In this document: positions 1-61,101 of the stretch, one piece after another
How the letters are laid out: each line of letters starts with the position of its first letter
Numbering within the stretch: the stretch's first letter is position 1
Origin: Euzebyales bacterium
GTDB taxonomy: Bacteria; Actinomycetota; Nitriliruptoria; Euzebyales; Egibacteraceae
NCBI GenBank assembly: GCA_013695145.1
Contig: JACDBB010000217.1
Span: 1 to 61,101 of the forward strand
Reading direction: 5' to 3'
DNA: 61,101 nucleotides
Notes under the pieces: model-generated
Databases searched by the model: none
Seen by the model: only the letters and a program-made list of their open reading frames with translations
What the model was told of the DNA's origin: nothing
Position numbers and translations under genes: made by a program

Positions 1-1
1 G

Positions 2-58
2 GTCACCGGCCACCGCGCCGACGTGTTCGGCGTGTGCCAGGCGTGCCGCGCTCCCTGA
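2..58 (+). CDS. Fur-family regulator, C-terminal end (partial)
   Basis: The reading frame entering the window ends in a TGA at 56-58 and encodes the last 18 residues of a protein, VTGHRADVFGVCQACRAP. A GHR-x-D-x-FG-x-C-x-x-C tail is typical of Fur/Zur/PerR metal regulators, where the CxxC pair helps bind the structural zinc. The rest of the gene lies outside the window, so the metal specificity cannot be told. It converges on the threonyl-tRNA synthetase-like gene, whose stop is 31 bases away. Confidence 0.65.
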   Translation, partial: VTGHRADVFGVCQACRAP

Positions 59-89
59 TCGTCACCAGATCCGCCAGAGTCGTGGGCGG

Positions 90-1364
90 TCACCACAGCG
101 CCAGGTCACGGCTGGCGACCACCCTGGCCATGCGCGCCACGGCATCCGCGATCGGCACTGGCGCCAGCCGCCGGCCGTCGCGCAGTCGCAGGGCCACGGC
201 GCCGCCGCTGACCTCCCTGTCCCCGACCACCGCGATCCAGCACTCGCGCCGGTGCCGCGCGTCCCTGACCCGGGCGCCCAGGGTGCGGTCGGCCTGATCG
301 ACGTGCGCGCGCAGGTCCGCCGCTCGTGCCGCGTCGGCGACGCGGCCCGCGGCCGCCTCGTGCTCGGCCGCCACCGGCAGCACCACGAGCTGCCACGGCG
401 CCAGCCACGGCGGGAGCGCTCCGCGGTGGCGCTCCAGGAGGTGGGCGACCATCCGCTCCACGGTCGATGTGACGCTGCGGTGCAGCAGCACCGGACGATG
501 CGGCCGGCCATCCGCTCCGGTGTAGACCAGGTCGAAACGCTCCGGCAGCACGACATCGAGCTGGACGGTGGAGAGGGTCTCCTCGCGGCCCCTGTGGTCG
601 CGGACCTGCACGTCGATCTTCGGGCCGTAGAACGCCGCCTCGCCGACGGCCTCCTCGAACGGCACGCCCGCGTCGACGAGCACGGCCCGCAGCTGCGCCT
701 GGGTCCGCTACCACATCGCCGGTTCGTCCACGTACTTGCCGGACGGCCCCGCTCTCCCGGGAGTGTCGCGAAGCGACAGGCGGTAGCGGTGCCCGTCGAT
801 GCCCAGTGTGGCGTAGGCATCCTCGATCAGCTGGAGCATCAGGGCCGCCTCGGCCGGCACCTGCTCGGGGGCGCACAGCACGTGACCGTCGTTGAGCGTC
901 ATAGCGCGGACGCGGGACAGGCCGCCGACCACGCCGGAGCGCTCGTTGCGGTACATGGTGCCCAGCTCGGCGATGCGCACCGGAAGGTCCCGCCAGCTGT
1001 GCTGCAGCGCGGCGTAGACGAGCAGGTGGTGCGGGCAGTTCATCGGCCGGAGGACCACCTCCTCGTCACCGAGCCGCATGGGCGGGAACATGTCGTCGGC
1101 GTAGTGCGCCCAGTGACCCGACCGCTCGTACAGCTCACGCTTGGCGAGGGCTGGCGATCCGACGTGCTGGTAGCCGGCGTGCCGCTCCACGTCGAGGATG
1201 TAGCGCTCGAGCGCCGACCGGATGGCGGAGCCGGCTGGCAGCCACAGCGGGAGCCCGGCGCCCACCTGCGGGTGGGTGGTGAACAGCCCGAGCTGCCGGC
1301 CGAGCTGACGATGATCGTGCGGGTCAGGCGCTCCCGGCGCGTCGGGTGCGGTGGTGTCGCGCAT
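90..1364 (-). pseudogene. short threonyl-tRNA synthetase-like gene with in-frame amber codon
   Basis: Class II aminoacyl-tRNA synthetase core that would charge tRNA-Thr. It starts directly at the catalytic domain and lacks the N-terminal TGS and editing domains of normal ThrRS. Read through, it is about 424 codons. The zinc ligands are present: Cys in RPMNCPHH, His in LNDGHVLC and His in VLLHRSV. The motif 2 region (YRNERSGVVGGLSRVR) is divergent. The anticodon-binding domain begins at WLAPWQLVVLPV. The ATG at 1364 follows a clear AGGAGG. An in-frame TAG at 708-710 falls after KYVDEPAMW, exactly where the frame would continue as RTQAQLRA, so the gene is whole except for one codon. It is either a recent nonsense mutation (CAG to TAG fits), a sequencing error, or a readthrough site. 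A second, full-length thrS is expected elsewhere. Confidence 0.8.
708..710 (-). other. in-frame TAG codon inside the ThrRS-like gene
   Basis: The + strand reads cta here, so the gene strand has TAG. The frame on both sides is the same and both sides are clearly ThrRS. The position aligns with Asp in E. coli ThrRS (MWDRAEADL). TAG is a normal stop elsewhere in the window (ferredoxin, cysS, upp, phoU and others), so general amber recoding is unlikely. Confidence 0.85.
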
Positions 1365-1371
1365 GTGGTGG

Positions 1372-1387
1372 CCTCCTGGTCGGGAGG
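1372..1387 (-). promoter_or_regulatory. hairpin masking the ThrRS ribosome binding site
   Basis: On the gene strand CCTCC, a 6-nt loop and GGAGG form a perfect stem that includes the Shine-Dalgarno AGGAGG lying 7-8 nt before the ATG at 1364. Flanking GGCC bases can extend it. Folding would hide the ribosome binding site, which suggests control at translation as well as, or instead of, transcription. Confidence 0.5.
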
Positions 1388-1409
1388 TCCCGGCCCCGGA
1401 CGCGGCACA

Positions 1410-1459
1410 CACCACGACGCCCCGGGGCGGGACCCCGGGGCGGTGACGTCGGCGTGGTG
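1410..1459 (-). promoter_or_regulatory. attenuator-like hairpin in the ThrRS leader
   Basis: Immediately after the leader ORF stop, a 10-bp perfect stem (1418-1427 with 1433-1442, 5-nt loop) is nested inside a 7-bp outer stem (CACCACG at 1410-1416 with CGTGGTG at 1453-1459 on the + strand). No clear U-tract follows, as is usual in high-GC actinobacteria. The position between a Thr-rich leader ORF and the synthetase is that of an attenuator. The CGTCGT in its 3' arm could alternatively pair with the ACGACG of the Thr codon run. Confidence 0.55.
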
Positions 1460-1462
1460 CGG

Positions 1463-1528
1463 CTAGCGAACGCGACAGACCGCCGGGGGGAGCCCGGTGG
1501 TCGTCGTCGTGCTTCGCAAGCCTGCCAT
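1463..1528 (-). CDS. threonine-rich leader peptide of the ThrRS-like gene
   Basis: A 21-codon ORF (ATG at 1528, TAG at 1463-1465) has five consecutive threonine codons (ACG ACG ACG ACC ACC) at positions 7-11. It lies 98 nt upstream of the synthetase and is followed at once by nested hairpins. There is no Shine-Dalgarno. Instead a TATCGT box ends 7 nt before the ATG, the same layout as the leaderless starts of ispH, trkA and other genes here. The arrangement is that of ribosome-mediated attenuation, known in actinobacteria for amino-acid biosynthesis operons: scarcity of charged tRNA-Thr would stall the ribosome in the Thr run and change the fold. The function is inferred from layout only. Confidence 0.6.
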   Translation of the reverse strand: MAGLRSTTTTTGLPPAVCRVR

Positions 1529-1535
1529 CACTTAC

Positions 1536-1541
1536 ACGATA
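1536..1541 (-). promoter_or_regulatory. -10 box TATCGT of the Thr leader transcript
   Basis: TATCGT on the minus strand ends 7 nt before the leader ORF ATG, so transcription should begin at or within a base of that ATG. The first palindrome of the 40-bp repeat (from 1552) would lie near the -35 region. Confidence 0.5.
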
Positions 1542-1551
1542 TCGCGCAGAC

Positions 1552-1604
1552 CGACACCGTGTCGGAAGTCCTGCGGATAGCGGGGTGATCTCGACACGGT
1601 GTCA
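1552..1604 (+). repeat. 40-bp-period palindromic repeat, two units
   Basis: Two CGACAC(n)GTGTC palindromes start at 1552 and 1592, exactly 40 bp apart. The spacer matches (inverted) the repeats at 45281-45440: both carry TGTCGG-A-TCCTGCG and GCGGGG in the same register. It lies between the ferredoxin stop and the ThrRS leader promoter. Confidence 0.65.
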
Positions 1605-1620
1605 GCAAGGTGGGACCAGG

Positions 1621-1941
1621 CTACGTCCAGGCGGCGACCTTGGGGTGGTCCACGGGCGCCGCGCCGACCTTGGCGGCACCTCCCGGCGAGCCCAGACCGG
1701 AGACGTCGTCGTTGAAGAACTCGGCGTTCACGGGGGTGAACTCCTTCCACTCGTCGGGGACGTCATCCTCGTAGAAGATGGCCTCGACGGGGCAGGCTGG
1801 TTCGCAGGCGCCGCAGTCGACGCACTCGTCGGGGTGGATGTAGAGCATCCGCTCCCCCTCGTAGATGCAGTCGACGGGGCATTCCTCGATGCAGGCCCTG
1901 TCCTTCACGTCGATGCAAGGCTCTGCGATGGTGTAGGTCAT
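1621..1941 (-). CDS. fdxA: 7Fe-type ferredoxin
   Basis: Small soluble electron carrier of 106 residues. The sequence has cysteines at 9, 17, 21, 25, 40, 43, 46 and 50, in the CIEECPVDC and CVDCGACEPACP motifs that hold two Fe-S clusters in actinobacterial FdxA-type ferredoxins. The acidic C-terminal half (FYEDDVPDEW) is also typical. The ATG at 1941 was chosen because AAGGAG lies at the right distance and the family begins MTYTIAEPC; the upstream in-frame extension looks non-coding. The electron partner is unknown; actinobacterial homologs serve cytochrome P450s and other oxidoreductases. Confidence 0.93.
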   Translation of the reverse strand: MTYTIAEPCIDVKDRACIEECPVDCIYEGERMLYIHPDECVDCGACEPACPVEAIFYEDDVPDEWKEFTPVNAEFFNDDVSGLGSPGGAAKVGAAPVDHPKVAAWT

Positions 1942-2163
1942 CCCTGTGGCTCCTTGCCGGGACTCGAGCGGACCGCATCGCCGATTGGTACCACCGTTGG
2001 CGCCGACTCGGCAACTTCGGTCCGGCTGCGCCTTGACGACCCGCCTGGCGGTTGAGGTCACCGCGGATCCTATCCGCCGCCCACTGGCACCCCCGTCGTG
2101 CGGCCGTCCACCACCATCGAGAGCGCCCCGGCGGAGACGGTGACGAGCTCGTGCTCCCCAGGG

Positions 2164-2358
2164 GGATCAACCGTGAACGCGCTGTAGGTGTTCGCGGTGC
2201 GCGGCGGGCTGCTGTCGCTCACCCCGGTCCTCGCCTCCCTGTACCCGGTGCCCACCGTGCTGCTCGCGGGGAGCCTGCTGCGCGAGCGTCTCGACCGGCG
2301 CCGGTGGCTGGGCGTGGCCCATGCCGTCCTGGCGGTCGCGCTGATCGCCACGCCCTAG
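2164..2358 (+). pseudogene. EamA/DMT transporter, C-terminal remnant
   Basis: The frame encodes VNAL-stop-VFAVRGGLLSLTPVLASLYP and then two more hydrophobic blocks ending ALIATP, which is the last part of an EamA-family drug/metabolite transporter. A TAG at 2185-2187 interrupts the helix where the family usually has Tyr (NALYVFA). No upstream part is present: the sequence before about 2164 does not continue the family. It is therefore a dead 3' end. The opposite strand at 2070-2190 has a short open frame (reads HELVTVSAGALSMVVDG) that I do not recognise. Confidence 0.6.
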
Positions 2359-2400
2359 CTTGCGCGGATGTGGCAGGCTCGCTGATGAGTTGGTATCCAT

Positions 2401-2475
2401 GGCCATCGCTGCGCGATGGCCACACCCAAGATCTGTGAGAATCGCCCTCGCAAGCTCGGGCGCATTCACATGTCG
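2401..2475 (+). repeat. GGCCATCGC hairpin repeat, copy 1 (with long tail)
   Basis: A 21-nt hairpin (GGCCATCGC / GCGATGGCC arms) is followed by TGTGAGAATCGCC and then CTCGGGCGCATTCAC. The hairpin and the TGTGAGAATCGCC block recur inverted at 57363-57407. The GCTCGGGCGCATTCAC tail recurs at 42040-42055. Intergenic, just before the SH3-like gene. Confidence 0.7.
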
Positions 2476-2488
2476 GCGGGGGATGTCC

Positions 2489-2734
2489 ATGCGCGCGCGA
2501 TACGTGATCCGGATCGGACCCTCCGACGTCGGGGCGCGCGTCAGCGTGCGCGCCCGGATCGAGGCGGCGCCAGGTGAACCGGCGGCGACGGACGTCGTGG
2601 GCGTCCTCCTCTCGTGGGCGGGGGGTGTGCTCGTGGTCCAACGGCGGGACGGCACACGCGCGACCATCGCCGCGGCCGATCTGCTCGCGGGCAGGCGGAT
2701 ACCGCCAGAGCCCGTCCGACGGCCGCGTTCCTGA
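2489..2734 (+). CDS. small SH3-like domain protein
   Basis: Basic protein of 81 residues. The pattern IGPSDVGARVSVR, then TDVVGVLLSWAGGVLVVQ and RDGTRATIAAADLLAGRRIPP, matches the SH3-like domain found at the N-terminus of some actinobacterial GNAT acetyltransferases, here standing alone with no acetyltransferase after it. The start at 2489 was chosen over an in-frame ATG 6 bases earlier because GGGGG sits about 7 nt upstream of it. Its function is unknown. The preceding repeat tail provides most of its upstream region. Confidence 0.6.
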   Translation: MRARYVIRIGPSDVGARVSVRARIEAAPGEPAATDVVGVLLSWAGGVLVVQRRDGTRATIAAADLLAGRRIPPEPVRRPRS

Positions 2735-2841
2735 CGCACGCCCCACCGCGCTGCGACGCCTCGCCAGCGCCTCGACTGGGTAGGATCGACGGTCGATGCC
2801 TCTCCAGCGCGGGGCACGAGGGGTCGGCCGCGCGGTGGAGG

Positions 2842-2847
2842 TACGAT
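2842..2847 (+). promoter_or_regulatory. -10 box TACGAT before the MarR gene
   Basis: TACGAT would place the transcript start near 2853, giving a short 5' UTR that contains AGGAGG (2857-2862) ahead of the GTG at 2873. Confidence 0.45.
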
Positions 2848-2872
2848 CGTCTCATTGAGGAGGACCACCGCC

Positions 2873-3484
2873 GTGACGCAGCCTGCGGGCGACATCGAAC
2901 CTGCTCCGCTGGTGCCCCACCGTCCAGTTGCGCCAGACACGCACCCGCTCGAGCTGGAGCGCCTGGCCCTGCAGGAGCGCAGCCACCCTGACTGCGACCC
3001 CCTTCAGGTGCAGGCCACGATCTGGCTGTTCCGCGCTTACGGCGCCGCGGTGAACTCCCAGGCCGACGAGCTGCGCGTCCTCGGCCTCTCGCCGAGCGGG
3101 TTCAACGTGCTGATGGCGCTGCTGAACACCCCTGGGCACACCCTGGAGCCCTGCCAGCTGGCTGACCGGCTGCTGGTCAGCCGCCCGTCGGTCACCGGAC
3201 TCCTGGACACCCTCCAGTCCAAGGGGCTCGTCACCCGACGCCGGCACGGCGTGGACCGTAGGCGCGTGCTCGTCGAGCTGACCGACGCCGCCCACGGGGT
3301 GCTGTCGAGCCATTTTCCCATCCACTACCGCGAGCAGGCCGCCGTGTGGGATGAGTTGAGCCCCGACGAGCTCGGACAGCTCGTGTCCCTTCTGCGCCGC
3401 GTCCGCGGCGCGGTCCCCGCCCACTTGCACGACGAACGCGACCTCGGCGGATCGGGCGCGGGCGACGACCCGCGCACGGCCTGA
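2873..3484 (+). CDS. MarR-family transcriptional regulator
   Basis: DNA-binding regulator of 203 residues. After a Pro-rich N-terminal extension of about 40 residues, a helical dimerisation region leads to a winged helix-turn-helix (LEPCQLADRLLVSRPSVTG, about residues 90-110) and a basic wing (RRRHGVDRRRVLVELTD). GTG at 2873 was chosen because AGGAGG is 10 nt upstream. Its stop lies 8 nt before cysS, so the two are probably co-transcribed, which is unusual for a MarR regulator. Ligand and targets are unknown; members often respond to phenolics or oxidants. Confidence 0.85.
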   Translation: MTQPAGDIEPAPLVPHRPVAPDTHPLELERLALQERSHPDCDPLQVQATIWLFRAYGAAVNSQADELRVLGLSPSGFNVLMALLNTPGHTLEPCQLADRLLVSRPSVTGLLDTLQSKGLVTRRRHGVDRRRVLVELTDAAHGVLSSHFPIHYREQAAVWDELSPDELGQLVSLLRRVRGAVPAHLHDERDLGGSGAGDDPRTA

Positions 3485-3492
3485 GCCCGCCG

Positions 3493-4911
3493 GTGCTGAC
3501 CGTCACCAACACCCGGACCCGCTCCCGCCAGGAGCTGGTGCGACCTCGCGGCCGTCCACTCACGCTGTACGCCTGCGGCCCCACGGTCTACCGCACCGCG
3601 CACGTCGGCAACCTGCGGACCTTCCTGCTGGCCGACCTGGTCCGCCGTGCCCTGGCGAGCGAAGGCGTCGATGTGCGCGCCGTGCAGAACATCACCGACG
3701 TCGGCCACCTGGCCGGCGACACCCACGACGAGGGAGCGGACAAGGTGCAGCTGGCAGCCGAGGTCGAGGGTAGGTCGACCGAGGAGATCGCCGCCTTCTA
3801 CACCGAGCGCTACATGGCTGACGCCGATGCGCTGAACCTGCGGCGCTACGACGCCTACCCGCGCGCAACCGACCACATCGACGCGATGCTCGACCTGATC
3901 CGGCGGCTGGAGGCGGGCGGGTACGCCTACGACACCCGCGCGGCGGTGTACTTCGACGTGCGCCGCTTCCCCCGCTACGGGGCACTGTCCGGCAATCGCC
4001 TGGAGGACCTGCGGCCGGGCCACCGGTCGGGACGCACCGCTCCTGACAAGCGCTTCCACGCCGACTTCGCGCTGTGGCGCAAGGCGGGGCCGCGGCGGGG
4101 TGCGGCATGGGACTCCCCGTGGGGCCGGGGCTTCCCTGGGTGGCACATCGAGTGCTCGGCGATGGGCCTGGAGCTGCTCGGCGAGCGGATCGACGTGCAC
4201 CTTGGCGGCGTGGACCTGGCCTTCCCCCACCACGAGAGCGAGATCGCCCAGTCCGAGGCGGCGGTCGGGCACCGCGTGGTCGATGTCTGGATGCACGGCG
4301 CGCATGTGCTGTCCGACGGGCGCAAGATGGCCAAGTCGACCGGCAACGTGCTTGACGTGGCGGCGCTCCGGGAGGGGGGCCTGGACCCGCTGGCGTTCCG
4401 GCTGCTGTGCCTGCAGGCTCGCTACCGCACGCAGCTCAACGTGACCTGGGATGCGCTGGCTGGCGCCGACCGGAGCCTGGCTCGCCTGCGGCAGCGGGTC
4501 GGTGAGCTGTCCCGCGCCACCGACGACGCGACCGACCAGCAAGCGGCCGACGAGGTCGAGGCACGCTTCCTGGCTGCGGTCTGCGACGACCTCGACACGC
4601 CGACGGCGCTCCAGCTCGTGCATGAGGTGGCTGCCGGCGAGGGGTGCGCGGCGGAGCTGTCGCCCGGTGCCCGGGCGGCGTTGCTGCGGCGCTGCGACGC
4701 GATCCTGGGGCTCGACCTCGTCCGCGATCTCGATCGCGTGCACAGCGACGGCCCGCCGCTCCCGCCGGGCGCGCCCGAGCAGATGGCCAGCCGCGAGCGG
4801 GCGCGGGCGGCCAAGGAGTGGACCGCGGCGGACGAGCTCCGCACCGAGCTGTCCGCGCTGGGCGTCGACGTGATCGACACGCCCGACGGTCCCCGCTGGA
4901 CCCTCAGGTAG
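3493..4911 (+). CDS. cysS: cysteinyl-tRNA synthetase
   Basis: Class I synthetase that charges tRNA-Cys; 472 residues, normal length. The HIGH-type motif is HVGN (37-40) and the KMSKS motif is KMAKST (about 278). The four zinc ligands of the family are visible: Cys28 (YACGPTVY), Cys221 (WHIECSAM) and the HHESE segment near 246-250. NITDVGHL and HLGGVDLAFPHHE are CysRS signatures; MshC (the mycothiol ligase paralog) is excluded by the full C-terminal tRNA-binding region. It starts with GTG 8 nt after the MarR stop without a strong ribosome binding site, suggesting coupled translation. Confidence 0.95.
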   Translation: MLTVTNTRTRSRQELVRPRGRPLTLYACGPTVYRTAHVGNLRTFLLADLVRRALASEGVDVRAVQNITDVGHLAGDTHDEGADKVQLAAEVEGRSTEEIAAFYTERYMADADALNLRRYDAYPRATDHIDAMLDLIRRLEAGGYAYDTRAAVYFDVRRFPRYGALSGNRLEDLRPGHRSGRTAPDKRFHADFALWRKAGPRRGAAWDSPWGRGFPGWHIECSAMGLELLGERIDVHLGGVDLAFPHHESEIAQSEAAVGHRVVDVWMHGAHVLSDGRKMAKSTGNVLDVAALREGGLDPLAFRLLCLQARYRTQLNVTWDALAGADRSLARLRQRVGELSRATDDATDQQAADEVEARFLAAVCDDLDTPTALQLVHEVAAGEGCAAELSPGARAALLRRCDAILGLDLVRDLDRVHSDGPPLPPGAPEQMASRERARAAKEWTAADELRTELSALGVDVIDTPDGPRWTLR

Positions 4912-4943
4912 CCGGCACCGGCGTGCACCGCCTCCCAAGGAGC

Positions 4944-4969
4944 TCACCCCTTGCCTACAGCTGGGGTGA
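4944..4969. terminator. hairpin between convergent cysS and flavoprotein gene
   Basis: TCACCCC (4944-4950) pairs with GGGGTGA (4963-4969) across a 12-nt loop. It lies between two convergent genes and overlaps the stop of the minus-strand one, so it may act on both. There is no U-tract. Confidence 0.4.
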
Positions 4970-6376
4970 CAGGCCGAGGTCGTGAGTGAGCTTGCGGGCG
5001 GCGACCTGGAGGAGGTCCCAGACCCCACCGAACGGCGGAGCGTAGGACAGGTCGAGGAGCTGGGCCTGCTGGACGGTGACGCCCAGCTGGCACCACACGG
5101 CGGCCACGTCGATGCGCTTTGCGACATTGCCGCTGCCGACCAGCTGACAGCCGAGCACGCGGCCCGTCCGCTCCTCGGCCAGCATCTTGACGTGCACGAC
5201 GCCCGCATCGGCCATGTACCCGGCCCGCGCCGTGGTGTCGAACGCCGTCGCCGCGTACGCGACCCCGGCCTCGCGGGCGTCGCCCTCGTGCAGGCCAGTG
5301 CGGCCGATCTCCCAGTCGCAGACCTTGGTCACCGCGGTGCCGACCACGCCGGGGAACGCCGCGGCGCCGCGTCCTCCATGGCGGGCCGCCAGCAGGTCGA
5401 TCGCGGCCACCTTCCCCTGCTTGTTGGCGTGCGTGCCTAGCTGCACGTTGCGGCGCAGCCCAGCGACGAGGTCGCGCGACTCGACGACGTCGCCGGCGGC
5501 CCACACCCCCTCGACGCTGGTGCGCATCTGCGCGTCGACCACGACGGCCCCGGTGCCTCCCAGCGCGCAGCCCGCCGACTCGGCCAGCGCGGCGTTCGGC
5601 CGCGACCCCGCCGCCAGGATCACCACGTCCGCCGGGTAGGTTCCCGCGCTGGTGGTCACCTCGGTCGCCCGCCCGCCGGACCCAGTGACCACCTTCAGGT
5701 CCTCGCCGAGACGCAGCTTGACGCCGAAGTCGCGCAGCGCCCGCTCGACGTGTGCGGCCATGTCGGGGTCCAGGGCCTTGTTCATGACCTGCGCGGCGCG
5801 GTCGATCAGCACCGCGTCGACGCCGCGGCGCACCAGCGCCTCGGCGATCTCCATGCCGATGTAGCCGCCGCCGACCACGGCGGCGTCGCGGACGGCCGGC
5901 CCGCCCGCGACCGCACGCTCGTCCAGGTGGCGGCGCAGCGCTTCACCCTCGTCGAGCGTGTGCACGACGTGACCGAACGTCTCCAGGCCCTCGACGTCGG
6001 GGGTGAACGGGTGGGCGCCGGTCGCGATCAGCAGCGCGTCGTAAGGCTCGTCGCGCTCCTCACCGGACTCCAGGTCGCGGAGGTGCACCGTGCGGGCCGC
6101 GGGGTCGGCACTCAGCGCCTCCGTCCGCATGTGCACCGTCATCGATTGCTCGCGGAACTCCTCGGGCGTGCGGACGACCAGCGCGTCGGCGTCGTCGACC
6201 TCACCGCCCACCAAGTAGGGGATGCCGCACATCGAGTACGACGTGTGGTTGCCGCGCTCGACGACGACGATGTCGGCACCAGGGTCGGCGCGCCGCACGT
6301 GCGACGCGGCGGTCATCCCGGCGGCGTCGCCCCCGACGACCAGCAGGCGCCAGGTCTTGCCCGTCGATCCGCTCAC
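4955..6376 (-). CDS. CoA-disulfide-reductase-like FAD/NAD(P) oxidoreductase
   Basis: Flavoprotein of 473 residues of the pyridine nucleotide-disulfide oxidoreductase family. Domains in order: FAD-binding (VVGGDAAGM, from about 14), a single redox Cys50 in SYSMCGIPYLVGG, NAD(P)-binding (VVGGGYIGMEIA, about 160-175), a second FAD motif (GVWAAGDVVE) and the dimerisation domain. One active-site cysteine rather than CxxxxC places it with CoA disulfide reductases, NADH oxidases and peroxidases. In a mycothiol organism the substrate could be another low-molecular-weight disulfide; that is inference. The GTG start overlaps the pyruvate kinase stop (GTGA), so it is the second gene of an operon. Confidence 0.85.
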   Translation of the reverse strand: MSGSTGKTWRLLVVGGDAAGMTAASHVRRADPGADIVVVERGNHTSYSMCGIPYLVGGEVDDADALVVRTPEEFREQSMTVHMRTEALSADPAARTVHLRDLESGEERDEPYDALLIATGAHPFTPDVEGLETFGHVVHTLDEGEALRRHLDERAVAGGPAVRDAAVVGGGYIGMEIAEALVRRGVDAVLIDRAAQVMNKALDPDMAAHVERALRDFGVKLRLGEDLKVVTGSGGRATEVTTSAGTYPADVVILAAGSRPNAALAESAGCALGGTGAVVVDAQMRTSVEGVWAAGDVVESRDLVAGLRRNVQLGTHANKQGKVAAIDLLAARHGGRGAAAFPGVVGTAVTKVCDWEIGRTGLHEGDAREAGVAYAATAFDTTARAGYMADAGVVHVKMLAEERTGRVLGCQLVGSGNVAKRIDVAAVWCQLGVTVQQAQLLDLSYAPPFGGVWDLLQVAARKLTHDLGLSPQL

Positions 6377-7815
6377 GCTGCCACCAGCTCGCCGATGCGA
6401 TGCACCAGGATGCGGTTGGTGCCGCCCTGGCCACCCGGCACGCCCGATACGATCACGATCGTGTCGCCGCGGCGGGCCCAGTTCCCGTCGACGAGCACCC
6501 GCTCGGCGACGGTGGTGAGCTGCGCGGCCTGGTCCTTCATCGGTACGAGCGCAGCTTCGGTGCCCCACATCAGGGCGGTCCGGCGACGGGTGTCGTCGCG
6601 TGGCGACAGCCCGATCATCGGGACCGCGGGGCGGTACTTCGACACGAGCTGGATGGACCCGCCGCTGATCGAGAACACCACGAGGGCGGCCGCCGCCACG
6701 TCACGCGCGACCTGGCAGGCCGCCCTGGCCACCACCCTGCCGATCTCGTGGCTGTCCGACGGCGGGGTCGGGTGCACCAGATGCGGTGAGGACTCGGCCA
6801 CCTCGATGATACGCGCCATGGTCCTCACCGCCTCGACGGGGTACCGCCCGGCGGCGGTCTCGCCCGACAGCATCACCGCGTCGGTCCCGTCGAAGATCGC
6901 GTTGGCGACGTCGCTCGCCTCCGCGCGGGTGGCGCGCGGTGAGGAGATCATGCTCTCCAGCATCTCGGTGGCCGTGATCACCGGTCGTGCCTGCGCGTTG
7001 GCCAGGGAGATGATCTCCTTCTGGATCGCCGGCACCCGCTCGGGCCCGATCTCCACACCGAGGTCACCGCGGGCGACCATCACCGCGTCGCTCGCGGTCA
7101 CGATGTCCTCCAGGCGGTCCAGCACCTCCGGCCGCTCCAGCTTGGCGACGATCGGGCAGTCTCCGCCGAGCGCGGTGATCCGCGCCCGCGCGTCGTGCAT
7201 GTCGGCCGGCGTGCGGACGAAGGACAGCGCCACCCAGTCGACGCCGAGGTCGACGGCGACCTTCAGGTCGGCGAGATCCTTCTCGGTCAGGCTCGGGGCG
7301 GACACGTCAACGCCGGGCAGGTTGATGCCCTTCTGGCTCTTGGCCGTGCCCCCGACCACGATCCGCGCCCACACCCCCTCGCCGTCGCGATCGACGCGTG
7401 ACACGACCAGGCGGATGGAGCCATCGTCGATCAGCACCAGGGCGCCAGGTTGGACGTCGCGCGCCAGCGCGTCGTAGACCACCGGCAGCGCGGGCGTCGC
7501 CTCGCTGCCGTACGACCCGAGCTCTGCAAGGCCGGGCCGCAGGAGCACCTCACCGCCGCTGGGCAGGGCCACACCCTCGGCCGGGAGCCTGCCCAACCGG
7601 ATCTTCGGCCCCTGGAGGTCGGCGAGCGCGCCGACGTTCCTGCCGAGCCGCACGCACAGCTCCCGCACCTGCTCCAGCCGACGGGCGTGGTCGGCGTGGG
7701 ACCCGTGGGAGAAGTTGAGGCGCACGACGTCGATGCCGGCCTCCAGCGCCGCGCGCAGCTTGTCGCGGTCATCCAGGGCCGGTCCGAGCGTGGCGACGAT
7801 CTTGGCTCTGCGCAC
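6373..7815 (-). CDS. pyk: pyruvate kinase
   Basis: Last glycolytic step, phosphoenolpyruvate + ADP to pyruvate + ATP, in the cytosol. 480 residues. The sequence opens RRAKIVATLGPA and shows VRLNFSHG, LADLQGPKIR, the catalytic-lysine segment IVAKLERPEVL, MVARGDLGVEI and ITATEMLESMI, then the C-terminal allosteric domain. GTG at 7815 was chosen because GAGGGGAG lies 9 nt upstream and the family begins here; an in-frame start further up would add a non-conserved tail. It is translationally coupled to the flavoprotein gene downstream. Confidence 0.95.
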   Translation of the reverse strand: MRRAKIVATLGPALDDRDKLRAALEAGIDVVRLNFSHGSHADHARRLEQVRELCVRLGRNVGALADLQGPKIRLGRLPAEGVALPSGGEVLLRPGLAELGSYGSEATPALPVVYDALARDVQPGALVLIDDGSIRLVVSRVDRDGEGVWARIVVGGTAKSQKGINLPGVDVSAPSLTEKDLADLKVAVDLGVDWVALSFVRTPADMHDARARITALGGDCPIVAKLERPEVLDRLEDIVTASDAVMVARGDLGVEIGPERVPAIQKEIISLANAQARPVITATEMLESMISSPRATRAEASDVANAIFDGTDAVMLSGETAAGRYPVEAVRTMARIIEVAESSPHLVHPTPPSDSHEIGRVVARAACQVARDVAAAALVVFSISGGSIQLVSKYRPAVPMIGLSPRDDTRRRTALMWGTEAALVPMKDQAAQLTTVAERVLVDGNWARRGDTIVIVSGVPGGQGGTNRILVHRIGELVAA

Positions 7816-7878
7816 GCGCGCGTGGCTCCCCTCGTGCTCGGGTTCGGGTTGCGGGCGCGTCGTTGCACCTGGCGAACC

Positions 7879-7884
7879 ATGGTA
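7879..7884 (-). promoter_or_regulatory. -10 box TACCAT for pyk
   Basis: TACCAT on the minus strand is the only clear TANNNT box between the transporter operon and pyk. It would give a 5' UTR of roughly 55-60 nt containing the ribosome binding site. Confidence 0.35.
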
Positions 7885-7957
7885 GAGCGACAGCCAGGGA
7901 ACCGAGCGCACCGTCGGCGGCTGCGGCGACGACGCGCAACTCGTCGGCTCGCGGGCG

Positions 7958-9292
7958 CTACCGGCTGCGCTCGAAGGGGACGCCGACCGAGGCGGGCGGG
8001 ATGGCTCTGCCTATGGCTCCGGCGAGCACCACGATGGTCACCACGAACGGCAGCACCTGGAGGAACTGGCTCGGCACCGGGAACCCGCCGACGGACACGT
8101 CGAGCAGTTGGATGCGCCGCCCCAGCGCCTCGGCGAAGCCGAACAGCACCGCGCCGCCGAACGCGCTCCACGGACGCCATTTGCCGAAGATCAGCGCGGC
8201 CAGCGCGATGAAGCCCTTGCCGTTGGTGATCAGGTTGTCGAACGTGCCGACCGTCTCCAGCGTGAACCAGGCGCCCGCGAGGCCGGCCAGCAGACCGCCC
8301 ACGATCACCGCTTGGTAGCGCGTCTTGACGACGTCGATGCCGAGGGTCTCGGCGGCGTGCGGGTTCTCGCCGACGCTGCGCACCCGCAGACCCCAGGCGC
8401 TGCGGAACAGCACCACCTGCGTGAGGGCGAAGATCAGGAACATCGTGAAGTAGATCGGCTTGCCGACGAACAGGCTGCGCCCCACCAGCGGAAGATCCGC
8501 GAGCAGGGGGATCTCAATGGTGGGCAGTGTGCTGCCGCCACCGATGCCCAGAGGCAGCAGCACCTCGCGCCGCAGGAAGCTCGTGAGCCCGATCGCGAGC
8601 AGGTTGATCGCCACGCCCGACACGATCTGATCGGTGCGGAAGGTGACCGAGAGCAGCGCGTGCAGCGCGGCCATGAGCCCGCCCACGGCCACCGCGACCA
8701 CGACCGACACGTACAGCGGCCAGCCACCCGCCGCGCCGAGCACCGCGTAGACGACGAACCCGACTCCCGCGCCAGCCAGCATCATCCCTTCGATACCGAT
8801 GTTCACCACGCCGGAGCGCTCGGCGTACAGCCCGGCCAGCGCGCCGAGCGCCACCGGCGTGCCGACCCGCAGCGACTCGCCCATCAGCGGCACCACGTTC
8901 ATCGTGCCGGCGGCGGACAGCGCCAGGCTGGTCACCAGTACCAGGGGCACGAACAGCACGGTGGCCACCAGCAGCGCGACGCCGGCGTAACGACCGGTCC
9001 AGCGCTCGCCCAGCGCGACGACGCCGGCCAGGACGAACAGCAGTCCGGTGCCGAGCGTGAACGCGGCCGGCTGCACGCCGACCTGTGGCACGCCGTCGCC
9101 GAGGCCGAACAGGAACACGACCTGCGCGGGGTCGAGCGCGCCCGCGACCTGCACGACGAGCGTCACGCCCAGCAGCAGGTAGGCCACGCCGATCGTCTGC
9201 AGGCGCGACAACCTGGTGAATCCGCGCCTGGGAGTCCTGGGGGGCCGGGTGGGCTTGTCCTGCGCCGGCAGGTCGACCATCGCCAGGAGCAT
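7958..9292 (-). CDS. BmpA-type nucleoside ABC importer, permease 2
   Basis: Inner-membrane permease of 444 residues with about ten hydrophobic segments. GTPVALGALAGLYAERSGVVNIGIEGMMLAGA is the hallmark of the second permease of the nucleoside/basic-membrane-protein importers (TC 3.A.1.2, YufQ/NupQ type), and RSVGENPHAAETLGIDV is the cytosolic coupling loop. The 100-residue N-terminal extension with two extra helices is longer than usual. ATG at 9292 overlaps the upstream permease stop by one base. It forms one operon with the next three genes. Confidence 0.88.
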   Translation of the reverse strand: MLLAMVDLPAQDKPTRPPRTPRRGFTRLSRLQTIGVAYLLLGVTLVVQVAGALDPAQVVFLFGLGDGVPQVGVQPAAFTLGTGLLFVLAGVVALGERWTGRYAGVALLVATVLFVPLVLVTSLALSAAGTMNVVPLMGESLRVGTPVALGALAGLYAERSGVVNIGIEGMMLAGAGVGFVVYAVLGAAGGWPLYVSVVVAVAVGGLMAALHALLSVTFRTDQIVSGVAINLLAIGLTSFLRREVLLPLGIGGGSTLPTIEIPLLADLPLVGRSLFVGKPIYFTMFLIFALTQVVLFRSAWGLRVRSVGENPHAAETLGIDVVKTRYQAVIVGGLLAGLAGAWFTLETVGTFDNLITNGKGFIALAALIFGKWRPWSAFGGAVLFGFAEALGRRIQLLDVSVGGFPVPSQFLQVLPFVVTIVVLAGAIGRAIPPASVGVPFERSR

Positions 9293-10455
9293 CACACGCC
9301 CCAGCCCTTGGCGAAGATGGCCTGCTCCCCGAGCTCGTCGTCGCGCTTCGGACGGCGCACGCGGAACAGGAAGCGCACGATCGCGTCGGCGGCGACGAAC
9401 AGGATGATCAACGCCTGGATGATGAGCACCAGGTCCAGCGACAGGTCGGCGCGCAGCTGCATCAGCGGCGCGCCCGACAGCAACCCGCCCCATAGCAGCG
9501 CCGCCGGGATGATGGCGAACGGGTTGGCGCGCGCCAGCAGCGCGATCGCGATCGAGTCGAAGCCGATGTTGCGCAGCAGGCCCGGCGTGAGGTAGCCGTT
9601 GGGGCCGCCCGACACCTCGCCGGCGCCGCCGATGCCCGCGAGCGCGCCCGCGGCCGCCAGGACCAGGATGATGATCCGCGGCACGCTCATGCCGGCGTAA
9701 CGCGCGGCGTTCGGGCTGACGCCGGACGTGCGGATCTCGAACCCGAGGGTGGTGCGCTCGAGGACGAACCAGACCACCGCGCACAGCGCCAGCGCGACGA
9801 CGAACCCCAGGTGGAGCCCCGACCCGGCGATCAGCTCTGGCAGGCGCGCGCTCGCCGCCATCGGACGGCTGTGGGGCACCGAGGCGGTGGTGTCGAGCAG
9901 CAGCACAGGATCGGGTGAGGTCACGACCCACGCGACGGCACCCAGCGCGATCGCGTTGAGCATGATCGTGACGATGACCTCGTGGGCGCCGGTCCTGGCC
10001 TTGAGCACGCCGGGGATGCCGCCCCACAGCAGGCCGCCAGCCGCGCCGGCCATGAGCACCAGCGGCAGGTAGGCGACGGCGGGCAGGCCCGCCAGTGCGG
10101 GGCTGGAGCCGACCCAGGCGGCGGCCAGCGCGCCCATGAGCAGCTGCCCCTCCGCGCCGATGTTGAACAGGCCGGCCTTGAAACCGAACGCGACGGCCAG
10201 CGCGGCGATGATGTAGGGGGTGGAGCGCGCCAGGGTCCCCGCGATCGCCCCTGGCGACCCGGCTGCCCCCGACAGCAGGGCGCCGTAGGCGTCCACGGGG
10301 TTGGATCCGACCGCCAGGATGACCAGGCTGCCGACGGCGGCGGCGGTGAGCACGGCGTAGATCGGCACCGTCACCGGCGCAGCCCGGAAGTAGGTCTCGA
10401 TCAGCCGGCTGGCCAGGCCGCGGCCCGGCGGGTCACGCCGCCCCGGCTCGCTCAC
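9292..10455 (-). CDS. BmpA-type nucleoside ABC importer, permease 1
   Basis: Permease of 387 residues. It carries AFGFKAGLFNIGAEGQLLMG and GAHEVIVTIMLNAIA, both typical of the first permease of nucleoside importers (YufP/NupP type), plus the coupling segment IRTSGVSPNAARYAGM. The GTG start at 10455 overlaps the ATPase stop (GTGA), showing coupled translation. It pairs with permease 2 to form the channel. Confidence 0.88.
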   Translation of the reverse strand: MSEPGRRDPPGRGLASRLIETYFRAAPVTVPIYAVLTAAAVGSLVILAVGSNPVDAYGALLSGAAGSPGAIAGTLARSTPYIIAALAVAFGFKAGLFNIGAEGQLLMGALAAAWVGSSPALAGLPAVAYLPLVLMAGAAGGLLWGGIPGVLKARTGAHEVIVTIMLNAIALGAVAWVVTSPDPVLLLDTTASVPHSRPMAASARLPELIAGSGLHLGFVVALALCAVVWFVLERTTLGFEIRTSGVSPNAARYAGMSVPRIIILVLAAAGALAGIGGAGEVSGGPNGYLTPGLLRNIGFDSIAIALLARANPFAIIPAALLWGGLLSGAPLMQLRADLSLDLVLIIQALIILFVAADAIVRFLFRVRRPKRDDELGEQAIFAKGWGV

Positions 10456-12047
10456 GCGACCTCCTCGGCGTGCTGGTCCGCGCCGCCCATCAGCATGCCG
10501 CACCGGCGGCGGGTCGCTTCCTCGCGGTCGAGGACCTCCGCGAACCGGCCGCGGTAGAGGACCCCCACCCGGTCGGCGAGGCTGAGGACCTCGTCGAGCT
10601 CGGCGGACACCAGCAGCACCGCGACCCCCTCGTCGCGGCGCGCGACGATCTGGCGGTGGATGAACTCGATCGACCCGACGTCCAGGCCGCGGGTCGGCTG
10701 CGCGACGATCAGCAGCGACAGGTCGGCGGACAGCTCGCGGGCGATGACCAGCTTCTGCTGGTTGCCCCCGGACAGCGTCCCCGCGGGGACGTCCACGCCG
10801 GTGGTGCGCACGTCGAAGTCGGCGACCAGCCGCTCCGCGTTGCGCCGGACCGCGTCGCGCCGCACCACGAACCGGCGGGAGAACTCCGCGCGGTGGTAGC
10901 GGTTCAGCACGAGGTTGTCGGCCAGCGAGAACGGACCCACGAGGCCGTCCTTGCTGCGGTCCTCCGGGACGTGGCCGACGCCGAGGTCGGCGATGCGCCG
11001 CGGGTTCCAGCCCGTGACGTCGGTCCCGCCGATGGCGACCGAGCCGGACACAGACGGGCGGATCCCGGTGATGGCCTCGACCAGCTCGCGCTGGCCGTTG
11101 CCCTCCACCCCGGCCACGCCGAAGATCTCGCCCGCCCGCACCTGCAGCTCCAGGCCGGACACGGTCGGCACGCCCCGGTCGTCGGCGACGGTGAGGTCGA
11201 CCACGCGCAGCACGACCGCCCCGGGCTCGGCGGGCGCCTTGTCGACCTCGAACGACACGTCGCGGCCGACCATCAGCGTGGCGAGGCTCCCCTGCGTCGC
11301 CGTTCGGGGGTCGGCGCGGCCGACGGCCTTGCCCCCGCGCAGCACTGTGACCTCGTCGGCCACGGCGAGGACCTCACGCAGTTTGTGGGTGATGAACACG
11401 ACCGAGATGCCACGGTCCAGCAGGCTGCGCACGATCTCGAAGAACCCGTCGACCTCCTGGGGGGTGAGCACCGCGGTCGGCTCGTCGAGGATCAGGATGT
11501 CCGCGTCCCGGAACAGCGCCTTGAGCAGCTCGACCCGCTGCTGGGCGCCGACGGACAGCTCGCCGACGACGGCATCCGGGTCGATGGCCAGGCTGTAGCG
11601 CTCGCTCAGCTCGGCGATCCGGGCGCGGGCCGCCCCGCGGTCGAGCAGCGGCCCCCTCGTCAGCTCGTCGCCGAGGACGACGTTCTCCCACACCGCCATC
11701 ACGGGCACCAGCTGGAAGTGCTGGTGGACCATGCCGATGCCCGCCGCGATCGCGTCCGCGGACGAGCGGAACCGCACCGGCTCACCCCTGACCAGCAGCT
11801 CCCCCGCGTCCGGCTGGTACAGGCCGAACACGACGTTCATCAGGGTCGACTTGCCCGCACCGTTCTCACCAAGCAGGCAGTGCACCTGCCCACGGCGCAG
11901 GGCGAAGTCCACCGTGTCGTTGGCCAGGACGCCGGGGAAGCGCTTGGTGATCCCCCGGGCCTCCAGCACGACGTCCGGGCTCGCCTCGTCCGCGCGGGAC
12001 TCGTCTGCGCCTGGCTGATCTGCGCCTGACTGGAGTGCCACTCCCAT
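10452..12047 (-). CDS. BmpA-type nucleoside ABC importer, double ATPase
   Basis: ATP-binding subunit of 531 residues with two fused nucleotide-binding domains, as in sugar and nucleoside importers. Domain 1 has Walker A GENGAGKST, the variant signature LSVGAQQR and ILDEPTAVL. Domain 2 has the degenerate Walker A GVEGNGQRE, the signature LSGGNQQK and the unusual Walker B LIVAQPTRGLD, so the second site is probably non-hydrolytic, as is common in the family. It follows bmpA after a 59-nt gap holding a strong hairpin. Confidence 0.92.
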   Translation of the reverse strand: MGVALQSGADQPGADESRADEASPDVVLEARGITKRFPGVLANDTVDFALRRGQVHCLLGENGAGKSTLMNVVFGLYQPDAGELLVRGEPVRFRSSADAIAAGIGMVHQHFQLVPVMAVWENVVLGDELTRGPLLDRGAARARIAELSERYSLAIDPDAVVGELSVGAQQRVELLKALFRDADILILDEPTAVLTPQEVDGFFEIVRSLLDRGISVVFITHKLREVLAVADEVTVLRGGKAVGRADPRTATQGSLATLMVGRDVSFEVDKAPAEPGAVVLRVVDLTVADDRGVPTVSGLELQVRAGEIFGVAGVEGNGQRELVEAITGIRPSVSGSVAIGGTDVTGWNPRRIADLGVGHVPEDRSKDGLVGPFSLADNLVLNRYHRAEFSRRFVVRRDAVRRNAERLVADFDVRTTGVDVPAGTLSGGNQQKLVIARELSADLSLLIVAQPTRGLDVGSIEFIHRQIVARRDEGVAVLLVSAELDEVLSLADRVGVLYRGRFAEVLDREEATRRRCGMLMGGADQHAEEVA

Positions 12048-12060
12048 CCTCCCGCATGCG

Positions 12061-12091
12061 CGGGCCCGCCCGCTCGTCGCGGGCGGGCCCG
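12061..12091 (-). terminator. strong hairpin between bmpA and the ATPase gene
   Basis: Perfect 12-bp GC stem (12061-12072 with 12080-12091) and 7-nt loop, no U-tract. In importer operons the binding protein is needed in excess; a hairpin here could stabilise the bmpA mRNA 3' end or partly terminate transcription. Confidence 0.6.
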
Positions 12092-12106
12092 GTCGCGACG
12101 AGCGGT

Positions 12107-13384
12107 CTACTCGGTCGCCTCTTCCAGGGGAAGCCCGGTCGCGGGGTCCAGGCCGGTCTCGATCGAGCCGTCGGCCAGTCCCTGCCGGACCTCCTCGAGC
12201 TGCTCGATGACGTCGGCCGGGATGTCGGCGTCGTGGGGTGGCGCGTAGGTGATGCCGCCGTTCTCGGCGGTCAGTGTGAACGTGTCGCCGGTGAAGCTGC
12301 CGTCCAGCACGGCCGCGATCTGCAGGAACACGCCCAGGTCGACGCGCTTGATCGCCGAGGTGGCCAGCCGGTCGGCGCCGGCGCGGGAGCCGCCACCGAA
12401 CGTCGTGAAGTACTCGTCCTGGTCGACACCGATGCCCCAGGCGCCAGCGTCCGCCGCCGCCTGGACGCCACCGGAGCCGGTCGGCCCGCCGGCGCCGAAG
12501 ATGACATCGGCGCCCTCGCCCAGCATCTGCGTCGCCGTGGACTGTCCGGCGGCCGGGTCGCTGAACGACTCGTGGTAGACGATCTGGACGGTGATTTCGG
12601 GGTCGATGGCCTTGGCCCCCGCCTCGAAGCCGTTGGCCAGGCGTACGACGGGTGGCACGTCCTGGCGCCCCGCGACGACCCCGAGCACACCTGACTCCGT
12701 GAGCAGCCCGGCCATCGTGCCGGCCAGGTAACCGCCCTGGTCCTCGCGGAACTGGATGCCGACGTAGTTGTCGGGGTACTCCGGCTGGAACTGGTCGACG
12801 CCGATGAACGCCACGTCCGGGTTGGACTCGGCGAACTGCAGCGTCGCGTCGCCGAGCAGGAAGCCGACGGTGACGACGGCGTCCGGCTCACCCGCGAGGA
12901 TGGCCTCGAGGTTCGCCTGGTAGTCGGCTTCCGACGCGGTCTCGATCACGTCGGTCTCGAAGCCGAAGCACTCCGCCGCGGCCTCCATGCCGTCGTTGGC
13001 GTACTGATTGAAGGTACCGTCGTCGACGCTGCCGATGTCGGTCACGAGCCCGACCCGGAAGCCCTCGGGCGTCTCGACGCCGGAGAACTCGTCGGTGCAC
13101 AGCTCCTCGGCGCCGGCCCCCGCGGCGGTCTCGGTCCCACCGTCGGTGGCGGCCGCGTCGGTGGCGGCCGCATCGGTGGTGGCGGCATCGGTGGCGGCCG
13201 CGTCGGTCGCGGCGGGATCCGCTGCGTCGGTGGCGTCAGCGCCGGCGTCGGCATCGGCGTCGACATCGGCCGTGGCCCCGGCCTCGGTGTCGGGAGTGGC
13301 GGCCCCATCGCCACCGCAGGCGGCGGCGACCAGCGTGAGGCCGAGGAGCAGGGCGAGCAGCGTCATCCAGCGCGGTGCGCGCAT
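12107..13384 (-). CDS. BmpA-family nucleoside-binding lipoprotein
   Basis: Extracytoplasmic binding protein of 425 residues. A lipoprotein signal ends at Cys23 (LVAAACGG). Residues 28-95 are a low-complexity Ala/Asp/Thr linker built of repeats like TDAAATDAA, encoded by imperfect 15-bp repeats at about 13140-13215. The binding domain begins FRVGLVTDIGSVDDGTFNQ, the standard opening of Bmp/PnrA proteins that bind purine nucleosides. ATG at 13384 has AGGAGG upstream. It is the first gene of the importer operon; with divergent upp it suggests nucleoside and base salvage. Confidence 0.92.
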   Translation of the reverse strand: MRAPRWMTLLALLLGLTLVAAACGGDGAATPDTEAGATADVDADADAGADATDAADPAATDAAATDAATTDAAATDAAATDGGTETAAGAGAEELCTDEFSGVETPEGFRVGLVTDIGSVDDGTFNQYANDGMEAAAECFGFETDVIETASEADYQANLEAILAGEPDAVVTVGFLLGDATLQFAESNPDVAFIGVDQFQPEYPDNYVGIQFREDQGGYLAGTMAGLLTESGVLGVVAGRQDVPPVVRLANGFEAGAKAIDPEITVQIVYHESFSDPAAGQSTATQMLGEGADVIFGAGGPTGSGGVQAAADAGAWGIGVDQDEYFTTFGGGSRAGADRLATSAIKRVDLGVFLQIAAVLDGSFTGDTFTLTAENGGITYAPPHDADIPADVIEQLEEVRQGLADGSIETGLDPATGLPLEEATE

Positions 13385-13431
13385 CGATTCCTCCTGTGAT
13401 GAAGAGACGGGCGCGACCGCGGTTGGTAGTT

Positions 13432-13447
13432 GCTGAGCACGCTCAGC
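13432..13447. promoter_or_regulatory. palindrome GCTGAGC-AC-GCTCAGC, operator candidate
   Basis: Perfect 7-bp inverted repeat in the divergent region, 48-63 nt before the bmpA start. A dyad of this size is the usual footprint of a dimeric repressor; which one is unknown. Confidence 0.4.
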
Positions 13448-13569
13448 GACGACCACCGCCTCACACGTGAGCCCGCTCGCCGATGGTCCGGCGTCGCGTG
13501 AGTGTAACCGACTCGCGCGCCTCCGACAGGCGTCGTAGCTGCCGTCCGGTCTGAGCCGATCAGAGCCGA

Positions 13570-13575
13570 TAGGAT
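13570..13575 (+). promoter_or_regulatory. -10 box TAGGAT of upp
   Basis: TAGGAT ends 9 nt before the GTG of upp, so the mRNA would have a leader of two or so bases or none. Confidence 0.5.
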
Positions 13576-13584
13576 CGGCCGACC

Positions 13585-14217
13585 GTGTGCGCCCACCCCA
13601 ACCTCGTCCTTGCCGACCACCCCCTTGCCGGCCACCTCCTGGCGGGGCTCCGGGACACCAAAACGTCCCCGGAGCGCTTCCGGGTGCTGGCCAAGCGCCT
13701 GGCGACCGTGCTGGTGCTTGAGGCCACACGCAATCTGGCCGTGCGCGACGCGACGGTGCGCACACCGCTGGCGGACGCGCCCGCACGGCTGATCGGCACG
13801 ATGGTCGTCGCCGTGCCCGTCCTGCGCGCCGGACTGGGGATGCTCGAGACCGTCACCGAGCTGCTCCCAGACGTGCAGGTGGGCTACGTCGGCCTCGAGC
13901 GGGACGAGACCACCCTGCAGCCGACCTCCTACTACCTCAAGGTGCCCCAGCTCGCCGGCGCGGCGGTGCTGCTGCTGGACCCCATGCTGGCGACCGGGGG
14001 CTCCGCAGCGTTCGCGGCGACGCTGCTCAAGCAGCGCGGAGCCGCGGACCTGCAGCTGGTGTGCGTCGTGGCCGCGCCCGAGGGCGTGCGCCGCATGGCG
14101 GACGAGCACCCTGACGTGCGGGTCGTCACCGCCGCCCTCGACGACCACCTGAACGAGGTCGGCTACATCGTCCCCGGCCTCGGCGACTTCGGCGACCGGC
14201 TGTTCGGCACGTTCTAG
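13585..14217 (+). CDS. upp: uracil phosphoribosyltransferase
   Basis: Converts uracil and PRPP to UMP in the cytosol (pyrimidine salvage). 210 residues, normal length. Family marks are RDTKTSPERFR near the N-terminus, VPVLRAGLGM, the flexible loop ERDETTLQP and the PRPP-binding loop LLLDPMLATGGSA, with PGLGDFGDRLFGT at the end. The GTG start sits 9 nt after a -10 box and has no Shine-Dalgarno, so it is probably leaderless. Divergent to the nucleoside importer, whose imported nucleosides would yield its substrate. Confidence 0.95.
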   Translation: MCAHPNLVLADHPLAGHLLAGLRDTKTSPERFRVLAKRLATVLVLEATRNLAVRDATVRTPLADAPARLIGTMVVAVPVLRAGLGMLETVTELLPDVQVGYVGLERDETTLQPTSYYLKVPQLAGAAVLLLDPMLATGGSAAFAATLLKQRGAADLQLVCVVAAPEGVRRMADEHPDVRVVTAALDDHLNEVGYIVPGLGDFGDRLFGTF

Positions 14218-14225
14218 GCGAAGTT

Positions 14226-14729
14226 CTAGGCGTCGGGGGCCAGCGTCCGGTAGACCCCGTCGAACCAGACCAGCGGCTCGCGGCCGCCCAGCCGACCGAG
14301 GTCGACCACCTCCCCGACGAAGATCGAGTGGTCGCCGCCATCGAAGGCGTCGGCGAGGCGGCAGTCGAGGAACGCCACGCCGGTGTCGAGGACGGGCGCG
14401 CCCGACGCCGGCGCGGGGTGCCAGTCGATGCCGTCGAACTGGTCGCGACCGTGCGGGCGACGCGGCGACGCGAACCAGACCGACTCCGCCTCCTGTTCGG
14501 CGCCGAGCACCGTGACCGCGAACGCTCCCGCTTGCGGGATCAGGTCGTGCATCCCCGCCTTGCGGTCCACGCAGACCAGGATCAGCGGCGGCTCCAGCGA
14601 CACGGACGTGACCGCGTTGGCGGTCATGCCGTGCAGCAGGTCGTCGAGCACGGCGGCGACCACCGTCACACCGGTGGTGAACATGCCGAGGGCGTCACGG
14701 AAGTCGTCGGGGTGGATGTCGCGCGTCAT
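14226..14729 (-). CDS. flavin reductase-like FMN-binding protein
   Basis: 167-residue split-barrel flavoprotein. FRDALGMFTTGVTVVAA, HGMTANAVTSVSLEPPLILVCVDR and the end of the barrel (SIFVGEVVDLG, PLVWFDGVYRTL) match the flavin reductase (HpaC/ActVB) family that reduces FMN or FAD with NAD(P)H for a partner monooxygenase. No monooxygenase gene is adjacent. The ATG at 14729 matches the family start; the upstream in-frame extension is not conserved. It converges on upp with 8 nt between stops. Confidence 0.85.
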   Translation of the reverse strand: MTRDIHPDDFRDALGMFTTGVTVVAAVLDDLLHGMTANAVTSVSLEPPLILVCVDRKAGMHDLIPQAGAFAVTVLGAEQEAESVWFASPRRPHGRDQFDGIDWHPAPASGAPVLDTGVAFLDCRLADAFDGGDHSIFVGEVVDLGRLGGREPLVWFDGVYRTLAPDA

Positions 14730-14768
14730 CTCGGGGCACCACCCTATCCAGCGTGGACTCGGTAGCGC

Positions 14769-14803
14769 GGACACTTCGTACCAAGGGTTCGTACGAAGTG
14801 TCC
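14769..14803 (-). terminator. 13-bp hairpin downstream of mca
   Basis: GGACACTTCGTAC (14769-14781) pairs perfectly with 14791-14803 around a 9-nt loop. It lies 31 nt after the mca stop and 40 nt before the flavin reductase start on the same strand. It could terminate mca or serve as an operator for the flavin reductase; there is no U-tract. Confidence 0.5.
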
Positions 14804-14833
14804 ACGCCGCACACGCTGAGGTCTTGGAGCCCC

Positions 14834-15706
14834 CTACAGCCCGGCGAACAGGTCCTCCTCCGACACGGGCGCAGCGACGGCAGAGCGCTGCCGCACGAAC
14901 CACTCGGTGCCAAACGCCCGCCCTCCCATACCACCGTCCGGCAGGTTGAAGAAGAACGAGTCATCGCCGACCTGCGAGCGGTGTGCCTTGAGCGCGGCCA
15001 TCTTCACTGGCAGGTACGCGTGGACGTCGACGGCGGTGGTCACGTCCTCGTCGGGCGTGCCCATCGTGAGGTCCTCGGGACGGTCCGCGTCCGGGAAGGG
15101 GCTGGGCAGGCCGCGCGCGGCCAGCATCCGGTTCACCTCCAGCACGAAGCCGCGCGGGATCGTGGCGAGGTAGAGCTTGCGCACCTTCCACGCCGCGCCT
15201 GCCTCGGGGTACAGCGCGCCGACCGCGCAGGCCTCGGCGGCCAGCAGCGCCACGCGGTGCGCCTGCACGTGATCGGGGTGGCCGTAGTTGCCGAACGCGT
15301 CGTAGGTGACCAGCACGTCGGGGCGGAACGTGCGGATCTCGGCCACCAGACGGCCCACGGCCTCGTCGATGTCCGCCCGCCAGAAACTCGCGGGGTCGGC
15401 GTTGCCGTCCGTGCCGATCATGCCGGAGTCGCGGTAGCCGAGGAAATGCGGCTCACCCGCAGCGAGGAGGGCAAGGGCCGCGGCCAGCTCCTCGGCGCGG
15501 AGCTCCGCCAGCCGGGGCCGCCCCTCGTCGGGGTCCATCCCCTCGCCCACGATCTCCCCCAGCTCACCACCGGTGCAGGTCACCACCCGCGTGCGCCGAC
15601 CCTCGGCCGCGGCCTTTGCCAGCACCCCGCCGGTCGCGATGCACTCGTCGTCCGGGTGGGCGTGCACGCACAGCAGGCCCTGGCTGTCGTTCGAGCGTTC
15701 GTCCAC
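14834..15706 (-). CDS. mca: mycothiol S-conjugate amidase (Mca/MshB family)
   Basis: Zinc amidase of 290 residues that cleaves the GlcN-Ins to cysteine amide bond of mycothiol conjugates (Mca) or deacetylates the precursor (MshB). The zinc motif HAHPDDE (15-21) and the third ligand region YGHPDHVQAHR are present, with GYRDSGM and YDAFGNYGHPDH, which favour Mca over MshB. GTG at 15706 has GAGGGGGG upstream. It implies that the organism makes mycothiol. Confidence 0.85.
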   Translation of the reverse strand: MDERSNDSQGLLCVHAHPDDECIATGGVLAKAAAEGRRTRVVTCTGGELGEIVGEGMDPDEGRPRLAELRAEELAAALALLAAGEPHFLGYRDSGMIGTDGNADPASFWRADIDEAVGRLVAEIRTFRPDVLVTYDAFGNYGHPDHVQAHRVALLAAEACAVGALYPEAGAAWKVRKLYLATIPRGFVLEVNRMLAARGLPSPFPDADRPEDLTMGTPDEDVTTAVDVHAYLPVKMAALKAHRSQVGDDSFFFNLPDGGMGGRAFGTEWFVRQRSAVAAPVSEEDLFAGL

Positions 15707-15763
15707 AGTTCGCCCCCCTCACGCCGGCGCCCGGCGAGGCGCGCAGCTTCGTCGCAGCCTACG

Positions 15764-16993
15764 TCAGCGCTGCCGCGCCTGGCCGGTCGGGTGGGCGCGC
15801 CGCGCGGCCCAGACGTGCAGGCGCCGGCCGTACGCGGAGGTCATCCCGTAGAGGACGGTCGAGGTGGCGATCACGAACGTCCCAGCGGCCCAGACGTCGT
15901 CGGTGACCGCGCCGCGCTCGCCGGCGTCGGCCAGGTAGGCCAGCGCCGCCACTCCGACCGGGCCGAAGAAGCCCAGGAAGACGGCGTCGCGCAGCTCGAC
16001 GCCCAGCGGCCGGGCCAGCGCCACGACCAGCGGCAGGCGTCGCACCAGCACGACGAAGACGGCTAGGGCGACCAGCGGCCAGCCGATCCGAGCCCAGCCC
16101 GCCCAGGGCAGGCAGGCGCCGAGCAGGGCGAACAACGGCAGGATCAGATAGAAGTTGGCCGCCTCGTCCACGTCGGCCTCCTGGTGACGGTCCTCGCTGG
16201 TCACCAGCCGCCCGTAGGCCATGCCGGCGACGAACACGGCCACCAGCGTCGAGCCCCCGAACGCTTCGGCCGTGCCGAACGCGCAGGCGGCCAGCGCCAG
16301 GCTCAGGACCAGGAACGCGGTCTGCTCGATGTGGTGGGCCTGTTCCGCGCGGCGCAGAAGGTGCCCCGTCGCCGTGCCCAACGCGCCGCCGACGACGAGG
16401 CCGACGAGCACCCCGGTCAGCCCCCGACCGAGCCCGGGGAGCATCGCCCCGGCGACCACCAGGCCGATGCCGACCTCCACGAGGGGCATGGCCAGGCCGT
16501 CGTTGGCGCCGGACTCGACGGACAGGATGACACGGATCCGCTCCGGCAGCTGCCGTTCCGCTCGGCCACCAACCACCCCGGATGCCAGCACCGGGTCAGT
16601 GGGGGCAAAGATCGCGCCCAGGAGCACCGCGTGCCCGGCCGCCACGCCGAGCAGCGGGCCGGTCACCGCAGCCATCACCGCCGTCATCACGACCATCACG
16701 AGGGTGACCAGCAGCAGGATGGGACCCGCGACCGCACGGACCTTGTCGTACGGGAAGCGCAGCGCCACACCCATGAGAGAGATCGCCAGCAACGCCTCAG
16801 CGGCGGTCGCCAGGAGCGCTCTGGCGTCGCGGGAGTCCAGATCGACGGCCCCCACGCCCACGGGCCCCAACGCGATACCGAGCAGCAACGCCAGCATCGG
16901 TCCTGAGACCGGCCAGTCCTGCAGCTTGCCGCTGATCAGACCAGCGAGCAGCGCGAGACCGCCAACCGCGGCAACGAACAGCGGGGTGCTCAC
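15764..16993 (-). CDS. CPA-type cation/proton antiporter
   Basis: Membrane antiporter of 409 residues with about twelve hydrophobic segments. The transport core shows GAIFAPTDPVLASGVV and SVESGANDGLAMPLVEV, matching the TDP and ND motifs of CPA1 Na+(K+)/H+ exchangers. There is no long cytosolic C-terminal domain. The GTG at 16993 was chosen because it opens directly on the first helix (STPLFVAAVGGLALLAGLI). It stands alone, divergent from rnd. Confidence 0.88.
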   Translation of the reverse strand: MSTPLFVAAVGGLALLAGLISGKLQDWPVSGPMLALLLGIALGPVGVGAVDLDSRDARALLATAAEALLAISLMGVALRFPYDKVRAVAGPILLLVTLVMVVMTAVMAAVTGPLLGVAAGHAVLLGAIFAPTDPVLASGVVGGRAERQLPERIRVILSVESGANDGLAMPLVEVGIGLVVAGAMLPGLGRGLTGVLVGLVVGGALGTATGHLLRRAEQAHHIEQTAFLVLSLALAACAFGTAEAFGGSTLVAVFVAGMAYGRLVTSEDRHQEADVDEAANFYLILPLFALLGACLPWAGWARIGWPLVALAVFVVLVRRLPLVVALARPLGVELRDAVFLGFFGPVGVAALAYLADAGERGAVTDDVWAAGTFVIATSTVLYGMTSAYGRRLHVWAARRAHPTGQARQR

Positions 16994-17137
16994 CCCGCGA
17001 GCGTCTCCGCAGCCCGTCCCGACCGAACATCGGCGCGTGAGATGCGCCGTTCGTGCACTCGACGCGCGTATCCTCGGCTTCGAGACCTGCCGCCGCCGCA
17101 GGCACGTTCCGGCGGCCTTGGCACGCCAGGATCGCCT

Positions 17138-18289
17138 ATGCCCCTCGAGCAGTACGCACTGGTCGACGACCCCGGCCGGCTGATCGCCGAACTCGACTCT
17201 CTGGCCGGCCTCGATCCTGTCGGTGTCGACGTGGAGCGCGCCGACTCCAACCGATACTTCCGCGCCGCCGCGCTCATCCAGGTCGGCGGGGCTGGGCGGG
17301 TCGCGCTCATCGACCCACTCGCCCTGGCCGATCTGGCGCCCCTCGAAGCCTTCCTCACCGAGCGCCTGGCGGTGTTCCACGCCCTCGAGAACGACGTGCA
17401 GCCCTTGGAGAGCCTCGGGGTGCGGATCGGACAGGTGGCCGACACGGCGATCGCCGCGGCGCTGCTCGGACTGCCGACCGGGCTGGAGAGCCTGCTCTTC
17501 GAGCTCCTCGGCGTCGAGCTCGCGGCCGACAAGTCGGCCATGCAGCGGGCCGACTGGGAGGCCCGCCCCATGGAGGAGGGGATGCTTGCCTACGCCGCCG
17601 CCGATGTCGCCGATCTGCCCGCGCTGTGGGCTGACCTCGACGTTCGGCTGCACGCCGCCGGCCGCTTCGACTGGTACGTCGAGGAGCTGGCCGCGCGACT
17701 CGCCCAGCCCGCCGTGGAGGACCGGCGAGACTGGCGCCGGACGCGGGGCATCGGCCGTCTCGACACCGCTGCGCTCGCCAGGGTCCGGGCGCTGTGGGAC
17801 ATCCGTGAGACGCTGGCCAAGACGACCGACACCGCACCGGGACGCATCGCCAGCGACAAGACGCTCGTCGACCTGGCCACGAACCCGCCGAAGGCGACCC
17901 GTGAGCTCGGCCGCCGTGGCATGCGCCGCCAGGCGGTGCGCGACTTCGGCGACGCCCTGCTCACCGCGCTGGCCGACGTCAGTGACGCCCCGTCCGCCGA
18001 CGTCGCACCGCGCACGTCGCGGCGCGTGACCGACGAGGATCGATCCCAGGCCGACCGCTTGCGGGTCCTGCGCGCCCGCAGGGCCGAGGAGCTGGGCATC
18101 GAGGCGGGCGTGCTGTGCCCGAGCCGCGTGCTGATGACCGCTGTGCTCACGGATCCGACGACGCCCGAGCAGCTACGGGCGGCGCTGGACCTGCGCGACT
18201 GGCAGTGGGACCAGCTGGCCGATGTGTTCGGCGAGGCGTTGGACTTCGGCAGCGAGGGAACGGGTGCCGGGGAGGAACCCACCGCCTGA
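17138..18289 (+). CDS. rnd: ribonuclease D-like 3'-5' exonuclease with HRDC
   Basis: 383 residues. The DEDDy exonuclease fold is visible: D31 and E33 in VGVDVERADSNRYF, Asp in FHALENDVQPLESLG, and Tyr/Asp in MLAYAAADVADLPAL. An HRDC domain follows (RVRALWDIRETLAKTTDTAPGR... about 210-290) and then a second helical domain. RNase D trims the 3' ends of tRNAs and other small RNAs. ATG at 17138 opens the family. Followed 19 nt later by the dehydratase gene, so likely the first gene of a three-gene operon. Confidence 0.92.
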   Translation: MPLEQYALVDDPGRLIAELDSLAGLDPVGVDVERADSNRYFRAAALIQVGGAGRVALIDPLALADLAPLEAFLTERLAVFHALENDVQPLESLGVRIGQVADTAIAAALLGLPTGLESLLFELLGVELAADKSAMQRADWEARPMEEGMLAYAAADVADLPALWADLDVRLHAAGRFDWYVEELAARLAQPAVEDRRDWRRTRGIGRLDTAALARVRALWDIRETLAKTTDTAPGRIASDKTLVDLATNPPKATRELGRRGMRRQAVRDFGDALLTALADVSDAPSADVAPRTSRRVTDEDRSQADRLRVLRARRAEELGIEAGVLCPSRVLMTAVLTDPTTPEQLRAALDLRDWQWDQLADVFGEALDFGSEGTGAGEEPTA

Positions 18290-18308
18290 CGCTGAGGAGC
18301 CAGACGCC

Positions 18309-18596
18309 ATGGCCGACCTGCTCAACCCAGATGCCTTGCACACCGACCTCAACGAGCTGGACGACTGGCACGGCGACACCTCGGCGATCCACAAGACGTA
18401 CGTCTTCGATGACTTCGCGGGCGCGATCGCCTTCACCAACCGCGCCGCGCAGGTCGCCGAGGGCATGGACCACCACCCCGACATCGACATCCGCTGGAAC
18501 AAGGTGACCACGACCATCTCCAGCCACGCGGCCGGCGGGGTCACCGAGCAGTGCGTCGAGCTCGCGCGCGGGCTCGACGGCGTCGCCCGAGGGTGA
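18309..18596 (+). CDS. pterin-4a-carbinolamine dehydratase
   Basis: 95-residue enzyme that dehydrates 4a-hydroxytetrahydrobiopterin, normally to recycle the cofactor of aromatic amino-acid hydroxylases. The family core is seen in FTNRAAQVAEGMDHHPDIDIRWNKV and TISSHAAGGVTEQCVELA, including the catalytic His pair. No aromatic hydroxylase is nearby, as is common in bacteria where its role is unclear. GAGGAG lies before the ATG, and its stop overlaps the start of the next gene. Confidence 0.92.
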   Translation: MADLLNPDALHTDLNELDDWHGDTSAIHKTYVFDDFAGAIAFTNRAAQVAEGMDHHPDIDIRWNKVTTTISSHAAGGVTEQCVELARGLDGVARG

Positions 18597-19462
18597 GCGG
18601 CCACACGCCATGGAACGAGGTCGGCGACCGCGTCTACCGCCGCCGCTACACCTCCTTCGACCTCAACGTCGGCCTGGTGCTCGGTGAGGGCCAGGCCCTG
18701 CTCGTCGACACACGGGCGGGCGAGGCCCAGGCGCGCGCGCTGAGGGATGAGGTCCGTGCGGTCACGCGGCTGCCGGTGCGCACCGTGGTGAACACCCACG
18801 CCCACTTCGACCACTGCTTCGGCAACATCGTCTTCAGCGACGCCGTGGTGTGGGCGCACGAGGTCGCCGCCCGAGGGCTGTCGCGCTACGGCGAGCTGCA
18901 GCGCCGGTTGATGCTCGACGCCGCGAAGAGGCGGGCCGCTGCCGGCGACCAGGACGCGGCGGCGCTGGCGGCCGACCTGGAGGCCACCCGCCTGCGGCCG
19001 CCGGACCGGACCCTGCGGGACGCCGCGGCCCTCGACATCGGCGGACGCCGCGTCGAGCTGGCGTTCCTTGGGCGCGGCCACACCGGCGGGGACCTGGTCG
19101 TGACCGTGCCGGACACGGGCCTGGTGCTGGCGGGCGACCTCGTCGAGGAGGGAGCGGCGCCGGGGTTCGACGACGCCTGGCCGCTGGCATGGCCCGGGAC
19201 GCTGGGCCGGTTGTCCGCGCTGGTTGCGGACCGGACCGTCGTGCCCGGCCACGGGGACATCGTCGACGCGGCCTTCGTGCGCGGGCAGCGGGAGGAGGTG
19301 ACCGCGGTCGCGGCGGCGGTCAAGGGGGTGCTCGACGGCGAGGCGGACGCCGACGCGGTGTGCGTCGCCGGCCCCTACCCCGAGCCGGTCATGCGCACGG
19401 CCATGGAACGGGCACGGGACACCGCCGAGGGCATCGACCGACGTGTCCTCCCCGACCGGTAG
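18593..19462 (+). CDS. metallo-beta-lactamase-fold hydrolase
   Basis: 289-residue enzyme of the MBL superfamily. The zinc motif HAHFDH is followed by a helical insert (about residues 95-140), FLGRGHTGGDLVV, LVLAGDLVEEG and the last His in VVPGHGDIVD, giving a full set of metal ligands. The layout is closest to quinoprotein-relay/class B-like MBL hydrolases, but the substrate cannot be told. GTG at 18593 overlaps the dehydratase stop (GTGA), so the two are translated together. Confidence 0.88.
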   Translation: MSGHTPWNEVGDRVYRRRYTSFDLNVGLVLGEGQALLVDTRAGEAQARALRDEVRAVTRLPVRTVVNTHAHFDHCFGNIVFSDAVVWAHEVAARGLSRYGELQRRLMLDAAKRRAAAGDQDAAALAADLEATRLRPPDRTLRDAAALDIGGRRVELAFLGRGHTGGDLVVTVPDTGLVLAGDLVEEGAAPGFDDAWPLAWPGTLGRLSALVADRTVVPGHGDIVDAAFVRGQREEVTAVAAAVKGVLDGEADADAVCVAGPYPEPVMRTAMERARDTAEGIDRRVLPDR

Positions 19463-19489
19463 CCAGCGGAGCAGCGGGAGGCCGGTTGT

Positions 19490-19510
19490 GGCCATCGCGG
19501 AGCGATGGCC
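19490..19510 (+). repeat. GGCCATCGC hairpin repeat, copy 2
   Basis: GGCCATCGC-GGA-GCGATGGCC preceded by GGTTGT, the same lead-in as copy 5. It begins 28 nt after the MBL-fold gene and may terminate it. Confidence 0.65.
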
Positions 19511-19564
19511 ATGAGGACCTGAGACTGCTCGACCCGAACGTTCGGCTGATCCCCGTCTGAGCGC

Positions 19565-19785
19565 CGCACAGGCTGTCGCAGAATCCGAGTTCGCGGGCTC
19601 TGGCGTGGGCAGTACCCGGGTTCGGATGTCACGACGGGCAGCGCTTGTGGCGGGAAACTCGCTGGCGAGCGAGAAACCCGCGGCGCAGACCTTGGCGGTG
19701 TCCGAAACACCCTGTACCTCATTCGACGCTGGCAGGAAACTCTCTGTCCAGCGAGTTCCCAACCGCTATCGCGACAGCCTGCGCA
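19565..19785. mobile_element. MITE-like element candidate
   Basis: CAGGCTGTCGC (19569-19579) and its exact inverse (19771-19781) bracket 213 bp, flanked by CGCA on both sides (19565-19568 and 19782-19785) like a 4-bp target duplication. Inside are two inverted copies of a shorter repeat (GGGAAACTCGCTGG near 19651 and its inverse near 19753). No transposase is encoded. The rest of the 19463-19856 interval holds only hairpin copy 2. The open frame at 19605-19868 has no family resemblance and is rejected. Confidence 0.4.
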
Positions 19786-19856
19786 GCCCGAGTAAGCCAG
19801 CCCCCTGTTTGATGCCGGCGAGGGACGCAGCGAATGCTCGGGCCGAGGCGACCGGA

Positions 19857-20849
19857 TCAGGCGGGTAGGCGTCCTATCAGGGAGCACAGTTCATCCCAGG
19901 ACTGCTCGTCGTCCAGGCTGCCCGAGTGGGGCCCCCGAAACCGGCTGACGTACGCGGCGATGTCAGCGAGATCCCATCGGATGCGGTAGAGCTCGAGCGT
20001 CGGCGGCAGGGGCGTCGTTCCGGTGGCGTCCGCGTAGGCGCCGATCACGGACCCATCACCTGGGTCAAGGCTCCACAGGTCACGTTCCGGTGGAGCGAGC
20101 AGGACGGTGTCCCAGTCGATGAGGACCCAGCCCGCGGACGTGAGCATCGTGTTGCCAGGATGGGGTTCGCCATGGGTGAGGACCATTCGGCCCGGCCGTC
20201 CGCGGATCTCCTTGACGAGGCCGTCGTGGCGAGCGAGCAGCTGTCGGACCCCTTCCGCGTTCTCGGCGAGCAGCGCCGAGGTCAGGCTCGCGTACGGCCC
20301 GTCCTGCAAGCGGACGCCGTTGTGGTCGCTGGTCAGCTCCAGCTCGTCTCGATGCGGGACGGCGAAGTCGTCTGCCATGGCGTGTCGGCTCGCCGCTGTC
20401 GGCGCGGTGTGGAGGGCGACGATGAGATCGAGCACGCCGCGCCGGTGCACCGGCGTCGGAAAGGCGCCCCAGGAATAGCTCTGGCCGTCGACGTAGGGGT
20501 AGAGCGCGACACCGAACCGACGGTCCATGCGCACCAATGGCTCACCGGCAAGTGTGGGGATCGGCGCCACGACGAAGGCGGCTCCCGAATCGCGCAGATC
20601 CATGGCCGTGGCCAGGGCAGCTCGTAGCCGGCCGAATGCGGCAGCCTCCGGCTCGTTCACGGACTGCCTCTTGCCGTCGAGGTCATCCACTGTGAGAAAC
20701 CAACGGACTCCGTCGGCGTCGATCACCTCCCAATGGTGACTGCCGAAGCCGACAGCTCGGTAGTCGATCGCAGTGACCGCTAGGCCCCAGCCGTCGCTGA
20801 GCACCCCCACCAGGGCCTCGTCGGCCAAGCCATCCGGCTGCGTCAGCAC
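19857..20849 (-). CDS. aminoglycoside phosphotransferase-like kinase
   Basis: 330-residue protein of the APH/choline kinase-like fold. Catalytic loop LTHGEPHPGNTM (HGxxHxxN) and metal-binding VLIDWDTVLLAPPERDLW are both intact. The N-lobe is seen in GFGSHHWEVIDADGVRWFLTVDD. Substrate unknown: members phosphorylate antibiotics, homoserine, choline or sugars, and resistance should not be assumed. GTG at 20849 was preferred to the TTG at 20855 because AGG lies 8 nt before it. Confidence 0.75.
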   Translation of the reverse strand: MLTQPDGLADEALVGVLSDGWGLAVTAIDYRAVGFGSHHWEVIDADGVRWFLTVDDLDGKRQSVNEPEAAAFGRLRAALATAMDLRDSGAAFVVAPIPTLAGEPLVRMDRRFGVALYPYVDGQSYSWGAFPTPVHRRGVLDLIVALHTAPTAASRHAMADDFAVPHRDELELTSDHNGVRLQDGPYASLTSALLAENAEGVRQLLARHDGLVKEIRGRPGRMVLTHGEPHPGNTMLTSAGWVLIDWDTVLLAPPERDLWSLDPGDGSVIGAYADATGTTPLPPTLELYRIRWDLADIAAYVSRFRGPHSGSLDDEQSWDELCSLIGRLPA

Positions 20850-20963
20850 TACCAAAGCCTAAACCGACGGGCTCAGTCGAGCCCTGTCGTTCGTGCAGCT
20901 CGTGGAGTGCGGAAGGGACGTGGACCACCGGCCCGTACAGGCGGTCGCCTCCCGTGGCGGGCT

Positions 20964-21905
20964 CTACCAGGAGGCGAGGACGCGGCAGGGACCGCCAGAG
21001 CCCTCTTCCCAGGGCACGAGTCCCACGAACAGCATGGCACCCCGCGGCGGCATGCTGTCCAGGTTGGCCAAGGCCTCCAGCCCCCAGCGGTCGGCTCGGC
21101 CCAGCACCTCGTGGACGGGGAAGGTCGTGGAGTCGCCGGGATCGGTGCTCAGCGTGTCGACCCCCACGCCGACGATGTCCCTGCGGGTGATGAGCAGCTC
21201 GCACGCCTCCGCGTCGAAGCCCGGAAAGTTGAACGGGAACTCGTCCAGGCGCTGCGTGCCCCGGAAGGCGAGGTCACCATCGTTCCAGCGGGCTGCCCAT
21301 CCGGAGTTCATGAGGACCGCCGCACCCCGCGGGATCCGGCCGTGGCGCCGCTCGAAGGCCATCACGTCCTCTACGGTGACGACCGCGTTGGGGTCGCGCG
21401 CCGCCTTGCGGCGGATGTCGATGACGACGGCGGGGGCCATCAACTCAGCCGCTGTGATGTCCGGTGACAGCCGGCCCCCGCCGATCACGTGGCCCGGGGC
21501 ATCCATGTGCGTGCCGACGTGCTCGGTGAATGTCCAGCGGTTGTTGTAGAAGCCGAACTCGCCGACGGGGGCGGGCGGCTGGAAGTTCTCCCTGTTCGGC
21601 TTCTCGTCGCCGTACGTAGGCATGTCGGTGGCGAAGACGTGCGTGAGGTCGACAGTCCGTCGACGTTTGCCCCGCCCGAGACCTGGAGGCGTGGCAGGTG
21701 GGCCGCCGACCGGCTTGGCGTGTGCGGGGACTGTCGGCAGCAGCGCGGCTGCGGCTGCGGCCATGCCAGCGCCGAGCACCGTCCGGCGCGAGAGTCCCTG
21801 GCCGTGATGGCACGTGCTCACCGGCGCTGCGTCCTCCCGCGACGGAGCGATCGCGGGGTGGTGGTGCTCGGGGCGGAGGGTCTCACGTGTTCCAGCAAGG
21901 CACAT
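20964..21905 (-). CDS. Tat-exported cyclase-family (kynurenine formamidase-like) hydrolase
   Basis: 313-residue enzyme. A Tat signal lies unusually far in (SRRTVLGAGMAAAAAALLPTVPAHA, about residues 38-63), after a His-rich start. The mature part begins RRRTVDLTHVFATDMPTYG and contains the metal motif HVGTHMDAPGH of the cyclase/KynB family, which hydrolyses N-formylkynurenine or related amides. Export and a separate substrate are likely; no kynurenine genes are nearby. ATG at 21905 has GGGGAG upstream. Confidence 0.85.
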   Translation of the reverse strand: MCLAGTRETLRPEHHHPAIAPSREDAAPVSTCHHGQGLSRRTVLGAGMAAAAAALLPTVPAHAKPVGGPPATPPGLGRGKRRRTVDLTHVFATDMPTYGDEKPNRENFQPPAPVGEFGFYNNRWTFTEHVGTHMDAPGHVIGGGRLSPDITAAELMAPAVVIDIRRKAARDPNAVVTVEDVMAFERRHGRIPRGAAVLMNSGWAARWNDGDLAFRGTQRLDEFPFNFPGFDAEACELLITRRDIVGVGVDTLSTDPGDSTTFPVHEVLGRADRWGLEALANLDSMPPRGAMLFVGLVPWEEGSGGPCRVLASW

Positions 21906-22081
21906 GGTGGTCTCCCCACGTCGTCGACGGCTGGCTGCAGCGAGATTCTGCAACCCACGCCGCCACCTCACAAGGGCACGCTGGTTCGCAAGCCCCATCG
22001 CCCGCGCGACGGCGGGGTCTCCAGCCCTCCCAGGACGCCGGCGCGACGGCACGCGGATCAACTGGCTCCGCGCTACCGCCG

Positions 22082-22124
22082 CCTGCGGGAATACGCCACC
22101 ACCCGGGGAGCGAACTCCCGCAGG
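22082..22124 (-). terminator. 9-bp hairpin downstream of the PIN-like gene
   Basis: CCTGCGGGA (22082-22090) pairs with TCCCGCAGG (22116-22124). It lies 46 nt after the PIN-like gene on its strand and upstream of the cyclase gene. Nothing else was found in 21906-22169. Confidence 0.35.
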
Positions 22125-22169
22125 TGCGCCGCTCATCCCGGGGCCGGCCGCGCGGGCCAATCTCACCGG

Positions 22170-22538
22170 TCATCCGGATCCAGAGGTAAGCCAGCGGATC
22201 CAGCCGGTGCCGTCGTCGTCCGGGCTCGGTGTCAGTGCTCGCTCCAGTGCTGCGATCGCCTGGCTGACGAACAGATCGTGCCCGTGGCCAGAGAAGGTCT
22301 CGTTGGTGAAGAGCAGCAGGCCGTGGTGGCTGTCGCCGGCCTCGATGCGACGCTGGTGGTATCTGAAGAAGTCCGCGACGTTGTCGGTCACGACCGCGCG
22401 GCGCTCGTCGTGTGCACAAGACAACAGCACGCAGTCGTCGATGCCACGCAGGTGGACCTGACCGGGGTCCTGGACCGCTACGGCGTCGTGGCCGCGGTGG
22501 CATAGCTGCTCCGCGACTTCGAGCATCTGACCGCTCAT
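22170..22538 (-). CDS. PIN-like (DUF5615-type) protein, N-terminally truncated
   Basis: 122 residues. VAEQLCHRGHDAVAVQDPGQVHLRGIDDCVLL, AVVTDNVADFF and GLLLFTNETF match PIN-like nuclease-fold proteins of toxin-antitoxin type. Family members normally begin with a beta-strand carrying the first catalytic Asp (LLLDE or LLVDAD); here the protein starts MSGQMLEV and that strand is missing. The start codon (ATG 22538, GGGGGAAG upstream) lies inside the antisense of an IS256-type transposase remnant, so the insertion probably replaced the true 5' end. No antitoxin is adjacent. It may be inactive. Confidence 0.65.
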   Translation of the reverse strand: MSGQMLEVAEQLCHRGHDAVAVQDPGQVHLRGIDDCVLLSCAHDERRAVVTDNVADFFRYHQRRIEAGDSHHGLLLFTNETFSGHGHDLFVSQAIAALERALTPSPDDDGTGWIRWLTSGSG

Positions 22539-22889
22539 CTGCACTTCCCCCGCGGCCACTGGCGGCGGATCCGCCACTCCAACCTGATCGAGCGGACCTT
22601 CGGGGAGACCCGCCGGAGGGTGAAGGTGATCGGCCGGCTGCCCGGCGAGCGTTCGTGCCTGTCGTTGGTGTGGGCGGTGCTGGACCGCGCGACCGGCGGC
22701 TGGCGTGGTGTCACCGTCACGCCCGCCGACGCGCGGCTGCTGCAACGACGCCGCAGCGAGCTCGAGCAGGCCGTCCACGCCCGGCAGGCCACCGCCGATG
22801 GCGCACGAGCCGAGCCCGATGCCGCCCTCGCCGAGGCCGCCCGACGGGCGAGCGGGCCGCCTGACGCGACGACCATCAACCATGGTTGA
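22503..22889 (+). pseudogene. IS256-family (mutator) transposase, C-terminal remnant
   Basis: After a TAG, the frame reads LRDFEHLTAHLHFPRGHW, RIRHSNLIERTFGETRRRVKVIGRLPGE and SLVWAVLDRATGGWRG, the C-terminal end of IS256-type transposases, followed by a diverged Ala-rich tail to 22889. The N-terminal two thirds with the first two acidic residues of the DDE triad are missing, so it is dead. Its left edge meets the PIN-like gene at about 22505-22540. Confidence 0.75.
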
Positions 22890-22922
22890 CGGCCTTCCCG
22901 GCCGTCGGCCATGGTGGCGGGC

Positions 22923-23156
22923 GTGACCGACCAGACCGAGGACGCCCTCGCCGCGCTGGCCGACGTGACCGGCCAGCTCGGCGCGCTGCACGCCCGCCAG
23001 GACGCCCTGGTCGCTCGTGCGCGCGCCGACGGCGCGTCGTGGGCGCAGGTAGCCGAGGCGCTCGGCGTCAGCGCCCAGGCCGCGCACAAGCGCTACCGCG
23101 ACGTCAAGCTCGACCGGACCGGCCGCGCGTGGAAGGACCGGCGCCTGCCGCTGTGA
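22923..23156 (+). CDS. small helix-turn-helix protein
   Basis: 77-residue protein: a helical N-terminal half (TEDALAALADVTGQLGALHARQDALVARA) and a sigma-type HTH (ASWAQVAEALGVSAQAAHKRYRD). Such proteins are common in actinobacteria, are likely DNA-binding, and have no known target. GTG at 22923 or ATG at 22911 could be the start; there is no strong ribosome binding site for either. A GACGGCC/GGCCGTC hairpin (22888-22906) lies just upstream. It survives between two pseudogenes. Confidence 0.6.
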   Translation: MTDQTEDALAALADVTGQLGALHARQDALVARARADGASWAQVAEALGVSAQAAHKRYRDVKLDRTGRAWKDRRLPL

Positions 23157-23256
23157 CCGGCGGCGCCGGCGTGCCTGCGCTGCCTCGTCCCACCCCTCCG
23201 CTACGCTGCTGCCAGGAGCCTGCGGTCGCCGCTTTTACACCAGACCCTGGACGCCA

Positions 23257-23539
23257 CCGCACCCTCGCGCTGGCCGTCGGAGCGCTGATCGGCCGCCGTG
23301 CCGTTGCCCTCGCCGTGACCGCGGTGGCCGCCGTAGCCGCCTATCTCGGCAACACCCTGGCGCGGCAGGTCGACGCCCTGTCGTGGCTGGAGCCGCTGTC
23401 TCCGTTCCGGTACTACTCCGGCGGCGAGCCCTTGCGAAACGGCTTCCAGGCCGGCGACGCCGCCATCCTGGCCGTCATCTCGCTCGTGCTGGTCACGATC
23501 GGCGCGTTCGCGTTCAGCCGGCGTGACGTGGCGGTGTGA
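23257..23539 (+). pseudogene. ABC-2 type permease, C-terminal remnant
   Basis: The frame encodes LALAVGALIGRRAVALAV, then SWLEPLSPFRYYSGGEPLRNG and a final helix ending FSRRDVAV, the end of an actinobacterial ABC-2 exporter permease. There is no start codon or ribosome binding site and the other helices and the ATPase are absent. It adds to the decayed patch that starts at the IS256 remnant. Confidence 0.6.
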
Positions 23540-23553
23540 ACGGCTGAGCGGCC

Positions 23554-24522
23554 TCAGCGGAGGAGCGCCACAGGCAGGCGGCGCAGCTCGGCGGGAAGCG
23601 CGAAGTGCATGTCCTCCTCCACGACGTCGAGCAGCTCAACCTCCGCACCGCCTGGTCGGGCGCGCAGCGCGGCGATGACCTCGTCGATGAGCACCTCGGG
23701 GGCGCTGGCGCCTGAGGTGAGCCCCACGGTCTCCACACCCTCCAGCCACGACGGCTCGATGTGGTCGGCCCGGTCGACCAGCTCTGCCCTGGCCACGCCT
23801 TGGTCGCGGGCCACCTCGACCATGCGCAGGGAGTTCGAGGAGGTCTCCGACCCGACCACAAGGACCAGGTCGCTGCGCTCGGCGAGGACCTTGGTCGCGT
23901 CCTGCCGGTTCGTGGTCGCGTAGCAGATGTCGTCGCCCTTCGGCCCTTTGGCGTTGGGGTAGGCGGCGCGGATGGCGGCGACGACCGCGCCGGCCTCGTC
24001 GACCGACAGGGTGGTCTGGGTCGCGTAGGCGACCCGGTCCGGGTCGGGTAGGTCGAGCGCCGCAACGTCCTGTGGGGTCTCGACGAGGTGCACCGCGTCG
24101 GGCGCGTTCCCGGTGGTGCCGACGACCTCCTGGTGGCCGGCATGGCCGATCAGGATGATGTCGTAGCCGGCTTGCGCGTACTGGCGGACCTCGAAATGGA
24201 CCTTGGTGACCAGGGGACACGTCGCGTCGATCGACCGCAGGCCAAGGTCGCGTGCGTTCGCCTTCACCGACGGGGCGACCCCATGCGCGCTGAAGACGAT
24301 GATCCCGTCCGCGGGAACCTCCGACTCGTCCTCGACGAACACCGCGCCCTTGCGCTCCAGGGTCTCGACCACCCAGGTGTTGTGCACGATCGCGTGCCGC
24401 ACGTAGACCGGCGGCCCGTAGTGCTCCAGCGCCAGCTCCACGATCTCGATCGCCCTGTCCACACCAGCGCAGAACCCGCGCGGCGCGGCGAGCAACACCT
24501 TCAGAGGAGTCGTAGTGGACAC
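23554..24522 (-). CDS. ispH: 4-hydroxy-3-methylbut-2-enyl diphosphate reductase
   Basis: Final enzyme of the MEP isoprenoid pathway, reducing HMBPP to IPP and DMAPP with a [4Fe-4S] cluster. 322 residues. The three cluster cysteines lie in APRGFCAGVDRA, DATCPLVTKVH and DICYATTNRQDA. HNTWVV, FSAHGV, GHAGHQEVVGT and SETSSNSLRMVEVA are further family blocks. The GTG start is preceded by TACACT ending exactly 7 nt before, with no Shine-Dalgarno, so the mRNA is probably leaderless. It is divergent from the Trk operon with 98 bp between starts. It supplies precursors for the cis-prenyltransferase at 48 kb. Confidence 0.96.
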   Translation of the reverse strand: MSTTTPLKVLLAAPRGFCAGVDRAIEIVELALEHYGPPVYVRHAIVHNTWVVETLERKGAVFVEDESEVPADGIIVFSAHGVAPSVKANARDLGLRSIDATCPLVTKVHFEVRQYAQAGYDIILIGHAGHQEVVGTTGNAPDAVHLVETPQDVAALDLPDPDRVAYATQTTLSVDEAGAVVAAIRAAYPNAKGPKGDDICYATTNRQDATKVLAERSDLVLVVGSETSSNSLRMVEVARDQGVARAELVDRADHIEPSWLEGVETVGLTSGASAPEVLIDEVIAALRARPGGAEVELLDVVEEDMHFALPAELRRLPVALLR

Positions 24523-24529
24523 ATCGCCC

Positions 24530-24535
24530 AGTGTA
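24530..24535 (-). promoter_or_regulatory. -10 box TACACT of ispH
   Basis: Ends 7 nt before the ispH GTG, the canonical distance for a leaderless transcript. Confidence 0.55.
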
Positions 24536-24607
24536 GGTGAGCCCCGAAACGGTCGCCGCGACCTCTGGCTCGGCCCGCTCGATGGCCCGCTCGACGGTCC
24601 GCCTGCC

Positions 24608-24613
24608 TATACT
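24608..24613 (+). promoter_or_regulatory. -10 box TATACT of the Trk operon
   Basis: A near-consensus box ends 7 nt before the trkA ATG, so the operon transcript should begin at that ATG. Confidence 0.65.
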
Positions 24614-24620
24614 CGCGGCC

Positions 24621-25289
24621 ATGCACGTCATCATCGGCGGCTGCGGCAGGGTCGGGGCCGAGCTCGCGGACCGCCTCTCGGCCGACGAGCACGACGTCGT
24701 GATCCTCGACGCGGCCGAGGACGCGTTCGACCGCATCGGCGGCGCCTTCAACGGTGACACGATCGTCGGCGACATCACCGACAAGGACGCGCTGGTCCGC
24801 GCCGGCATCGAACGGGCCGACGGCCTGGTCGCGGTCACGGACCTCGACAACGCGAACCTCATGGCGGTGGAGATCGCCAAGGAGCTGTTCGGCGTGCCCC
24901 GGACCGTCGCCCGCCTGTTCAACCCGCAGCGCGAGGCGTCCTACCGCAAGATGGGCGTGCACTACGTCTCGGGCACCCGGCTGGTGGCCAAGTCCATCAT
25001 CAACGAGCTGCACGCGGGGACGTTCCCCCTGCACGTCGCGTTCGAGGACGAGAGCGCGGTCGAGATCGTCGAGATGCGGGTGTCGCGGGGCGGTCACGGC
25101 GTCACGATCGCCGAGCTCGAGACCGGCGGCGGTGTGCGCGTCGCGGCGTACCAGCGCGGCGTGCGGGTCCGGGTGCCACGCGCCGACGACCGCCTCCAGC
25201 AAGGCGACCTGGTCGTGGCCGCACTGCAGCGCGGCGCCTTCAAGCGCCTCCGCGAGCACGTCATGCACCCCTTCCTCGAGAACGGCTAG
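24621..25289 (+). CDS. trkA: TrkA-type K+ uptake regulatory subunit 1
   Basis: 222-residue cytosolic subunit that gates the TrkH channel. RCK-N (NAD-binding) domain: HVIIGGCGRVGAELADRL, with the acidic ligand for ribose in VVILDAAE; RCK-C domain from about 140 (AVEIVEMRVSRGG...). The first gene of a five-gene operon (trkA, trkA, small membrane protein, trkH, unknown). Leaderless start. Having two one-domain TrkA proteins in tandem is normal for actinobacteria (CeoB/CeoC) and makes a hetero-ring. Confidence 0.92.
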   Translation: MHVIIGGCGRVGAELADRLSADEHDVVILDAAEDAFDRIGGAFNGDTIVGDITDKDALVRAGIERADGLVAVTDLDNANLMAVEIAKELFGVPRTVARLFNPQREASYRKMGVHYVSGTRLVAKSIINELHAGTFPLHVAFEDESAVEIVEMRVSRGGHGVTIAELETGGGVRVAAYQRGVRVRVPRADDRLQQGDLVVAALQRGAFKRLREHVMHPFLENG

Positions 25290-25293
25290 CGAC

Positions 25294-25959
25294 GTGTACA
25301 TCGTCATCGCCGGCGGCGGGAAGGTCGGCCGCTACATCGCCGTCGACCTCCTCGCCGACGGCCACGCCGTCACGATCATCGAGAAGGTCGAGGCGCGCTG
25401 CGAGCAGCTGCTGCGCGACCACGACCTCCTCGTGATCCACGGCGACGCCTGCGACGTGCGCTACCTGGAGCAGGCCCGGCTCGAACGGGCGGACGTGTTC
25501 GTCGCCACCACCGGTGATGACGACGACAACTTCGTCGCCTGCCAGCTGGCGCGCACCTCCTTCGAGGTGCCGCGGATCATCTCGCGCGTGAACACCCCCC
25601 GCAACGAGGAGATCTTCGCCCGGCTGCGGATCGAGGCCGTGTCGACCACCGGGCTCATCTCGCGCCTGATCCGCGAGGAGGTCACCGTCGGGGATCTGAT
25701 CCACCTCTACACGCTGCGGCGGGGCAAGGCGAACCTCGTCGAGATGGACATCCCGCCCGACGGCAGCGCGAGCGGCCCGACCCTCGCCGAGATGCGGCTG
25801 CCGGATGAGTCGGTGATCGTGTGCATCTTCCGCGGCGAGGACACGGTCATCCCGCGAGGTGACACGCGGCTGCTGCCGGGCGACCAGGTGATCGCGCTCA
25901 CCACACCAGCGCTGGAGGACGAGCTCCGCAACGCGGTCCTTGAGAGCAGGTGGGCGTGA
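25294..25959 (+). CDS. trkA: TrkA-type K+ uptake regulatory subunit 2
   Basis: 221 residues, same fold as its neighbour: YIVIAGGGKVGRYIAVDLL with VTIIEKVEARCEQL for the NAD(H)/ATP site, and an RCK-C domain ending LLPGDQVIALTTPALEDEL. The GTG start is 4 nt after the first trkA stop. It differs from subunit 1 enough to be an old duplication with distinct ligands rather than a recent copy. Confidence 0.92.
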   Translation: MYIVIAGGGKVGRYIAVDLLADGHAVTIIEKVEARCEQLLRDHDLLVIHGDACDVRYLEQARLERADVFVATTGDDDDNFVACQLARTSFEVPRIISRVNTPRNEEIFARLRIEAVSTTGLISRLIREEVTVGDLIHLYTLRRGKANLVEMDIPPDGSASGPTLAEMRLPDESVIVCIFRGEDTVIPRGDTRLLPGDQVIALTTPALEDELRNAVLESRWA

Positions 25960-26156
25960 CGCCGGGAGCCGGCGGCGCGCCTGGTGAGCCGACCCGCCGT
26001 GGCGAGGCGCCGCATGACCCCAGCCCGCGGGACCGACGGATCGACCAGTCGCTGCTGCGCGGAGGACTGGCGGGCATCGGCGCCGTCGCGCTGGCGACCC
26101 TTGCCCTGGTCGTCGCCGGTGCAGCCATCGCCTGGCTCCTGTCGCTGATCTTCTAA
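25956..26156 (+). CDS. small single-helix membrane protein in the Trk operon
   Basis: 66 residues. The first 40 are polar (Gly/Pro/Arg-rich, with DPSPRDRRIDQSLLRGGL); the last 26 form one hydrophobic helix (AVALATLALVVAGAAIAWLL) ending SLIF. The GTG at 25956 overlaps the stop of the second trkA (GTGA), and trkH starts 9 nt after its stop, so it is made together with the transporter. I recognise no family. A small accessory or assembly subunit of TrkH, in the manner of KdpF for Kdp, is a guess based on place and topology. Confidence 0.65.
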   Translation: MTPGAGGAPGEPTRRGEAPHDPSPRDRRIDQSLLRGGLAGIGAVALATLALVVAGAAIAWLLSLIF

Positions 26157-26165
26157 CGGACGCTC

Positions 26166-27671
26166 ATGCTGTTCCGACCTGACGAGCGGGACTTCCGCCT
26201 CATCGGCTATTACGCCGGAAAGGTCGTCTTCGGCGTCGGGCTGGCGATGCTGGTGCCCGCGGTGCTGGCGTTCGCGATCGGCGAGCGCAATGACGGCTTC
26301 GGCTTCCTGATCGGTGCGTCCTTCGCTATCGCCGTGAGCCGCGTGAGCGAGCTGGCGCTCCACACGCGGGCCACGATGTCGGCCAGCCACGGTCTGGCGA
26401 CCGTTGCGCTGTCCTGGCTGATCGCGCCGGTGTTCGCGGCGATCCCTCTGCTGCTCTCCGGCCACTACGCCGGCTACCTGGACGCCTATTTCGAGGGCAT
26501 GAGCGGGTTCGCCACCATCGGTCTGACGCTGGCGAACGATCTCGACCACATGCCCCGCAGCGTGAACTTCTGGCGCCACATGATGCAGTTCCTCGGCGGC
26601 CAGGGCATCGTCGTCGTGGTCCTGTCCGTCTTCGCGGGCAGCGGCGGGCAGGTCGGGACCCTGTACGTCGGCGAGGGCCGCGAGGAGAAGATCCTCCCGA
26701 ACGTCGTCCGGACCGCCCGCTTCATCTGGCGGGTCGCCCTGGGCTACGCCATCATCGGCACCGGCCTGTTGTGGAGCGCGCTGCTGTTGGGCGGCTTGAA
26801 CGCGCTGCCCGCGGCCTACCACGCGGCGAACCTCTTCATGGCGGCGTTCGACACGGGCGGGTTCGCGACCCAGTCCTCCAGCGTCGCCTTCTACCGCTCG
26901 CCGCTGCTCGAGGCCGTGCTGCTGGTGATCATGGTGGCCGGAGCGTTCAGCTTCGCGCTGCACTACCAGCTGTGGCAGGGCCGGCAGTCCGAGCTGTACC
27001 GCAACATCGAGACGCGCACGATCTTCTTCTCGGTGCTGGGCCTGTTCACCGTCGCAGGCATCGGGTTGGCGCGCACCGGGACGTTCGTCGAGATGGTCCC
27101 CATGTTCCGGCACGGTCTCTTCCAGCTGATCAGCGCCCACACCACCACCGGCCTGTCGACCGTCCCCGGCCGTCTGTTCGTCACCGACTGGGGGGTGCTC
27201 GCCCCCGCGATGGTGGTGACGGCCATGGCGCTGGGCGGCATGGCGGGCTCAACGGCCGGCGGGATCAAGGCGATCCGCGTCGGGCTCATCCTGAAGGGGC
27301 TGCGCCGTGACGTGCGTCGGGTGCTCATGCCCGAGGACGCCGTCGTCGTGGAGACCTACCACTCCACCACGCGGCGGATCCTGCGTGACGACCAGGTGCG
27401 CGGCGCGGCGACGATCTTCCTGCTGTGGCTGGCGCTGTACCTGCTGGGCGGGCTGCTCGGCCTGTTCTACGGCTACGATCTCGACCTGGCGCTGTTCGAG
27501 AGCGTCGCCGCCGCCTCGTCAGGCGGCCTGTCGGTGGGACTCGTCCGCCCCGAGCTCGAGTGGCCGCTCAAGGTGGTCTACATCGCCCAGATGATCGTCG
27601 GCAGGCTCGAGTTCATCGCCGTGTTCGCGTTGGCCGGCTATGTCGTCGCGATCGTCAGGGGCCGCGTGTGA
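26166..27671 (+). CDS. trkH: TrkH/KtrB-type K+ transporter membrane subunit
   Basis: 501-residue K+ channel-like subunit with four P-loop repeats. Selectivity-filter-like segments are visible in GMSGFATIGLTLAN, AAFDTGGFATQSSSV, ISAHTTTGLSTVPG and AAASSGGLSVGLVRP. GGMAGSTAGGIKAIRVGL is the conserved gating-region helix of TrkH. It follows the regulatory subunits in the same operon and its stop overlaps the start of the next gene. Confidence 0.93.
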   Translation: MLFRPDERDFRLIGYYAGKVVFGVGLAMLVPAVLAFAIGERNDGFGFLIGASFAIAVSRVSELALHTRATMSASHGLATVALSWLIAPVFAAIPLLLSGHYAGYLDAYFEGMSGFATIGLTLANDLDHMPRSVNFWRHMMQFLGGQGIVVVVLSVFAGSGGQVGTLYVGEGREEKILPNVVRTARFIWRVALGYAIIGTGLLWSALLLGGLNALPAAYHAANLFMAAFDTGGFATQSSSVAFYRSPLLEAVLLVIMVAGAFSFALHYQLWQGRQSELYRNIETRTIFFSVLGLFTVAGIGLARTGTFVEMVPMFRHGLFQLISAHTTTGLSTVPGRLFVTDWGVLAPAMVVTAMALGGMAGSTAGGIKAIRVGLILKGLRRDVRRVLMPEDAVVVETYHSTTRRILRDDQVRGAATIFLLWLALYLLGGLLGLFYGYDLDLALFESVAAASSGGLSVGLVRPELEWPLKVVYIAQMIVGRLEFIAVFALAGYVVAIVRGRV

Positions 27672-28369
27672 GTCGCCGCCATGCGGTCTCCAGGCGCTGG
27701 GTGCTCATCGGCGCCGTTCTCGCCGTCGTGGGGCTGTTCGCCCTGGCGAGCCTGACCGACCTGCTGCGCCATCCGCTGCCCGAACCGCCCGCCCGTGACG
27801 AACCGGTCAACGACCCTCGCGTCGAGATCCAGTGCGGCGCCGAGGAGGTCCCCCGCGAGGGCCAGCAACGGGAGGAGCGGACCGAGGCCGGGGTCGTGGC
27901 GGTGACCTCCAACGCGCTGTACGACTGTCCGAACGTGTACGACGAGCAGCGAGTGCGCTACACCGGCGAGGTGGTCGGCGCGCTGATGGCACGCGACGAC
28001 GGAGCGTGGACGCAGCTGAACGACGACGTGTACGCCTTGGGGCTCGGGCCGCTGCCCGCCCACCGCGACTTCCGTGGCGGCAACGCCGGCATCGGGGTGT
28101 GGCTGCCCGCTGAGGTTGTGGCCGAGGTCGACGCCGTCGGCGGACCTCGCGCGTCAGGCGATGTGCTCGAGGTCGTCGGGACCTTCCATCGCGTCGACCC
28201 GGTCACCGCGGAGGTGGCGGTGATCCGCGTCGAGACCGGGCGGGTCGTGCAACCGGGCGCGGCGATCGAGGACCCGCCGCTGCGCGATCGCCGGCTCGTC
28301 GCGATCCTCCTGACGCTCCTCGCGCTCGCGCTGGTGGTCGTCGAGCGTGTGGCCGCCAGGCGCCGCTGA
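27668..28369 (+). CDS. unknown membrane protein linked to TrkH
   Basis: 233 residues with one helix near the N-terminus (WVLIGAVLAVVGLFALASL) and one at the C-terminus (LVAILLTLLALALVVV), and an exposed domain of about 170 residues between. That domain has VYDEQRVRYTGEVVGALMARDDGAWTQLNDDVYALG, which resembles an OB-like beta-barrel, and two cysteines (IQCGAEE, LYDCPNVYD) that could pair. No function known. GTG overlaps the trkH stop (GTGA), so it belongs to the K+ uptake operon. It ends just before a perfect palindrome. Confidence 0.7.
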   Translation: MSRRHAVSRRWVLIGAVLAVVGLFALASLTDLLRHPLPEPPARDEPVNDPRVEIQCGAEEVPREGQQREERTEAGVVAVTSNALYDCPNVYDEQRVRYTGEVVGALMARDDGAWTQLNDDVYALGLGPLPAHRDFRGGNAGIGVWLPAEVVAEVDAVGGPRASGDVLEVVGTFHRVDPVTAEVAVIRVETGRVVQPGAAIEDPPLRDRRLVAILLTLLALALVVVERVAARRR

Positions 28370-28377
28370 GAGCCGTT

Positions 28378-28419
28378 CGTTGAACGGTTGATCCGGGATC
28401 CCGGATCAACCGTTCAACG
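28378..28419. terminator. perfect 42-bp palindrome between convergent genes
   Basis: The 21-bp arms are exact inverses with no loop bases (GGGATCCC at the centre, TTGAACGG and CCGTTCAA towards the ends). It starts 9 nt after the plus-strand stop and contains the nth stop codon. As RNA it forms a long hairpin from either side, so it probably terminates both genes. It is less GC-rich than its surroundings. Confidence 0.65.
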
Positions 28420-29164
28420 GACGGCGAAGAGAGCGGTCGCCGAGCCCCTTGGCCTGGCCCGCCTTGTCGCGGCAGCCCGCCGGCAGGGAGGACGGGCACC
28501 ACTGCTCCACCACGCAGTCCAGGCAGCGCGGGCGCTGGGCGTCGCAGACCCGCCGCCCGTGGAGGATGATCGACAGGCTCGCGCTCGACCAGTCCTTCTT
28601 GGGCAGCAGTCTCATGAGGTCGCGCTCGATCTTGACCGGGTCGGAGTGAGCGGTGAAGCCGAACCGGCGGGCCAGCCGGGTCACGTGTGTGTCCACGGCG
28701 ATGCCCGCGTCGGGGTCGGCCAGGTGCGCCTCAGGCGCCGCGGCGGACAGGACCACGTTCGCGGTCTTGCGGGCCACCCCTGGCAGGCTGATGAGGTCGG
28801 TCATCGACAGCGGGACCTCGCCGCCGTGACGCTCGAGCAGCGCGGCGCACACCCCCCGGATGCTGCGCGTCTTCTGGCGGTAGAACCCGGTCTGGTAGAT
28901 GTCGGCCTGCAGCTGCTCCTCAGGCGCCGCGAGGTAGTCGGCGGGACCCGGGTACTTGGCGAACAGGCTCGCGGTGACCTCGTTCACCTTCTTGTCGGTC
29001 GACTGCGCCGACAGGATCGTGGCGACCAGCAGCTCGAACGGCGTCGTCCAGTCGAGCTCGACGACTCCGCCGTCGTAGGCGTCCGCGAGCCGCTCGACGA
29101 TCACGGGAGCGCGCTTGGTCTTGCCGCTGCGCCGATCAAGCGGCCGGGGCGTGGGGGCGGGCAC
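28406..29164 (-). CDS. nth: endonuclease III (DNA glycosylase/AP lyase)
   Basis: 252-residue base-excision repair enzyme removing oxidised pyrimidines. LLVATILSAQSTDKKVN, the helix-hairpin-helix with catalytic Lys (LPGVARKTANVV) and catalytic Asp (VDTHVTRLARR) are all present. The [4Fe-4S] cluster motif C-x6-C-x2-C-x5-C is CDAQRPRCLDCVVEQWC, followed by an extra Cys-containing tail (PSSLPAGC). Start GTG at 29164 lies 6 nt after TAGGAT, so leaderless. Confidence 0.95.
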   Translation of the reverse strand: MPAPTPRPLDRRSGKTKRAPVIVERLADAYDGGVVELDWTTPFELLVATILSAQSTDKKVNEVTASLFAKYPGPADYLAAPEEQLQADIYQTGFYRQKTRSIRGVCAALLERHGGEVPLSMTDLISLPGVARKTANVVLSAAAPEAHLADPDAGIAVDTHVTRLARRFGFTAHSDPVKIERDLMRLLPKKDWSSASLSIILHGRRVCDAQRPRCLDCVVEQWCPSSLPAGCRDKAGQAKGLGDRSLRRPLNG

Positions 29165-29170
29165 ATCGGC

Positions 29171-29176
29171 ATCCTA
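29171..29176 (-). promoter_or_regulatory. -10 box TAGGAT of nth
   Basis: Ends 6 nt before the nth GTG; leaderless layout. Confidence 0.5.
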
Positions 29177-29184
29177 GTGCCCGG

Positions 29185-30504
29185 TCAGGAAACCCCCGCC
29201 TCGCCCTCGACCGGTAGGACGACGCGCACGGTGGTGCCCTCGCCCAGCACGCTGTCGAGGGTGATCGTGCCGCCGTGGCGCTCGACCGCGTGGCGCACGA
29301 TCGACAAGCCCAGCCCCGTGCCGCCCGCCAGGCGGCTGCGCCCCTTGTCGACCCGGTAGAAGCGCTCGAAGACCCGGTCGCGTTCCGCCTCGGGGATCCC
29401 GACGCCGGTGTCGGCCACGTCGATGTGGATGCGGGTCCCGTTGCGGCGCACGGTGGCGAGCACGGCGCCGCCTGGCCGGTTGTAGCGCACCGCGTTCTCG
29501 ATGAGGTTGGTGGCGATCAGCCGCAGATCCTGTGGCAGCGAGATCGCCGGCGCCGGGTCAGAGCAGTCGCAGCGGATGGTCACGCCCCGCTGCGCCGCCA
29601 GCGGGCCGAGCCGGTCGGCTTGGACCCTGACCACCTCGGCCACGTCCACGCGGTGCCGTCCCTCGTGCTCGCCGCGCTCCTCAAGGCGGGCGAGATCCAG
29701 CAGGTCGCGCACCAGCTGCCCCAGCCGCTCCGCCTCCAGCTGCACCCGGCTGACCATGGTGCGCGCCCGGTCCGGGTCCCGGTCGAACGCGTGCCGCAAC
29801 GAGTCCGACAGCGCCAGCATGCCCGCGACCGGGGTCTTGAGCTCGTGCGAGGCGTTGGTCACGAAGTCGCGGCGGATCTGGTGCACCCGCCGGACCTCCG
29901 TCAGGTCCGTGACGACCATCGCGACCTCGCCGGCGGCGGTCACCGACGCCCGGCCCACGAGCTCCCGGTCATCCCGCTCGACCTCCACCTCGACGGTGCT
30001 GCCGGTCTCGCGCGCCTCCGTCACCGCGTCGGCCAGCCCCTCGGTGCCCAGCACCTGCAGCGGCGTGCGGTCAGCGCTGCGACTCACCCCGAACAGCGTC
30101 CTCGCGACCGGGTTGGCGTACGCGAGGCGGTCCACGGAGAACAGCAGCACAGCCGTCGGCAGATCATCGAGCAGCCGCTCGATGCGGACCCGCTCGTCCT
30201 GGAGCTCGGCGAAGCGGCGCTCCAACGAGGAACCCACCTGGTTGAGCCCCGACAGCAGGCGCTGCCACTCGCGGCTGCCCACGACCTCGATCGGGATCGC
30301 GGTGTCCCCCCCGGCGATGCGCTGGACGCGGTCGGCGACGGTGCCGGCACGGCGTTCCGCCACGGCGGCCAGGGCGGCCTCCACGGCGAGGGCGACCAAT
30401 CCGGCGAGGATCGCCACCAGCGCTGGGCGCTGGCCGTAGACGGCGCCGACCAGGGCCGCGCCGGCTACCAGCGCGGGTACGGCGAGCAGGGAGCGGCGCA
30501 GCAC
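29185..30504 (-). CDS. phosphate-type sensor histidine kinase (SenX3/PhoR-like)
   Basis: 439 residues. Two N-terminal helices (about 5-50), a linker, a PAS-like domain (about 100-200), the phospho-accepting His220 in FVTNASHELKTPV, and an ATPase domain with NLIENAVRYNRP, DVADTGVGIPE and GGTGLGLSIV. Together with the response regulator upstream it forms a two-component pair of the SenX3-RegX3 kind that senses phosphate through PstSCAB and PhoU. It starts 60 nt after the regulator stop and has its own TAGGAT box 6 nt before a GTG, so it can be transcribed separately and leaderless. Confidence 0.9.
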   Translation of the reverse strand: MLRRSLLAVPALVAGAALVGAVYGQRPALVAILAGLVALAVEAALAAVAERRAGTVADRVQRIAGGDTAIPIEVVGSREWQRLLSGLNQVGSSLERRFAELQDERVRIERLLDDLPTAVLLFSVDRLAYANPVARTLFGVSRSADRTPLQVLGTEGLADAVTEARETGSTVEVEVERDDRELVGRASVTAAGEVAMVVTDLTEVRRVHQIRRDFVTNASHELKTPVAGMLALSDSLRHAFDRDPDRARTMVSRVQLEAERLGQLVRDLLDLARLEERGEHEGRHRVDVAEVVRVQADRLGPLAAQRGVTIRCDCSDPAPAISLPQDLRLIATNLIENAVRYNRPGGAVLATVRRNGTRIHIDVADTGVGIPEAERDRVFERFYRVDKGRSRLAGGTGLGLSIVRHAVERHGGTITLDSVLGEGTTVRVVLPVEGEAGVS

Positions 30505-30510
30505 GGGAGA

Positions 30511-30516
30511 ATCCTA
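30511..30516 (-). promoter_or_regulatory. -10 box TAGGAT of the histidine kinase
   Basis: Ends 6 nt before the GTG start. Confidence 0.5.
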
Positions 30517-30563
30517 GTGCTCCTCGCGGCGGCGTCCGCTCGTCCGGTGCGCCGCGACACCGG

Positions 30564-31250
30564 TCAGCTGTCGGTGAACTTGTACCCGACGCCGCGGACC
30601 GTGACGATCAGCTCCGGCTCGTGCGCGGCTTGCTCGATCCGCCCGCGGAGCCGTTTGATGTGCACGTCGAGGGTCTTGGTGTCCCCGACGTAGTCGGCGC
30701 CCCAGATGCGGTCGATGATGAGATCGCGGGTCAGCACCCGCCCCGCGTTGCGGATCAGCAGCTCCAGCAGCGCGAACTCCTTCGGCGGCAGATCCACACG
30801 CTCGCCGCGAACAGCCACCTCGTAGCGCTCCGGGTCGATGCGCACGCCACGGACCTCCAGGGGAGCACCCAGCTCCGGCAGGTCCCAGTCGCCACCGCGG
30901 CGCAGGACGGCGCGCACACGGGCGGTCAGCTCGCGCATGGAGAACGGCTTGGTGACGTAGTCGTCGGCGCCGAGCTCGAGACCGACCACCTTGTCGATCT
31001 CGGAGTCCTTGGCGGTGAGCATGATGATCGGCACCGCGCTGGAGGCGCGGATCCGCTTGCACACCTCGGTGCCGGACAGTCCCGGCAGCATCACGTCGAG
31101 CAGGACGATGTCGGGGCGCTCGCGCTCCAACAGCGTGAGGGAGGTCTCACCGTCCGTCGAGGCGATGACCTCGAAGCCCTCGGCCTGCAGGCCGTACTCG
31201 AGAGCGTCGACCAGGGAGGGCTCGTCCTCGACGACCAGGATCTTCGGCAT
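30564..31250 (-). CDS. regX3: phosphate-type response regulator (RegX3/PhoB-like)
   Basis: 228-residue OmpR/PhoB-class regulator. Receiver: acidic pocket E8-D9, phosphorylated Asp52 (IVLLDVMLPG), Thr in IMLTAKD, Lys in YVTKPFS. Winged-helix DNA-binding domain from about 130 (LPPKEFALLELLIRNAGRVLTRD...DVHIKRLRGRIE, GVGYKF). It would bind the 11-bp direct repeats found at 31314, 39595 and 44467. ATG at 31250 lies 9 nt after TACACT. Divergent from phoU. Confidence 0.92.
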   Translation of the reverse strand: MPKILVVEDEPSLVDALEYGLQAEGFEVIASTDGETSLTLLERERPDIVLLDVMLPGLSGTEVCKRIRASSAVPIIMLTAKDSEIDKVVGLELGADDYVTKPFSMRELTARVRAVLRRGGDWDLPELGAPLEVRGVRIDPERYEVAVRGERVDLPPKEFALLELLIRNAGRVLTRDLIIDRIWGADYVGDTKTLDVHIKRLRGRIEQAAHEPELIVTVRGVGYKFTDS

Positions 31251-31259
31251 GTGGGCGGG

Positions 31260-31265
31260 AGTGTA
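31260..31265 (-). promoter_or_regulatory. -10 box TACACT of the response regulator
   Basis: Ends 9 nt before the ATG; no Shine-Dalgarno, so a leaderless or nearly leaderless mRNA. Confidence 0.5.
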
Positions 31266-31313
31266 GGGACGGTCGCGCCGGTCGAGACGCTGCGCTGCCG
31301 GTTGCGCGTCGGG

Positions 31314-31357
31314 TTTCATCAGCCGTTCACCGACCTTTCCTCCGGCGTTCAGCCGGA
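31314..31357 (+). promoter_or_regulatory. PHO-box-like site, four 11-bp units
   Basis: Four contiguous 11-mers keep TTCA or TTCC in phase: TTTCATCAGCC, GTTCACCGACC, TTTCCTCCGGC and GTTCAGCCGGA. This matches the GTTCACC direct-repeat PHO box of PhoP/RegX3 regulators. It sits in the divergent region between regX3 and phoU and suggests autoregulation. Confidence 0.65.
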
Positions 31358-31430
31358 CTCGGCGAGTGTCGCGCGTCGAGGACCCCGTCGCGACCCGCGC
31401 CGCCTGCGGGCCGGCCCCGTAGGCCGCCCG

Positions 31431-31436
31431 TAGGAT
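31431..31436 (+). promoter_or_regulatory. -10 box TAGGAT of the first phoU
   Basis: Gives a 5' UTR of about 25 nt with GAGGTGAGG before the ATG. Confidence 0.45.
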
Positions 31437-31466
31437 TGGCCTCCCCAACGAGGTGAGGCCAGGAGC

Positions 31467-32141
31467 ATGGCAGAGCTGCGCAGGCAGTACCGCGATCAGC
31501 TGGCCGCGCTCGAGGACCGTGTCCTGGTCATGGGGAACCAGGCGCAGCGGATGCTCGACGAGGCCATGCGAGCGCTCGCCGACCGGGACCGTGATGCCGC
31601 CCATGCGGTGCTCCGCGCCGACGAGCGGATCGATGCGCAGTACCGGGCGGTGCAGGACGGCGTGTTCACCGCGCTGGCGCTCCAGGGGCCGGTGGCCACG
31701 GAGCTCCGCCTGGTGGCCGCGCTGATCCACTGCGACCTGCACCTGAAGCGCATCGGCGATCTGTGCGTCAACATCGCGCATGCCGCCCTGCACGACGCCG
31801 AGCAGGAGACCGACCCGGAGATGGTCGCCCAGCTGCGGGACATGGGCATCCACGCGGGAAGGGCGATCGGCAAGACGCTGGAGGCGTTCACCCGCCGGGA
31901 CGCGTCACTGGCGCGGACGCTGCCGGACCTCGACGACCCGATCGACCAGCTCAACCGCGCGATCTTCCGCAGGGCCGTCACGTGGGCCGCCGGCGACGAG
32001 ACCCGTCTGGACTGGGTGCTGCGCATGGTGCTGGTCGCACGCTATCTGGAGCGCATCGGCGACCACGCCGTCGAGATCGCCGATCAGACGCTGTTCGTCG
32101 TCACCGGCGACTCGCGCGGCCTCGACTCGCCGCCCGCGTAG
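31467..32141 (+). CDS. phoU: PhoU phosphate signalling protein 1
   Basis: 224 residues, two three-helix PhoU repeats. Each repeat ends in the metal-cluster motif: HCDLHLKRIGDLCVNIAHAA in the first and VARYLERIGDHAVEIADQTLFVVTG in the second. PhoU links the Pst transporter to the histidine kinase and represses the response when phosphate is plentiful. It is divergent from regX3 and shares its PHO-box region, and is separate from the pst operon 3 kb away. Confidence 0.93.
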   Translation: MAELRRQYRDQLAALEDRVLVMGNQAQRMLDEAMRALADRDRDAAHAVLRADERIDAQYRAVQDGVFTALALQGPVATELRLVAALIHCDLHLKRIGDLCVNIAHAALHDAEQETDPEMVAQLRDMGIHAGRAIGKTLEAFTRRDASLARTLPDLDDPIDQLNRAIFRRAVTWAAGDETRLDWVLRMVLVARYLERIGDHAVEIADQTLFVVTGDSRGLDSPPA

Positions 32142-32166
32142 ACGGACCGGGCCGACCCCCTCCGCG

Positions 32167-33333
32167 TCACGCGCGCAGGGCGTCCAGCAGGGCGTCGCAC
32201 TCCTGCAGCGTGTTGAAGAAGTGTGCCCCCACGCGGATGCCCGCGCCGGCGCGGTAGTCGACGATGATGCCCGCGTCGATGAGACGGCGGCTGGCGGCCT
32301 CGGTCTCCGGCCCCAGGTCGATGGTGACCGCGCCCGCGCGGCGTCCCGGGTCCAGCGGCGTGCGCACGCTGGCACCACGCTCAAGTGCCCCCTCGACCAG
32401 CCGGGCGGTCAGCGCCAGCGACGTGGCGCGGATCCGGTCTGGCCCCACCTCGGCCACGATCCGATAGCCCTCGCGCGCCGCGTACACCGACGGGATGGAC
32501 GGGGTCCCGCCGAGCCAGCCCATGGCACCGTCCGCGGTTTCCCAGGCGTCGCTGAACGCGAACGGCCGCTCGTGGCCCAGCCAGCCCACCTCGACCGGGA
32601 CGAACCGGTGCGCCGTCCCCGGCCGCACGTGGAGGTAGGAGACGCCGGGGCCACCGCACAGCCATTTGACGCTGCCGCCGACGTAGAAGTCGCAGCCGAT
32701 GGCGCCCACGTCCACGAGCATGTGGCCCGCCGCGTGGTAGCCGTCGACCATGGTCACGGCGCCGACCTCGCGGGCGCGGGCGCACACCGTCGCGACGTCG
32801 GTGATGGCGCCCGAGCGATACACGACCTGGCTGATCGGCACGAACAGCGTGCGCTCGTCGATGGCGGCGGCCAGCCGGGCGGCGTCGACCTCGACACCGT
32901 CGGTCGGCACCACCTCGACGTGCAGCCCGTGTCGCCGCTGGTAGCCGGACAGCAGGTACCGATGGCCCGGCCACTCGAGGTCGGTGACCACGACACGGTC
33001 GCGGCCGGCGTCAAGGGGCAGGCTCGACAGCACCATCGACGCCAGCGTGGCGACGTTCTGGTGCACCACGGTGGTGCCGGGCGGCGCGCCGATCAGGCTG
33101 CCGACGAGATCGGCGATCCGCCGGACCTCCGGAAGCCACCGTGCGGCCCAGGCCTCGACCCCTTCGGTCGCCCAGGCGTCGGTGAACTGGCGCAGCGAGG
33201 CGGGCACGGTGTCGGGCATCGCGCCCAGCGAGTTGTTGATGAGGTAGGTGCAGCGCGCCAGGATCGGGAAGCGCTCCCGCCAGCGCTCGACCTCGTCGGC
33301 GGTCAACGCTCCGCCTTCTCCTCCAGGGCTCAT
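32167..33333 (-). CDS. class V aminotransferase (kynureninase-like)
   Basis: 388-residue PLP enzyme of fold type I. YLINNSLGAMPDTVPASL opens the fold; VTMVDGYHAAGHMLVDVGAIGCDFYVGGSVKWLCGGPG contains the PLP Asp and the Schiff-base Lys (SVKW). The SxKWL context and HxAG motif are nearer to kynureninase than to cysteine desulfurase, but no tryptophan-degradation genes are adjacent except the cyclase-family gene 11 kb away, so the substrate is open. The ATG at 33333 lies 8 nt after TAGGTT. It converges on phoU with 25 nt between stops. Confidence 0.85.
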   Translation of the reverse strand: MSPGGEGGALTADEVERWRERFPILARCTYLINNSLGAMPDTVPASLRQFTDAWATEGVEAWAARWLPEVRRIADLVGSLIGAPPGTTVVHQNVATLASMVLSSLPLDAGRDRVVVTDLEWPGHRYLLSGYQRRHGLHVEVVPTDGVEVDAARLAAAIDERTLFVPISQVVYRSGAITDVATVCARAREVGAVTMVDGYHAAGHMLVDVGAIGCDFYVGGSVKWLCGGPGVSYLHVRPGTAHRFVPVEVGWLGHERPFAFSDAWETADGAMGWLGGTPSIPSVYAAREGYRIVAEVGPDRIRATSLALTARLVEGALERGASVRTPLDPGRRAGAVTIDLGPETEAASRRLIDAGIIVDYRAGAGIRVGAHFFNTLQECDALLDALRA

Positions 33334-33341
33334 GGTGGGAG

Positions 33342-33347
33342 AACCTA
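33342..33347 (-). promoter_or_regulatory. -10 box TAGGTT of the aminotransferase
   Basis: Ends 8 nt before the ATG. The ars operator at 33369-33384 would lie at about -35 to -50 of this promoter, so it may also respond to ArsR. Confidence 0.45.
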
Positions 33348-33368
33348 GCTGACGCCCTTGCTCGGCCA

Positions 33369-33384
33369 CATAGCCTCAGCTATG
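33369..33384. promoter_or_regulatory. ars operator candidate, CATAGC-CTCA-GCTATG
   Basis: Perfect 6-bp inverted repeat that overlaps the -10 box of the ars operon, where an ArsR dimer would block RNA polymerase. It is notably A/T-richer than its surroundings. Confidence 0.6.
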
Positions 33385-33386
33385 GT
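33381..33386 (+). promoter_or_regulatory. -10 box TATGGT of the ars operon
   Basis: Ends 7 nt before the ATG at 33394, which decides between two in-frame ATGs (33382 and 33394) in favour of the second, giving a leaderless mRNA. Confidence 0.5.
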
Positions 33387-33393
33387 TGCACCA

Positions 33394-34068
33394 ATGAACA
33401 CTGAGGTATCTGGGGACGTGGCGGGACGGGCCGCGGTGCACCAGGCGCTGGGGGATCCGTCGCGTCTCGCCATCTTCGATGCGCTCGTGCTGTCCGACCG
33501 GATGCCGGGCGAGCTGCGCGCCGCAACCGGCCTGGACTGGAACCTGCTGGGGTTCCACCTGCGCACCCTGGAGAACGCGGGCGTGGTGCGGCGGCGGGTC
33601 TCGGACGGTGACCGGCGGCGGCGCTACGTGCGCTTGCGCCCCGGGGCGCTTGACCGTCTCGGCGTGACGCCCGAGCTGGCGCGGATCGGCTCGCCGCTGT
33701 TCGTGTGCACCCACAACTCGGCGCGGTCGCAGTTCGCCGCGGCGCTGTGGCGGAAGGTCAGCGACCGGTCCGCCGCGAGCGCAGGCAGCCGTCCGGCGGC
33801 CGCCGTCCATCCGCTGGCGGTCGAGGTCGCCGCGCGCCACGGCGTCGATCTCACCCGCGCGCGACCCCGTGGCTACGACGAGATCGGCACCGAACCGGAC
33901 CTCGTCGTCTCGGTGTGCGATCGGGCCTCGGAGGGTGGCGTCCCGTTCGACGCCCCTCGCCTGCACTGGTCGGTGCCCGACCCCTCGGGCGGCGAGCGTC
34001 CCGCGTTCGAGGCGGCGTTCGCCGACATCGCCGAGCGGCTCGCCCGCCTCGCCCGGGTGGCGGCGTGA
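33394..34068 (+). CDS. ArsR repressor fused to a low-molecular-weight phosphatase/arsenate reductase domain
   Basis: 224 residues with two domains. Residues 1-90 are an ArsR-type winged helix (ALGDPSRLAIFDALVLSDRMPGELRAATGLDWNLLGFHLRTLENAGVV). Residues 100-224 are a low-molecular-weight tyrosine-phosphatase fold with the P-loop FVCTHNSARSQ (Cys105, Arg111), the arsenate reductase active site. The usual metal-thiol ArsR motif ELCVC is absent in the winged helix, so As(III) would have to be sensed by other cysteines, e.g. VSVCDRAS. It can couple arsenate handling and repression in one chain. First gene of the ars operon; overlaps the aquaporin start. Confidence 0.85.
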   Translation: MNTEVSGDVAGRAAVHQALGDPSRLAIFDALVLSDRMPGELRAATGLDWNLLGFHLRTLENAGVVRRRVSDGDRRRRYVRLRPGALDRLGVTPELARIGSPLFVCTHNSARSQFAAALWRKVSDRSAASAGSRPAAAVHPLAVEVAARHGVDLTRARPRGYDEIGTEPDLVVSVCDRASEGGVPFDAPRLHWSVPDPSGGERPAFEAAFADIAERLARLARVAA

Positions 34069-34781
34069 CCGCGCGCAGGCTCGTCGCGGAGCTGCTCGGC
34101 ACCGCGGGCCTGCTGCTGGCGATCGTGGGCTCGGGGATCACCGCCTCGAACGCCGGCGCGGCGTCCACCCAGCTGTTCCAGCACGCGGTCGTCGTCGGCG
34201 CCGCGCTGGGCGCGCTGATCGTCACGTTCGGGTCCGTGTCGGGCGCGCACTTCAACCCGGCCGTCACGTTGGTCGACGCGCTCTTCGGCGGCATGTCCCG
34301 CTGGCTCGCGGGCGGCTACGTCGTGGCGCAACTCGCCGGTGCGGTCACCGGTGTGGTGGCCGCCAACCTGCTGTTCGACCTGCCCGCCGTGGCGATCGCC
34401 GGGACCGACCGCACCGGCATGGCGCTCGCGGCCAGCGAGGGCGTCGCCACCTTCGGACTGCTCGTCGTGATCTTCGGCGTGGTGCGATCGGGCAACACCG
34501 CGGCGGTTCCCGCAGCGGTCGGGGCGTGGATCGCCGGCGCGATCTACTTCACCTCGTCCACGTCGTTCGCGAACCCCGCGGTCACCCTGTCGCGCCTGCT
34601 CACCGACACCTACACCGGCATCGCTCCGGCGGCGGTCCCCGGCTTCCTGCTCGCGCAGGGCCTCGGCGCGCTCGCCGCGGCCGCGACGATCCACTGGCTG
34701 TTCCGCCCCGGCCGGTCCGCGGCCGAGGACGTGGTCGTCCCCCGCGACCAGCACCACGAGCGCAGAAGGGCACCAAGATGA
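34065..34781 (+). CDS. MIP-family aquaglyceroporin in the ars operon
   Basis: 238-residue channel with six helices and both NPA loops: SGAHFNPAVTL and TSFANPAVTLSR. Its place between an ArsR-like gene and arsC is that of AqpS in Sinorhizobium, which lets arsenite leave the cell down its gradient. No ArsB or Acr3 pump is in the operon. GTG overlaps the upstream stop (GTGA) and its own stop overlaps the arsC ATG. Confidence 0.9.
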   Translation: MTARRLVAELLGTAGLLLAIVGSGITASNAGAASTQLFQHAVVVGAALGALIVTFGSVSGAHFNPAVTLVDALFGGMSRWLAGGYVVAQLAGAVTGVVAANLLFDLPAVAIAGTDRTGMALAASEGVATFGLLVVIFGVVRSGNTAAVPAAVGAWIAGAIYFTSSTSFANPAVTLSRLLTDTYTGIAPAAVPGFLLAQGLGALAAAATIHWLFRPGRSAAEDVVVPRDQHHERRRAPR

Positions 34782-35425
34782 GCGACACCCTGTCACTTCA
34801 GCAACGCCGTCAGGTCTACGAGGGCGCGGTCCGGCTGCACCGCGAGTTCGCGGGCGTGTTCAGCGAGGAGACCATCGAGCGGCTCCTGGCGGACTCGCTG
34901 GACAGGCTGCTGTCCGACGCCCGCGTCATGGTGTTCGTGCCGCTGCTGGCCGAGCGCTTCGCCCGAGAGCGCCTGCATTCCGCCGCCAAGATCGAAGGAG
35001 CCCGGGTGACCGACAAGCCCACCGTCATGTTCCTGTGCGTCCACAACGCCGGCCGCTCGCAGATGGCGGCCGGCTGGTTGCGGCACCTCGCCGGCGAGCG
35101 GGTGGACGTCCTGTCCGGGGGGTCGACACCTGCCGAGCAGGTCAACCCCGCCGCGATCGAGGCCATGCGCGAGGTCGGCATCGACATCACCGACCAGTAT
35201 CCGAAGCCGTGGACCTCCCAGACCCTCGGCGCCGCCGACGTCATCGTCACCATGGGCTGCGGCGACGCCTGCCCGGTCTATCCCGGCAAGCGCTACCTCG
35301 ACTGGGAGCTCGACGACCCGGCGGGCAAGCCGGTCGAGGAGGTCCGCGGCGTGCGCGACGACATCGAGGGGCGGGTGCGCGCTCTCCTCGACGACCTCGA
35401 AGTCTCGATCGCCATCCCGAACTGA
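34778..35425 (+). CDS. arsC: arsenate reductase with N-terminal helical domain
   Basis: 215 residues. Residues 1-75 form a helical domain (EGAVRLHREFAGVFSEETIE...VPLLAERFARERL) found on actinobacterial arsenate reductases. The catalytic domain follows with P-loop FLCVHNAGRSQMAAG (Cys87, Arg93), KPWTSQTLGAADVIVTMGCGDACPVYPGKRYLDWEL holding the resolving cysteines, and an end like RALLDDL. Reduces arsenate to arsenite, which the preceding channel can release. The thiol partner (thioredoxin or mycothiol) cannot be told from sequence. Confidence 0.92.
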   Translation: MSDTLSLQQRRQVYEGAVRLHREFAGVFSEETIERLLADSLDRLLSDARVMVFVPLLAERFARERLHSAAKIEGARVTDKPTVMFLCVHNAGRSQMAAGWLRHLAGERVDVLSGGSTPAEQVNPAAIEAMREVGIDITDQYPKPWTSQTLGAADVIVTMGCGDACPVYPGKRYLDWELDDPAGKPVEEVRGVRDDIEGRVRALLDDLEVSIAIPN

Positions 35426-35464
35426 CGACGGCTCGGCGAACCCGCGCGGGTGGCGACCTGCGAG

Positions 35465-36346
35465 CTACCCGAAGCGGCCGGTGACGTAGTCCTCGGTGCG
35501 GGAGTCGCCGGGGTTCTTGAAGATGTTCTCGGTCAGGTCGTACTCGACCAGCCGTCCGAAGCGGAAGTCGGACGCCTCGTCCTCGACCTCGGCGGTGAAG
35601 AACGCTGTGCGGTCGCTGACACGGGCGGCCTGCTGCATGTTGTGCGTGACGATGACGATCGTGTAGTCGTTCTCCAGCTCCCGCATCAGGTCCTCGATGC
35701 GGCCGGTGGCGATCGGGTCCAGCGCGGAGCAGGGCTCGTCCATCAGGATCACGTCAGGATCGACGGCGATGGCGCGGGCGATGCACAGGCGCTGCTGCTG
35801 GCCGCCCGAGAGGCTGTATGCGCTGTCGTTGAGCTTGTTCTTGACCTCGTCCCACAGGGCGGCGCGGCGCAGGGAGCGCTCGACCAGCTCGTCGAAATCG
35901 ACCTTCAGGCCGTTGACCTTCGGCCCGAAGACGATGTTGTCATAGACCGACTTGGGGAACGGGTTGGGCTTCTGGAACACCATGCCGATCCGGCGCCGCA
36001 CCTCGACCGCGTCGACGGCCTTGGCGTAGAGGTCCTCGCCGTGGTAGGAGATCGAGCCTTCCACCCGTGCGCTGGGAATGAGGTCGTTCATGCGGTTGAA
36101 GCAGCGCAGGAACGTGGTCTTGCCGCAGCCCGAGGGCCCGATCATCGCCGTGATCTCGTTGCGTCGGATCGTCATGCTGACGTCACGGATCGCCGGCTGA
36201 CCGCCGTAGGAGACCATCAGATCGGACACCTCGAACACCGCAGGCGCGTCTGCATTGGTCGGCTTGTTCGGCTCGGGCTGCGGCCGTGCGGATGTCTCAT
36301 GCTCGCCCGCGCGCCCGAGCTCGACGCGGGTGGGGGACTCGCTCAT
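35465..36346 (-). CDS. pstB: phosphate ABC importer ATPase
   Basis: 293 residues, longer than usual because of a polar 40-residue N-terminus. Walker [11 protein letters not shown]-loop [15 protein letters not shown], signature [14 protein letters not shown], Walker [12 protein letters not shown] and His switch VIVTHNMQQ. Of two ATGs, 36346 was chosen because GAGGAG sits 6 nt before it but touches the ATG at 36352. Last gene of pstSCAB, overlapping pstA. Confidence 0.96.
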
Positions 36347-37260
36347 CACCATCTCCTCGAGTACCGGTTGCGCAGCACGATGGCCGCAGAGTTCAACACC
36401 ATCAGGATCGCCATCAGCAGGATGATCGCCGCGGCCGCGGCCTCGGCGAACTCCGGCTGGGGGCGGATCACGAAGTCGTAGATCTGGATCGGGAGGGCGG
36501 TGTAGGCCTCGAATGGGTGCCAGAGCTCGTTGTCGGCGCGCCTGCTGAAGACGGCCCCAGCCACGAGGATCGGCGCAGTCTCGCCGATGGCGCGCGAGAC
36601 CGAGAGGATCGTTCCGGTCATGATGCCGGGCAGCGCGGCGGGAAGAGTCTGGCGCGCGGTCACCTGCAACGGGGTGGCGCCCAGCGCCAGTCCCGCGTCA
36701 CGGATCGCGCGCGGCACCGAGCGCAGCGCCTCACGCGACGCGACGATGATCACCGGCAGGATCAGCAGCGCCAGGGTTACCGAGCCGGTCAGCAGGCTGC
36801 GCCCGCCCGTGAAGTCCGCCAGCAGGTAGACGAACACCCCGGCGCCCAGCAGGCCGTAGACCACGGAGGGCACGGCTGCCAGGTTCGAGATGTTGGCCTC
36901 CAACAGGCGCGTCCAGCGGTTGTCGGACGCGAACTCCTCCAGGTACACGGCCGCGGCGACACCGAGTGGGAAGGCCATCGACGGCGTGAGCACCATCAGC
37001 GAAAGGGTTCCGGTCAGCCCGGCGCGCACCCCGGTCTCCTCGGGAAAGCGCGAGGTGTAGTCGGTCAGCAACGAAAGGTTCAAGCGGCCCAGCCCGTCCC
37101 GCAGAATGTCGATGATCAGCACGGCCAGGACCAGGAGGCTGATCAAGGTCCCCACGAGCAGGAGCCACATGAAGGCCCGCTCTTTGAACGTGCGCCCGGT
37201 GGGCCGGCCGAGGTCCGCCACCGCGCGGCGCGCGGTTCGCTCTGGTGTGGAGATCGCCAT
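36346..37260 (-). CDS. pstA: phosphate ABC importer permease PstA
   Basis: 304 residues, six helices. [31 protein letters not shown] and the coupling segment [26 protein letters not shown]...[26 protein letters not shown] are PstA signatures. Starts 2 nt after the pstC stop. Confidence 0.95.
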
Positions 37261-37262
37261 GC

Positions 37263-38237
37263 TCAGTACACCTCCCGGAAGCGCCGGACGAACCGTTGGG
37301 CAGCGATGTTGAGCGAGAACGTCAGCAGGAACAGCATCGCGCCGATCGCGAAGATGGACTGGTACGTCACCGAGCCGCGGGGGGCCTCGCCGCGCACGGC
37401 CTGGACGATGTAGGCGGTCATGGTCTGGATTTGGTCGAACGGGTTGGCGGTCATCGTCGGCAGGCCGCCGGCCGCGATCGCCACGATCATGGTCTCGCCG
37501 ATCGCGCGGCTGAACCCCAGGATGACCGCGGCCACGATCCCCGACAGCGCGGCAGGGAGGACGACGCGCAGCGCGACGTGACGCTTGGCGGACCCCAGCC
37601 CGTACGCGCCCTCTCTCAGGCTCTGCGGCACCGCCGACATCGCGTCCTCCGACAACGAGGCGATCGTCGGCACGATCATGATGCCCGTGACGATCCCGGC
37701 GCTGGCGGCGTTGAAGATCGACACCGTCCCGGTCCCGAAGAGCACGCGCAGCAGCGGGGTCATGAACGTCAGCGCGAAGTAGCCGAGCACGACCGTGGGG
37801 ATCCCGGCCAGCAGCTCGAGGACGGGCTTCAGGGTCTTGCGCACCTTCGACGCCGCGTACTCCGACAGGTAGATCGCCGTCATGAGGCCCAGCGGGATGG
37901 CCACCACCATGGCGATGAAGGTGACCAGCAGCGTGCCGTTGAGCAGCGGCAGCACCCCGATGCGGAACAGGTCAGACGTCGGCTCGACGAATGGCCGCCA
38001 TGCGGTGTCGGTCATGAAATCGACGAAGGAGACGCCCGGCTCGCGGAAGAAGGCGCTGGCATCGACGAAGAGCACGGCGACGATCCCGACCGTCGTGAGG
38101 ATCGAGACGCCGGCGGCAACCTGCATCAGCGTCAGGATCACCCGCTCGCCAGGCCGCCGCTTGCCAGCGCCGAGTCCCGTGGTCGGGCTCGGTGGCCGTT
38201 CCATGGTCGAGACTCGCGAATCCGAACCGGTGCTCAT
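37263..38237 (-). CDS. pstC: phosphate ABC importer permease PstC
   Basis: 324 residues, six helices. PLLNGTLLVTFIAMVVAIPLGLMTAIYLSEYA, EDAMSAVPQSLREGAYGLGSAKRHVALRVVLPAALSG and GFSRAIGETMIVAIAAG mark PstC. It follows pstS after 84 nt. Confidence 0.95.
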   Translation of the reverse strand: MSTGSDSRVSTMERPPSPTTGLGAGKRRPGERVILTLMQVAAGVSILTTVGIVAVLFVDASAFFREPGVSFVDFMTDTAWRPFVEPTSDLFRIGVLPLLNGTLLVTFIAMVVAIPLGLMTAIYLSEYAASKVRKTLKPVLELLAGIPTVVLGYFALTFMTPLLRVLFGTGTVSIFNAASAGIVTGIMIVPTIASLSEDAMSAVPQSLREGAYGLGSAKRHVALRVVLPAALSGIVAAVILGFSRAIGETMIVAIAAGGLPTMTANPFDQIQTMTAYIVQAVRGEAPRGSVTYQSIFAIGAMLFLLTFSLNIAAQRFVRRFREVY

Positions 38238-38321
38238 CTGTGTTCGCTCCTCCCGCCGGCGGAACCGCCGATCGGCCGCCGAACCGATTTCGACAGCCGA
38301 CCGACAGGCCGCGCGTGCAAC

Positions 38322-39413
38322 TCAGCCACCGAACTCCGCGATGGCGTCCTCGACGGTCGCCTGTGACTCGGCGATGCGGTCGTCGGGTGCGGCGATGTAC
38401 CCCACGTCCTGGATCACGCTGTTGACGTTCTCGAGGTAGAACGTCGCGAAGTCGGCAACCTCGGGCTTGGCCAGCGATTCGTTCTTCAGGTAGATGAACA
38501 GCGGGCGGGTCAGCTTGTAACTGTCGTCCTGGGCGGTTTCGATGCTCGGCTCCACGCAGCCCTCACCAGCGTCGTAGGCCAGCGCCTTCAGGGTCTCGGG
38601 GTTCTCCTGGAAGTAGGCGAACCCGAAGTAGCCCCATGCGCCCTGGGTGCCGATGATGCCCTGCGCGATGATGTTGTCGTCCTCCGACGCGTTGAAGTCC
38701 TGCCGTGGCGCCTCGATGTCGCTGGGCTCCAGGATCGTCTCGTTGAAGAAGTCGTACGTCCCGGAGTCGGTGCCCGGAGCGAAGACCTCCAGGGGCGTGT
38801 CCGGGAAGTCGTCCCGCACCTCGCTCCAGTTGCTGACACCGTCTGGACCCCAGATCGAGACGATCTCGTCCGTGGTGAGGCAGTCGACGAACTCAGTCTC
38901 GGGGTTGACGACCATGGTCAGGGCATCGGTGCCGACACGGACCTCGGTGAAGTCAATCCCGTTCTCCTCGCACAGCTCTACCTCGTCGTCAGCGATGGGA
39001 CGCGAGGCGTTGGAGATGTCGGTGTCGCCGGTGCCGCAGAACCGTTCGAAGCCCCCGCCCGACCCGGAGATGCCGAGGTTGACGATCACATCGGGCTGAA
39101 CTGCCGCGTACTCCTCAGCGATCGCGTCCGTCAGCGGGCCGACGGTGGAAGAGCCGTCGATCTCGATGGAGCCCGACACGGTCTCACCGTCGCCGTCGTC
39201 CGCCCCGGTTGGCTCCTCGGTGCCTTCGTCGCCAGCTTCAGCGCTTGCGTCATCGTCCTCAGTGTCGCCCGCGTCGGTGTCAGCTTCCTCGGTGTCAGCT
39301 TCCTCGGGCGCCGGCGCCTCTTCGCTGGCACTGGGCTCGGCTCCACCGCAGGCGGTGGCGAACAGGGTCAGGGCGGCGAGCAGCAAGAGCATGCTGCGCA
39401 GCTTCATACGCAT
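38322..39413 (-). CDS. pstS: phosphate-binding lipoprotein
   Basis: 363 residues. Lipobox LFATACGG (Cys22), then an acidic linker to about residue 76 (runs of Glu, Asp and Ala) and the phosphate-binding domain: IDGSSTVGPLTDAIAEEYA, NLGISGSGGGFERFC, DISNASRP and FAPGTDSGTYDFF hold the phosphate ligands. The ATG at 39413 has GAGGAG 11 nt upstream. First gene of the operon, with a PHO-box-like site upstream. Confidence 0.95.
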   Translation of the reverse strand: MRMKLRSMLLLLAALTLFATACGGAEPSASEEAPAPEEADTEEADTDAGDTEDDDASAEAGDEGTEEPTGADDGDGETVSGSIEIDGSSTVGPLTDAIAEEYAAVQPDVIVNLGISGSGGGFERFCGTGDTDISNASRPIADDEVELCEENGIDFTEVRVGTDALTMVVNPETEFVDCLTTDEIVSIWGPDGVSNWSEVRDDFPDTPLEVFAPGTDSGTYDFFNETILEPSDIEAPRQDFNASEDDNIIAQGIIGTQGAWGYFGFAYFQENPETLKALAYDAGEGCVEPSIETAQDDSYKLTRPLFIYLKNESLAKPEVADFATFYLENVNSVIQDVGYIAAPDDRIAESQATVEDAIAEFGG

Positions 39414-39594
39414 GTGACGTCGTTCTCCTCGTCTCAAGCGGACGGCCCGACCGGCCGATCCGACGACGCCGACCGTGCCAGGCCCCTCTTGCGTCGACGC
39501 GGCGGCAAGGTGAACACCGGGTGTCGGGTTTCGTGACAGTCGCTCGCGGCACACTCCCGACACCTTGACGAGCCCGCCTTGCGGCAGAGCGACA

Positions 39595-39616
39595 TGGATC
39601 TGAACGCGAGGTAAAC
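39595..39616 (-). promoter_or_regulatory. PHO-box-like direct repeat upstream of pstS
   Basis: Read on the pst strand, GTTTACCTCGC is followed at once by GTTCAGATCCA, two 11-bp units of the PHO box. A lone extra unit, GTTCACCTTGC, lies at 39505-39515, nearer pstS. No confident -10 box was found in the 39417-39678 interval. Confidence 0.6.
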
Positions 39617-39678
39617 GACTCCGCAGCCCGCCCTGCGCTACCGTGGCCAGAACCCCTGTCGCGAAGGCGCTACCTCGC

Positions 39679-41286
39679 ATGCCCCTGGCCACTGACCCGA
39701 CTCTGCTCGCCGAGACCGCCACCCGGCGGACCTTCGCGATCATCAGCCACCCCGACGCGGGCAAGACGACGCTGACGGAGAAGTTCCTGCTGTACGCGGG
39801 CGCCGTCAGGGAGGCCGGCGCGGTCCAGTCGCGCAAGCGCTCGCGCACGGCCGTGAGCGACTGGATGGCGCTCGAGCGGCAGCGCGGGATCTCGGTGTCG
39901 TCCACGGTGCTGCACTTCGCCTATGGACCGTGGCGGTTCAACCTCCTGGACACGCCGGGGCACGCCGACTTCTCCGAGGACACCTACCGCACCCTGTGCG
40001 CCGCGGACGCGGCCGTGATGGTGCTCGACCTGGCGAAGGGCATCGAGCCGCAGACCCTCAAGCTGTTCCGCGTCTGCCGCGACCGCGGGCTGCCGATCGT
40101 CACGTTCGTCAACAAGTGCGACCGGCCGGGCAGGCCGCCGTTGGAGCTGCTCGATGAGATCGAGGAGCAGATCGGCCTGCAGCCGACCCCGGTGACCTGG
40201 CCGGTCGCTGATGGCGCCGACTTCGCGGGCATCGTGGACCGCCGGACCGCCGAGCTGGTGCGCTTCGACCGCACCGTGCACGGTGCGACCGTGGGCGCCG
40301 AGCACCGCGAGGCCATGGCCACCGCTGACCGCGGCGCCACGCCCGCAGACCGATGGGAGGCGGCGACCGAGGAGCTGGCGCTGCTTGACGCGCTGGGGCT
40401 GGACTGTGACCGCGAGGCGTTCCTGGCCGGGACGCAGACACCCGTGTTCTTCGGGTCGGCCCTCGCCAACTTCGGGGTCCGGCTGCTGCTCGAGGGGTTC
40501 GCGCGGATGGCGCCGCCACCGGGTCCCCGGCCGGACGCCACCGGGACCGATCGCGACCTCGCCGCGCCGTTCAGCGCGTTCGTGTTCAAGGTCCAAGCGA
40601 ACATGGACCCCCGCCACCGCGACCGCATCGCCTTCATGCGGGTGTGCAGCGGCCAGTTCGAGCGCGGCATGGCGGCCCGCAACGCCCGCACGGGCCGCAG
40701 CCACACGCTGAAGTACAGCCACACCCTGTTCGCCAGCGACCGGCAGACGGTCGACAGCGCCGTGCCCGGCGACATCGTGGGCGTGGTCAACGCCACCGAG
40801 CTGGCGATCGGCGACACCCTCCACAGCGGCGCGGAGGTCACCTTCCCGCCGATCCCGACGTTCGCGCCCGAGCACTTCGCCACCGTGCGCAACGCCGACC
40901 TCGGCCGCGCCAAACGCTTCCGCGCCGGGATCGCCCAGCTCGACGAGGAGGGCGTGGTGCAGGTGCTGCGACGCCCGGAGTTCGGTGACCAGGAGCCGAT
41001 CTTCGGCGCCGTCGGCCCGCTGCAGTTCGAGGTCGCGGCCCACCGCATGGCGACCGAGTTCGGCTGTCCGGTGACGCTGGCGCCGACGTCGCACCGCATG
41101 GCCAGGATCGTCAATTCGGCCTGCGCGGACGCGCTGCGCTCGCAGCGCGGCTGCACGGTCACGTTCGACCGCCACGGCACCTGCATGGTGCTGTTCGCCA
41201 GCTACCACGCCGTCCGCTGGGCGTCCGAGGACCACCCGGAGGTCACCTTTCTCGAACCCGGCATGGGCACCGCCCCAACTACCTGA
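39679..41286 (+). CDS. prfC: peptide chain release factor 3
   Basis: 535-residue translational GTPase that recycles RF1/RF2 after termination. G1 SHPDAGKTTLTEK, DTPGHADFSEDTYRTL (G3) and NKCDR (G4) are present, with the RF3-specific AVQSRKRSRTAVSDWMALERQRGISVSST and the C-terminal SHRMARIV...GTCMVLFASYHAVRWA. ATG at 39679 matches the family; an upstream in-frame GTG at 39643 gives a non-conserved tail. RF3 is patchy among actinobacteria. Confidence 0.94.
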   Translation: MPLATDPTLLAETATRRTFAIISHPDAGKTTLTEKFLLYAGAVREAGAVQSRKRSRTAVSDWMALERQRGISVSSTVLHFAYGPWRFNLLDTPGHADFSEDTYRTLCAADAAVMVLDLAKGIEPQTLKLFRVCRDRGLPIVTFVNKCDRPGRPPLELLDEIEEQIGLQPTPVTWPVADGADFAGIVDRRTAELVRFDRTVHGATVGAEHREAMATADRGATPADRWEAATEELALLDALGLDCDREAFLAGTQTPVFFGSALANFGVRLLLEGFARMAPPPGPRPDATGTDRDLAAPFSAFVFKVQANMDPRHRDRIAFMRVCSGQFERGMAARNARTGRSHTLKYSHTLFASDRQTVDSAVPGDIVGVVNATELAIGDTLHSGAEVTFPPIPTFAPEHFATVRNADLGRAKRFRAGIAQLDEEGVVQVLRRPEFGDQEPIFGAVGPLQFEVAAHRMATEFGCPVTLAPTSHRMARIVNSACADALRSQRGCTVTFDRHGTCMVLFASYHAVRWASEDHPEVTFLEPGMGTAPTT

Positions 41287-41308
41287 CCCCCGACGACTCC
41301 GAGGACGC

Positions 41309-41980
41309 ATGTCCGTCTCCGCCCGCCTGCGCGCCGCCGCCGCTGACGAGTGGAGCGCGGCCACGGATCATCCGTTCGTGGACGGCATCCGGCGCGGGAC
41401 CCTCGCGCGGGAGACCTTCGCGTACTACCTGGCGCAGGACTACGTGTTCCTCGTCGGCTACTGCCGGGTGTTCGGGCTGGCGGCCGCAAAGGCGCCCGAC
41501 CTGGCGACCATGGAGCTGTTCGCCACGCTGCTGCACACCACGCTGCACACCGAGATGGAGCTGCACCGCGAGGTCTCCGGGCGCTACGGCGTGTCAGCCG
41601 ACGATCTCGAGGCGACGGCGCCGTCGCCGACCACCCAGGCCTACGTCGACCACCTGCTGGCGACCGCCGCGCTGGGCGGGCTCGACGCCATCGCGGTCAG
41701 CCTGCTGCCGTGCCAGCTGGGTTACGCAGAGGTCGGCAAGACGCTGGCGGACGAGGGCGCCGACCGCGACGCCAACCCTTACCGCGACTGGATCCGCACC
41801 TACGCCGACCCGGGGTTCCAGCAGCTCGCCGCCACGGTCGCCGATCTGGTGGACCGCACCGCCCGCGACGCCGACGGACAGCGGATGGCGCGGCTGCAGC
41901 AGACGTTCGTCACCTCCTGCCGGTACGAGCGGGCGTTCTGGGACGCGGCCTGGGACCAGCAGCGGTGGCCGCACGCGTGA
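41309..41980 (+). CDS. tenA: TenA-family thiaminase II / thiamine-pyrimidine salvage
   Basis: 223-residue helical protein. HPFVDGIRRGTLARETFAYYLAQDYVFLVGYCRVFGLAAAKAP and LLPCQLGYAEVG match the TenA core, including the active-site Cys in LPC and the YER-type end (SCRYERAFWDAAW). TenA hydrolyses aminopyrimidine breakdown products of thiamine for reuse. It follows prfC by 22 nt and may be co-transcribed. No thi genes or TPP riboswitch nearby. Confidence 0.9.
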   Translation: MSVSARLRAAAADEWSAATDHPFVDGIRRGTLARETFAYYLAQDYVFLVGYCRVFGLAAAKAPDLATMELFATLLHTTLHTEMELHREVSGRYGVSADDLEATAPSPTTQAYVDHLLATAALGGLDAIAVSLLPCQLGYAEVGKTLADEGADRDANPYRDWIRTYADPGFQQLAATVADLVDRTARDADGQRMARLQQTFVTSCRYERAFWDAAWDQQRWPHA

Positions 41981-42020
41981 CGACGACCGGCCGGCGCCCG
42001 CGCCCTCTCAGAATCTGGGG

Positions 42021-42061
42021 GGCCATCGCTGCGCGATAGCTCGGGCGCATTCACGTGTCAG
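42021..42061 (+). repeat. GGCCATCGC hairpin repeat, copy 3
   Basis: GGCCATCGC-TGC-GCGAT arms (one arm end changed) followed directly by GCTCGGGCGCATTCACGTGTC, the same tail as copy 1 but lacking its 32-bp middle block. It fills the gap between convergent tenA and glpX and touches the glpX stop. Confidence 0.65.
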
Positions 42062-43056
42062 TCGAAATCGATCGACGAGTACTCCATCAGCTTGTCGAAT
42101 GTGTGGCGCGCCCTGACCCAGCGGACGGTGCCCGACTTGCCACGCATCACCAGCGAGTCGGTGGTGGCGCCACGTCCGGAGTACTCCACGCCGTCGAGGA
42201 GATCGCCAGGCGTGATGCCGGTGCACACGAAGAAGGTGTCGCCGCTGGACACCAGCACTTCGGTGGTGAGCGGCTCGGCGAGGTCGTAGCCCTGGTCGCG
42301 CGCGCGTGCGGCCTCGTCGTCGCTGCGCGCCCACAGGCGGCCGAGCATCTCCCCGCCCAGCGCCCGCGCCGCGCACGCGGTGATGACGCCCTCCGGGGTC
42401 CCGCCGATCCCGAGCAGGACGTCGACAGGCTTGTCGGGCTGCAGCGCCAGCAGGCCCGCGGCGACGTCGCCGTCCATGATCAGCCGCAGCCGGGCGCCGG
42501 TGGCGCGCACCTCGGCGAACAGCTCCTCGTGACGCGGCCGGTCAAGCATGATGACCGCCAGGTCGTCCACGTCCTTGCCCTTGGCCGTCGCGATCCGGTT
42601 CAGGTTCTCCTTGACGGTGGCGTCGATGTCGACCACGCCCAGCGCGTCGGCGCCCACGATCCACTTCATCATGTACAGCATCGGCCCCGGGTCGAACATC
42701 GTGCCGCGCGGTGACATGGCGATGACCGCGAGCGAACCCGGTCGGCCCTGCGCCAGCAGACGGGTGCCGTCGATGGGGTCCACGGCGATGTCGACCTCGG
42801 GCGGGTTCCCGGTGCCGAGCTGCTCGCCGTTGTATAGCATCGGCGCCTCGTCCTTCTCGCCCTCGCCGATGACGACGACCCCGTCCATCTCCACCTGGGA
42901 GAGCATCAGGCGCATCGCGTCCACCGCGGCCTGGTCGCCGGACTCCTTCTGGTTGCGGCCCATCCACCTGCCCGCGGCCAAGGCGGCGGCCTCGGTGGCG
43001 CGGACGAGCTCCAGCGCGAGGTTGCGGTCTGGCTGCTGGGGACTGCGGGCGATCAT
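42058..43056 (-). CDS. glpX: class II fructose-1,6-bisphosphatase
   Basis: 332-residue gluconeogenic enzyme. GDQAAVDAMRLMLSQVEMDGVVVIGEGEKDEAPM and DIAVDPIDGTRLLAQGRPGSLAVIAM hold the metal ligands; MDGDVAAGL and GIGGTPEGVITACAARALGGEM are further family blocks. The ATG at 43056 was preferred to a GTG two codons earlier because GAGGTG lies just before it. It is the usual FBPase of actinobacteria. Confidence 0.95.
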   Translation of the reverse strand: MIARSPQQPDRNLALELVRATEAAALAAGRWMGRNQKESGDQAAVDAMRLMLSQVEMDGVVVIGEGEKDEAPMLYNGEQLGTGNPPEVDIAVDPIDGTRLLAQGRPGSLAVIAMSPRGTMFDPGPMLYMMKWIVGADALGVVDIDATVKENLNRIATAKGKDVDDLAVIMLDRPRHEELFAEVRATGARLRLIMDGDVAAGLLALQPDKPVDVLLGIGGTPEGVITACAARALGGEMLGRLWARSDDEAARARDQGYDLAEPLTTEVLVSSGDTFFVCTGITPGDLLDGVEYSGRGATTDSLVMRGKSGTVRWVRARHTFDKLMEYSSIDFD

Positions 43057-43155
43057 GGTCACCTCGAGGTCATGGCGGGCCGTGCGCGCCCGGCGATCCT
43101 ACGCCGCCGGTTCCGGCTCGACCGCGCGATCCTCCTCACCACCGTGGGCGCAGCG

Positions 43156-44439
43156 TCAGCCGTAGCCGATCCAGCCGACCTCAGCGTCCTCGTCGGTGGC
43201 CAGCACGGTCCGCTCGTCAGGGATCTGGGGCAGCTCGTTGTCCATGTAGCTGGCCACGGCCGACTCGACACCGATGTCGGTGCCGTGGCGCTCCGACAGG
43301 AACCACTTGTGCTCGATCACCTCGTGGAACACCTCGACCGGCTCGAGCTTCGCGCCGAGCGGCTCGGGGATCGCGGCCACCGTGGGCTCGAAGATATCGG
43401 TCAGCCAGCGGTACGCGGCGACCTGTTCGGGAACGGGTCGGCCAGCCTCGCGCTCGAGCGCCAGCCGGAAGTTGGCCAGGTCGTTGAGCAGGCTGCGGGC
43501 TTGGTTCTCCTGCGCGTCCAGGCCCGTCAGCGACAGCAGCCGCCTGCGGTGGAACCCCTGCTCGGTGACACATGTGCGCAGGATCAGCTGCTCGCCCGAC
43601 TCGGTGGTGGCCACCTCGACCTCGTCGACGTCGAAGCCCAGCTCGTTGAGCCGGCGGATGCGGGCCTCGATCTTGTGGCGCTCGTCGGGTGAGATCACCT
43701 CCTCGCTGTTGAGCTCGGCCCACAGGCGCTCGTAGCGCAGCCGCAGGTCGGCCGCGGTCTCCACCGGATCGGGGTCGCGCGCCAGGTCCAGCTCGGACTG
43801 CACGTCCATCAGACCGCCGACCACGTTGAGCTCGGTGACCTCTAGGTCGGTCGCGCGCTGGCCATCCGTCAGCTGGGCGTGCCACTCGCCGGTCTCCATG
43901 TCCACCAGGTAGGCCGCGAGCGCCCCTGCGTCACGACGGAACAGGGTGTTGGACAGCGAGCAGTCGCCCCAGTAGAAGCCGGCCAGGTGGAGGCGGACGA
44001 GCAGCATCGCGAGCGCGTCCAGCAGCCGGGAGGACAGGCCGCGCACGTCCGGGCCCGTGGCGGGGCGCCGGTGGATGAACAGCAGCCGGTACGGCAGCGA
44101 GTAGTCGAGGTAGCGGGTGATCAGGACGTCGTCGAGATCCTCGCCGCGGTTCGCGACACCGACGGCCTCGACGACGGGCAGCGCCTCCTCGGACATGTGG
44201 CGCAGCAGGCGGTACTCGCGCTCGGCCACGCGCGGCGGCAGCTCCTTCAACGCGTACAGCCGGCCGTCGTAGTCGACGAACTTCACGACGTGACGGTGCA
44301 CGCCGCGAGCGACCTCGACGAGGCGGTCGGTGGCCGGCTCGCCATCCCACGTCCCGAGCGGTCGGTGCCAGGGCAGGTCGAGGAAGTCCGGGTGCCCCGG
44401 ACGTGCGAGGATGCGCAGGCCACCGCGGTTGGGGCTCAC
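43156..44439 (-). CDS. DUF4032 protein with kinase-like N-lobe
   Basis: 427 residues. The first 240 resemble a lipopolysaccharide-kinase-like fold: HRHVVKFVDYDGRLYALKELPPRVAEREYRLLRHM, LLVRLHLAGFYWGDCSLSNTLFRRDAGALAAYLVDMETGEW (catalytic loop with Asp and Asn, then a DxE metal motif). The C-terminal half is the DUF4032 region (EVFHEVIEHKWFLSERHGTDIGVE). The function is unknown. GTG at 44439 lies exactly 7 nt after TAGCGT, hence leaderless. It is divergent from phoU and the PHO-box-like site lies in the -35 region of its promoter, suggesting phosphate control. Confidence 0.85.
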   Translation of the reverse strand: MSPNRGGLRILARPGHPDFLDLPWHRPLGTWDGEPATDRLVEVARGVHRHVVKFVDYDGRLYALKELPPRVAEREYRLLRHMSEEALPVVEAVGVANRGEDLDDVLITRYLDYSLPYRLLFIHRRPATGPDVRGLSSRLLDALAMLLVRLHLAGFYWGDCSLSNTLFRRDAGALAAYLVDMETGEWHAQLTDGQRATDLEVTELNVVGGLMDVQSELDLARDPDPVETAADLRLRYERLWAELNSEEVISPDERHKIEARIRRLNELGFDVDEVEVATTESGEQLILRTCVTEQGFHRRRLLSLTGLDAQENQARSLLNDLANFRLALEREAGRPVPEQVAAYRWLTDIFEPTVAAIPEPLGAKLEPVEVFHEVIEHKWFLSERHGTDIGVESAVASYMDNELPQIPDERTVLATDEDAEVGWIGYG

Positions 44440-44446
44440 GGGCGGC

Positions 44447-44452
44447 ACGCTA
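44447..44452 (-). promoter_or_regulatory. -10 box TAGCGT of the DUF4032 gene
   Basis: Ends 7 nt before the GTG start. Confidence 0.5.
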
Positions 44453-44466
44453 CTGCCGGAAGGGTC

Positions 44467-44488
44467 GTTCACCCAACGTTCATGGGTC
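44467..44488 (+). promoter_or_regulatory. PHO-box-like direct repeat upstream of phoU 2
   Basis: GTTCACCCAAC followed by GTTCATGGGTC, two exact-register 11-bp units, in the divergent region of DUF4032 and phoU 2. Confidence 0.65.
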
Positions 44489-44551
44489 CGGCGCACGGGG
44501 GACACCGCAGGACGAGCGGCACGCTGACCCAACGACGACACTGGACTGCAC

Positions 44552-45262
44552 ATGACGGACCGACGCGACCCTCTCGAATGGCTCGAGGTGGAGCGCCGCC
44601 AGCCGGGCGGCTCCCGGGTGGCGTTCCAGCAGCAGCTCGAGGACTGCAACGAGATGCTCGTGACGTCGGGCGACATGGTGGCGACGCAGATCAACCCTGT
44701 CACCCGCGCGTTCCTCGAGGCCGACCAGCACCGGGCACAAGAGTGGGTCGACACCTCCGACAGGGTCGAGGCCATCTGCCGCGACCTGGAGGAGGCCTGT
44801 TACCTGGTCCTGGCTCGGCAGAGCCCTGTGGCGGGCGACCTGCGGCGGGTCGTGGCGACGCTGCGCTGCGTGGCCGACGTCAGCCGCTCGTCCAACCTGC
44901 TGACCCACGTCGCCCAGTCGCTGACGTGGGTGCACCCGCCCTCGTTCGACGCCGACGTGCGCGGGACGATCGCCCAGCTCGGAGAGGCGTCCGCGACCAT
45001 CTTCCACGCCGCGGTGGCGGCGTGGCGTGACCACGACGCCCTCGCGGCCGTCGAGCTGCAGCGCACGGACGACGAGGTCGACCTGCTGCAGAAGGTGCTT
45101 CTCACAGAGATCTACACCGGGCGGACCTCCGTGGAGGAGTCAGTCAGCCTCGCGCTGCTGGCGCGCTACTACGAGCGCATCGCGGATCACGCGGTGGAGA
45201 TGGCCCGCGAGGTGACCTACTTCCTGACCGGTGACCGCGTCACCGACGGCGCAGGCGCCTGA
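44552..45262 (+). CDS. phoU: PhoU phosphate signalling protein 2
   Basis: 236 residues; PhoU fold with a longer N-terminus (WLEVERRQPGGSRVAF). The second repeat ends LLARYYERIADHAVEMAREVTYFLTGD, the metal motif of PhoU; the first repeat motif is degenerate (LRCVADVSRSSNLLTHVAQSL). Two phoU genes 13 kb apart is as in mycobacteria (PhoY1/PhoY2). It lies next to a PHO-box-like site. Confidence 0.9.
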   Translation: MTDRRDPLEWLEVERRQPGGSRVAFQQQLEDCNEMLVTSGDMVATQINPVTRAFLEADQHRAQEWVDTSDRVEAICRDLEEACYLVLARQSPVAGDLRRVVATLRCVADVSRSSNLLTHVAQSLTWVHPPSFDADVRGTIAQLGEASATIFHAAVAAWRDHDALAAVELQRTDDEVDLLQKVLLTEIYTGRTSVEESVSLALLARYYERIADHAVEMAREVTYFLTGDRVTDGAGA

Positions 45263-45280
45263 CGAAAGCGAGCTGAGGCC

Positions 45281-45440
45281 GCAGGAATCCCGACAAGGTG
45301 TCGCCCTGACCCCGCCGAGCGCAGGAATCCCGACAACGTGTCGCCCTGACCCCGCCGAGCGCAGGAATCTCGACAACGTGTCGTCCATGCGGCTGTCGGG
45401 CCGCAGAACGCTCGACACCTTGTCGCCCCGACGTTCCCGC
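45281..45440 (+). repeat. 40-bp tandem palindromic repeat, four units
   Basis: Units start at 45281, 45321, 45361 and about 45402. Units 1 and 2 differ by one base; units 3 and 4 diverge after the palindrome. Each holds GCAGGAAT-CGACA-GTGTCG. The palindromes vary in their centre but keep CGACA/TGTCG. The array fills the gap between the convergent ends of phoU and phoH2 and may terminate both. The same family is found inverted at 1552-1604. Confidence 0.8.
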
Positions 45441-45456
45441 GTCCGGCGTCAGCCGG

Positions 45457-46794
45457 TCAGAACGTGGTGGCCGCGAGCTCCGCCAGCGGCGAGCGCACGC
45501 CCTTGGCCATGGTCACGTGGCCGAACAGATGCGAGCCCTTGAGCTTCTCGATGAGCGCGGCCATCCCGCCGTAAGGCGAGATGTAGGGGTTGTCGACCTG
45601 CGACAGGTCGCCGCAGAACACGAGTTTCGAGCCCGCCGCCATGCGTGTCAGGATGACCTTCAAGGTGGGCAGCTCGAGGTTCTGCGCCTCGTCGACGATC
45701 ACGTATTCGTCGGTGATCGAGCGCCCGCGCAGGTAGGTGATGGCCGCCATCTCCAGCTGTCCGCGCTCCAGCAGCGCGTCGACGCAGGTCTGGACGTGGC
45801 GCGGGTCGCCGCCGAAGGAACCGTCCTCGTCGCGGCGGAACAGCGAGTAGAGGTTGTCGTGTACGGCCGCCATCCACGGTTGCAGCTTCTCGTCGAGGTC
45901 TCCCGGCAGGTACCCGACCTCCTGCCTGCCGACCGCGACGAGCGGCCGGTACACCGACAGGCGCCGGAACGCGCGCGCCTCCATCACGAGCTCCAACCCG
46001 GCGGCCAGCGCGAGGAACGTCTTGCCGGTCCCCGCCATGCCCATCAGGGACACGCAACCGACGCCGGGGTCGGTCAAGAGGTCCAGCGCGAAGGTCTGGC
46101 GAACGTCCCGCGGGCTCACGCCGAACGCCCGCGAGTTGCCGCAGACCCGCTGCACGGTGACCGCCTCGTCGGTGACGTCGACCACCCGCGCGAGGCCGCT
46201 GGCCGACTGCCCGGAGCGCAGCACCATGCACTGGTTCACCCAGGAGTCCTCGGCGGTGTGTCCGTGCCGCAGCTGAGCTTTGCCGTCCCGGTGCAGTACG
46301 TCCAGCGTGCCCTGGTCGACGTCGAGCTCGGCGATCCCCGTGTACCGCTCATCGACGTGGACGGTGTCGGCGCGGTAGTCCTCGACCATCGCACCCAGCT
46401 GGCTGCCCTTGATCCGCAGGGACGTGTCCTTGGTGACCAGCGTGCCGCCGAGCGCGAGAGCCACCGCGAGGATCCGATGATCCGGTTTGGTGGGGTCGAG
46501 GTAGCGCGGCAGCTGCGTGTCGACGTGGTTGCCCTCGATGCGCAGCGACCCGCCGCCCGGCAGGGCCACCGCCTCCCGCAGACCGGAGCCCGAGCGCTCA
46601 CGGAGCTCCTCGATCATGCGCAAGGCGGTGCGGGCGTTGCGCCCGACCTCGTCCATGCGGGTCTTGTTCTTGTCGAGCTCCTCCACGACGACCAGCGGCA
46701 GCACGACCTCGTGCTCGTCGAACCGGTAGGGCGCCCTCGGGTCCGCCAGCAGCACGCAGGTGTCCAGGACGTAGGTGACGGTGCTGGTCGGCAT
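45457..46794 (-). CDS. phoH2: PhoH2: PIN nuclease fused to PhoH ATPase
   Basis: 445 residues. PIN domain (1-140): YVLDTCVLLADPRA, VVVEELDKNK and DHRILAVALAL with LVTKDTSLRIKG supply the acidic site. PhoH domain (from about 235): Walker A SLMGMAGTGKT, RPLVAVGRQEVGYLPGDLDEKL, VIVDEAQNLELPTLKVILTR and CGDLSQVD. In mycobacteria such proteins are ATP-dependent RNA helicases and sequence-specific ribonucleases paired with a small PhoAT antitoxin; no such partner ORF is evident here. It is near phoU but the link to phosphate is uncertain. Confidence 0.93.
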   Translation of the reverse strand: MPTSTVTYVLDTCVLLADPRAPYRFDEHEVVLPLVVVEELDKNKTRMDEVGRNARTALRMIEELRERSGSGLREAVALPGGGSLRIEGNHVDTQLPRYLDPTKPDHRILAVALALGGTLVTKDTSLRIKGSQLGAMVEDYRADTVHVDERYTGIAELDVDQGTLDVLHRDGKAQLRHGHTAEDSWVNQCMVLRSGQSASGLARVVDVTDEAVTVQRVCGNSRAFGVSPRDVRQTFALDLLTDPGVGCVSLMGMAGTGKTFLALAAGLELVMEARAFRRLSVYRPLVAVGRQEVGYLPGDLDEKLQPWMAAVHDNLYSLFRRDEDGSFGGDPRHVQTCVDALLERGQLEMAAITYLRGRSITDEYVIVDEAQNLELPTLKVILTRMAAGSKLVFCGDLSQVDNPYISPYGGMAALIEKLKGSHLFGHVTMAKGVRSPLAELAATTF

Positions 46795-46869
46795 GGGCTT
46801 CTCCTCGTGGTCGGGTGGCGGTCCGGGCTTGGTCGGATGGGCTTGGTCGGATCGGGGCGGCGGCTCCCG

Positions 46870-47424
46870 TCAGATCTCGGGTGGACCGCTGACCACGGCG
46901 TCCACGCAGCGGTCACCGTCGAAGGTGAGGGTGAAGCGGCCGCCCTTGCGGCAGCGGACGTCGGCGAGGTCGAGGCCGTCACGGCCGACGAGGGCGGCCA
47001 TGGCCGCGGGGATCACGTCCCCGTGCGAGCACGCGACCACGCGCTGGCCGGCATGGACTGCGACCAGCTCGTCCAGCAGCCGGAGCGTGCGTCCCGCCAG
47101 CCACGCGGCCGCCACCCACGGGTCGCCGCCGTCGAGGACGGGCAGGGTTGCGGCCTCGGCGAGGCCCTCCGCCGCCGCGATCTTCAGCCCTGTCGCCTCC
47201 GCCAGCGGCTCGATCGTCTGGGCGCAGCGGACGGCAGGGCTCGCGTGCAGAGCCGCGATCGGCGCTCCCCTGGCGAGCTGCTCGGCGATCGCCCGGGCTT
47301 GGGCGCGTCCGGCGGCGTCGAGCGGACGCTCGACGTCGGGACGGTCGGTCCACTCAGCCCGCGCGGCAGCCGACGCGTGCCGGACCAGCTCCACCGTGGT
47401 GACCGTCGTGTTCCTGGTCTGCAC
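46870..47424 (-). CDS. histidine phosphatase family protein (SixA-like)
   Basis: 184 residues. Phospho-His motif VELVRHASA, ALHASPAVRCAQTIEPLAEATG and the second catalytic His in VVACSHGDVIPAAM define the phosphoglycerate mutase/SixA superfamily. Substrate unknown. The start is GTG at 47424, with GAAGG upstream. 75 nt separate it from phoH2. Confidence 0.87.
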   Translation of the reverse strand: MQTRNTTVTTVELVRHASAAARAEWTDRPDVERPLDAAGRAQARAIAEQLARGAPIAALHASPAVRCAQTIEPLAEATGLKIAAAEGLAEAATLPVLDGGDPWVAAAWLAGRTLRLLDELVAVHAGQRVVACSHGDVIPAAMAALVGRDGLDLADVRCRKGGRFTLTFDGDRCVDAVVSGPPEI

Positions 47425-47565
47425 GCCGTGCCTTCGTTGTTTGTCCGCCTTGCGGGGGACGGTGTCACCGAAGCCTGCGACGCCACGATAACCGGCAGGA
47501 CCCCCGGATCCGTGGAACCAGGTGACGTCCGCCTGAAGTCGGGGTGAAGTCCTGCGCCAGGCCCG

Positions 47566-48129
47566 CTAGGCCGCCCAACGCGTGTGGTCGGGAAACAGGT
47601 CCCGCAAGGTGGGGTTGGCCCGGTCCGCCTCCGACAGGACCGGATCGTCCACCGGCCAGTCGACGCCGAGGTCGGGATCGTCCCATGCCACCGACCGCTT
47701 GTCGATGCCGGGCCGCCAGTAGTCGGTGACGTCGTACAGGTAGTCGACAGGACCGTCCCCGAACGTGCAGAAGCTGTTGGCCAGCCCATGGGAGATGAAC
47801 AACCTGATCCGCTCCCCCGCCGGCGGGTCGCCCAGCGTGAAGGCGCGGGCCTCCCCGAAGGTGTGGGAGTCGGGACGGATGTCGGCGATCGCCGCCATCG
47901 CGGTGCCGCGGACCACGTAGACGAGCTTGTCCCACGGCTCGGCGTGGAAGCCGCGCAGCGCCCCCGGCACGGACTGCGAGTGGTTGCCCTGGCGGAGCAC
48001 CGGCTCCCGTCCGAGCGCCTCGGTGAGCTCACGCACCTGGTAGGTCTGGCGGAAGAAGCCGCGCTCGTCCTGCTCGGTGTTCCAGCGGACGACGAGCAGG
48101 CCTTCGATGTCGGTCGCTTCGACGGGCAC
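47566..48129 (-). CDS. dTDP-4-dehydrorhamnose 3,5-epimerase-like protein
   Basis: 187-residue cupin. DERGFFRQTYQ, QGNHSQSVPGALRGFHAEPWDKLVYVVRG (catalytic His in RGFH), FISHGLANSFCTF and the C-terminal Tyr/Trp region DVTDYW match RmlC. No rmlA, B or D genes are near, so the sugar could differ. GTG at 48129; TAGGAC lies 4 nt before it, too close for a usual leaderless promoter. Confidence 0.85.
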   Translation of the reverse strand: MPVEATDIEGLLVVRWNTEQDERGFFRQTYQVRELTEALGREPVLRQGNHSQSVPGALRGFHAEPWDKLVYVVRGTAMAAIADIRPDSHTFGEARAFTLGDPPAGERIRLFISHGLANSFCTFGDGPVDYLYDVTDYWRPGIDKRSVAWDDPDLGVDWPVDDPVLSEADRANPTLRDLFPDHTRWAA

Positions 48130-48152
48130 GGCGGTCCTAATGATCGCGGGGG

Positions 48153-48929
48153 TCAGCGTCCGAAGCGGCGCTGGCGCGACGCGAAGTCACGCAGCGCGCG
48201 CAGGAAGTCGGTCTTGCGGAACTCAGGCCAGTACGGGTCGCAGAAGTAGAACTCGGAGTGCGCCGACTGCCACATCAAGAAGCCCGACATCCGGATCTCG
48301 CCCGACGTGCGGATGATGAGGTCGGGGTCGGGCATCCCCGTGGTGTACAGGTGCTCGCCGATCGCCTCGGGCGACAGCTCCTCCATCACCCGCTCCAGGC
48401 TGTGACCCTGCTCGGCGGCCGTGGCCAAGAGCCGGCGCAGCGCGTCGGTGATCTCCTCGCGGCCGCCGTAGCCGACCGCCACCTGGACGTGGAACTCGTC
48501 ACGGTCGGCGGTGGCCTCCTCGGCCTCCTTCAGCCGCTGGCGGAGCTCGTCGGGAAGGACGTCCAGGGCGCCCATGCAGGTCACCCGCAGGCCGCGCTCG
48601 ACGTTGCGGGGGTCGTGGGCGATCCGCTCGACGGTCTCGGCGATGATCTCGCAGAGGCTGCCGACCTCCCTGGCGTCCCGCTGGAGGTTCTCGGTCGACA
48701 GCAGGAAGAGCGTCACGTACGGGATCGACAGCTCGTGGCACCAGTCGAGCAGCTCGTAGATCTTCTCCCCGCCGACTCGGTAGCCCTCGGCGACGTCCTC
48801 GTGACCCATGGCGCGCGCGTACCGCCGGTTGCCGTCGGCGAGCACCGCGACGTGACGCGGCAGCGCGGAGTCCCGCAGGTCCGACGCCAGCCGCCGCTCG
48901 TAGAGTCGGTAGACCAGATCGCGCACCAT
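48153..48929 (-). CDS. cis-prenyl (undecaprenyl-type) diphosphate synthase
   Basis: 258 residues. The FPP/IPP-binding DGNRRYARAMGHEDVAEGYRVGGEKI contains the catalytic Asp; TLFLLSTENLQRD, LIIRTSGEIRMSGFLMWQSAHSEFYF are the other conserved regions. The length and sequence suit the shorter-chain Z-FPP/decaprenyl synthases of actinobacteria; chain length is not readable. ATG at 48929 lies 9 nt after TACCAT. It consumes IPP from the IspH pathway. Confidence 0.92.
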   Translation of the reverse strand: MVRDLVYRLYERRLASDLRDSALPRHVAVLADGNRRYARAMGHEDVAEGYRVGGEKIYELLDWCHELSIPYVTLFLLSTENLQRDAREVGSLCEIIAETVERIAHDPRNVERGLRVTCMGALDVLPDELRQRLKEAEEATADRDEFHVQVAVGYGGREEITDALRRLLATAAEQGHSLERVMEELSPEAIGEHLYTTGMPDPDLIIRTSGEIRMSGFLMWQSAHSEFYFCDPYWPEFRKTDFLRALRDFASRQRRFGR

Positions 48930-48938
48930 GGCGGGATC

Positions 48939-48944
48939 ATGGTA
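48939..48944 (-). promoter_or_regulatory. -10 box TACCAT of the cis-prenyltransferase
   Basis: Ends 9 nt before the ATG; nearly leaderless layout. Confidence 0.4.
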
Positions 48945-48999
48945 ACCGTGGACGCCACGGCGCAGAGTGGACATCCGGTCACCGTCCGCGATCAGCGCC

Positions 49000-50253
49000 T
49001 CAGGGCGCGCGGCTCGGCAGGGTCTCCCGCATGCGCACCGCGGCCATGCCAGCCAGCACCAGGACCGCGGCGCTCGCACCGAAACCGGCGGGGTAGCCGG
49101 CCAGGTCGGCCAGCAGACCGGACACCAGCGGCCCGACCACGCTGCCGAGGTCGCCCGCGGTGTTGAGCACGCCGATCGCCGCGCCGGTCCGCGCCGGCGG
49201 GGCGATGTCGCCCACGACGGCGGGCGGGGTCACCGACGTGAACCCGGTCGCGAGGCCGTAGGCGCCCATCGCGACGAGGAACAGCGGCACCGTGGTGGCG
49301 AACGCCAGCCCTGCGGCCACGACCCCGAACACGATGAAGGCCGGTACGGTCAACAGCCTCCGGCCCACCGTGTCGGCCAGTCGACCAGCAGGCCACACCA
49401 CCGCGAGCTGGGCCAGCGCCGCGAGCGCGATCGCGTTGCCGACGAGGAACGGCGAGGCGCCCACGACCTCGGCGCCGAACACGGGAACCAGGCTGAACCG
49501 CACGCCGGTCGCGGCCCAGCGGGACGCGGCCATGAGCACCAGCGCGATGACGAAGGTCCGGTCGCCGCACAGCTCGCGGGCGGTTCGCAGCAGCGCTCGC
49601 GCGCCCTCTGGCTTGCCACCGCCACGAGTCGCGGACGGCTCGCCCGTCGCGCCGACGAGCTCCTCCTCCCCCGGCGCTGTCCCTGGCTTCGGCGCTGGCC
49701 GCTCGTGGCGGGGCAGGAACGCGAGCGCCACCAGCCCTGCCAGCGCGCAGAACGCCCCGTACACGACGAACGGCCAGCGCAGCCCCAACGGCTCCGCGAG
49801 GAAGCCGCCGACGCTCGGACCGAACGAGATGCCGAACAGGAACGCGCCCTGGAGCCCGCCGACCGCCCGGCCGCGCTGCTCGGCGGGCACGATGCGGACG
49901 ACGTGCGCCAGCAGGGCGTTGAAGAACAGGGCGCTGCCGAAGCCGCCCGCGCCGCGGTAGGCGAGCAGCTCTCCGTAGCTCGTCGCGGACGCCGTCAGCG
50001 CGCTGGAGACGGCCACGATCAGCGCGCCCCACCCGACCGCGTTGCGCGTGCCGATGCGGTCGGTCAGTCCACCGGTGTACAGGTTCGAGACCAGCCGCAC
50101 CCCCGCGAACACGCTGATCACCAGCGAGACGGCGGTGAGGCTCACCCCGAACGAGCGGGCGAACACCGGCAGGATCGGCACGACCAGACCGAAGCCCAGC
50201 GCCACGACGACCGCCACGACCAGCGCCACGAGGTACGCCGGCTGCCGCAGCAT
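49000..50253 (-). CDS. MFS transporter (multidrug exporter-like)
   Basis: 417 residues, about twelve helices with a basic central loop (RHERPAPKPG...GARALLRTA). Motif A of the major facilitator superfamily is NLYTGGLTDRIGTRNAVGW between helices 2 and 3, and its repeat is PAGRLADTVGRRLLTVP. GFTSVTPPAVVGDIAPPARTGAAIGVLNTAGDLGSVVGPL is typical of drug/H+ antiporters. Substrate unknown. The ATG at 50253 opens on the first helix; an in-frame GTG or ATG further upstream would add an unrelated polar tail. Confidence 0.88.
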   Translation of the reverse strand: MLRQPAYLVALVVAVVVALGFGLVVPILPVFARSFGVSLTAVSLVISVFAGVRLVSNLYTGGLTDRIGTRNAVGWGALIVAVSSALTASATSYGELLAYRGAGGFGSALFFNALLAHVVRIVPAEQRGRAVGGLQGAFLFGISFGPSVGGFLAEPLGLRWPFVVYGAFCALAGLVALAFLPRHERPAPKPGTAPGEEELVGATGEPSATRGGGKPEGARALLRTARELCGDRTFVIALVLMAASRWAATGVRFSLVPVFGAEVVGASPFLVGNAIALAALAQLAVVWPAGRLADTVGRRLLTVPAFIVFGVVAAGLAFATTVPLFLVAMGAYGLATGFTSVTPPAVVGDIAPPARTGAAIGVLNTAGDLGSVVGPLVSGLLADLAGYPAGFGASAAVLVLAGMAAVRMRETLPSRAP

Positions 50254-50343
50254 CCGCTGCTCGCTGGCGATGGAGCCTGGCTGGTCGGCGGGCAAGAAGG
50301 AGCAACCGTTCGGACGCGAAGGACTTCCTGGGCGGGGCGGCCG

Positions 50344-50349
50344 AGTGTA
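50344..50349 (-). promoter_or_regulatory. -10 box TACACT for the MFS gene
   Basis: Would give a 5' UTR of about 85 nt. It lies close to the broken 5' end of the MazF remnant. Confidence 0.35.
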
Positions 50350-50371
50350 GTGGCCACCCCCTCCCGACCGC

Positions 50372-50650
50372 GTAGCCGATCGGCCCGTCTCCGCCGACGC
50401 GTTCAACGCCAGTCACATCGCGACGGTCGTGTGCGTGACCGTGACCCGGAACCTGCGCCTCGCCGAGGCTCCGGGGAACGTGCTGCTCGCACCGAACGGC
50501 AGCGGCCTCGCGGATGAGTCGGTCGCCAACGTGTCGCAGATCGTCACGCTGAACAAGCGGGACTTGAAGGAGCGTCACGGCGCGGTGGCTCCCGCGACGT
50601 TTCAGATGGTCGAGTCCGGGATCCGCCTCGTCCTGGGGCTCGACGCCTAG
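50372..50650 (+). pseudogene. MazF/PemK toxin remnant
   Basis: The frame reads RPVSADAFNASHIATVV, TVTRNLRLAEAPGNVLLAPNG, SVANVSQIVTLNKRDLKER and MVESGIRLVLGLDA, the core and C-terminus of a MazF-type endoribonuclease. The N-terminal strand (usually GEVWWADL...RRPVVVV) and its start codon are missing, and three residues are lost before ADAFN. No MazE gene is adjacent. A downstream GTG at 50429 could in principle start a truncated protein, but it would lack the active-site Arg region. Confidence 0.6.
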
Positions 50651-50686
50651 CCCTACCGCCCAGGCCGGCGGCGTGTCCCCTTGCGG

Positions 50687-51523
50687 CTACTTGAGGAACT
50701 TCGAGGTCGTGTTGTCGGCCAGGATCTTGCCGCCGGTCTGGCAGGTGGCGCAGTAGTTCACGGTGTAGGCGCGGTAGGCGACCTCGCGCACCTGATCGCC
50801 GCACACGGGACAGGCCGCGCCGGTGCGGCCGTGCAGGGCGCCGGGCCGCTCCTTGGAGGCGCTCATGTCGTCCCGGGCGCGCTCGTCCTCCAGGCCATCG
50901 GCAACGGCCCCGCGGATCGCGTCCACCAGCACCGCGGCGCCTTCGGCGCCCAGCGACTTGGTGCCGACGAACGGCGAGAGCCGGGCGCGGTGGCACACCT
51001 CGTTGGCCAGGCGCCTGCCGAGGCCCGCCAGGATGCGCTGATCCCTCAGCAAGCCGTGCAGGCGCATCGAGTGAGCGGCCAGCAGGCCGGCGAGCGCCCC
51101 GGCGTCGAGGGTGTCGGCGTCGGGCCCGAGCCGGTCCAGCGGCGCCTGGGAGAACGGGTCGCCCGCCACGACCCACACGCCCGCCCTGTGCTCGGTCCCC
51201 GCCTCCGACAGCAGCAGCGCCCGCCCGTCGGCCAGCACCCACCTGGCCACGCCGTTGCGGGGCCGCCGCGCCTGCGTGGTGTCCTCACGGAGCCGCCCAC
51301 CCTGCATGAGGTGCACGACGAAGGCAAGGTCACCGAAGGCCAGCAGCAGGTGCTTGCCACGATGGCTGACACGGTCGAGGGTGTGCGCGACCGCGGACTC
51401 CGGTGGCGGGTCGAAGGTCTTGAGCGCCGTGAAGGACAGGGGGACGAAGCGCTCCAAGGTCGTGCCCGCATAGCGGGCGTCGAGGCGCTCGGCGTGCGCG
51501 GCGACCTCGGGCAGCTCGGGCAT
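50687..51523 (-). CDS. Fpg/Nei-family DNA glycosylase
   Basis: 278-residue bifunctional glycosylase/AP lyase. Catalytic N-terminal PELPEV (Pro2 and Glu3 after Met removal), Lys in SHRGKHLLL, H2TH region HSMRLHGLLRDQRILAGLGRRLANEVCHRA, and a zinc finger CPVCG...NYCATCQ. The residue after the finger is TGGKIL rather than the usual Arg-containing loop, closer to plant/actinobacterial Nei-like proteins than to MutM. Divergent from greA. Confidence 0.9.
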   Translation of the reverse strand: MPELPEVAAHAERLDARYAGTTLERFVPLSFTALKTFDPPPESAVAHTLDRVSHRGKHLLLAFGDLAFVVHLMQGGRLREDTTQARRPRNGVARWVLADGRALLLSEAGTEHRAGVWVVAGDPFSQAPLDRLGPDADTLDAGALAGLLAAHSMRLHGLLRDQRILAGLGRRLANEVCHRARLSPFVGTKSLGAEGAAVLVDAIRGAVADGLEDERARDDMSASKERPGALHGRTGAACPVCGDQVREVAYRAYTVNYCATCQTGGKILADNTTSKFLK

Positions 51524-51564
51524 GGCCCTATGCTCGCCATGCGGCGGGCGCCCGGCAACCCACC

Positions 51565-51570
51565 TATCAT
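51565..51570 (+). promoter_or_regulatory. -10 box TATCAT of greA
   Basis: Gives a 5' UTR of about 33 nt containing GAAGGAA ahead of the GTG. Confidence 0.45.
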
Positions 51571-51609
51571 CGGCCGGAATCGAACGGCGACCCACGAAGG
51601 AACCACGCG

Positions 51610-52083
51610 GTGAGCGACCAGATCTGGCTGTCCCAGGCTGCGTACGACCGGTTGAGCGCGGAGCTCCATGAGCTCACGACCGTCGGGCGCGAGCAGGCTT
51701 CGAAGGCCATCGAGGTCGCGCGGGCCCATGGGGACCTGACCGAGAACGCCGAGTACGACTCGGCGAAGGAGGAGCAGGGCAAGATGGAGGGTCGCATCCG
51801 CCAGCTGCAGGAGATGCTGCGCGTCGCCAAGGTGGGCGAGGCGCCGTCCGGCGACGCGGTGGCGGCGGGCATGGTGATCACGACGGTCGATGACGACGGC
51901 GACGAGAGCACGTTCCTGCTGGGGTCGCGGGAGGACCGCGTCGAAGGCATCGGCGTGGTGAGCGCGCAGTCGCCGCTTGGCAAGGCGCTGCTGGGGCGCA
52001 AGATCGGCGACGAGGTCTCCTACCACGCCCCGGCGGGGACGTTCACAGTCACGATCACCCACGCGAAACCGCTGGCCTCCTGA
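51610..52083 (+). CDS. greA: transcription elongation factor GreA
   Basis: 157 residues. N-terminal antiparallel coiled coil with the acidic tip (AHGDLTENAEYDSAKEEQGKMEGRIRQL) that reaches into the RNA polymerase channel to stimulate cleavage of backtracked RNA, then the FKBP-like globular domain (SPLGKALLGRKIGDEVSYHAPAG). Starts with GTG. Confidence 0.95.
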   Translation: MSDQIWLSQAAYDRLSAELHELTTVGREQASKAIEVARAHGDLTENAEYDSAKEEQGKMEGRIRQLQEMLRVAKVGEAPSGDAVAAGMVITTVDDDGDESTFLLGSREDRVEGIGVVSAQSPLGKALLGRKIGDEVSYHAPAGTFTVTITHAKPLAS

Positions 52084-52104
52084 TGCGGGCCGGCTCGGGC
52101 CCGA

Positions 52105-53394
52105 TCATCGTGGCGCCTGGGTGAGCGGTGCTGCGGGCTCGACGGCGTCACGCACGACCGGACACGACATGCACCGCGGCCCACCGCGACCGCGTGGGAG
52201 CTCGAAGCTCTCGATCTCGAGGACCTCGATGCCGGCCTCGCTCAGGCGCCGGTTGGTGTCCACGTTGCGCTCGTAGGCGACGACGACGCCGGGTCGCAGC
52301 GCCAGGGTGTTGTTGCCGTCGTCCCACTGCTCGCGGTCGGACGCCACCTCGTCCTCCCCGGTGCCGACCACGCGGAGGTGGTCGACCCCGAGCCCGTCGG
52401 CCAGCGCACGGACCAGGTCGGGCTGCTCCGTGACCCGCATGCGGGCGCCAGCCCTCGCCGGCGTCGCCGGCCGGTCGCCGGGCTCGATGCGGTAGGCGGT
52501 GCACAGCTGCGGCACGCGAGGCCACAGCACCATTGCGTCAGCGTCCACCACGGTCATGACCGTGTCGAGGTGCATCGTCTGGCGCGCCTTGGGAAGGTCG
52601 ATGGCAAGCACCCACGCGCAGGCGCCCGCGGCGAACAGCTCCGCCGCCAGGTTCTCCACGGCGATCGGATGCGTGCGCTCGGAGAGGCCGACAGCGACGC
52701 ACTCGGGGCTCAGGACCAGCACGTCACCGCCCTCGACGGTCGCGGGCGCGTAGTCGCGGTCGTCCCCGCCGTACCAGGTCGGGGCGCGGGCGGCGAAGTC
52801 GGGATGGTGCGTGTAGACGGTCTGCCACAGGCGCCGCTCGGCCTGGCGGGCGGTCTTGTGCATCGGGGACAGGATCACCCCGCCGCCCACCCACGCGGAC
52901 GGGTCACGGGTGAAGACCATGTTGGGCAACGGCGGCAGGAGGAAGGCCGCGGACCCCAGCACCCCTCCGACGAACCCGTCGCCAGCGCCGGGGACCTCGG
53001 CCACGGTCAGTCCACCGGTCAGATGGGTGACCAGCTCTGACACCGGCAGGTCGACGAGGTGCCCGCGCACCCGGTCGACCAGCTCCGACCCGCAGGTGTC
53101 GGCGGTGGCGATCCCGTCGATCAGTTCGCGTCGCACCTCCTCGTCCGCGAGCGCGGACCGCAGGAGATCAGCGAAGCGCCTGACGTGCACGCCCTCGGCC
53201 TCGAGCGTGGCGGCGAAGCCGTCGTGCTCCTCCTGCGCCTTGCCGACCCACACGAGCTCGTCGAACAGCAGTCCGTCCTTGTTGGCGGGGGTGAGGCGCC
53301 GCAGCTCCAGGCCGGGGCGGTGCACGACGACCTCGCGCAGCCGGCCGATCTCGGAGGTGACGCGCGGGCGCAGCGGGGCGCGGTCGGGGCTCAT
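52105..53394 (-). CDS. arcA: arginine deiminase
   Basis: 429 residues; hydrolyses arginine to citrulline and ammonia. EIGRLREVVVHRPGLELRRLTP opens the family; NMVFTRDPSAWVGGGVIL, EGGDVLVL, HLDTVMTVVDADAMV and the catalytic Cys in PRCMSCPVVRD near the C-terminus are present. No arcB, arcC or antiporter is adjacent, so it may serve nitrogen use or pH rather than the full energy-yielding pathway. ATG at 53394 lies 9 nt after TAGTCT. Converges on greA. Confidence 0.95.
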   Translation of the reverse strand: MSPDRAPLRPRVTSEIGRLREVVVHRPGLELRRLTPANKDGLLFDELVWVGKAQEEHDGFAATLEAEGVHVRRFADLLRSALADEEVRRELIDGIATADTCGSELVDRVRGHLVDLPVSELVTHLTGGLTVAEVPGAGDGFVGGVLGSAAFLLPPLPNMVFTRDPSAWVGGGVILSPMHKTARQAERRLWQTVYTHHPDFAARAPTWYGGDDRDYAPATVEGGDVLVLSPECVAVGLSERTHPIAVENLAAELFAAGACAWVLAIDLPKARQTMHLDTVMTVVDADAMVLWPRVPQLCTAYRIEPGDRPATPARAGARMRVTEQPDLVRALADGLGVDHLRVVGTGEDEVASDREQWDDGNNTLALRPGVVVAYERNVDTNRRLSEAGIEVLEIESFELPRGRGGPRCMSCPVVRDAVEPAAPLTQAPR

Positions 53395-53403
53395 ACGCGC
53401 GAC

Positions 53404-53409
53404 AGACTA
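53404..53409 (-). promoter_or_regulatory. -10 box TAGTCT of arcA
   Basis: Ends 9 nt before the ATG; nearly leaderless. Confidence 0.4.
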
Positions 53410-53501
53410 CCGGGGCGGACCTGGAGCGCTGCCGTCAGCGGAACACCGGCGTAAGGTCGCACCGACGGCCGACCCCCGACCCCGCAGGAGCCCGGTCAGC
53501 G

Positions 53502-54353
53502 ATGCCCATCCTCCGCACCCGCGCCAAGGTCATGGAGCCACTGGCCTGGGCGTTCCCGCCCGAGGCGCTCGACGACCACCAGCTGCGTCACCTGCCGGCG
53601 GAGCAGTCGGTGCCGGCCTCGGCGCAGCGCCCGCCGCTGCTGTTCGTGCACGGCTTGGGTCACGGCAACTGGGTGTTCGACGAGCACTGGCTGCCCGCCG
53701 CGGCAGCGCAGGGGTTCGACGCCTACGCGGTGAGCCTGCGCGGGCATCCGGGCGCCCCGTCCGCCGCCGAGCGACCGACGTTACGCGACTACACCCACGA
53801 CGTGCTGCAGGCGATCGCCGCGCTGCCCGCCCCTCCCGTCCTGATCGGTCACTCGATGGGGGCGTTGGTGGTGCAGCGCGTCCTCGAGCGCTACCCGGCC
53901 CGCGGCGCCGCGCTGGTCACGCCGCTGGGCGACCGGCACGGGTTCGGCGTGGCGGCCCGGCTCGCGCGCCGCGCGCCGGCGCAGCTGGCCCGCGCGCTGG
54001 TGGGGTTGCCGCTGCGGTTCGAGGCGCGGCACCTGTTCGCTGGTCTGGACGCGCACGAGGCGGACCGGCACATCCGGCGCCAGGTGCGCGACTCATCCGT
54101 TTCGCAATACCAGACGGTGCTGCCACGACGTCGTCACACCGCCCGCTGCCCGGTGCTGGTCCTCGGGGCAGCCGACGACGCGCTGGTCCCGCCGGCGGAC
54201 ATCGTGCGCACCGCGCGCCGCTACGGCTCGACCGCCAGGTTCCTCGCGGGGGGCCATGCGCTTATGCTGGACCGCGACTGGTCACGGCCGCTGCAGGTGC
54301 TGCTGGACTGGGTCGACGCGATCCCTGACCCGCCGCGCCCTGCGGTTCGCTAG
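53502..54353 (+). CDS. alpha/beta hydrolase
   Basis: 283 residues. Oxyanion motif LLFVHGLGHGNWVF, nucleophile GHSMGALV, catalytic Asp in LVLGAADDALVPP and His in GGHALMLDRDW. A lid of about 60 residues lies between. Substrate unknown (esterase or lipase range). ATG at 53502 after AGGAG-containing DNA. Confidence 0.87.
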   Translation: MPILRTRAKVMEPLAWAFPPEALDDHQLRHLPAEQSVPASAQRPPLLFVHGLGHGNWVFDEHWLPAAAAQGFDAYAVSLRGHPGAPSAAERPTLRDYTHDVLQAIAALPAPPVLIGHSMGALVVQRVLERYPARGAALVTPLGDRHGFGVAARLARRAPAQLARALVGLPLRFEARHLFAGLDAHEADRHIRRQVRDSSVSQYQTVLPRRRHTARCPVLVLGAADDALVPPADIVRTARRYGSTARFLAGGHALMLDRDWSRPLQVLLDWVDAIPDPPRPAVR

Positions 54354-54370
54354 CCTCCCGACATCTGATC

Positions 54371-54390
54371 GCCAACGCTGCGCGTTGGCC
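54371..54390 (+). repeat. GGCCATCGC hairpin repeat, copy 4 (variant arms)
   Basis: GCCAACGC-TG-CGCGTTGGCC: both arms changed together relative to the other copies (AACGC/GCGTT for ATCGC/GCGAT), which keeps the hairpin. It lies between the hydrolase stop and the NfeD-like gene. Confidence 0.6.
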
Positions 54391-54414
54391 ACGACCGAGA
54401 GGAGGCGGCGGGGC

Positions 54415-54927
54415 ATGACGGCATTCCTGGTCATCGGGGCTGTCGGGCTGACCGTCGTGGTCGCTTCTCTGGTGCTCGGCGACCTGCTCGACGGGATGTT
54501 CGAGGCCTTCGACGTCGACACCGGCAGCGGGATCTTCTCCGCGCCGGTGCTGGGCTCGTTCCTCGCCGCGTTCGGGTTCGGCGCCTCGCTGATCATGTAC
54601 GCCACCGGGGTCGGCGCGGGGGTCGGCGCCCTCGGCGGCCTGGGCAGCGGGATCGTGATCGGCGGGGCCGCACTGGTGCTGACCCGGGGCCTCATGAACA
54701 TGCCGACCGACGCCTCCATGGATACCGCGGACCTCGTCGGCAAGACCGGCACCGTCGTCACCCGCATCCCCGATGGCGGTCTCGGAGAAGTGGTGATCCG
54801 CCACCTCGGCCAGCTGCACAAGTCCTACGCCCGCTCAGGCGCGCCCGTCGCCGCCGGGTCGGAAGTCGTCGTCACCGCGGTCCTGTCCACGTCCGCGGTC
54901 ATGGTCAAGCCAGCGGACGCCAGTTAG
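54415..54927 (+). CDS. NfeD-like membrane protein
   Basis: 170 residues. Three or four hydrophobic segments (FLVIGAVGLTVVVASLVLG, SAPVLGSFLAAFGFGASLIMYATGVGAGV, SGIVIGGAALVL) and a C-terminal OB-fold domain (DLVGKTGTVVTRIPDGGLGEVVIR...SEVVVTAVLSTSAVMV). This is the NfeD layout of proteins that accompany flotillins (YuaF with YuaG in Bacillus). It precedes the flotillin gene by 25 nt. Confidence 0.82.
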   Translation: MTAFLVIGAVGLTVVVASLVLGDLLDGMFEAFDVDTGSGIFSAPVLGSFLAAFGFGASLIMYATGVGAGVGALGGLGSGIVIGGAALVLTRGLMNMPTDASMDTADLVGKTGTVVTRIPDGGLGEVVIRHLGQLHKSYARSGAPVAAGSEVVVTAVLSTSAVMVKPADAS

Positions 54928-54952
54928 GCGCCGCGCCACCAGGGGGAATCTC

Positions 54953-56566
54953 GTGCTCGATTTCGTGTTCAGCTCGCCGCTCGTCACCGGGATCGTCGGC
55001 GCCGTCACGCTGCTCATCCTCGTCGGCTACCTGATCGTCCGGCGGATCCGGGTCGCGGGTCCCAACGAGGCCTACATCATCACCGGCCGCCGCGGGCAGC
55101 CGGTCAAGAACCCGGAGACGGGCCAGATCTCCACCGACATGTCCGGCCAGAAGGTGGTCATGGGCGCGTCGGTGTTCGTGCTGCCGTTCGTCCAGAAGCT
55201 GCACATCATGGACCTGTCCAGCCGGCGGATCTCGGTCGGCATCCGCGGGGCGGTCAGCGCCCAGGGCATCAAGTGCGACCTCGAGGGCGTCGCGATCGTC
55301 AAGGTCGGTGGCAACGTCGACGCGATCAGGGCCGCCGCGCAGCGGTTCCTCAACCAGCAGGCGGGCATCGAGCAGTTCACGCAGGAGGTGCTGGCCGGGT
55401 CCCTGCGGTCGATCGTCGGTCGCCTCACGGTCGACGAGATCATCAAGGACCGCGCGGCGTTCGCCTCCGCCGTGGCCGAGGAGGCCGAGACCTCGCTGAC
55501 CAACCAGGGCCTGGCCCTGGACACCTTCCAACTGCAGGACATCCAGGCCGAGGGCACCTACCTCGCCGACCTCGGCCGGCCGGAGGCCGCGCGCGTCGAG
55601 AAGGAGGCGGCGATCGCCGAGGCCAAGGCGCTGCAGGCGTCCGAGCAGGAGCGCCTGCTCGCCGAGGAGCAGGTGGCGATCTCCCAGCGGACCCTGGCCC
55701 TCAAGCAGGCCGAGATCAAGTCGGAGACGGACGCCGCCGACGCGCAGGCCGCGGCCGCCGGTCCGCTCGCCCAGGCGGACCGTGACCAGCAGGTCATCGC
55801 CGAGCAGGAGAAGGTCGCCGAGCGCGCCGCGGCGCTCAAGGACCGGGAGCTCGACACGCAGGTCCGCAAGCCGGCCGACGCCGAGCGCTACCGCGTCGAG
55901 CAGGAGGCCGAGGGCCGCAAGAACGCCGCGGTCTTCAACGCCGACGCCGAGCGCCAGCGTGTCATCGCCGAGGCCCAGGCCCGCGCGGAGGAGGCCACGC
56001 TGTCGGGCAACGCGGAGAAGGCTCGCCGCACCGCGCTGGCCGACGCGGAGCAGATCGAGGGCGAGCGCCGCGGCGCCGCCCAGCGTGCCGAGCGCGAGGC
56101 GATCGCCCTCGCCGTCGAGCGAGAGGGCGAGGCGGAAGCCGCCGCGATCCTCGCCAAGGGCCAGGCCGAGGCCGAGGCGCGCGAGAAGAACGCCGAGGCG
56201 TTCAAGCTGTACGGCGAGGCCGCGGTCCTCGACATCATGGCCAGCGTGCTCCCGGAGCTCGTGCGCGCCGCCGCCGAGCCGATCTCGGCGATCGACAGGA
56301 TGACGGTGATCTCGACGGACGGGGCGTCGCACTTGACCCGCAACGTGGCCACCAACCTCGAGCAGGGCCTGCAGGTCGCCTCGGACCTCACGGGGGTGGA
56401 CCTGCGGGGGCTGCTCGGCCGGCTGGGATCGGGGCTCGCGGGCGCTGACGGCGGCGACGAGCCCTCGGATTCCGGCAGCGGCACCGCCTCGATCCCGGCG
56501 CCGCCGCCTGCCGGCCGTGACGGCGGACCCGCGCGTGAGACCGGCCGCGCGGATCGCGGCGGATGA
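54953..56566 (+). CDS. flotillin-like SPFH protein
   Basis: 537 residues. A membrane anchor (VTGIVGAVTLLILVGYLIV), the SPFH/Band-7 domain (about 30-200: VAGPNEAYIITGRRG...FVLPFVQKLHIMDLSSRRI), a long Ala/Glu-rich coiled coil with EA repeats (about 205-430), and a hydrophobic-then-polar tail ending in a disordered Pro/Gly/Asp segment. Flotillins scaffold ordered membrane domains. GTG at 54953 follows GGGGG. Stop overlaps the DUF2993 start, so the three genes form one operon. Confidence 0.92.
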   Translation: MLDFVFSSPLVTGIVGAVTLLILVGYLIVRRIRVAGPNEAYIITGRRGQPVKNPETGQISTDMSGQKVVMGASVFVLPFVQKLHIMDLSSRRISVGIRGAVSAQGIKCDLEGVAIVKVGGNVDAIRAAAQRFLNQQAGIEQFTQEVLAGSLRSIVGRLTVDEIIKDRAAFASAVAEEAETSLTNQGLALDTFQLQDIQAEGTYLADLGRPEAARVEKEAAIAEAKALQASEQERLLAEEQVAISQRTLALKQAEIKSETDAADAQAAAAGPLAQADRDQQVIAEQEKVAERAAALKDRELDTQVRKPADAERYRVEQEAEGRKNAAVFNADAERQRVIAEAQARAEEATLSGNAEKARRTALADAEQIEGERRGAAQRAEREAIALAVEREGEAEAAAILAKGQAEAEAREKNAEAFKLYGEAAVLDIMASVLPELVRAAAEPISAIDRMTVISTDGASHLTRNVATNLEQGLQVASDLTGVDLRGLLGRLGSGLAGADGGDEPSDSGSGTASIPAPPPAGRDGGPARETGRADRGG

Positions 56567-57342
56567 CCGACGCCGAGCGGCCGATCCCGCCGCGCGACGA
56601 CACCCAGGAGCTGCCGTTGCCGCCGCGGGTGGACCAGCGGGAGCAGCCGCCGGTGCCGCCGGAGGACCCCGTCCCGGCGGTCGCCGCGCCGCCACCCTCA
56701 CGCGCGGGCAGGGCGGCCGGCGTCGCCCTGGCCGTGCTGGGGCTGCTGGTGACCGGGGTGCTGGTCGCCAACGCGGTGATCACCTCGCAGGCGGAGCAGC
56801 GCGCAGCCGAGCGCATCGCCAGGGAAGTCGGCGCCTCCGCGACCGTGTCGGTCTCCCACTGGCCGGCCGGTCTGCGCCTGCTCGCGGGCGCGCCGGTCGA
56901 CGCGACCGTCGTCGCCACGGATGTGCCGCTCGAGGGCTCGGCCGCCGCGGTCGACCGGTTGGAGCTTGAGCTGGTCGGTGCGACGCTGCCGTCCGATGAT
57001 GCGGGTGCGCTGCGCGTGGAGTCCGCGACCTTCGTGGCCGAACTCGACACGGACGCGGTCCGGCAGCTGATGGGCGTGATCGGCCGCATCCCGCTGACCG
57101 ACATCGAGCTGCGCAACGGCGTGGTCCGCCTTTCGGCCGTCGGGTTCCCGCTCGTCGACGCGACGGCTGCGGTGGAGGGCGACCGGGTCGTGTTCCGCCC
57201 GGCGGCGCCGCTTGGCGCGCTCATCACCGTCGGCGTCGAGATCGGAGACCTGCCCTTCGGGTTCGAGCCCGAGGAGGTCGAGGTCCGCGACGACGTCCTC
57301 CGCCTGCGCGGCTCGGCCTCAGACCTCGAGCTCCGCGGCTGA
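56563..57342 (+). CDS. DUF2993 (LmeA-like) lipid-binding protein
   Basis: 259 residues. A Pro-rich N-terminal 45 residues, one helix (GVALAVLGLLVTGVLVANAVI), then the DUF2993 domain (ISxAxRIAREVGASATVSVSHWPAGLRLLAGA-like pattern, ending FGFEPEEVEVRDDVLRLRGSASDLELRG). Members such as LmeA bind phospholipid in the periplasm and act in lipoglycan growth. ATG overlaps the flotillin stop (ATGA). A partial second copy of its last 28 codons lies 650 bp away. Confidence 0.87.
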   Translation: MTDAERPIPPRDDTQELPLPPRVDQREQPPVPPEDPVPAVAAPPPSRAGRAAGVALAVLGLLVTGVLVANAVITSQAEQRAAERIAREVGASATVSVSHWPAGLRLLAGAPVDATVVATDVPLEGSAAAVDRLELELVGATLPSDDAGALRVESATFVAELDTDAVRQLMGVIGRIPLTDIELRNGVVRLSAVGFPLVDATAAVEGDRVVFRPAAPLGALITVGVEIGDLPFGFEPEEVEVRDDVLRLRGSASDLELRG

Positions 57343-57362
57343 CCCGACGCATGCCTGCGGAG

Positions 57363-57407
57363 GCGATTCTCACAATCGTGGTTGTGGCCATCGCGCAGCG
57401 ATGGCAA
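57363..57407 (-). repeat. GGCCATCGC hairpin repeat, copy 5 (inverse of copy 1)
   Basis: On the minus strand the hairpin is followed by ACAACCACGATTGTGAGAATCGCC, matching copy 1 with a few changes. It separates the DUF2993 gene from the coiled-coil gene. Confidence 0.7.
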
Positions 57408-57429
57408 CAAGATGCTGACGTCCATTGTC

Positions 57430-57855
57430 CTAGACCAGGCGCGCGGCGGTGAAGGCGAACACGCCCACCATCGACGTCGACGTGACGACCCCGAACAGGA
57501 ACACCCGCGTCTGAGTGACGATCTCGCGGCGCAGCGCATCGATCATGTCGTCCTGGCGCACCAGCTGCCGCTCGATGGCCTCGAGCCGGCGGTCCACGTC
57601 GGCGAACCGGCGGTCCATCTCGGCGGACAAGCCGTCCACGCGAGCGGACAAGCCGTCCACGCGAGCGGACAAGTCACCCACGCGAGCGGACAGCCGCTCG
57701 ACGTCGGCCGCCACGTCGGCCACGTTGGACCTGGTGGCCACCTCGCCCCATCCCGAGGGAGGTAGCTGCGTCATCAGGGTGATCGCCTCCTCCTCCCCGA
57801 GCAGCTCGACCAGCCTTGTCCGCAGCTACCGCCGCGCCGCCTCGTCCACCGCCAT
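57430..57855 (-). pseudogene. coiled-coil/one-helix membrane protein with in-frame amber codon
   Basis: The frame from ATG 57855 (GAGGGGG upstream) reads MAVDEAARR-stop-LRTRLVELLGEEEAITLMTQLPP, then GWGEVATRSNVADVAADVERL, a heptad coiled coil (SARVDGLSARVDGLSAEMDRRF), IERQLVRQDDMIDALRREI and a C-terminal helix. TAG at 57826-57828 is codon 10. Coding sequence clearly continues after it, so the gene is broken or starts internally (ATG 57774, with GGAGGAGGAGG somewhat too far upstream). Exact 21-bp tandem repeats (57623-57643, 57644-57664, a third diverged) encode the heptads. Family known only as hypothetical proteins. Confidence 0.6.
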
Positions 57856-57999
57856 AGTGTGCCCCCTCGTCGGACCTGCGTACCAGAGTCACCACAGTGC
57901 GGTCGGAACGGCGGATCTGGTGGTCCCGACCTGTGGACAGCTCAAGCCATGGCCCTGTCCTCGGTCGTGAGCAGCGCGCAGTCTGGAGCTCGGCGAGCT

Positions 58000-58084
58000 G
58001 CACTTCGGGTCACGGCGGACGCCCTGGAGATCCGCGACGACCCGCTTCGGCTGCGAGGGTCAGCCCACGACGTCGAGATCTGCG
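58000..58084 (+). pseudogene. DUF2993 C-terminal remnant
   Basis: The frame reads ALRVTADALEIRDDPLRLRGSAHDVEI, which matches the end of the intact DUF2993 protein (VEVRDDVLRLRGSASDLEL). There is no start, helix or upstream domain. It looks like the residue of a duplicated or split gene. The remaining 57856-58096 interval holds the -10 region of the coiled-coil gene and nothing else I can identify. Confidence 0.55.
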
Positions 58085-58096
58085 GTCAACGGGGCG

Positions 58097-58768
58097 CTAG
58101 CACGTCGCCACGGCGGCCGGCTGGAGCTCCATCCCGTACCGCTGCACGGTGCCGGGGCCGACCACCTCGCGCTGTCCGCCCTGCACCACGACGGCGGTCT
58201 GATCCGCGATCCCGAGGACGTCGAGGTGCGGATGGGCCGCCTGGGTGCGGGCCGCCCAGTGATCGATCCCGTGCCTGCCAGCGTGCGGGGCGACCAGCAC
58301 CCCCGGCACGAGCCCCAGCGCCGGCCGCAGCGCGAACGGGGCGCGCGGCCGCAACGCCCAGGTCGACGCGGCGAGCATCATCGCCCCTGCTGACGACCCG
58401 GAGATGGGCACGCCCGCCTCCCACCGTGTCCGCAGCAGCGCGTCGAGCCCGGTGGGCTGCAACCACCGTCGCAGCAGCCATGGCCTGCCGCCGGTCAGGA
58501 CGACCAGGTCCGCCTCCTCGAGCAGGCCGGTGGCCCAAGCGATCGGGTCGCCCTCGCCGGTGAACGCGCAACGAGCGCGAGCACCCAGCTGCCGCCAGTA
58601 CCGCCTGGCCTGAGCCAGCTTGAACGCCCGCCGCCGCGGTGGCGAAGCGGCCAACAGCACCGCGACCTCTGGCCGACGCACCCCGGACTCGCGGAGCAGG
58701 CGCCGGTCGATCCGCTCGCAGCCGGGGGTGTGCTCCTGGCCGCCGAGCAGGACGACGAGCCCGCTCAC
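58097..58768 (-). CDS. S51-type peptidase / cyanophycinase-like protein
   Basis: 223 residues. Nucleophile-elbow SGSSAGAMML (Ser in GSSAGA), ADLVVLTGGRPWLLRRWL before it, and GLGLVPGVLVAPHAGRHGI after it are as in the peptidase E/cyanophycinase family. The product released is unknown. Last gene of a three-gene operon; its GTG overlaps the stop of the preceding gene (GTGA). Confidence 0.82.
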   Translation of the reverse strand: MSGLVVLLGGQEHTPGCERIDRRLLRESGVRRPEVAVLLAASPPRRRAFKLAQARRYWRQLGARARCAFTGEGDPIAWATGLLEEADLVVLTGGRPWLLRRWLQPTGLDALLRTRWEAGVPISGSSAGAMMLAASTWALRPRAPFALRPALGLVPGVLVAPHAGRHGIDHWAARTQAAHPHLDVLGIADQTAVVVQGGQREVVGPGTVQRYGMELQPAAVATC

Positions 58769-59781
58769 GACCGCCTCCTGCGCCGCACGCCGTCACAGGC
58801 GAGCAGCGACGCGCCGACGGCCACCGGAACCCAGAAGGCGACCAGTCTGTAGGCCAGCACGCCCGCGAGCGCCGGTGCCGCCTGCACCCCCAGTGCGGCG
58901 AACGTCCCGGTCATCGCGACCTCGACCACGCCGATGCCCCCTGGGGTGTGGGGGACGGCCACTGCGGCGTTGGCCGCGCCGAGGGCGAGCGCGACGGTGG
59001 ACATCGGCAAGGTGGCACCGACCGCCGCGATCGCCAGCCAGAGCGCCGCCAGCTCGCAGACCCACGCCGCAGCCGAGCACCCGACCGCGGCGGCAACCGC
59101 TCCGGGTCGAGGTGGGCGCTCGGCCAGCGCCTCGAGCGCGCTCGCCCACACCGCCAGCGCGGGTCGGCGGCGCAGCCTCCCTGCGACGCCGAGCAGACGC
59201 CGGCGCGCGCCGCCCGCGTGCAGCAGGAGCAAGCCTCCCCCTGCACCGGCGAACGCTCCGACGCCCAGTATCGCCACCGCCCACCACGGGTCGGCCGCTG
59301 CCTGCAGCGCCATGAGGCCTACGATCATCGCCAGCGTCGTCATGGTGATCACCCCCGTCAGCGCGACGCCAGTGACCGCGGGTCCGTCTGCGACGCCCCC
59401 GCGGCGCAAGCGCTGCGCAGCGAAGATCGCGGCCGCCGCGCCGCCGCCCGGCAGCATCCGGCTCACAGCGTAGGCACGCAGCGCGACCCCTGCGGCGTCG
59501 CGCTCGCTCACCCTGCCCCCCGAGGTGGCGACGCACTGCCGGTAGACACGTCCGAGCATTGCCAGCGCTCCGGCCTGGGCGACGACCGCGGTCGCCATGA
59601 GCGGCACGTTCGCTCCGCGCAGCGCGCTCACCGCGTGCACGACCTGCGGCCAACCGGCGACCAGCGCCCATACGACCACCGTCAGCCCGAGGATCGCGAG
59701 GAGGGCGCGCAAGGCGCGACCCAGCGGCGCGCGAGCTGGCCTCGGGGGGGCCGCGCCTAGCTCGGCCATCTCCGCTGTCAC
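58765..59781 (-). CDS. lysylphosphatidylglycerol synthase-type membrane protein (UPF0104)
   Basis: 338 residues, about eight helices. SRMLPGGGAAAAIFAAQRLRRGG and ANAAVAVPHTPGGIGVVEVAMTGTFAALGV (the PGG-x-G-x-x-E motif) identify the LPG-synthase TM / AglD-like family. It lacks the cytosolic lysyl-transfer domain, so it is more likely a flippase or lipid-handling protein. GTG overlaps the DedA stop. Confidence 0.85.
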   Translation of the reverse strand: MTAEMAELGAAPPRPARAPLGRALRALLAILGLTVVVWALVAGWPQVVHAVSALRGANVPLMATAVVAQAGALAMLGRVYRQCVATSGGRVSERDAAGVALRAYAVSRMLPGGGAAAAIFAAQRLRRGGVADGPAVTGVALTGVITMTTLAMIVGLMALQAAADPWWAVAILGVGAFAGAGGGLLLLHAGGARRRLLGVAGRLRRRPALAVWASALEALAERPPRPGAVAAAVGCSAAAWVCELAALWLAIAAVGATLPMSTVALALGAANAAVAVPHTPGGIGVVEVAMTGTFAALGVQAAPALAGVLAYRLVAFWVPVAVGASLLACDGVRRRRRS

Positions 59782-60461
59782 GGCGCATCCTCGGCGTCCA
59801 CGAGGTCCTCGACGGATGTCATGGTCACCGAGTGGGTAGCCGCTCGCCCTCGACGCCGCAGCCACCGGCTCGTCAGGACCACCGCCGCCACGATCGCCGC
59901 CGTGCCGAGGATCAGCGAGGACGCGATCCCCGTGACGGCCTCCAGCCTGCTGAGCGAGACGCCGGCAAGGTAACCGAGCAGCATGCACCCCGCCGCCCGT
60001 GTGATCCCGCCGGGCACGTTGTAGAACGCGAAGGTGCGGTAGGGCATGCGCGTCATGCCGGCCAGCGCGGGAACGCAGGCACGCATCGCACCGACCCACC
60101 GACCGACGAAGACCACTGCCCCACCCCCCCGGACCATTGCCGCTGATGCCCGCCGCACGGTATCCGCTCGGCGCCGCAGCAGCCGGATGGCCAGCAACCT
60201 GAAACCCCAGCGGCGACCGATCTCGTATCCCACCGCGTCACCCAGGATCGCCGCCACCACCGCGACGACGATCAGGGGGACGAGCGAGACGCGGCCCTGC
60301 GCGGCCAGCATGCCTCCGAGCAGCAGGGCGGTCTCGCCAGGGACGAACAGGCCGATGAACGCGGCGGCCTCGAGGAACGCGAGCACGCCGATCACCACGT
60401 AGGCCGTGGTCGGGTCCATCCCCGAGATGGTGTCCACCATCCACCCGATCACGTCCGGCAT
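59778..60461 (-). CDS. DedA-family membrane protein
   Basis: 227 residues. AYVVIGVLAFLEAAAFIGLFVPGETALLLGG, ILGDAVGYEIGRRWG, FVGRWVGAMRACVPALAGMTRMPYRTFAFYNVPGG match DedA, with the R-x-x-P-x-x-AG segment. DedA proteins recycle lipid carriers such as undecaprenyl phosphate across the membrane. ATG at 60461 (AGAAGG upstream) was preferred to a GTG at 60488. First of three overlapping membrane/lipid genes. Confidence 0.88.
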   Translation of the reverse strand: MPDVIGWMVDTISGMDPTTAYVVIGVLAFLEAAAFIGLFVPGETALLLGGMLAAQGRVSLVPLIVVAVVAAILGDAVGYEIGRRWGFRLLAIRLLRRRADTVRRASAAMVRGGGAVVFVGRWVGAMRACVPALAGMTRMPYRTFAFYNVPGGITRAAGCMLLGYLAGVSLSRLEAVTGIASSLILGTAAIVAAVVLTSRWLRRRGRAATHSVTMTSVEDLVDAEDAP

Positions 60462-61101
60462 CCCGTTGGTCCTTCTCCCGAGTTCCACTGCGCAGCTGCC
60501 GTGGTGACCGTACGCGGCGGTCGCTGGCCGCGATATCCGGGAAGCGCCCCGTTGCAGGGTAGGGCTGCCCCTACCTCAGGCGGGGATGTCCCCCGGCGCA
60601 GCGCAGCCATGGGGGCCGTCCACCTGTGATCGGGAGGCGGGGCCGATCAGCCCACGAGGCGCAAGTGCCCGGGACGCGGGCTCACTGTTGCGGACTGACC
60701 TCCGCGAGGACCGCCGCGCCGGAGCGTCGTGCAGCACCATGCGTTCGTCAGACGCGACCGGCGGCGCGTCGAGCGCGACAGCTCGCGGAGGCGCAGCGCC
60801 GTCGGGGCGGAACAGGCCTCACCTGGCTCCGGCTCGGCGGAGGTGGCCAGCCGCTCTCCGACGAGCAGCGTCCCTGCCTCAGCGGCCAGGACCAGCTCGA
60901 AGGTGTCCCACGGGCCCGCACCGGAACCGCTGCGGCGGCCCGCACCGGACCCAGGGATTGAGGACCATCGCCTCATCGCCGGCGCGCGCCGCGTAGCAGC
61001 CCGCGTCAGCGGACAGCGTGGCCTCCCCCGGCGATAGCTGGGATCGGAACCGCTCCTCCGCCGCGGCGATCAGCCGAGGGCGTGGTCCCGCTCGGTGATG
61101 A
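60462..61101. other. no intact gene recognised; possible decayed coding DNA
   Basis: 640 bp to the window edge. On the minus strand two overlapping frames look protein-like in turn (LIAAAEERFRSQLSPGEATL near 61000-61050; then WDTFELVLAAEAGTLLVGERL near 60830-60910), as if one gene had frameshifts. I do not recognise the family. No plus-strand gene is convincing. Confidence 0.3.

Follow-up and report, generated by a model that had tools for sequence, protein, structure and literature searches.

A putatively leaderless leader ORF with a run of Thr codons and a set of alternative RNA helices precede a gene for a short, editing-less threonyl-tRNA synthetase (ThrRS) paralog in the window (the whole stretch of 61,101 nucleotides that was analysed). 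With a probability of roughly 80%, judging from comparison of the sequences, we regard this region as a classical ribosome-mediated attenuator through which the charging of tRNA-Thr is sensed and a backup ThrRS that lacks proofreading is controlled. New here are the breadth of the element over loci, its restriction to the editing-less paralog, and a helix predicted to release the Shine-Dalgarno (SD) sequence. No description of this conserved helix or of the restriction to the editing-less paralog was found in the open-licence PMC literature.

Leader ORF and ThrRS-like gene of the window

The leader, its promoter, and the ThrRS-like gene are located as follows.

1541-1536, minus strand: -10 box TATCGT of a putative leaderless promoter, with a gap of 7 nt to the leader ATG
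1531, minus strand: GTG immediately 5' of the leader ATG, a less likely start (gap 4)
1528-1463, minus strand: leader ORF of 21 codons encoding the peptide MAGLRSTTTTTGLPPAVCRVR, a putative sensor present in all short-ThrRS loci with adequate upstream sequence; start ATG at 1528, stop TAG at 1465-1463
1510-1496, minus strand: five successive Thr codons, ACG ACG ACG ACC ACC
87..1364, minus strand: short ThrRS paralog with a class II core and an anticodon-binding domain; ATG at 1364, interrupted by a TAG
710-708, minus strand: in-frame TAG in the short ThrRS gene

A preliminary description of this DNA had pointed out the 21-codon ORF, its five Thr codons, and TATCGT 7 nt before the ATG, and all of these are present on the minus strand. 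We shuffled the 330 nt 5' of the ThrRS-like gene 4000 times with dinucleotide composition preserved. An ORF with at least five successive Thr codons appeared in none of the shuffles and one with at least four in 0.1% of them, and the combination of at least three running Thr codons with a -10 box at 6-7 nt was also absent from all 4000. The background frequency of TANNNT upstream was 0.0004 per position. These shuffles and the conservation over 76 loci described below rule out a Thr run by chance. Between a ferredoxin gene and the leader promoter lie two inverted repeats about 43 bp apart (CGACACCGTGTCG and CGACACGGTGTC, at 1550-1563 and 1592-1605), which are mutually reverse complementary and thus could be an operator pair or form a hairpin.

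The ThrRS-like gene scored 439 bits against TIGR00418 (threonine-tRNA ligase; curated cut-off, 383.65), with a match that spans only positions 171-561 of the 565 of the profile and contains one TAG; intact short homologs likewise exceed the cut-off. PF00587 and PF03129 were the sole domains found, the TGS and editing domains are absent, and the core starts about 14 residues past the start of the protein. The nearest solved structure was 1nyq, the ThrRS of Staphylococcus aureus. A full-length housekeeping thrS is located on another contig (C189) of the same genome, and the window gene is a second, short copy distinct from it. The preliminary description had correctly placed a ThrRS-like gene downstream of the leader and had not recognized it as a second copy that is short, lacks the editing domain, and is interrupted by an in-frame TAG. 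A second synthetase gene, for cysteinyl-tRNA synthetase (3493-4911, plus strand, GTG start), is found near the short ThrRS gene, directly 3' of a MarR-family regulator gene (2855-3484, plus strand).

At the position of the TAG, homologs have mostly Glu, Arg, or Ala, and the window gene carries a short insertion right before it. With a full-length thrS elsewhere in the genome and broken short copies in other genomes, the window locus might be a decaying pseudogene and its leader a functionless relic. We lean against this explanation, though not by far. The frame remains open downstream of the stop with 45-55% identity to homologs, both domains are detectable, and the leader, -10 box, and hairpins are undamaged. 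In addition, since the sequence comes from an assembly in 235 contigs, the TAG may be an assembly error or a polymorphism instead of a true lesion. If the TAG is real, the switch, itself intact, may control a gene whose product is broken or truncated. Stops were also observed in the short-ThrRS copies L012 (TGA) and G487 and G619 (TGA), so that loss of the short paralog may be frequent.

The zinc-ligand motifs RPMNCPHH and LNDGH of the window enzyme look intact, and a Zn-responsive paralog of the kind known from Anabaena was therefore set aside. The first of these motifs reads RPSLCPHH in the short ThrRSs of Streptomyces (L040, 3944-5227) and Nonomuraea (L037, 3992-5173), compared with RPMNCPHH in the window copy and RPMNCPHH or KPMNCPGH in solved full-length enzymes. 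This change beside the zinc-ligand Cys is possibly an active-site change relevant to inhibitor resistance.

Distribution of the leader among ThrRS loci

Nonomuraea, Streptomyces, Micromonospora, a Euzebyaceae MAG from the family of the window itself, and many other Actinomycetota genomes contained short relatives, with about 50-69% identity over the N-terminal half. They occurred in 145 of 298 sampled Streptomycetaceae genomes, about half (the family name is inferred from the Streptomyces lividans-like genome G632). The short sequences form a single clade with a support of 100/100. Full-length ThrRSs of Marinococcus and Lacticaseibacillus (L042-L044, L049-L053) were also among the relatives, with 51-55% identity over the N-terminal half of the core, and are nearer in identity to the short form than is the housekeeping ThrRS of the window genome.

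A leader ORF with two to five successive Thr codons at the same place was present in each of the 76 actinobacterial short-ThrRS loci whose upstream sequence was long enough. Each also had a TANNNT box 6-7 nt ahead of the leader start codon in a search that demanded a -10 box at 5-8 nt; when the box requirement was dropped, the same ORFs (runs of at least three Thr) with the same gap of 6-7 nt were recovered. Two loci were left out of the 76: L112, which has just 106 nt of contig 5' of the gene, and L060, which is without a leader but encodes a full-length ThrRS outside the short clade. The commonest leader peptides were of the type MKRAAMTTTPESVPAR. The comparison of orthologs proposed in the preliminary description thus yielded no short-ThrRS locus without a Thr-rich ORF among these 76.

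None of 39 full-length ThrRS loci, a few of them with little upstream sequence, carried a Thr-run leader, which rules out the leader as a control of housekeeping thrS. Among the loci compared, the leader is confined to the editing-less short paralog. We also considered whether the leader is a small ORF for translation coupling or mRNA stabilization whose Thr run is no sensor, given that leaderless transcripts are frequent in actinobacteria (17% in S. lividans; PMC8079986). This is very improbable, because at 76 of 76 loci the run consists of the amino acid that corresponds to the enzyme, while much of the other peptide varies, and because the leader was found only at the paralog.

A relative of the window leader has been annotated in S. 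lividans TK24. There, thrL (SLIV_19412; peptide MKRVRPFLETTPGFVPAR) was reported in 2021 as a leaderless, TSS-mapped leader peptide upstream of thrS (SLIV_19410); the authors noted one hairpin and called termination unclear (PMC8079986). The mean spacing in the TSS data of that strain was 6.3 nt (PMC8079986), like the gap of 6-7 nt to the TANNNT box in 76 of 76 loci, and a leaderless start of the window ORF is probable. A transcript start 3' of the ORF, which the preliminary description had named as a refutation, is contradicted for this relative by its mapped TSS. The exact peptide MKRVRPFLETTPGFVPAR occurred once among the 298 searched genomes (family inferred, as above), in G632, about 125 nt 5' of a short-ThrRS match. 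The S. lividans peptide is a Thr leader of the MKR..TTP..VPAR type, and the window shares the architecture of such a leader 5' of a threonine-tRNA ligase gene, although the letters of the window peptide have diverged, its ORF has five Thr codons, and its target gene is interrupted. On the basis of these sequences, the window leader is a diverged member of the same family as thrL. The S. lividans report (PMC8079986) contains no comparative set, alternative helix, or mention of a short paralog as the target.

Covariation and alternative pairings of the leader RNA

The helices and segments of the window leader are as follows.

1501-1479, minus strand: hairpin H1 (segments 1 and 2), -12.7 kcal/mol, inside the end of the leader ORF
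1442-1418 (core), minus strand: hairpin H2 (segments 3 and 4), -29.4 to -33.3 kcal/mol, 3' of the leader stop
1436-1426, minus strand: segment 3b, comprising the loop of H2 and the end of its 5' arm, which pairs with segment 5 in an alternative helix
1395-1370, minus strand: hairpin H3 (segments 5 and 6, 5:6), -17.9 kcal/mol, pairing the SD AGGAGG at 1377-1372
1393-1382, minus strand: segment 5, CCGGGACCTCCC, with the SD (H3) or the H2 loop as alternative partners

The 5' arm of H1 lies at or just past the last Thr codons and its 3' arm in the final third of the leader ORF. The whole-leader fold had a z of -4.05 against dinucleotide shuffles, none of 200 of which folded equally well. In the alternative helix 3b:5, GGGGTCCCGCC pairs with the GGGACCTCC segment, whose other partner is the SD, with a duplex energy of -20.1 kcal/mol. 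The preliminary description had counted two hairpins, one of them hiding AGGAGG; the SD-pairing hairpin is H3, and the hairpins number three. In Firmicutes, ThrRS genes are usually under T-box control, but an Rfam scan returned no family at gathering score anywhere in the window, and control by a T-box or another Rfam-type riboswitch has a negligible probability.

We aligned 75 leaders (74 distinct rows) using MAFFT and scored covariation per base pair. The H2 pairs were paired in 92% of cases and gave 51 two-sided covariation cells against a shuffled maximum of 14, and the 3b:5 helix was 91% paired with 41 two-sided cells, compared with maxima of 17 in the shuffled and 15 in the slid controls; the cells are counts of sequences and not of independent events, and the Streptomyces rows include many close relatives. 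In Streptomyces, 3b:5 joins GGCGAGTG with CACTCGCC, that is, the H2 loop region with the 5' part of H3. Compensated 3b:5 pairs include CAAGT/ACTTG (L100), CGAAC/GTTCG (L107), and CGAGC/GCTCG (L083 and L090). When 3b:5 partners were swapped among 22 divergent loci, the mean energy was -20.0 kcal/mol for cognate vs -15.1 kcal/mol for mismatched partners. H2 and 3b:5 thus both covary, and they are mutually exclusive.

Covariation of the H3 outer stem was moderate (29 cells vs a shuffled maximum of 23), and that of the inner stem was no better than in shuffles of the alignment. This weakness is partly due to the near-fixed SD and loops of varying length; a hairpin that masks the SD is present in other loci too, with changed letters. 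The compensatory changes expected in the preliminary description are accordingly strong for H2 and 3b:5 and weak for H3. The alignment is uninformative on H1 because the segment is coding, and the pairing of segment 2 with segment 3 (2:3) showed little covariation beyond the coding constraint, with -18.2 kcal/mol for cognate vs -16.3 kcal/mol for swapped partners. In folds of the stalled state before segment 4 is transcribed, as in the alternative states envisaged earlier, 72 of 75 leaders showed a pairing of 5 bp or more between segment 2 and the 5' arm of H2, with a median z of -1.5 against dinucleotide-shuffled segment 2. Equilibrium folding fails as a proof of the switch: H2 persists in most stalled folds, and the ON state must therefore be kinetic.

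H2 is a strong GC hairpin in the loci examined (-20 to -38 kcal/mol) with a poor U tract in most copies. The GC stem of the window copy is terminator-like and shows no clear U tract; in some other loci, H2 is followed by a T-rich tail (L013, CCTTTCTC; L047, CCTTTGTCG). The poor U tract and the conservation of both the SD-masking and the SD-releasing pairings would suit translational attenuation alone, in which the SD is masked by 5:6 and released by 3b:5 in an ermC-like manner and H2 is a spacer or a trap for segment 3. SD sequestration is likewise known from actinobacterial ileS, for which Seliverstov et al. (2005) described T-boxes with SD sequestors acting at the level of translation (PMC1262725). 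We consider control by translation alone unlikely, since H2 is far stabler than a translational switch requires and is placed as a terminator would be, with T-rich tails in L013 and L047.

Predicted switch and its precedents

The conserved Thr leader and the covariation of H2 and 3b:5 support the architecture of ribosome-mediated attenuation that had been proposed for this locus, and from it we infer ribosome stalling, termination of transcription, release of the SD, and the signal that induces the switch. The transcript would begin at the start codon of the leader itself, so that translation of the leaderless ORF would be initiated by a 70S ribosome. With ample Thr-tRNA, this ribosome would reach the leader stop, which lies just ahead of H2, and would therefore cover segment 2 while terminating; H2 (3:4) would then form and favor termination of transcription, and H3 would also mask the SD in this OFF state. 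When Thr-tRNA is short, because cells are starved of threonine or their housekeeping ThrRS is inhibited, the ribosome would stall on the Thr codons and mask segment 1, and segment 2 would be available for pairing with the 5' arm of H2 (2:3). In the ON state, the freed H2 loop would pair with segment 5 and release the SD, and 3b:5 would thus couple the loss of H2 to SD release.

A more far-reaching reading, which we consider somewhat less likely than not, is that a single stall acts at two levels, blocking termination through 2:3 and unmasking translation through 3b:5. Many soil Actinomycetota would then make an emergency ThrRS, which would resist ThrRS inhibitors or accept some Ser-for-Thr errors, only when tRNA-Thr charging fails.

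An auxiliary synthetase gene attenuated at codons of its own amino acid has a precedent in trpRS1 of Streptomyces coelicolor, which is reportedly controlled by transcriptional attenuation at Trp codons and encodes a paralog said to have been tested as an indolmycin-resistance enzyme. The difference is that here the amino acid is Thr and the short ThrRS is a putative backup enzyme. Ribosome-mediated attenuation of trpRS1 was described by Vecchione and Sello (2010), as cited in PMC4787780. Leaderless short ORFs with poly-Cys runs serve as attenuation sensors in mycobacteria (Canestrari et al. 2020, as cited in PMC9031893); these are likewise leaderless amino-acid-run sensors, but as summarized there they belong to cysteine-responsive operons and to no synthetase gene. 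In a survey of Actinobacteria, Seliverstov et al. (2005) proposed candidate trpS and leuS attenuators of Streptomyces, which likewise consist of a leader peptide, an antiterminator, and a terminator before synthetase genes; for threonine genes, their survey listed no conserved structure (PMC1262725). Thus, the novelty claimed in the preliminary description does not hold: S. lividans thrL-thrS, leaderless attenuators, and attenuation of auxiliary synthetases had all been reported before.

Anabaena likewise has a second, editing-impaired ThrRS, T2, which is produced when zinc is scarce and probably takes over under stress; its editing domain is retained in a degenerate form (PMC4787780). T2 has no leader-peptide control, and the actinobacterial short form differs from it in lacking the N-terminal domains altogether.

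Through this comparison, thrL of S. lividans, annotated in a single genome, becomes one case of a regulatory element that is conserved in actinobacteria, has a testable fold, and is tied to one clade of short, editing-less ThrRSs. This also poses the question of how a proofreading-less synthetase is tolerated by cells. Should the backup enzyme be resistant to ThrRS inhibitors, in the way TrpRS1 is said to resist indolmycin, the leader would offer a ready-made sensor of these compounds.
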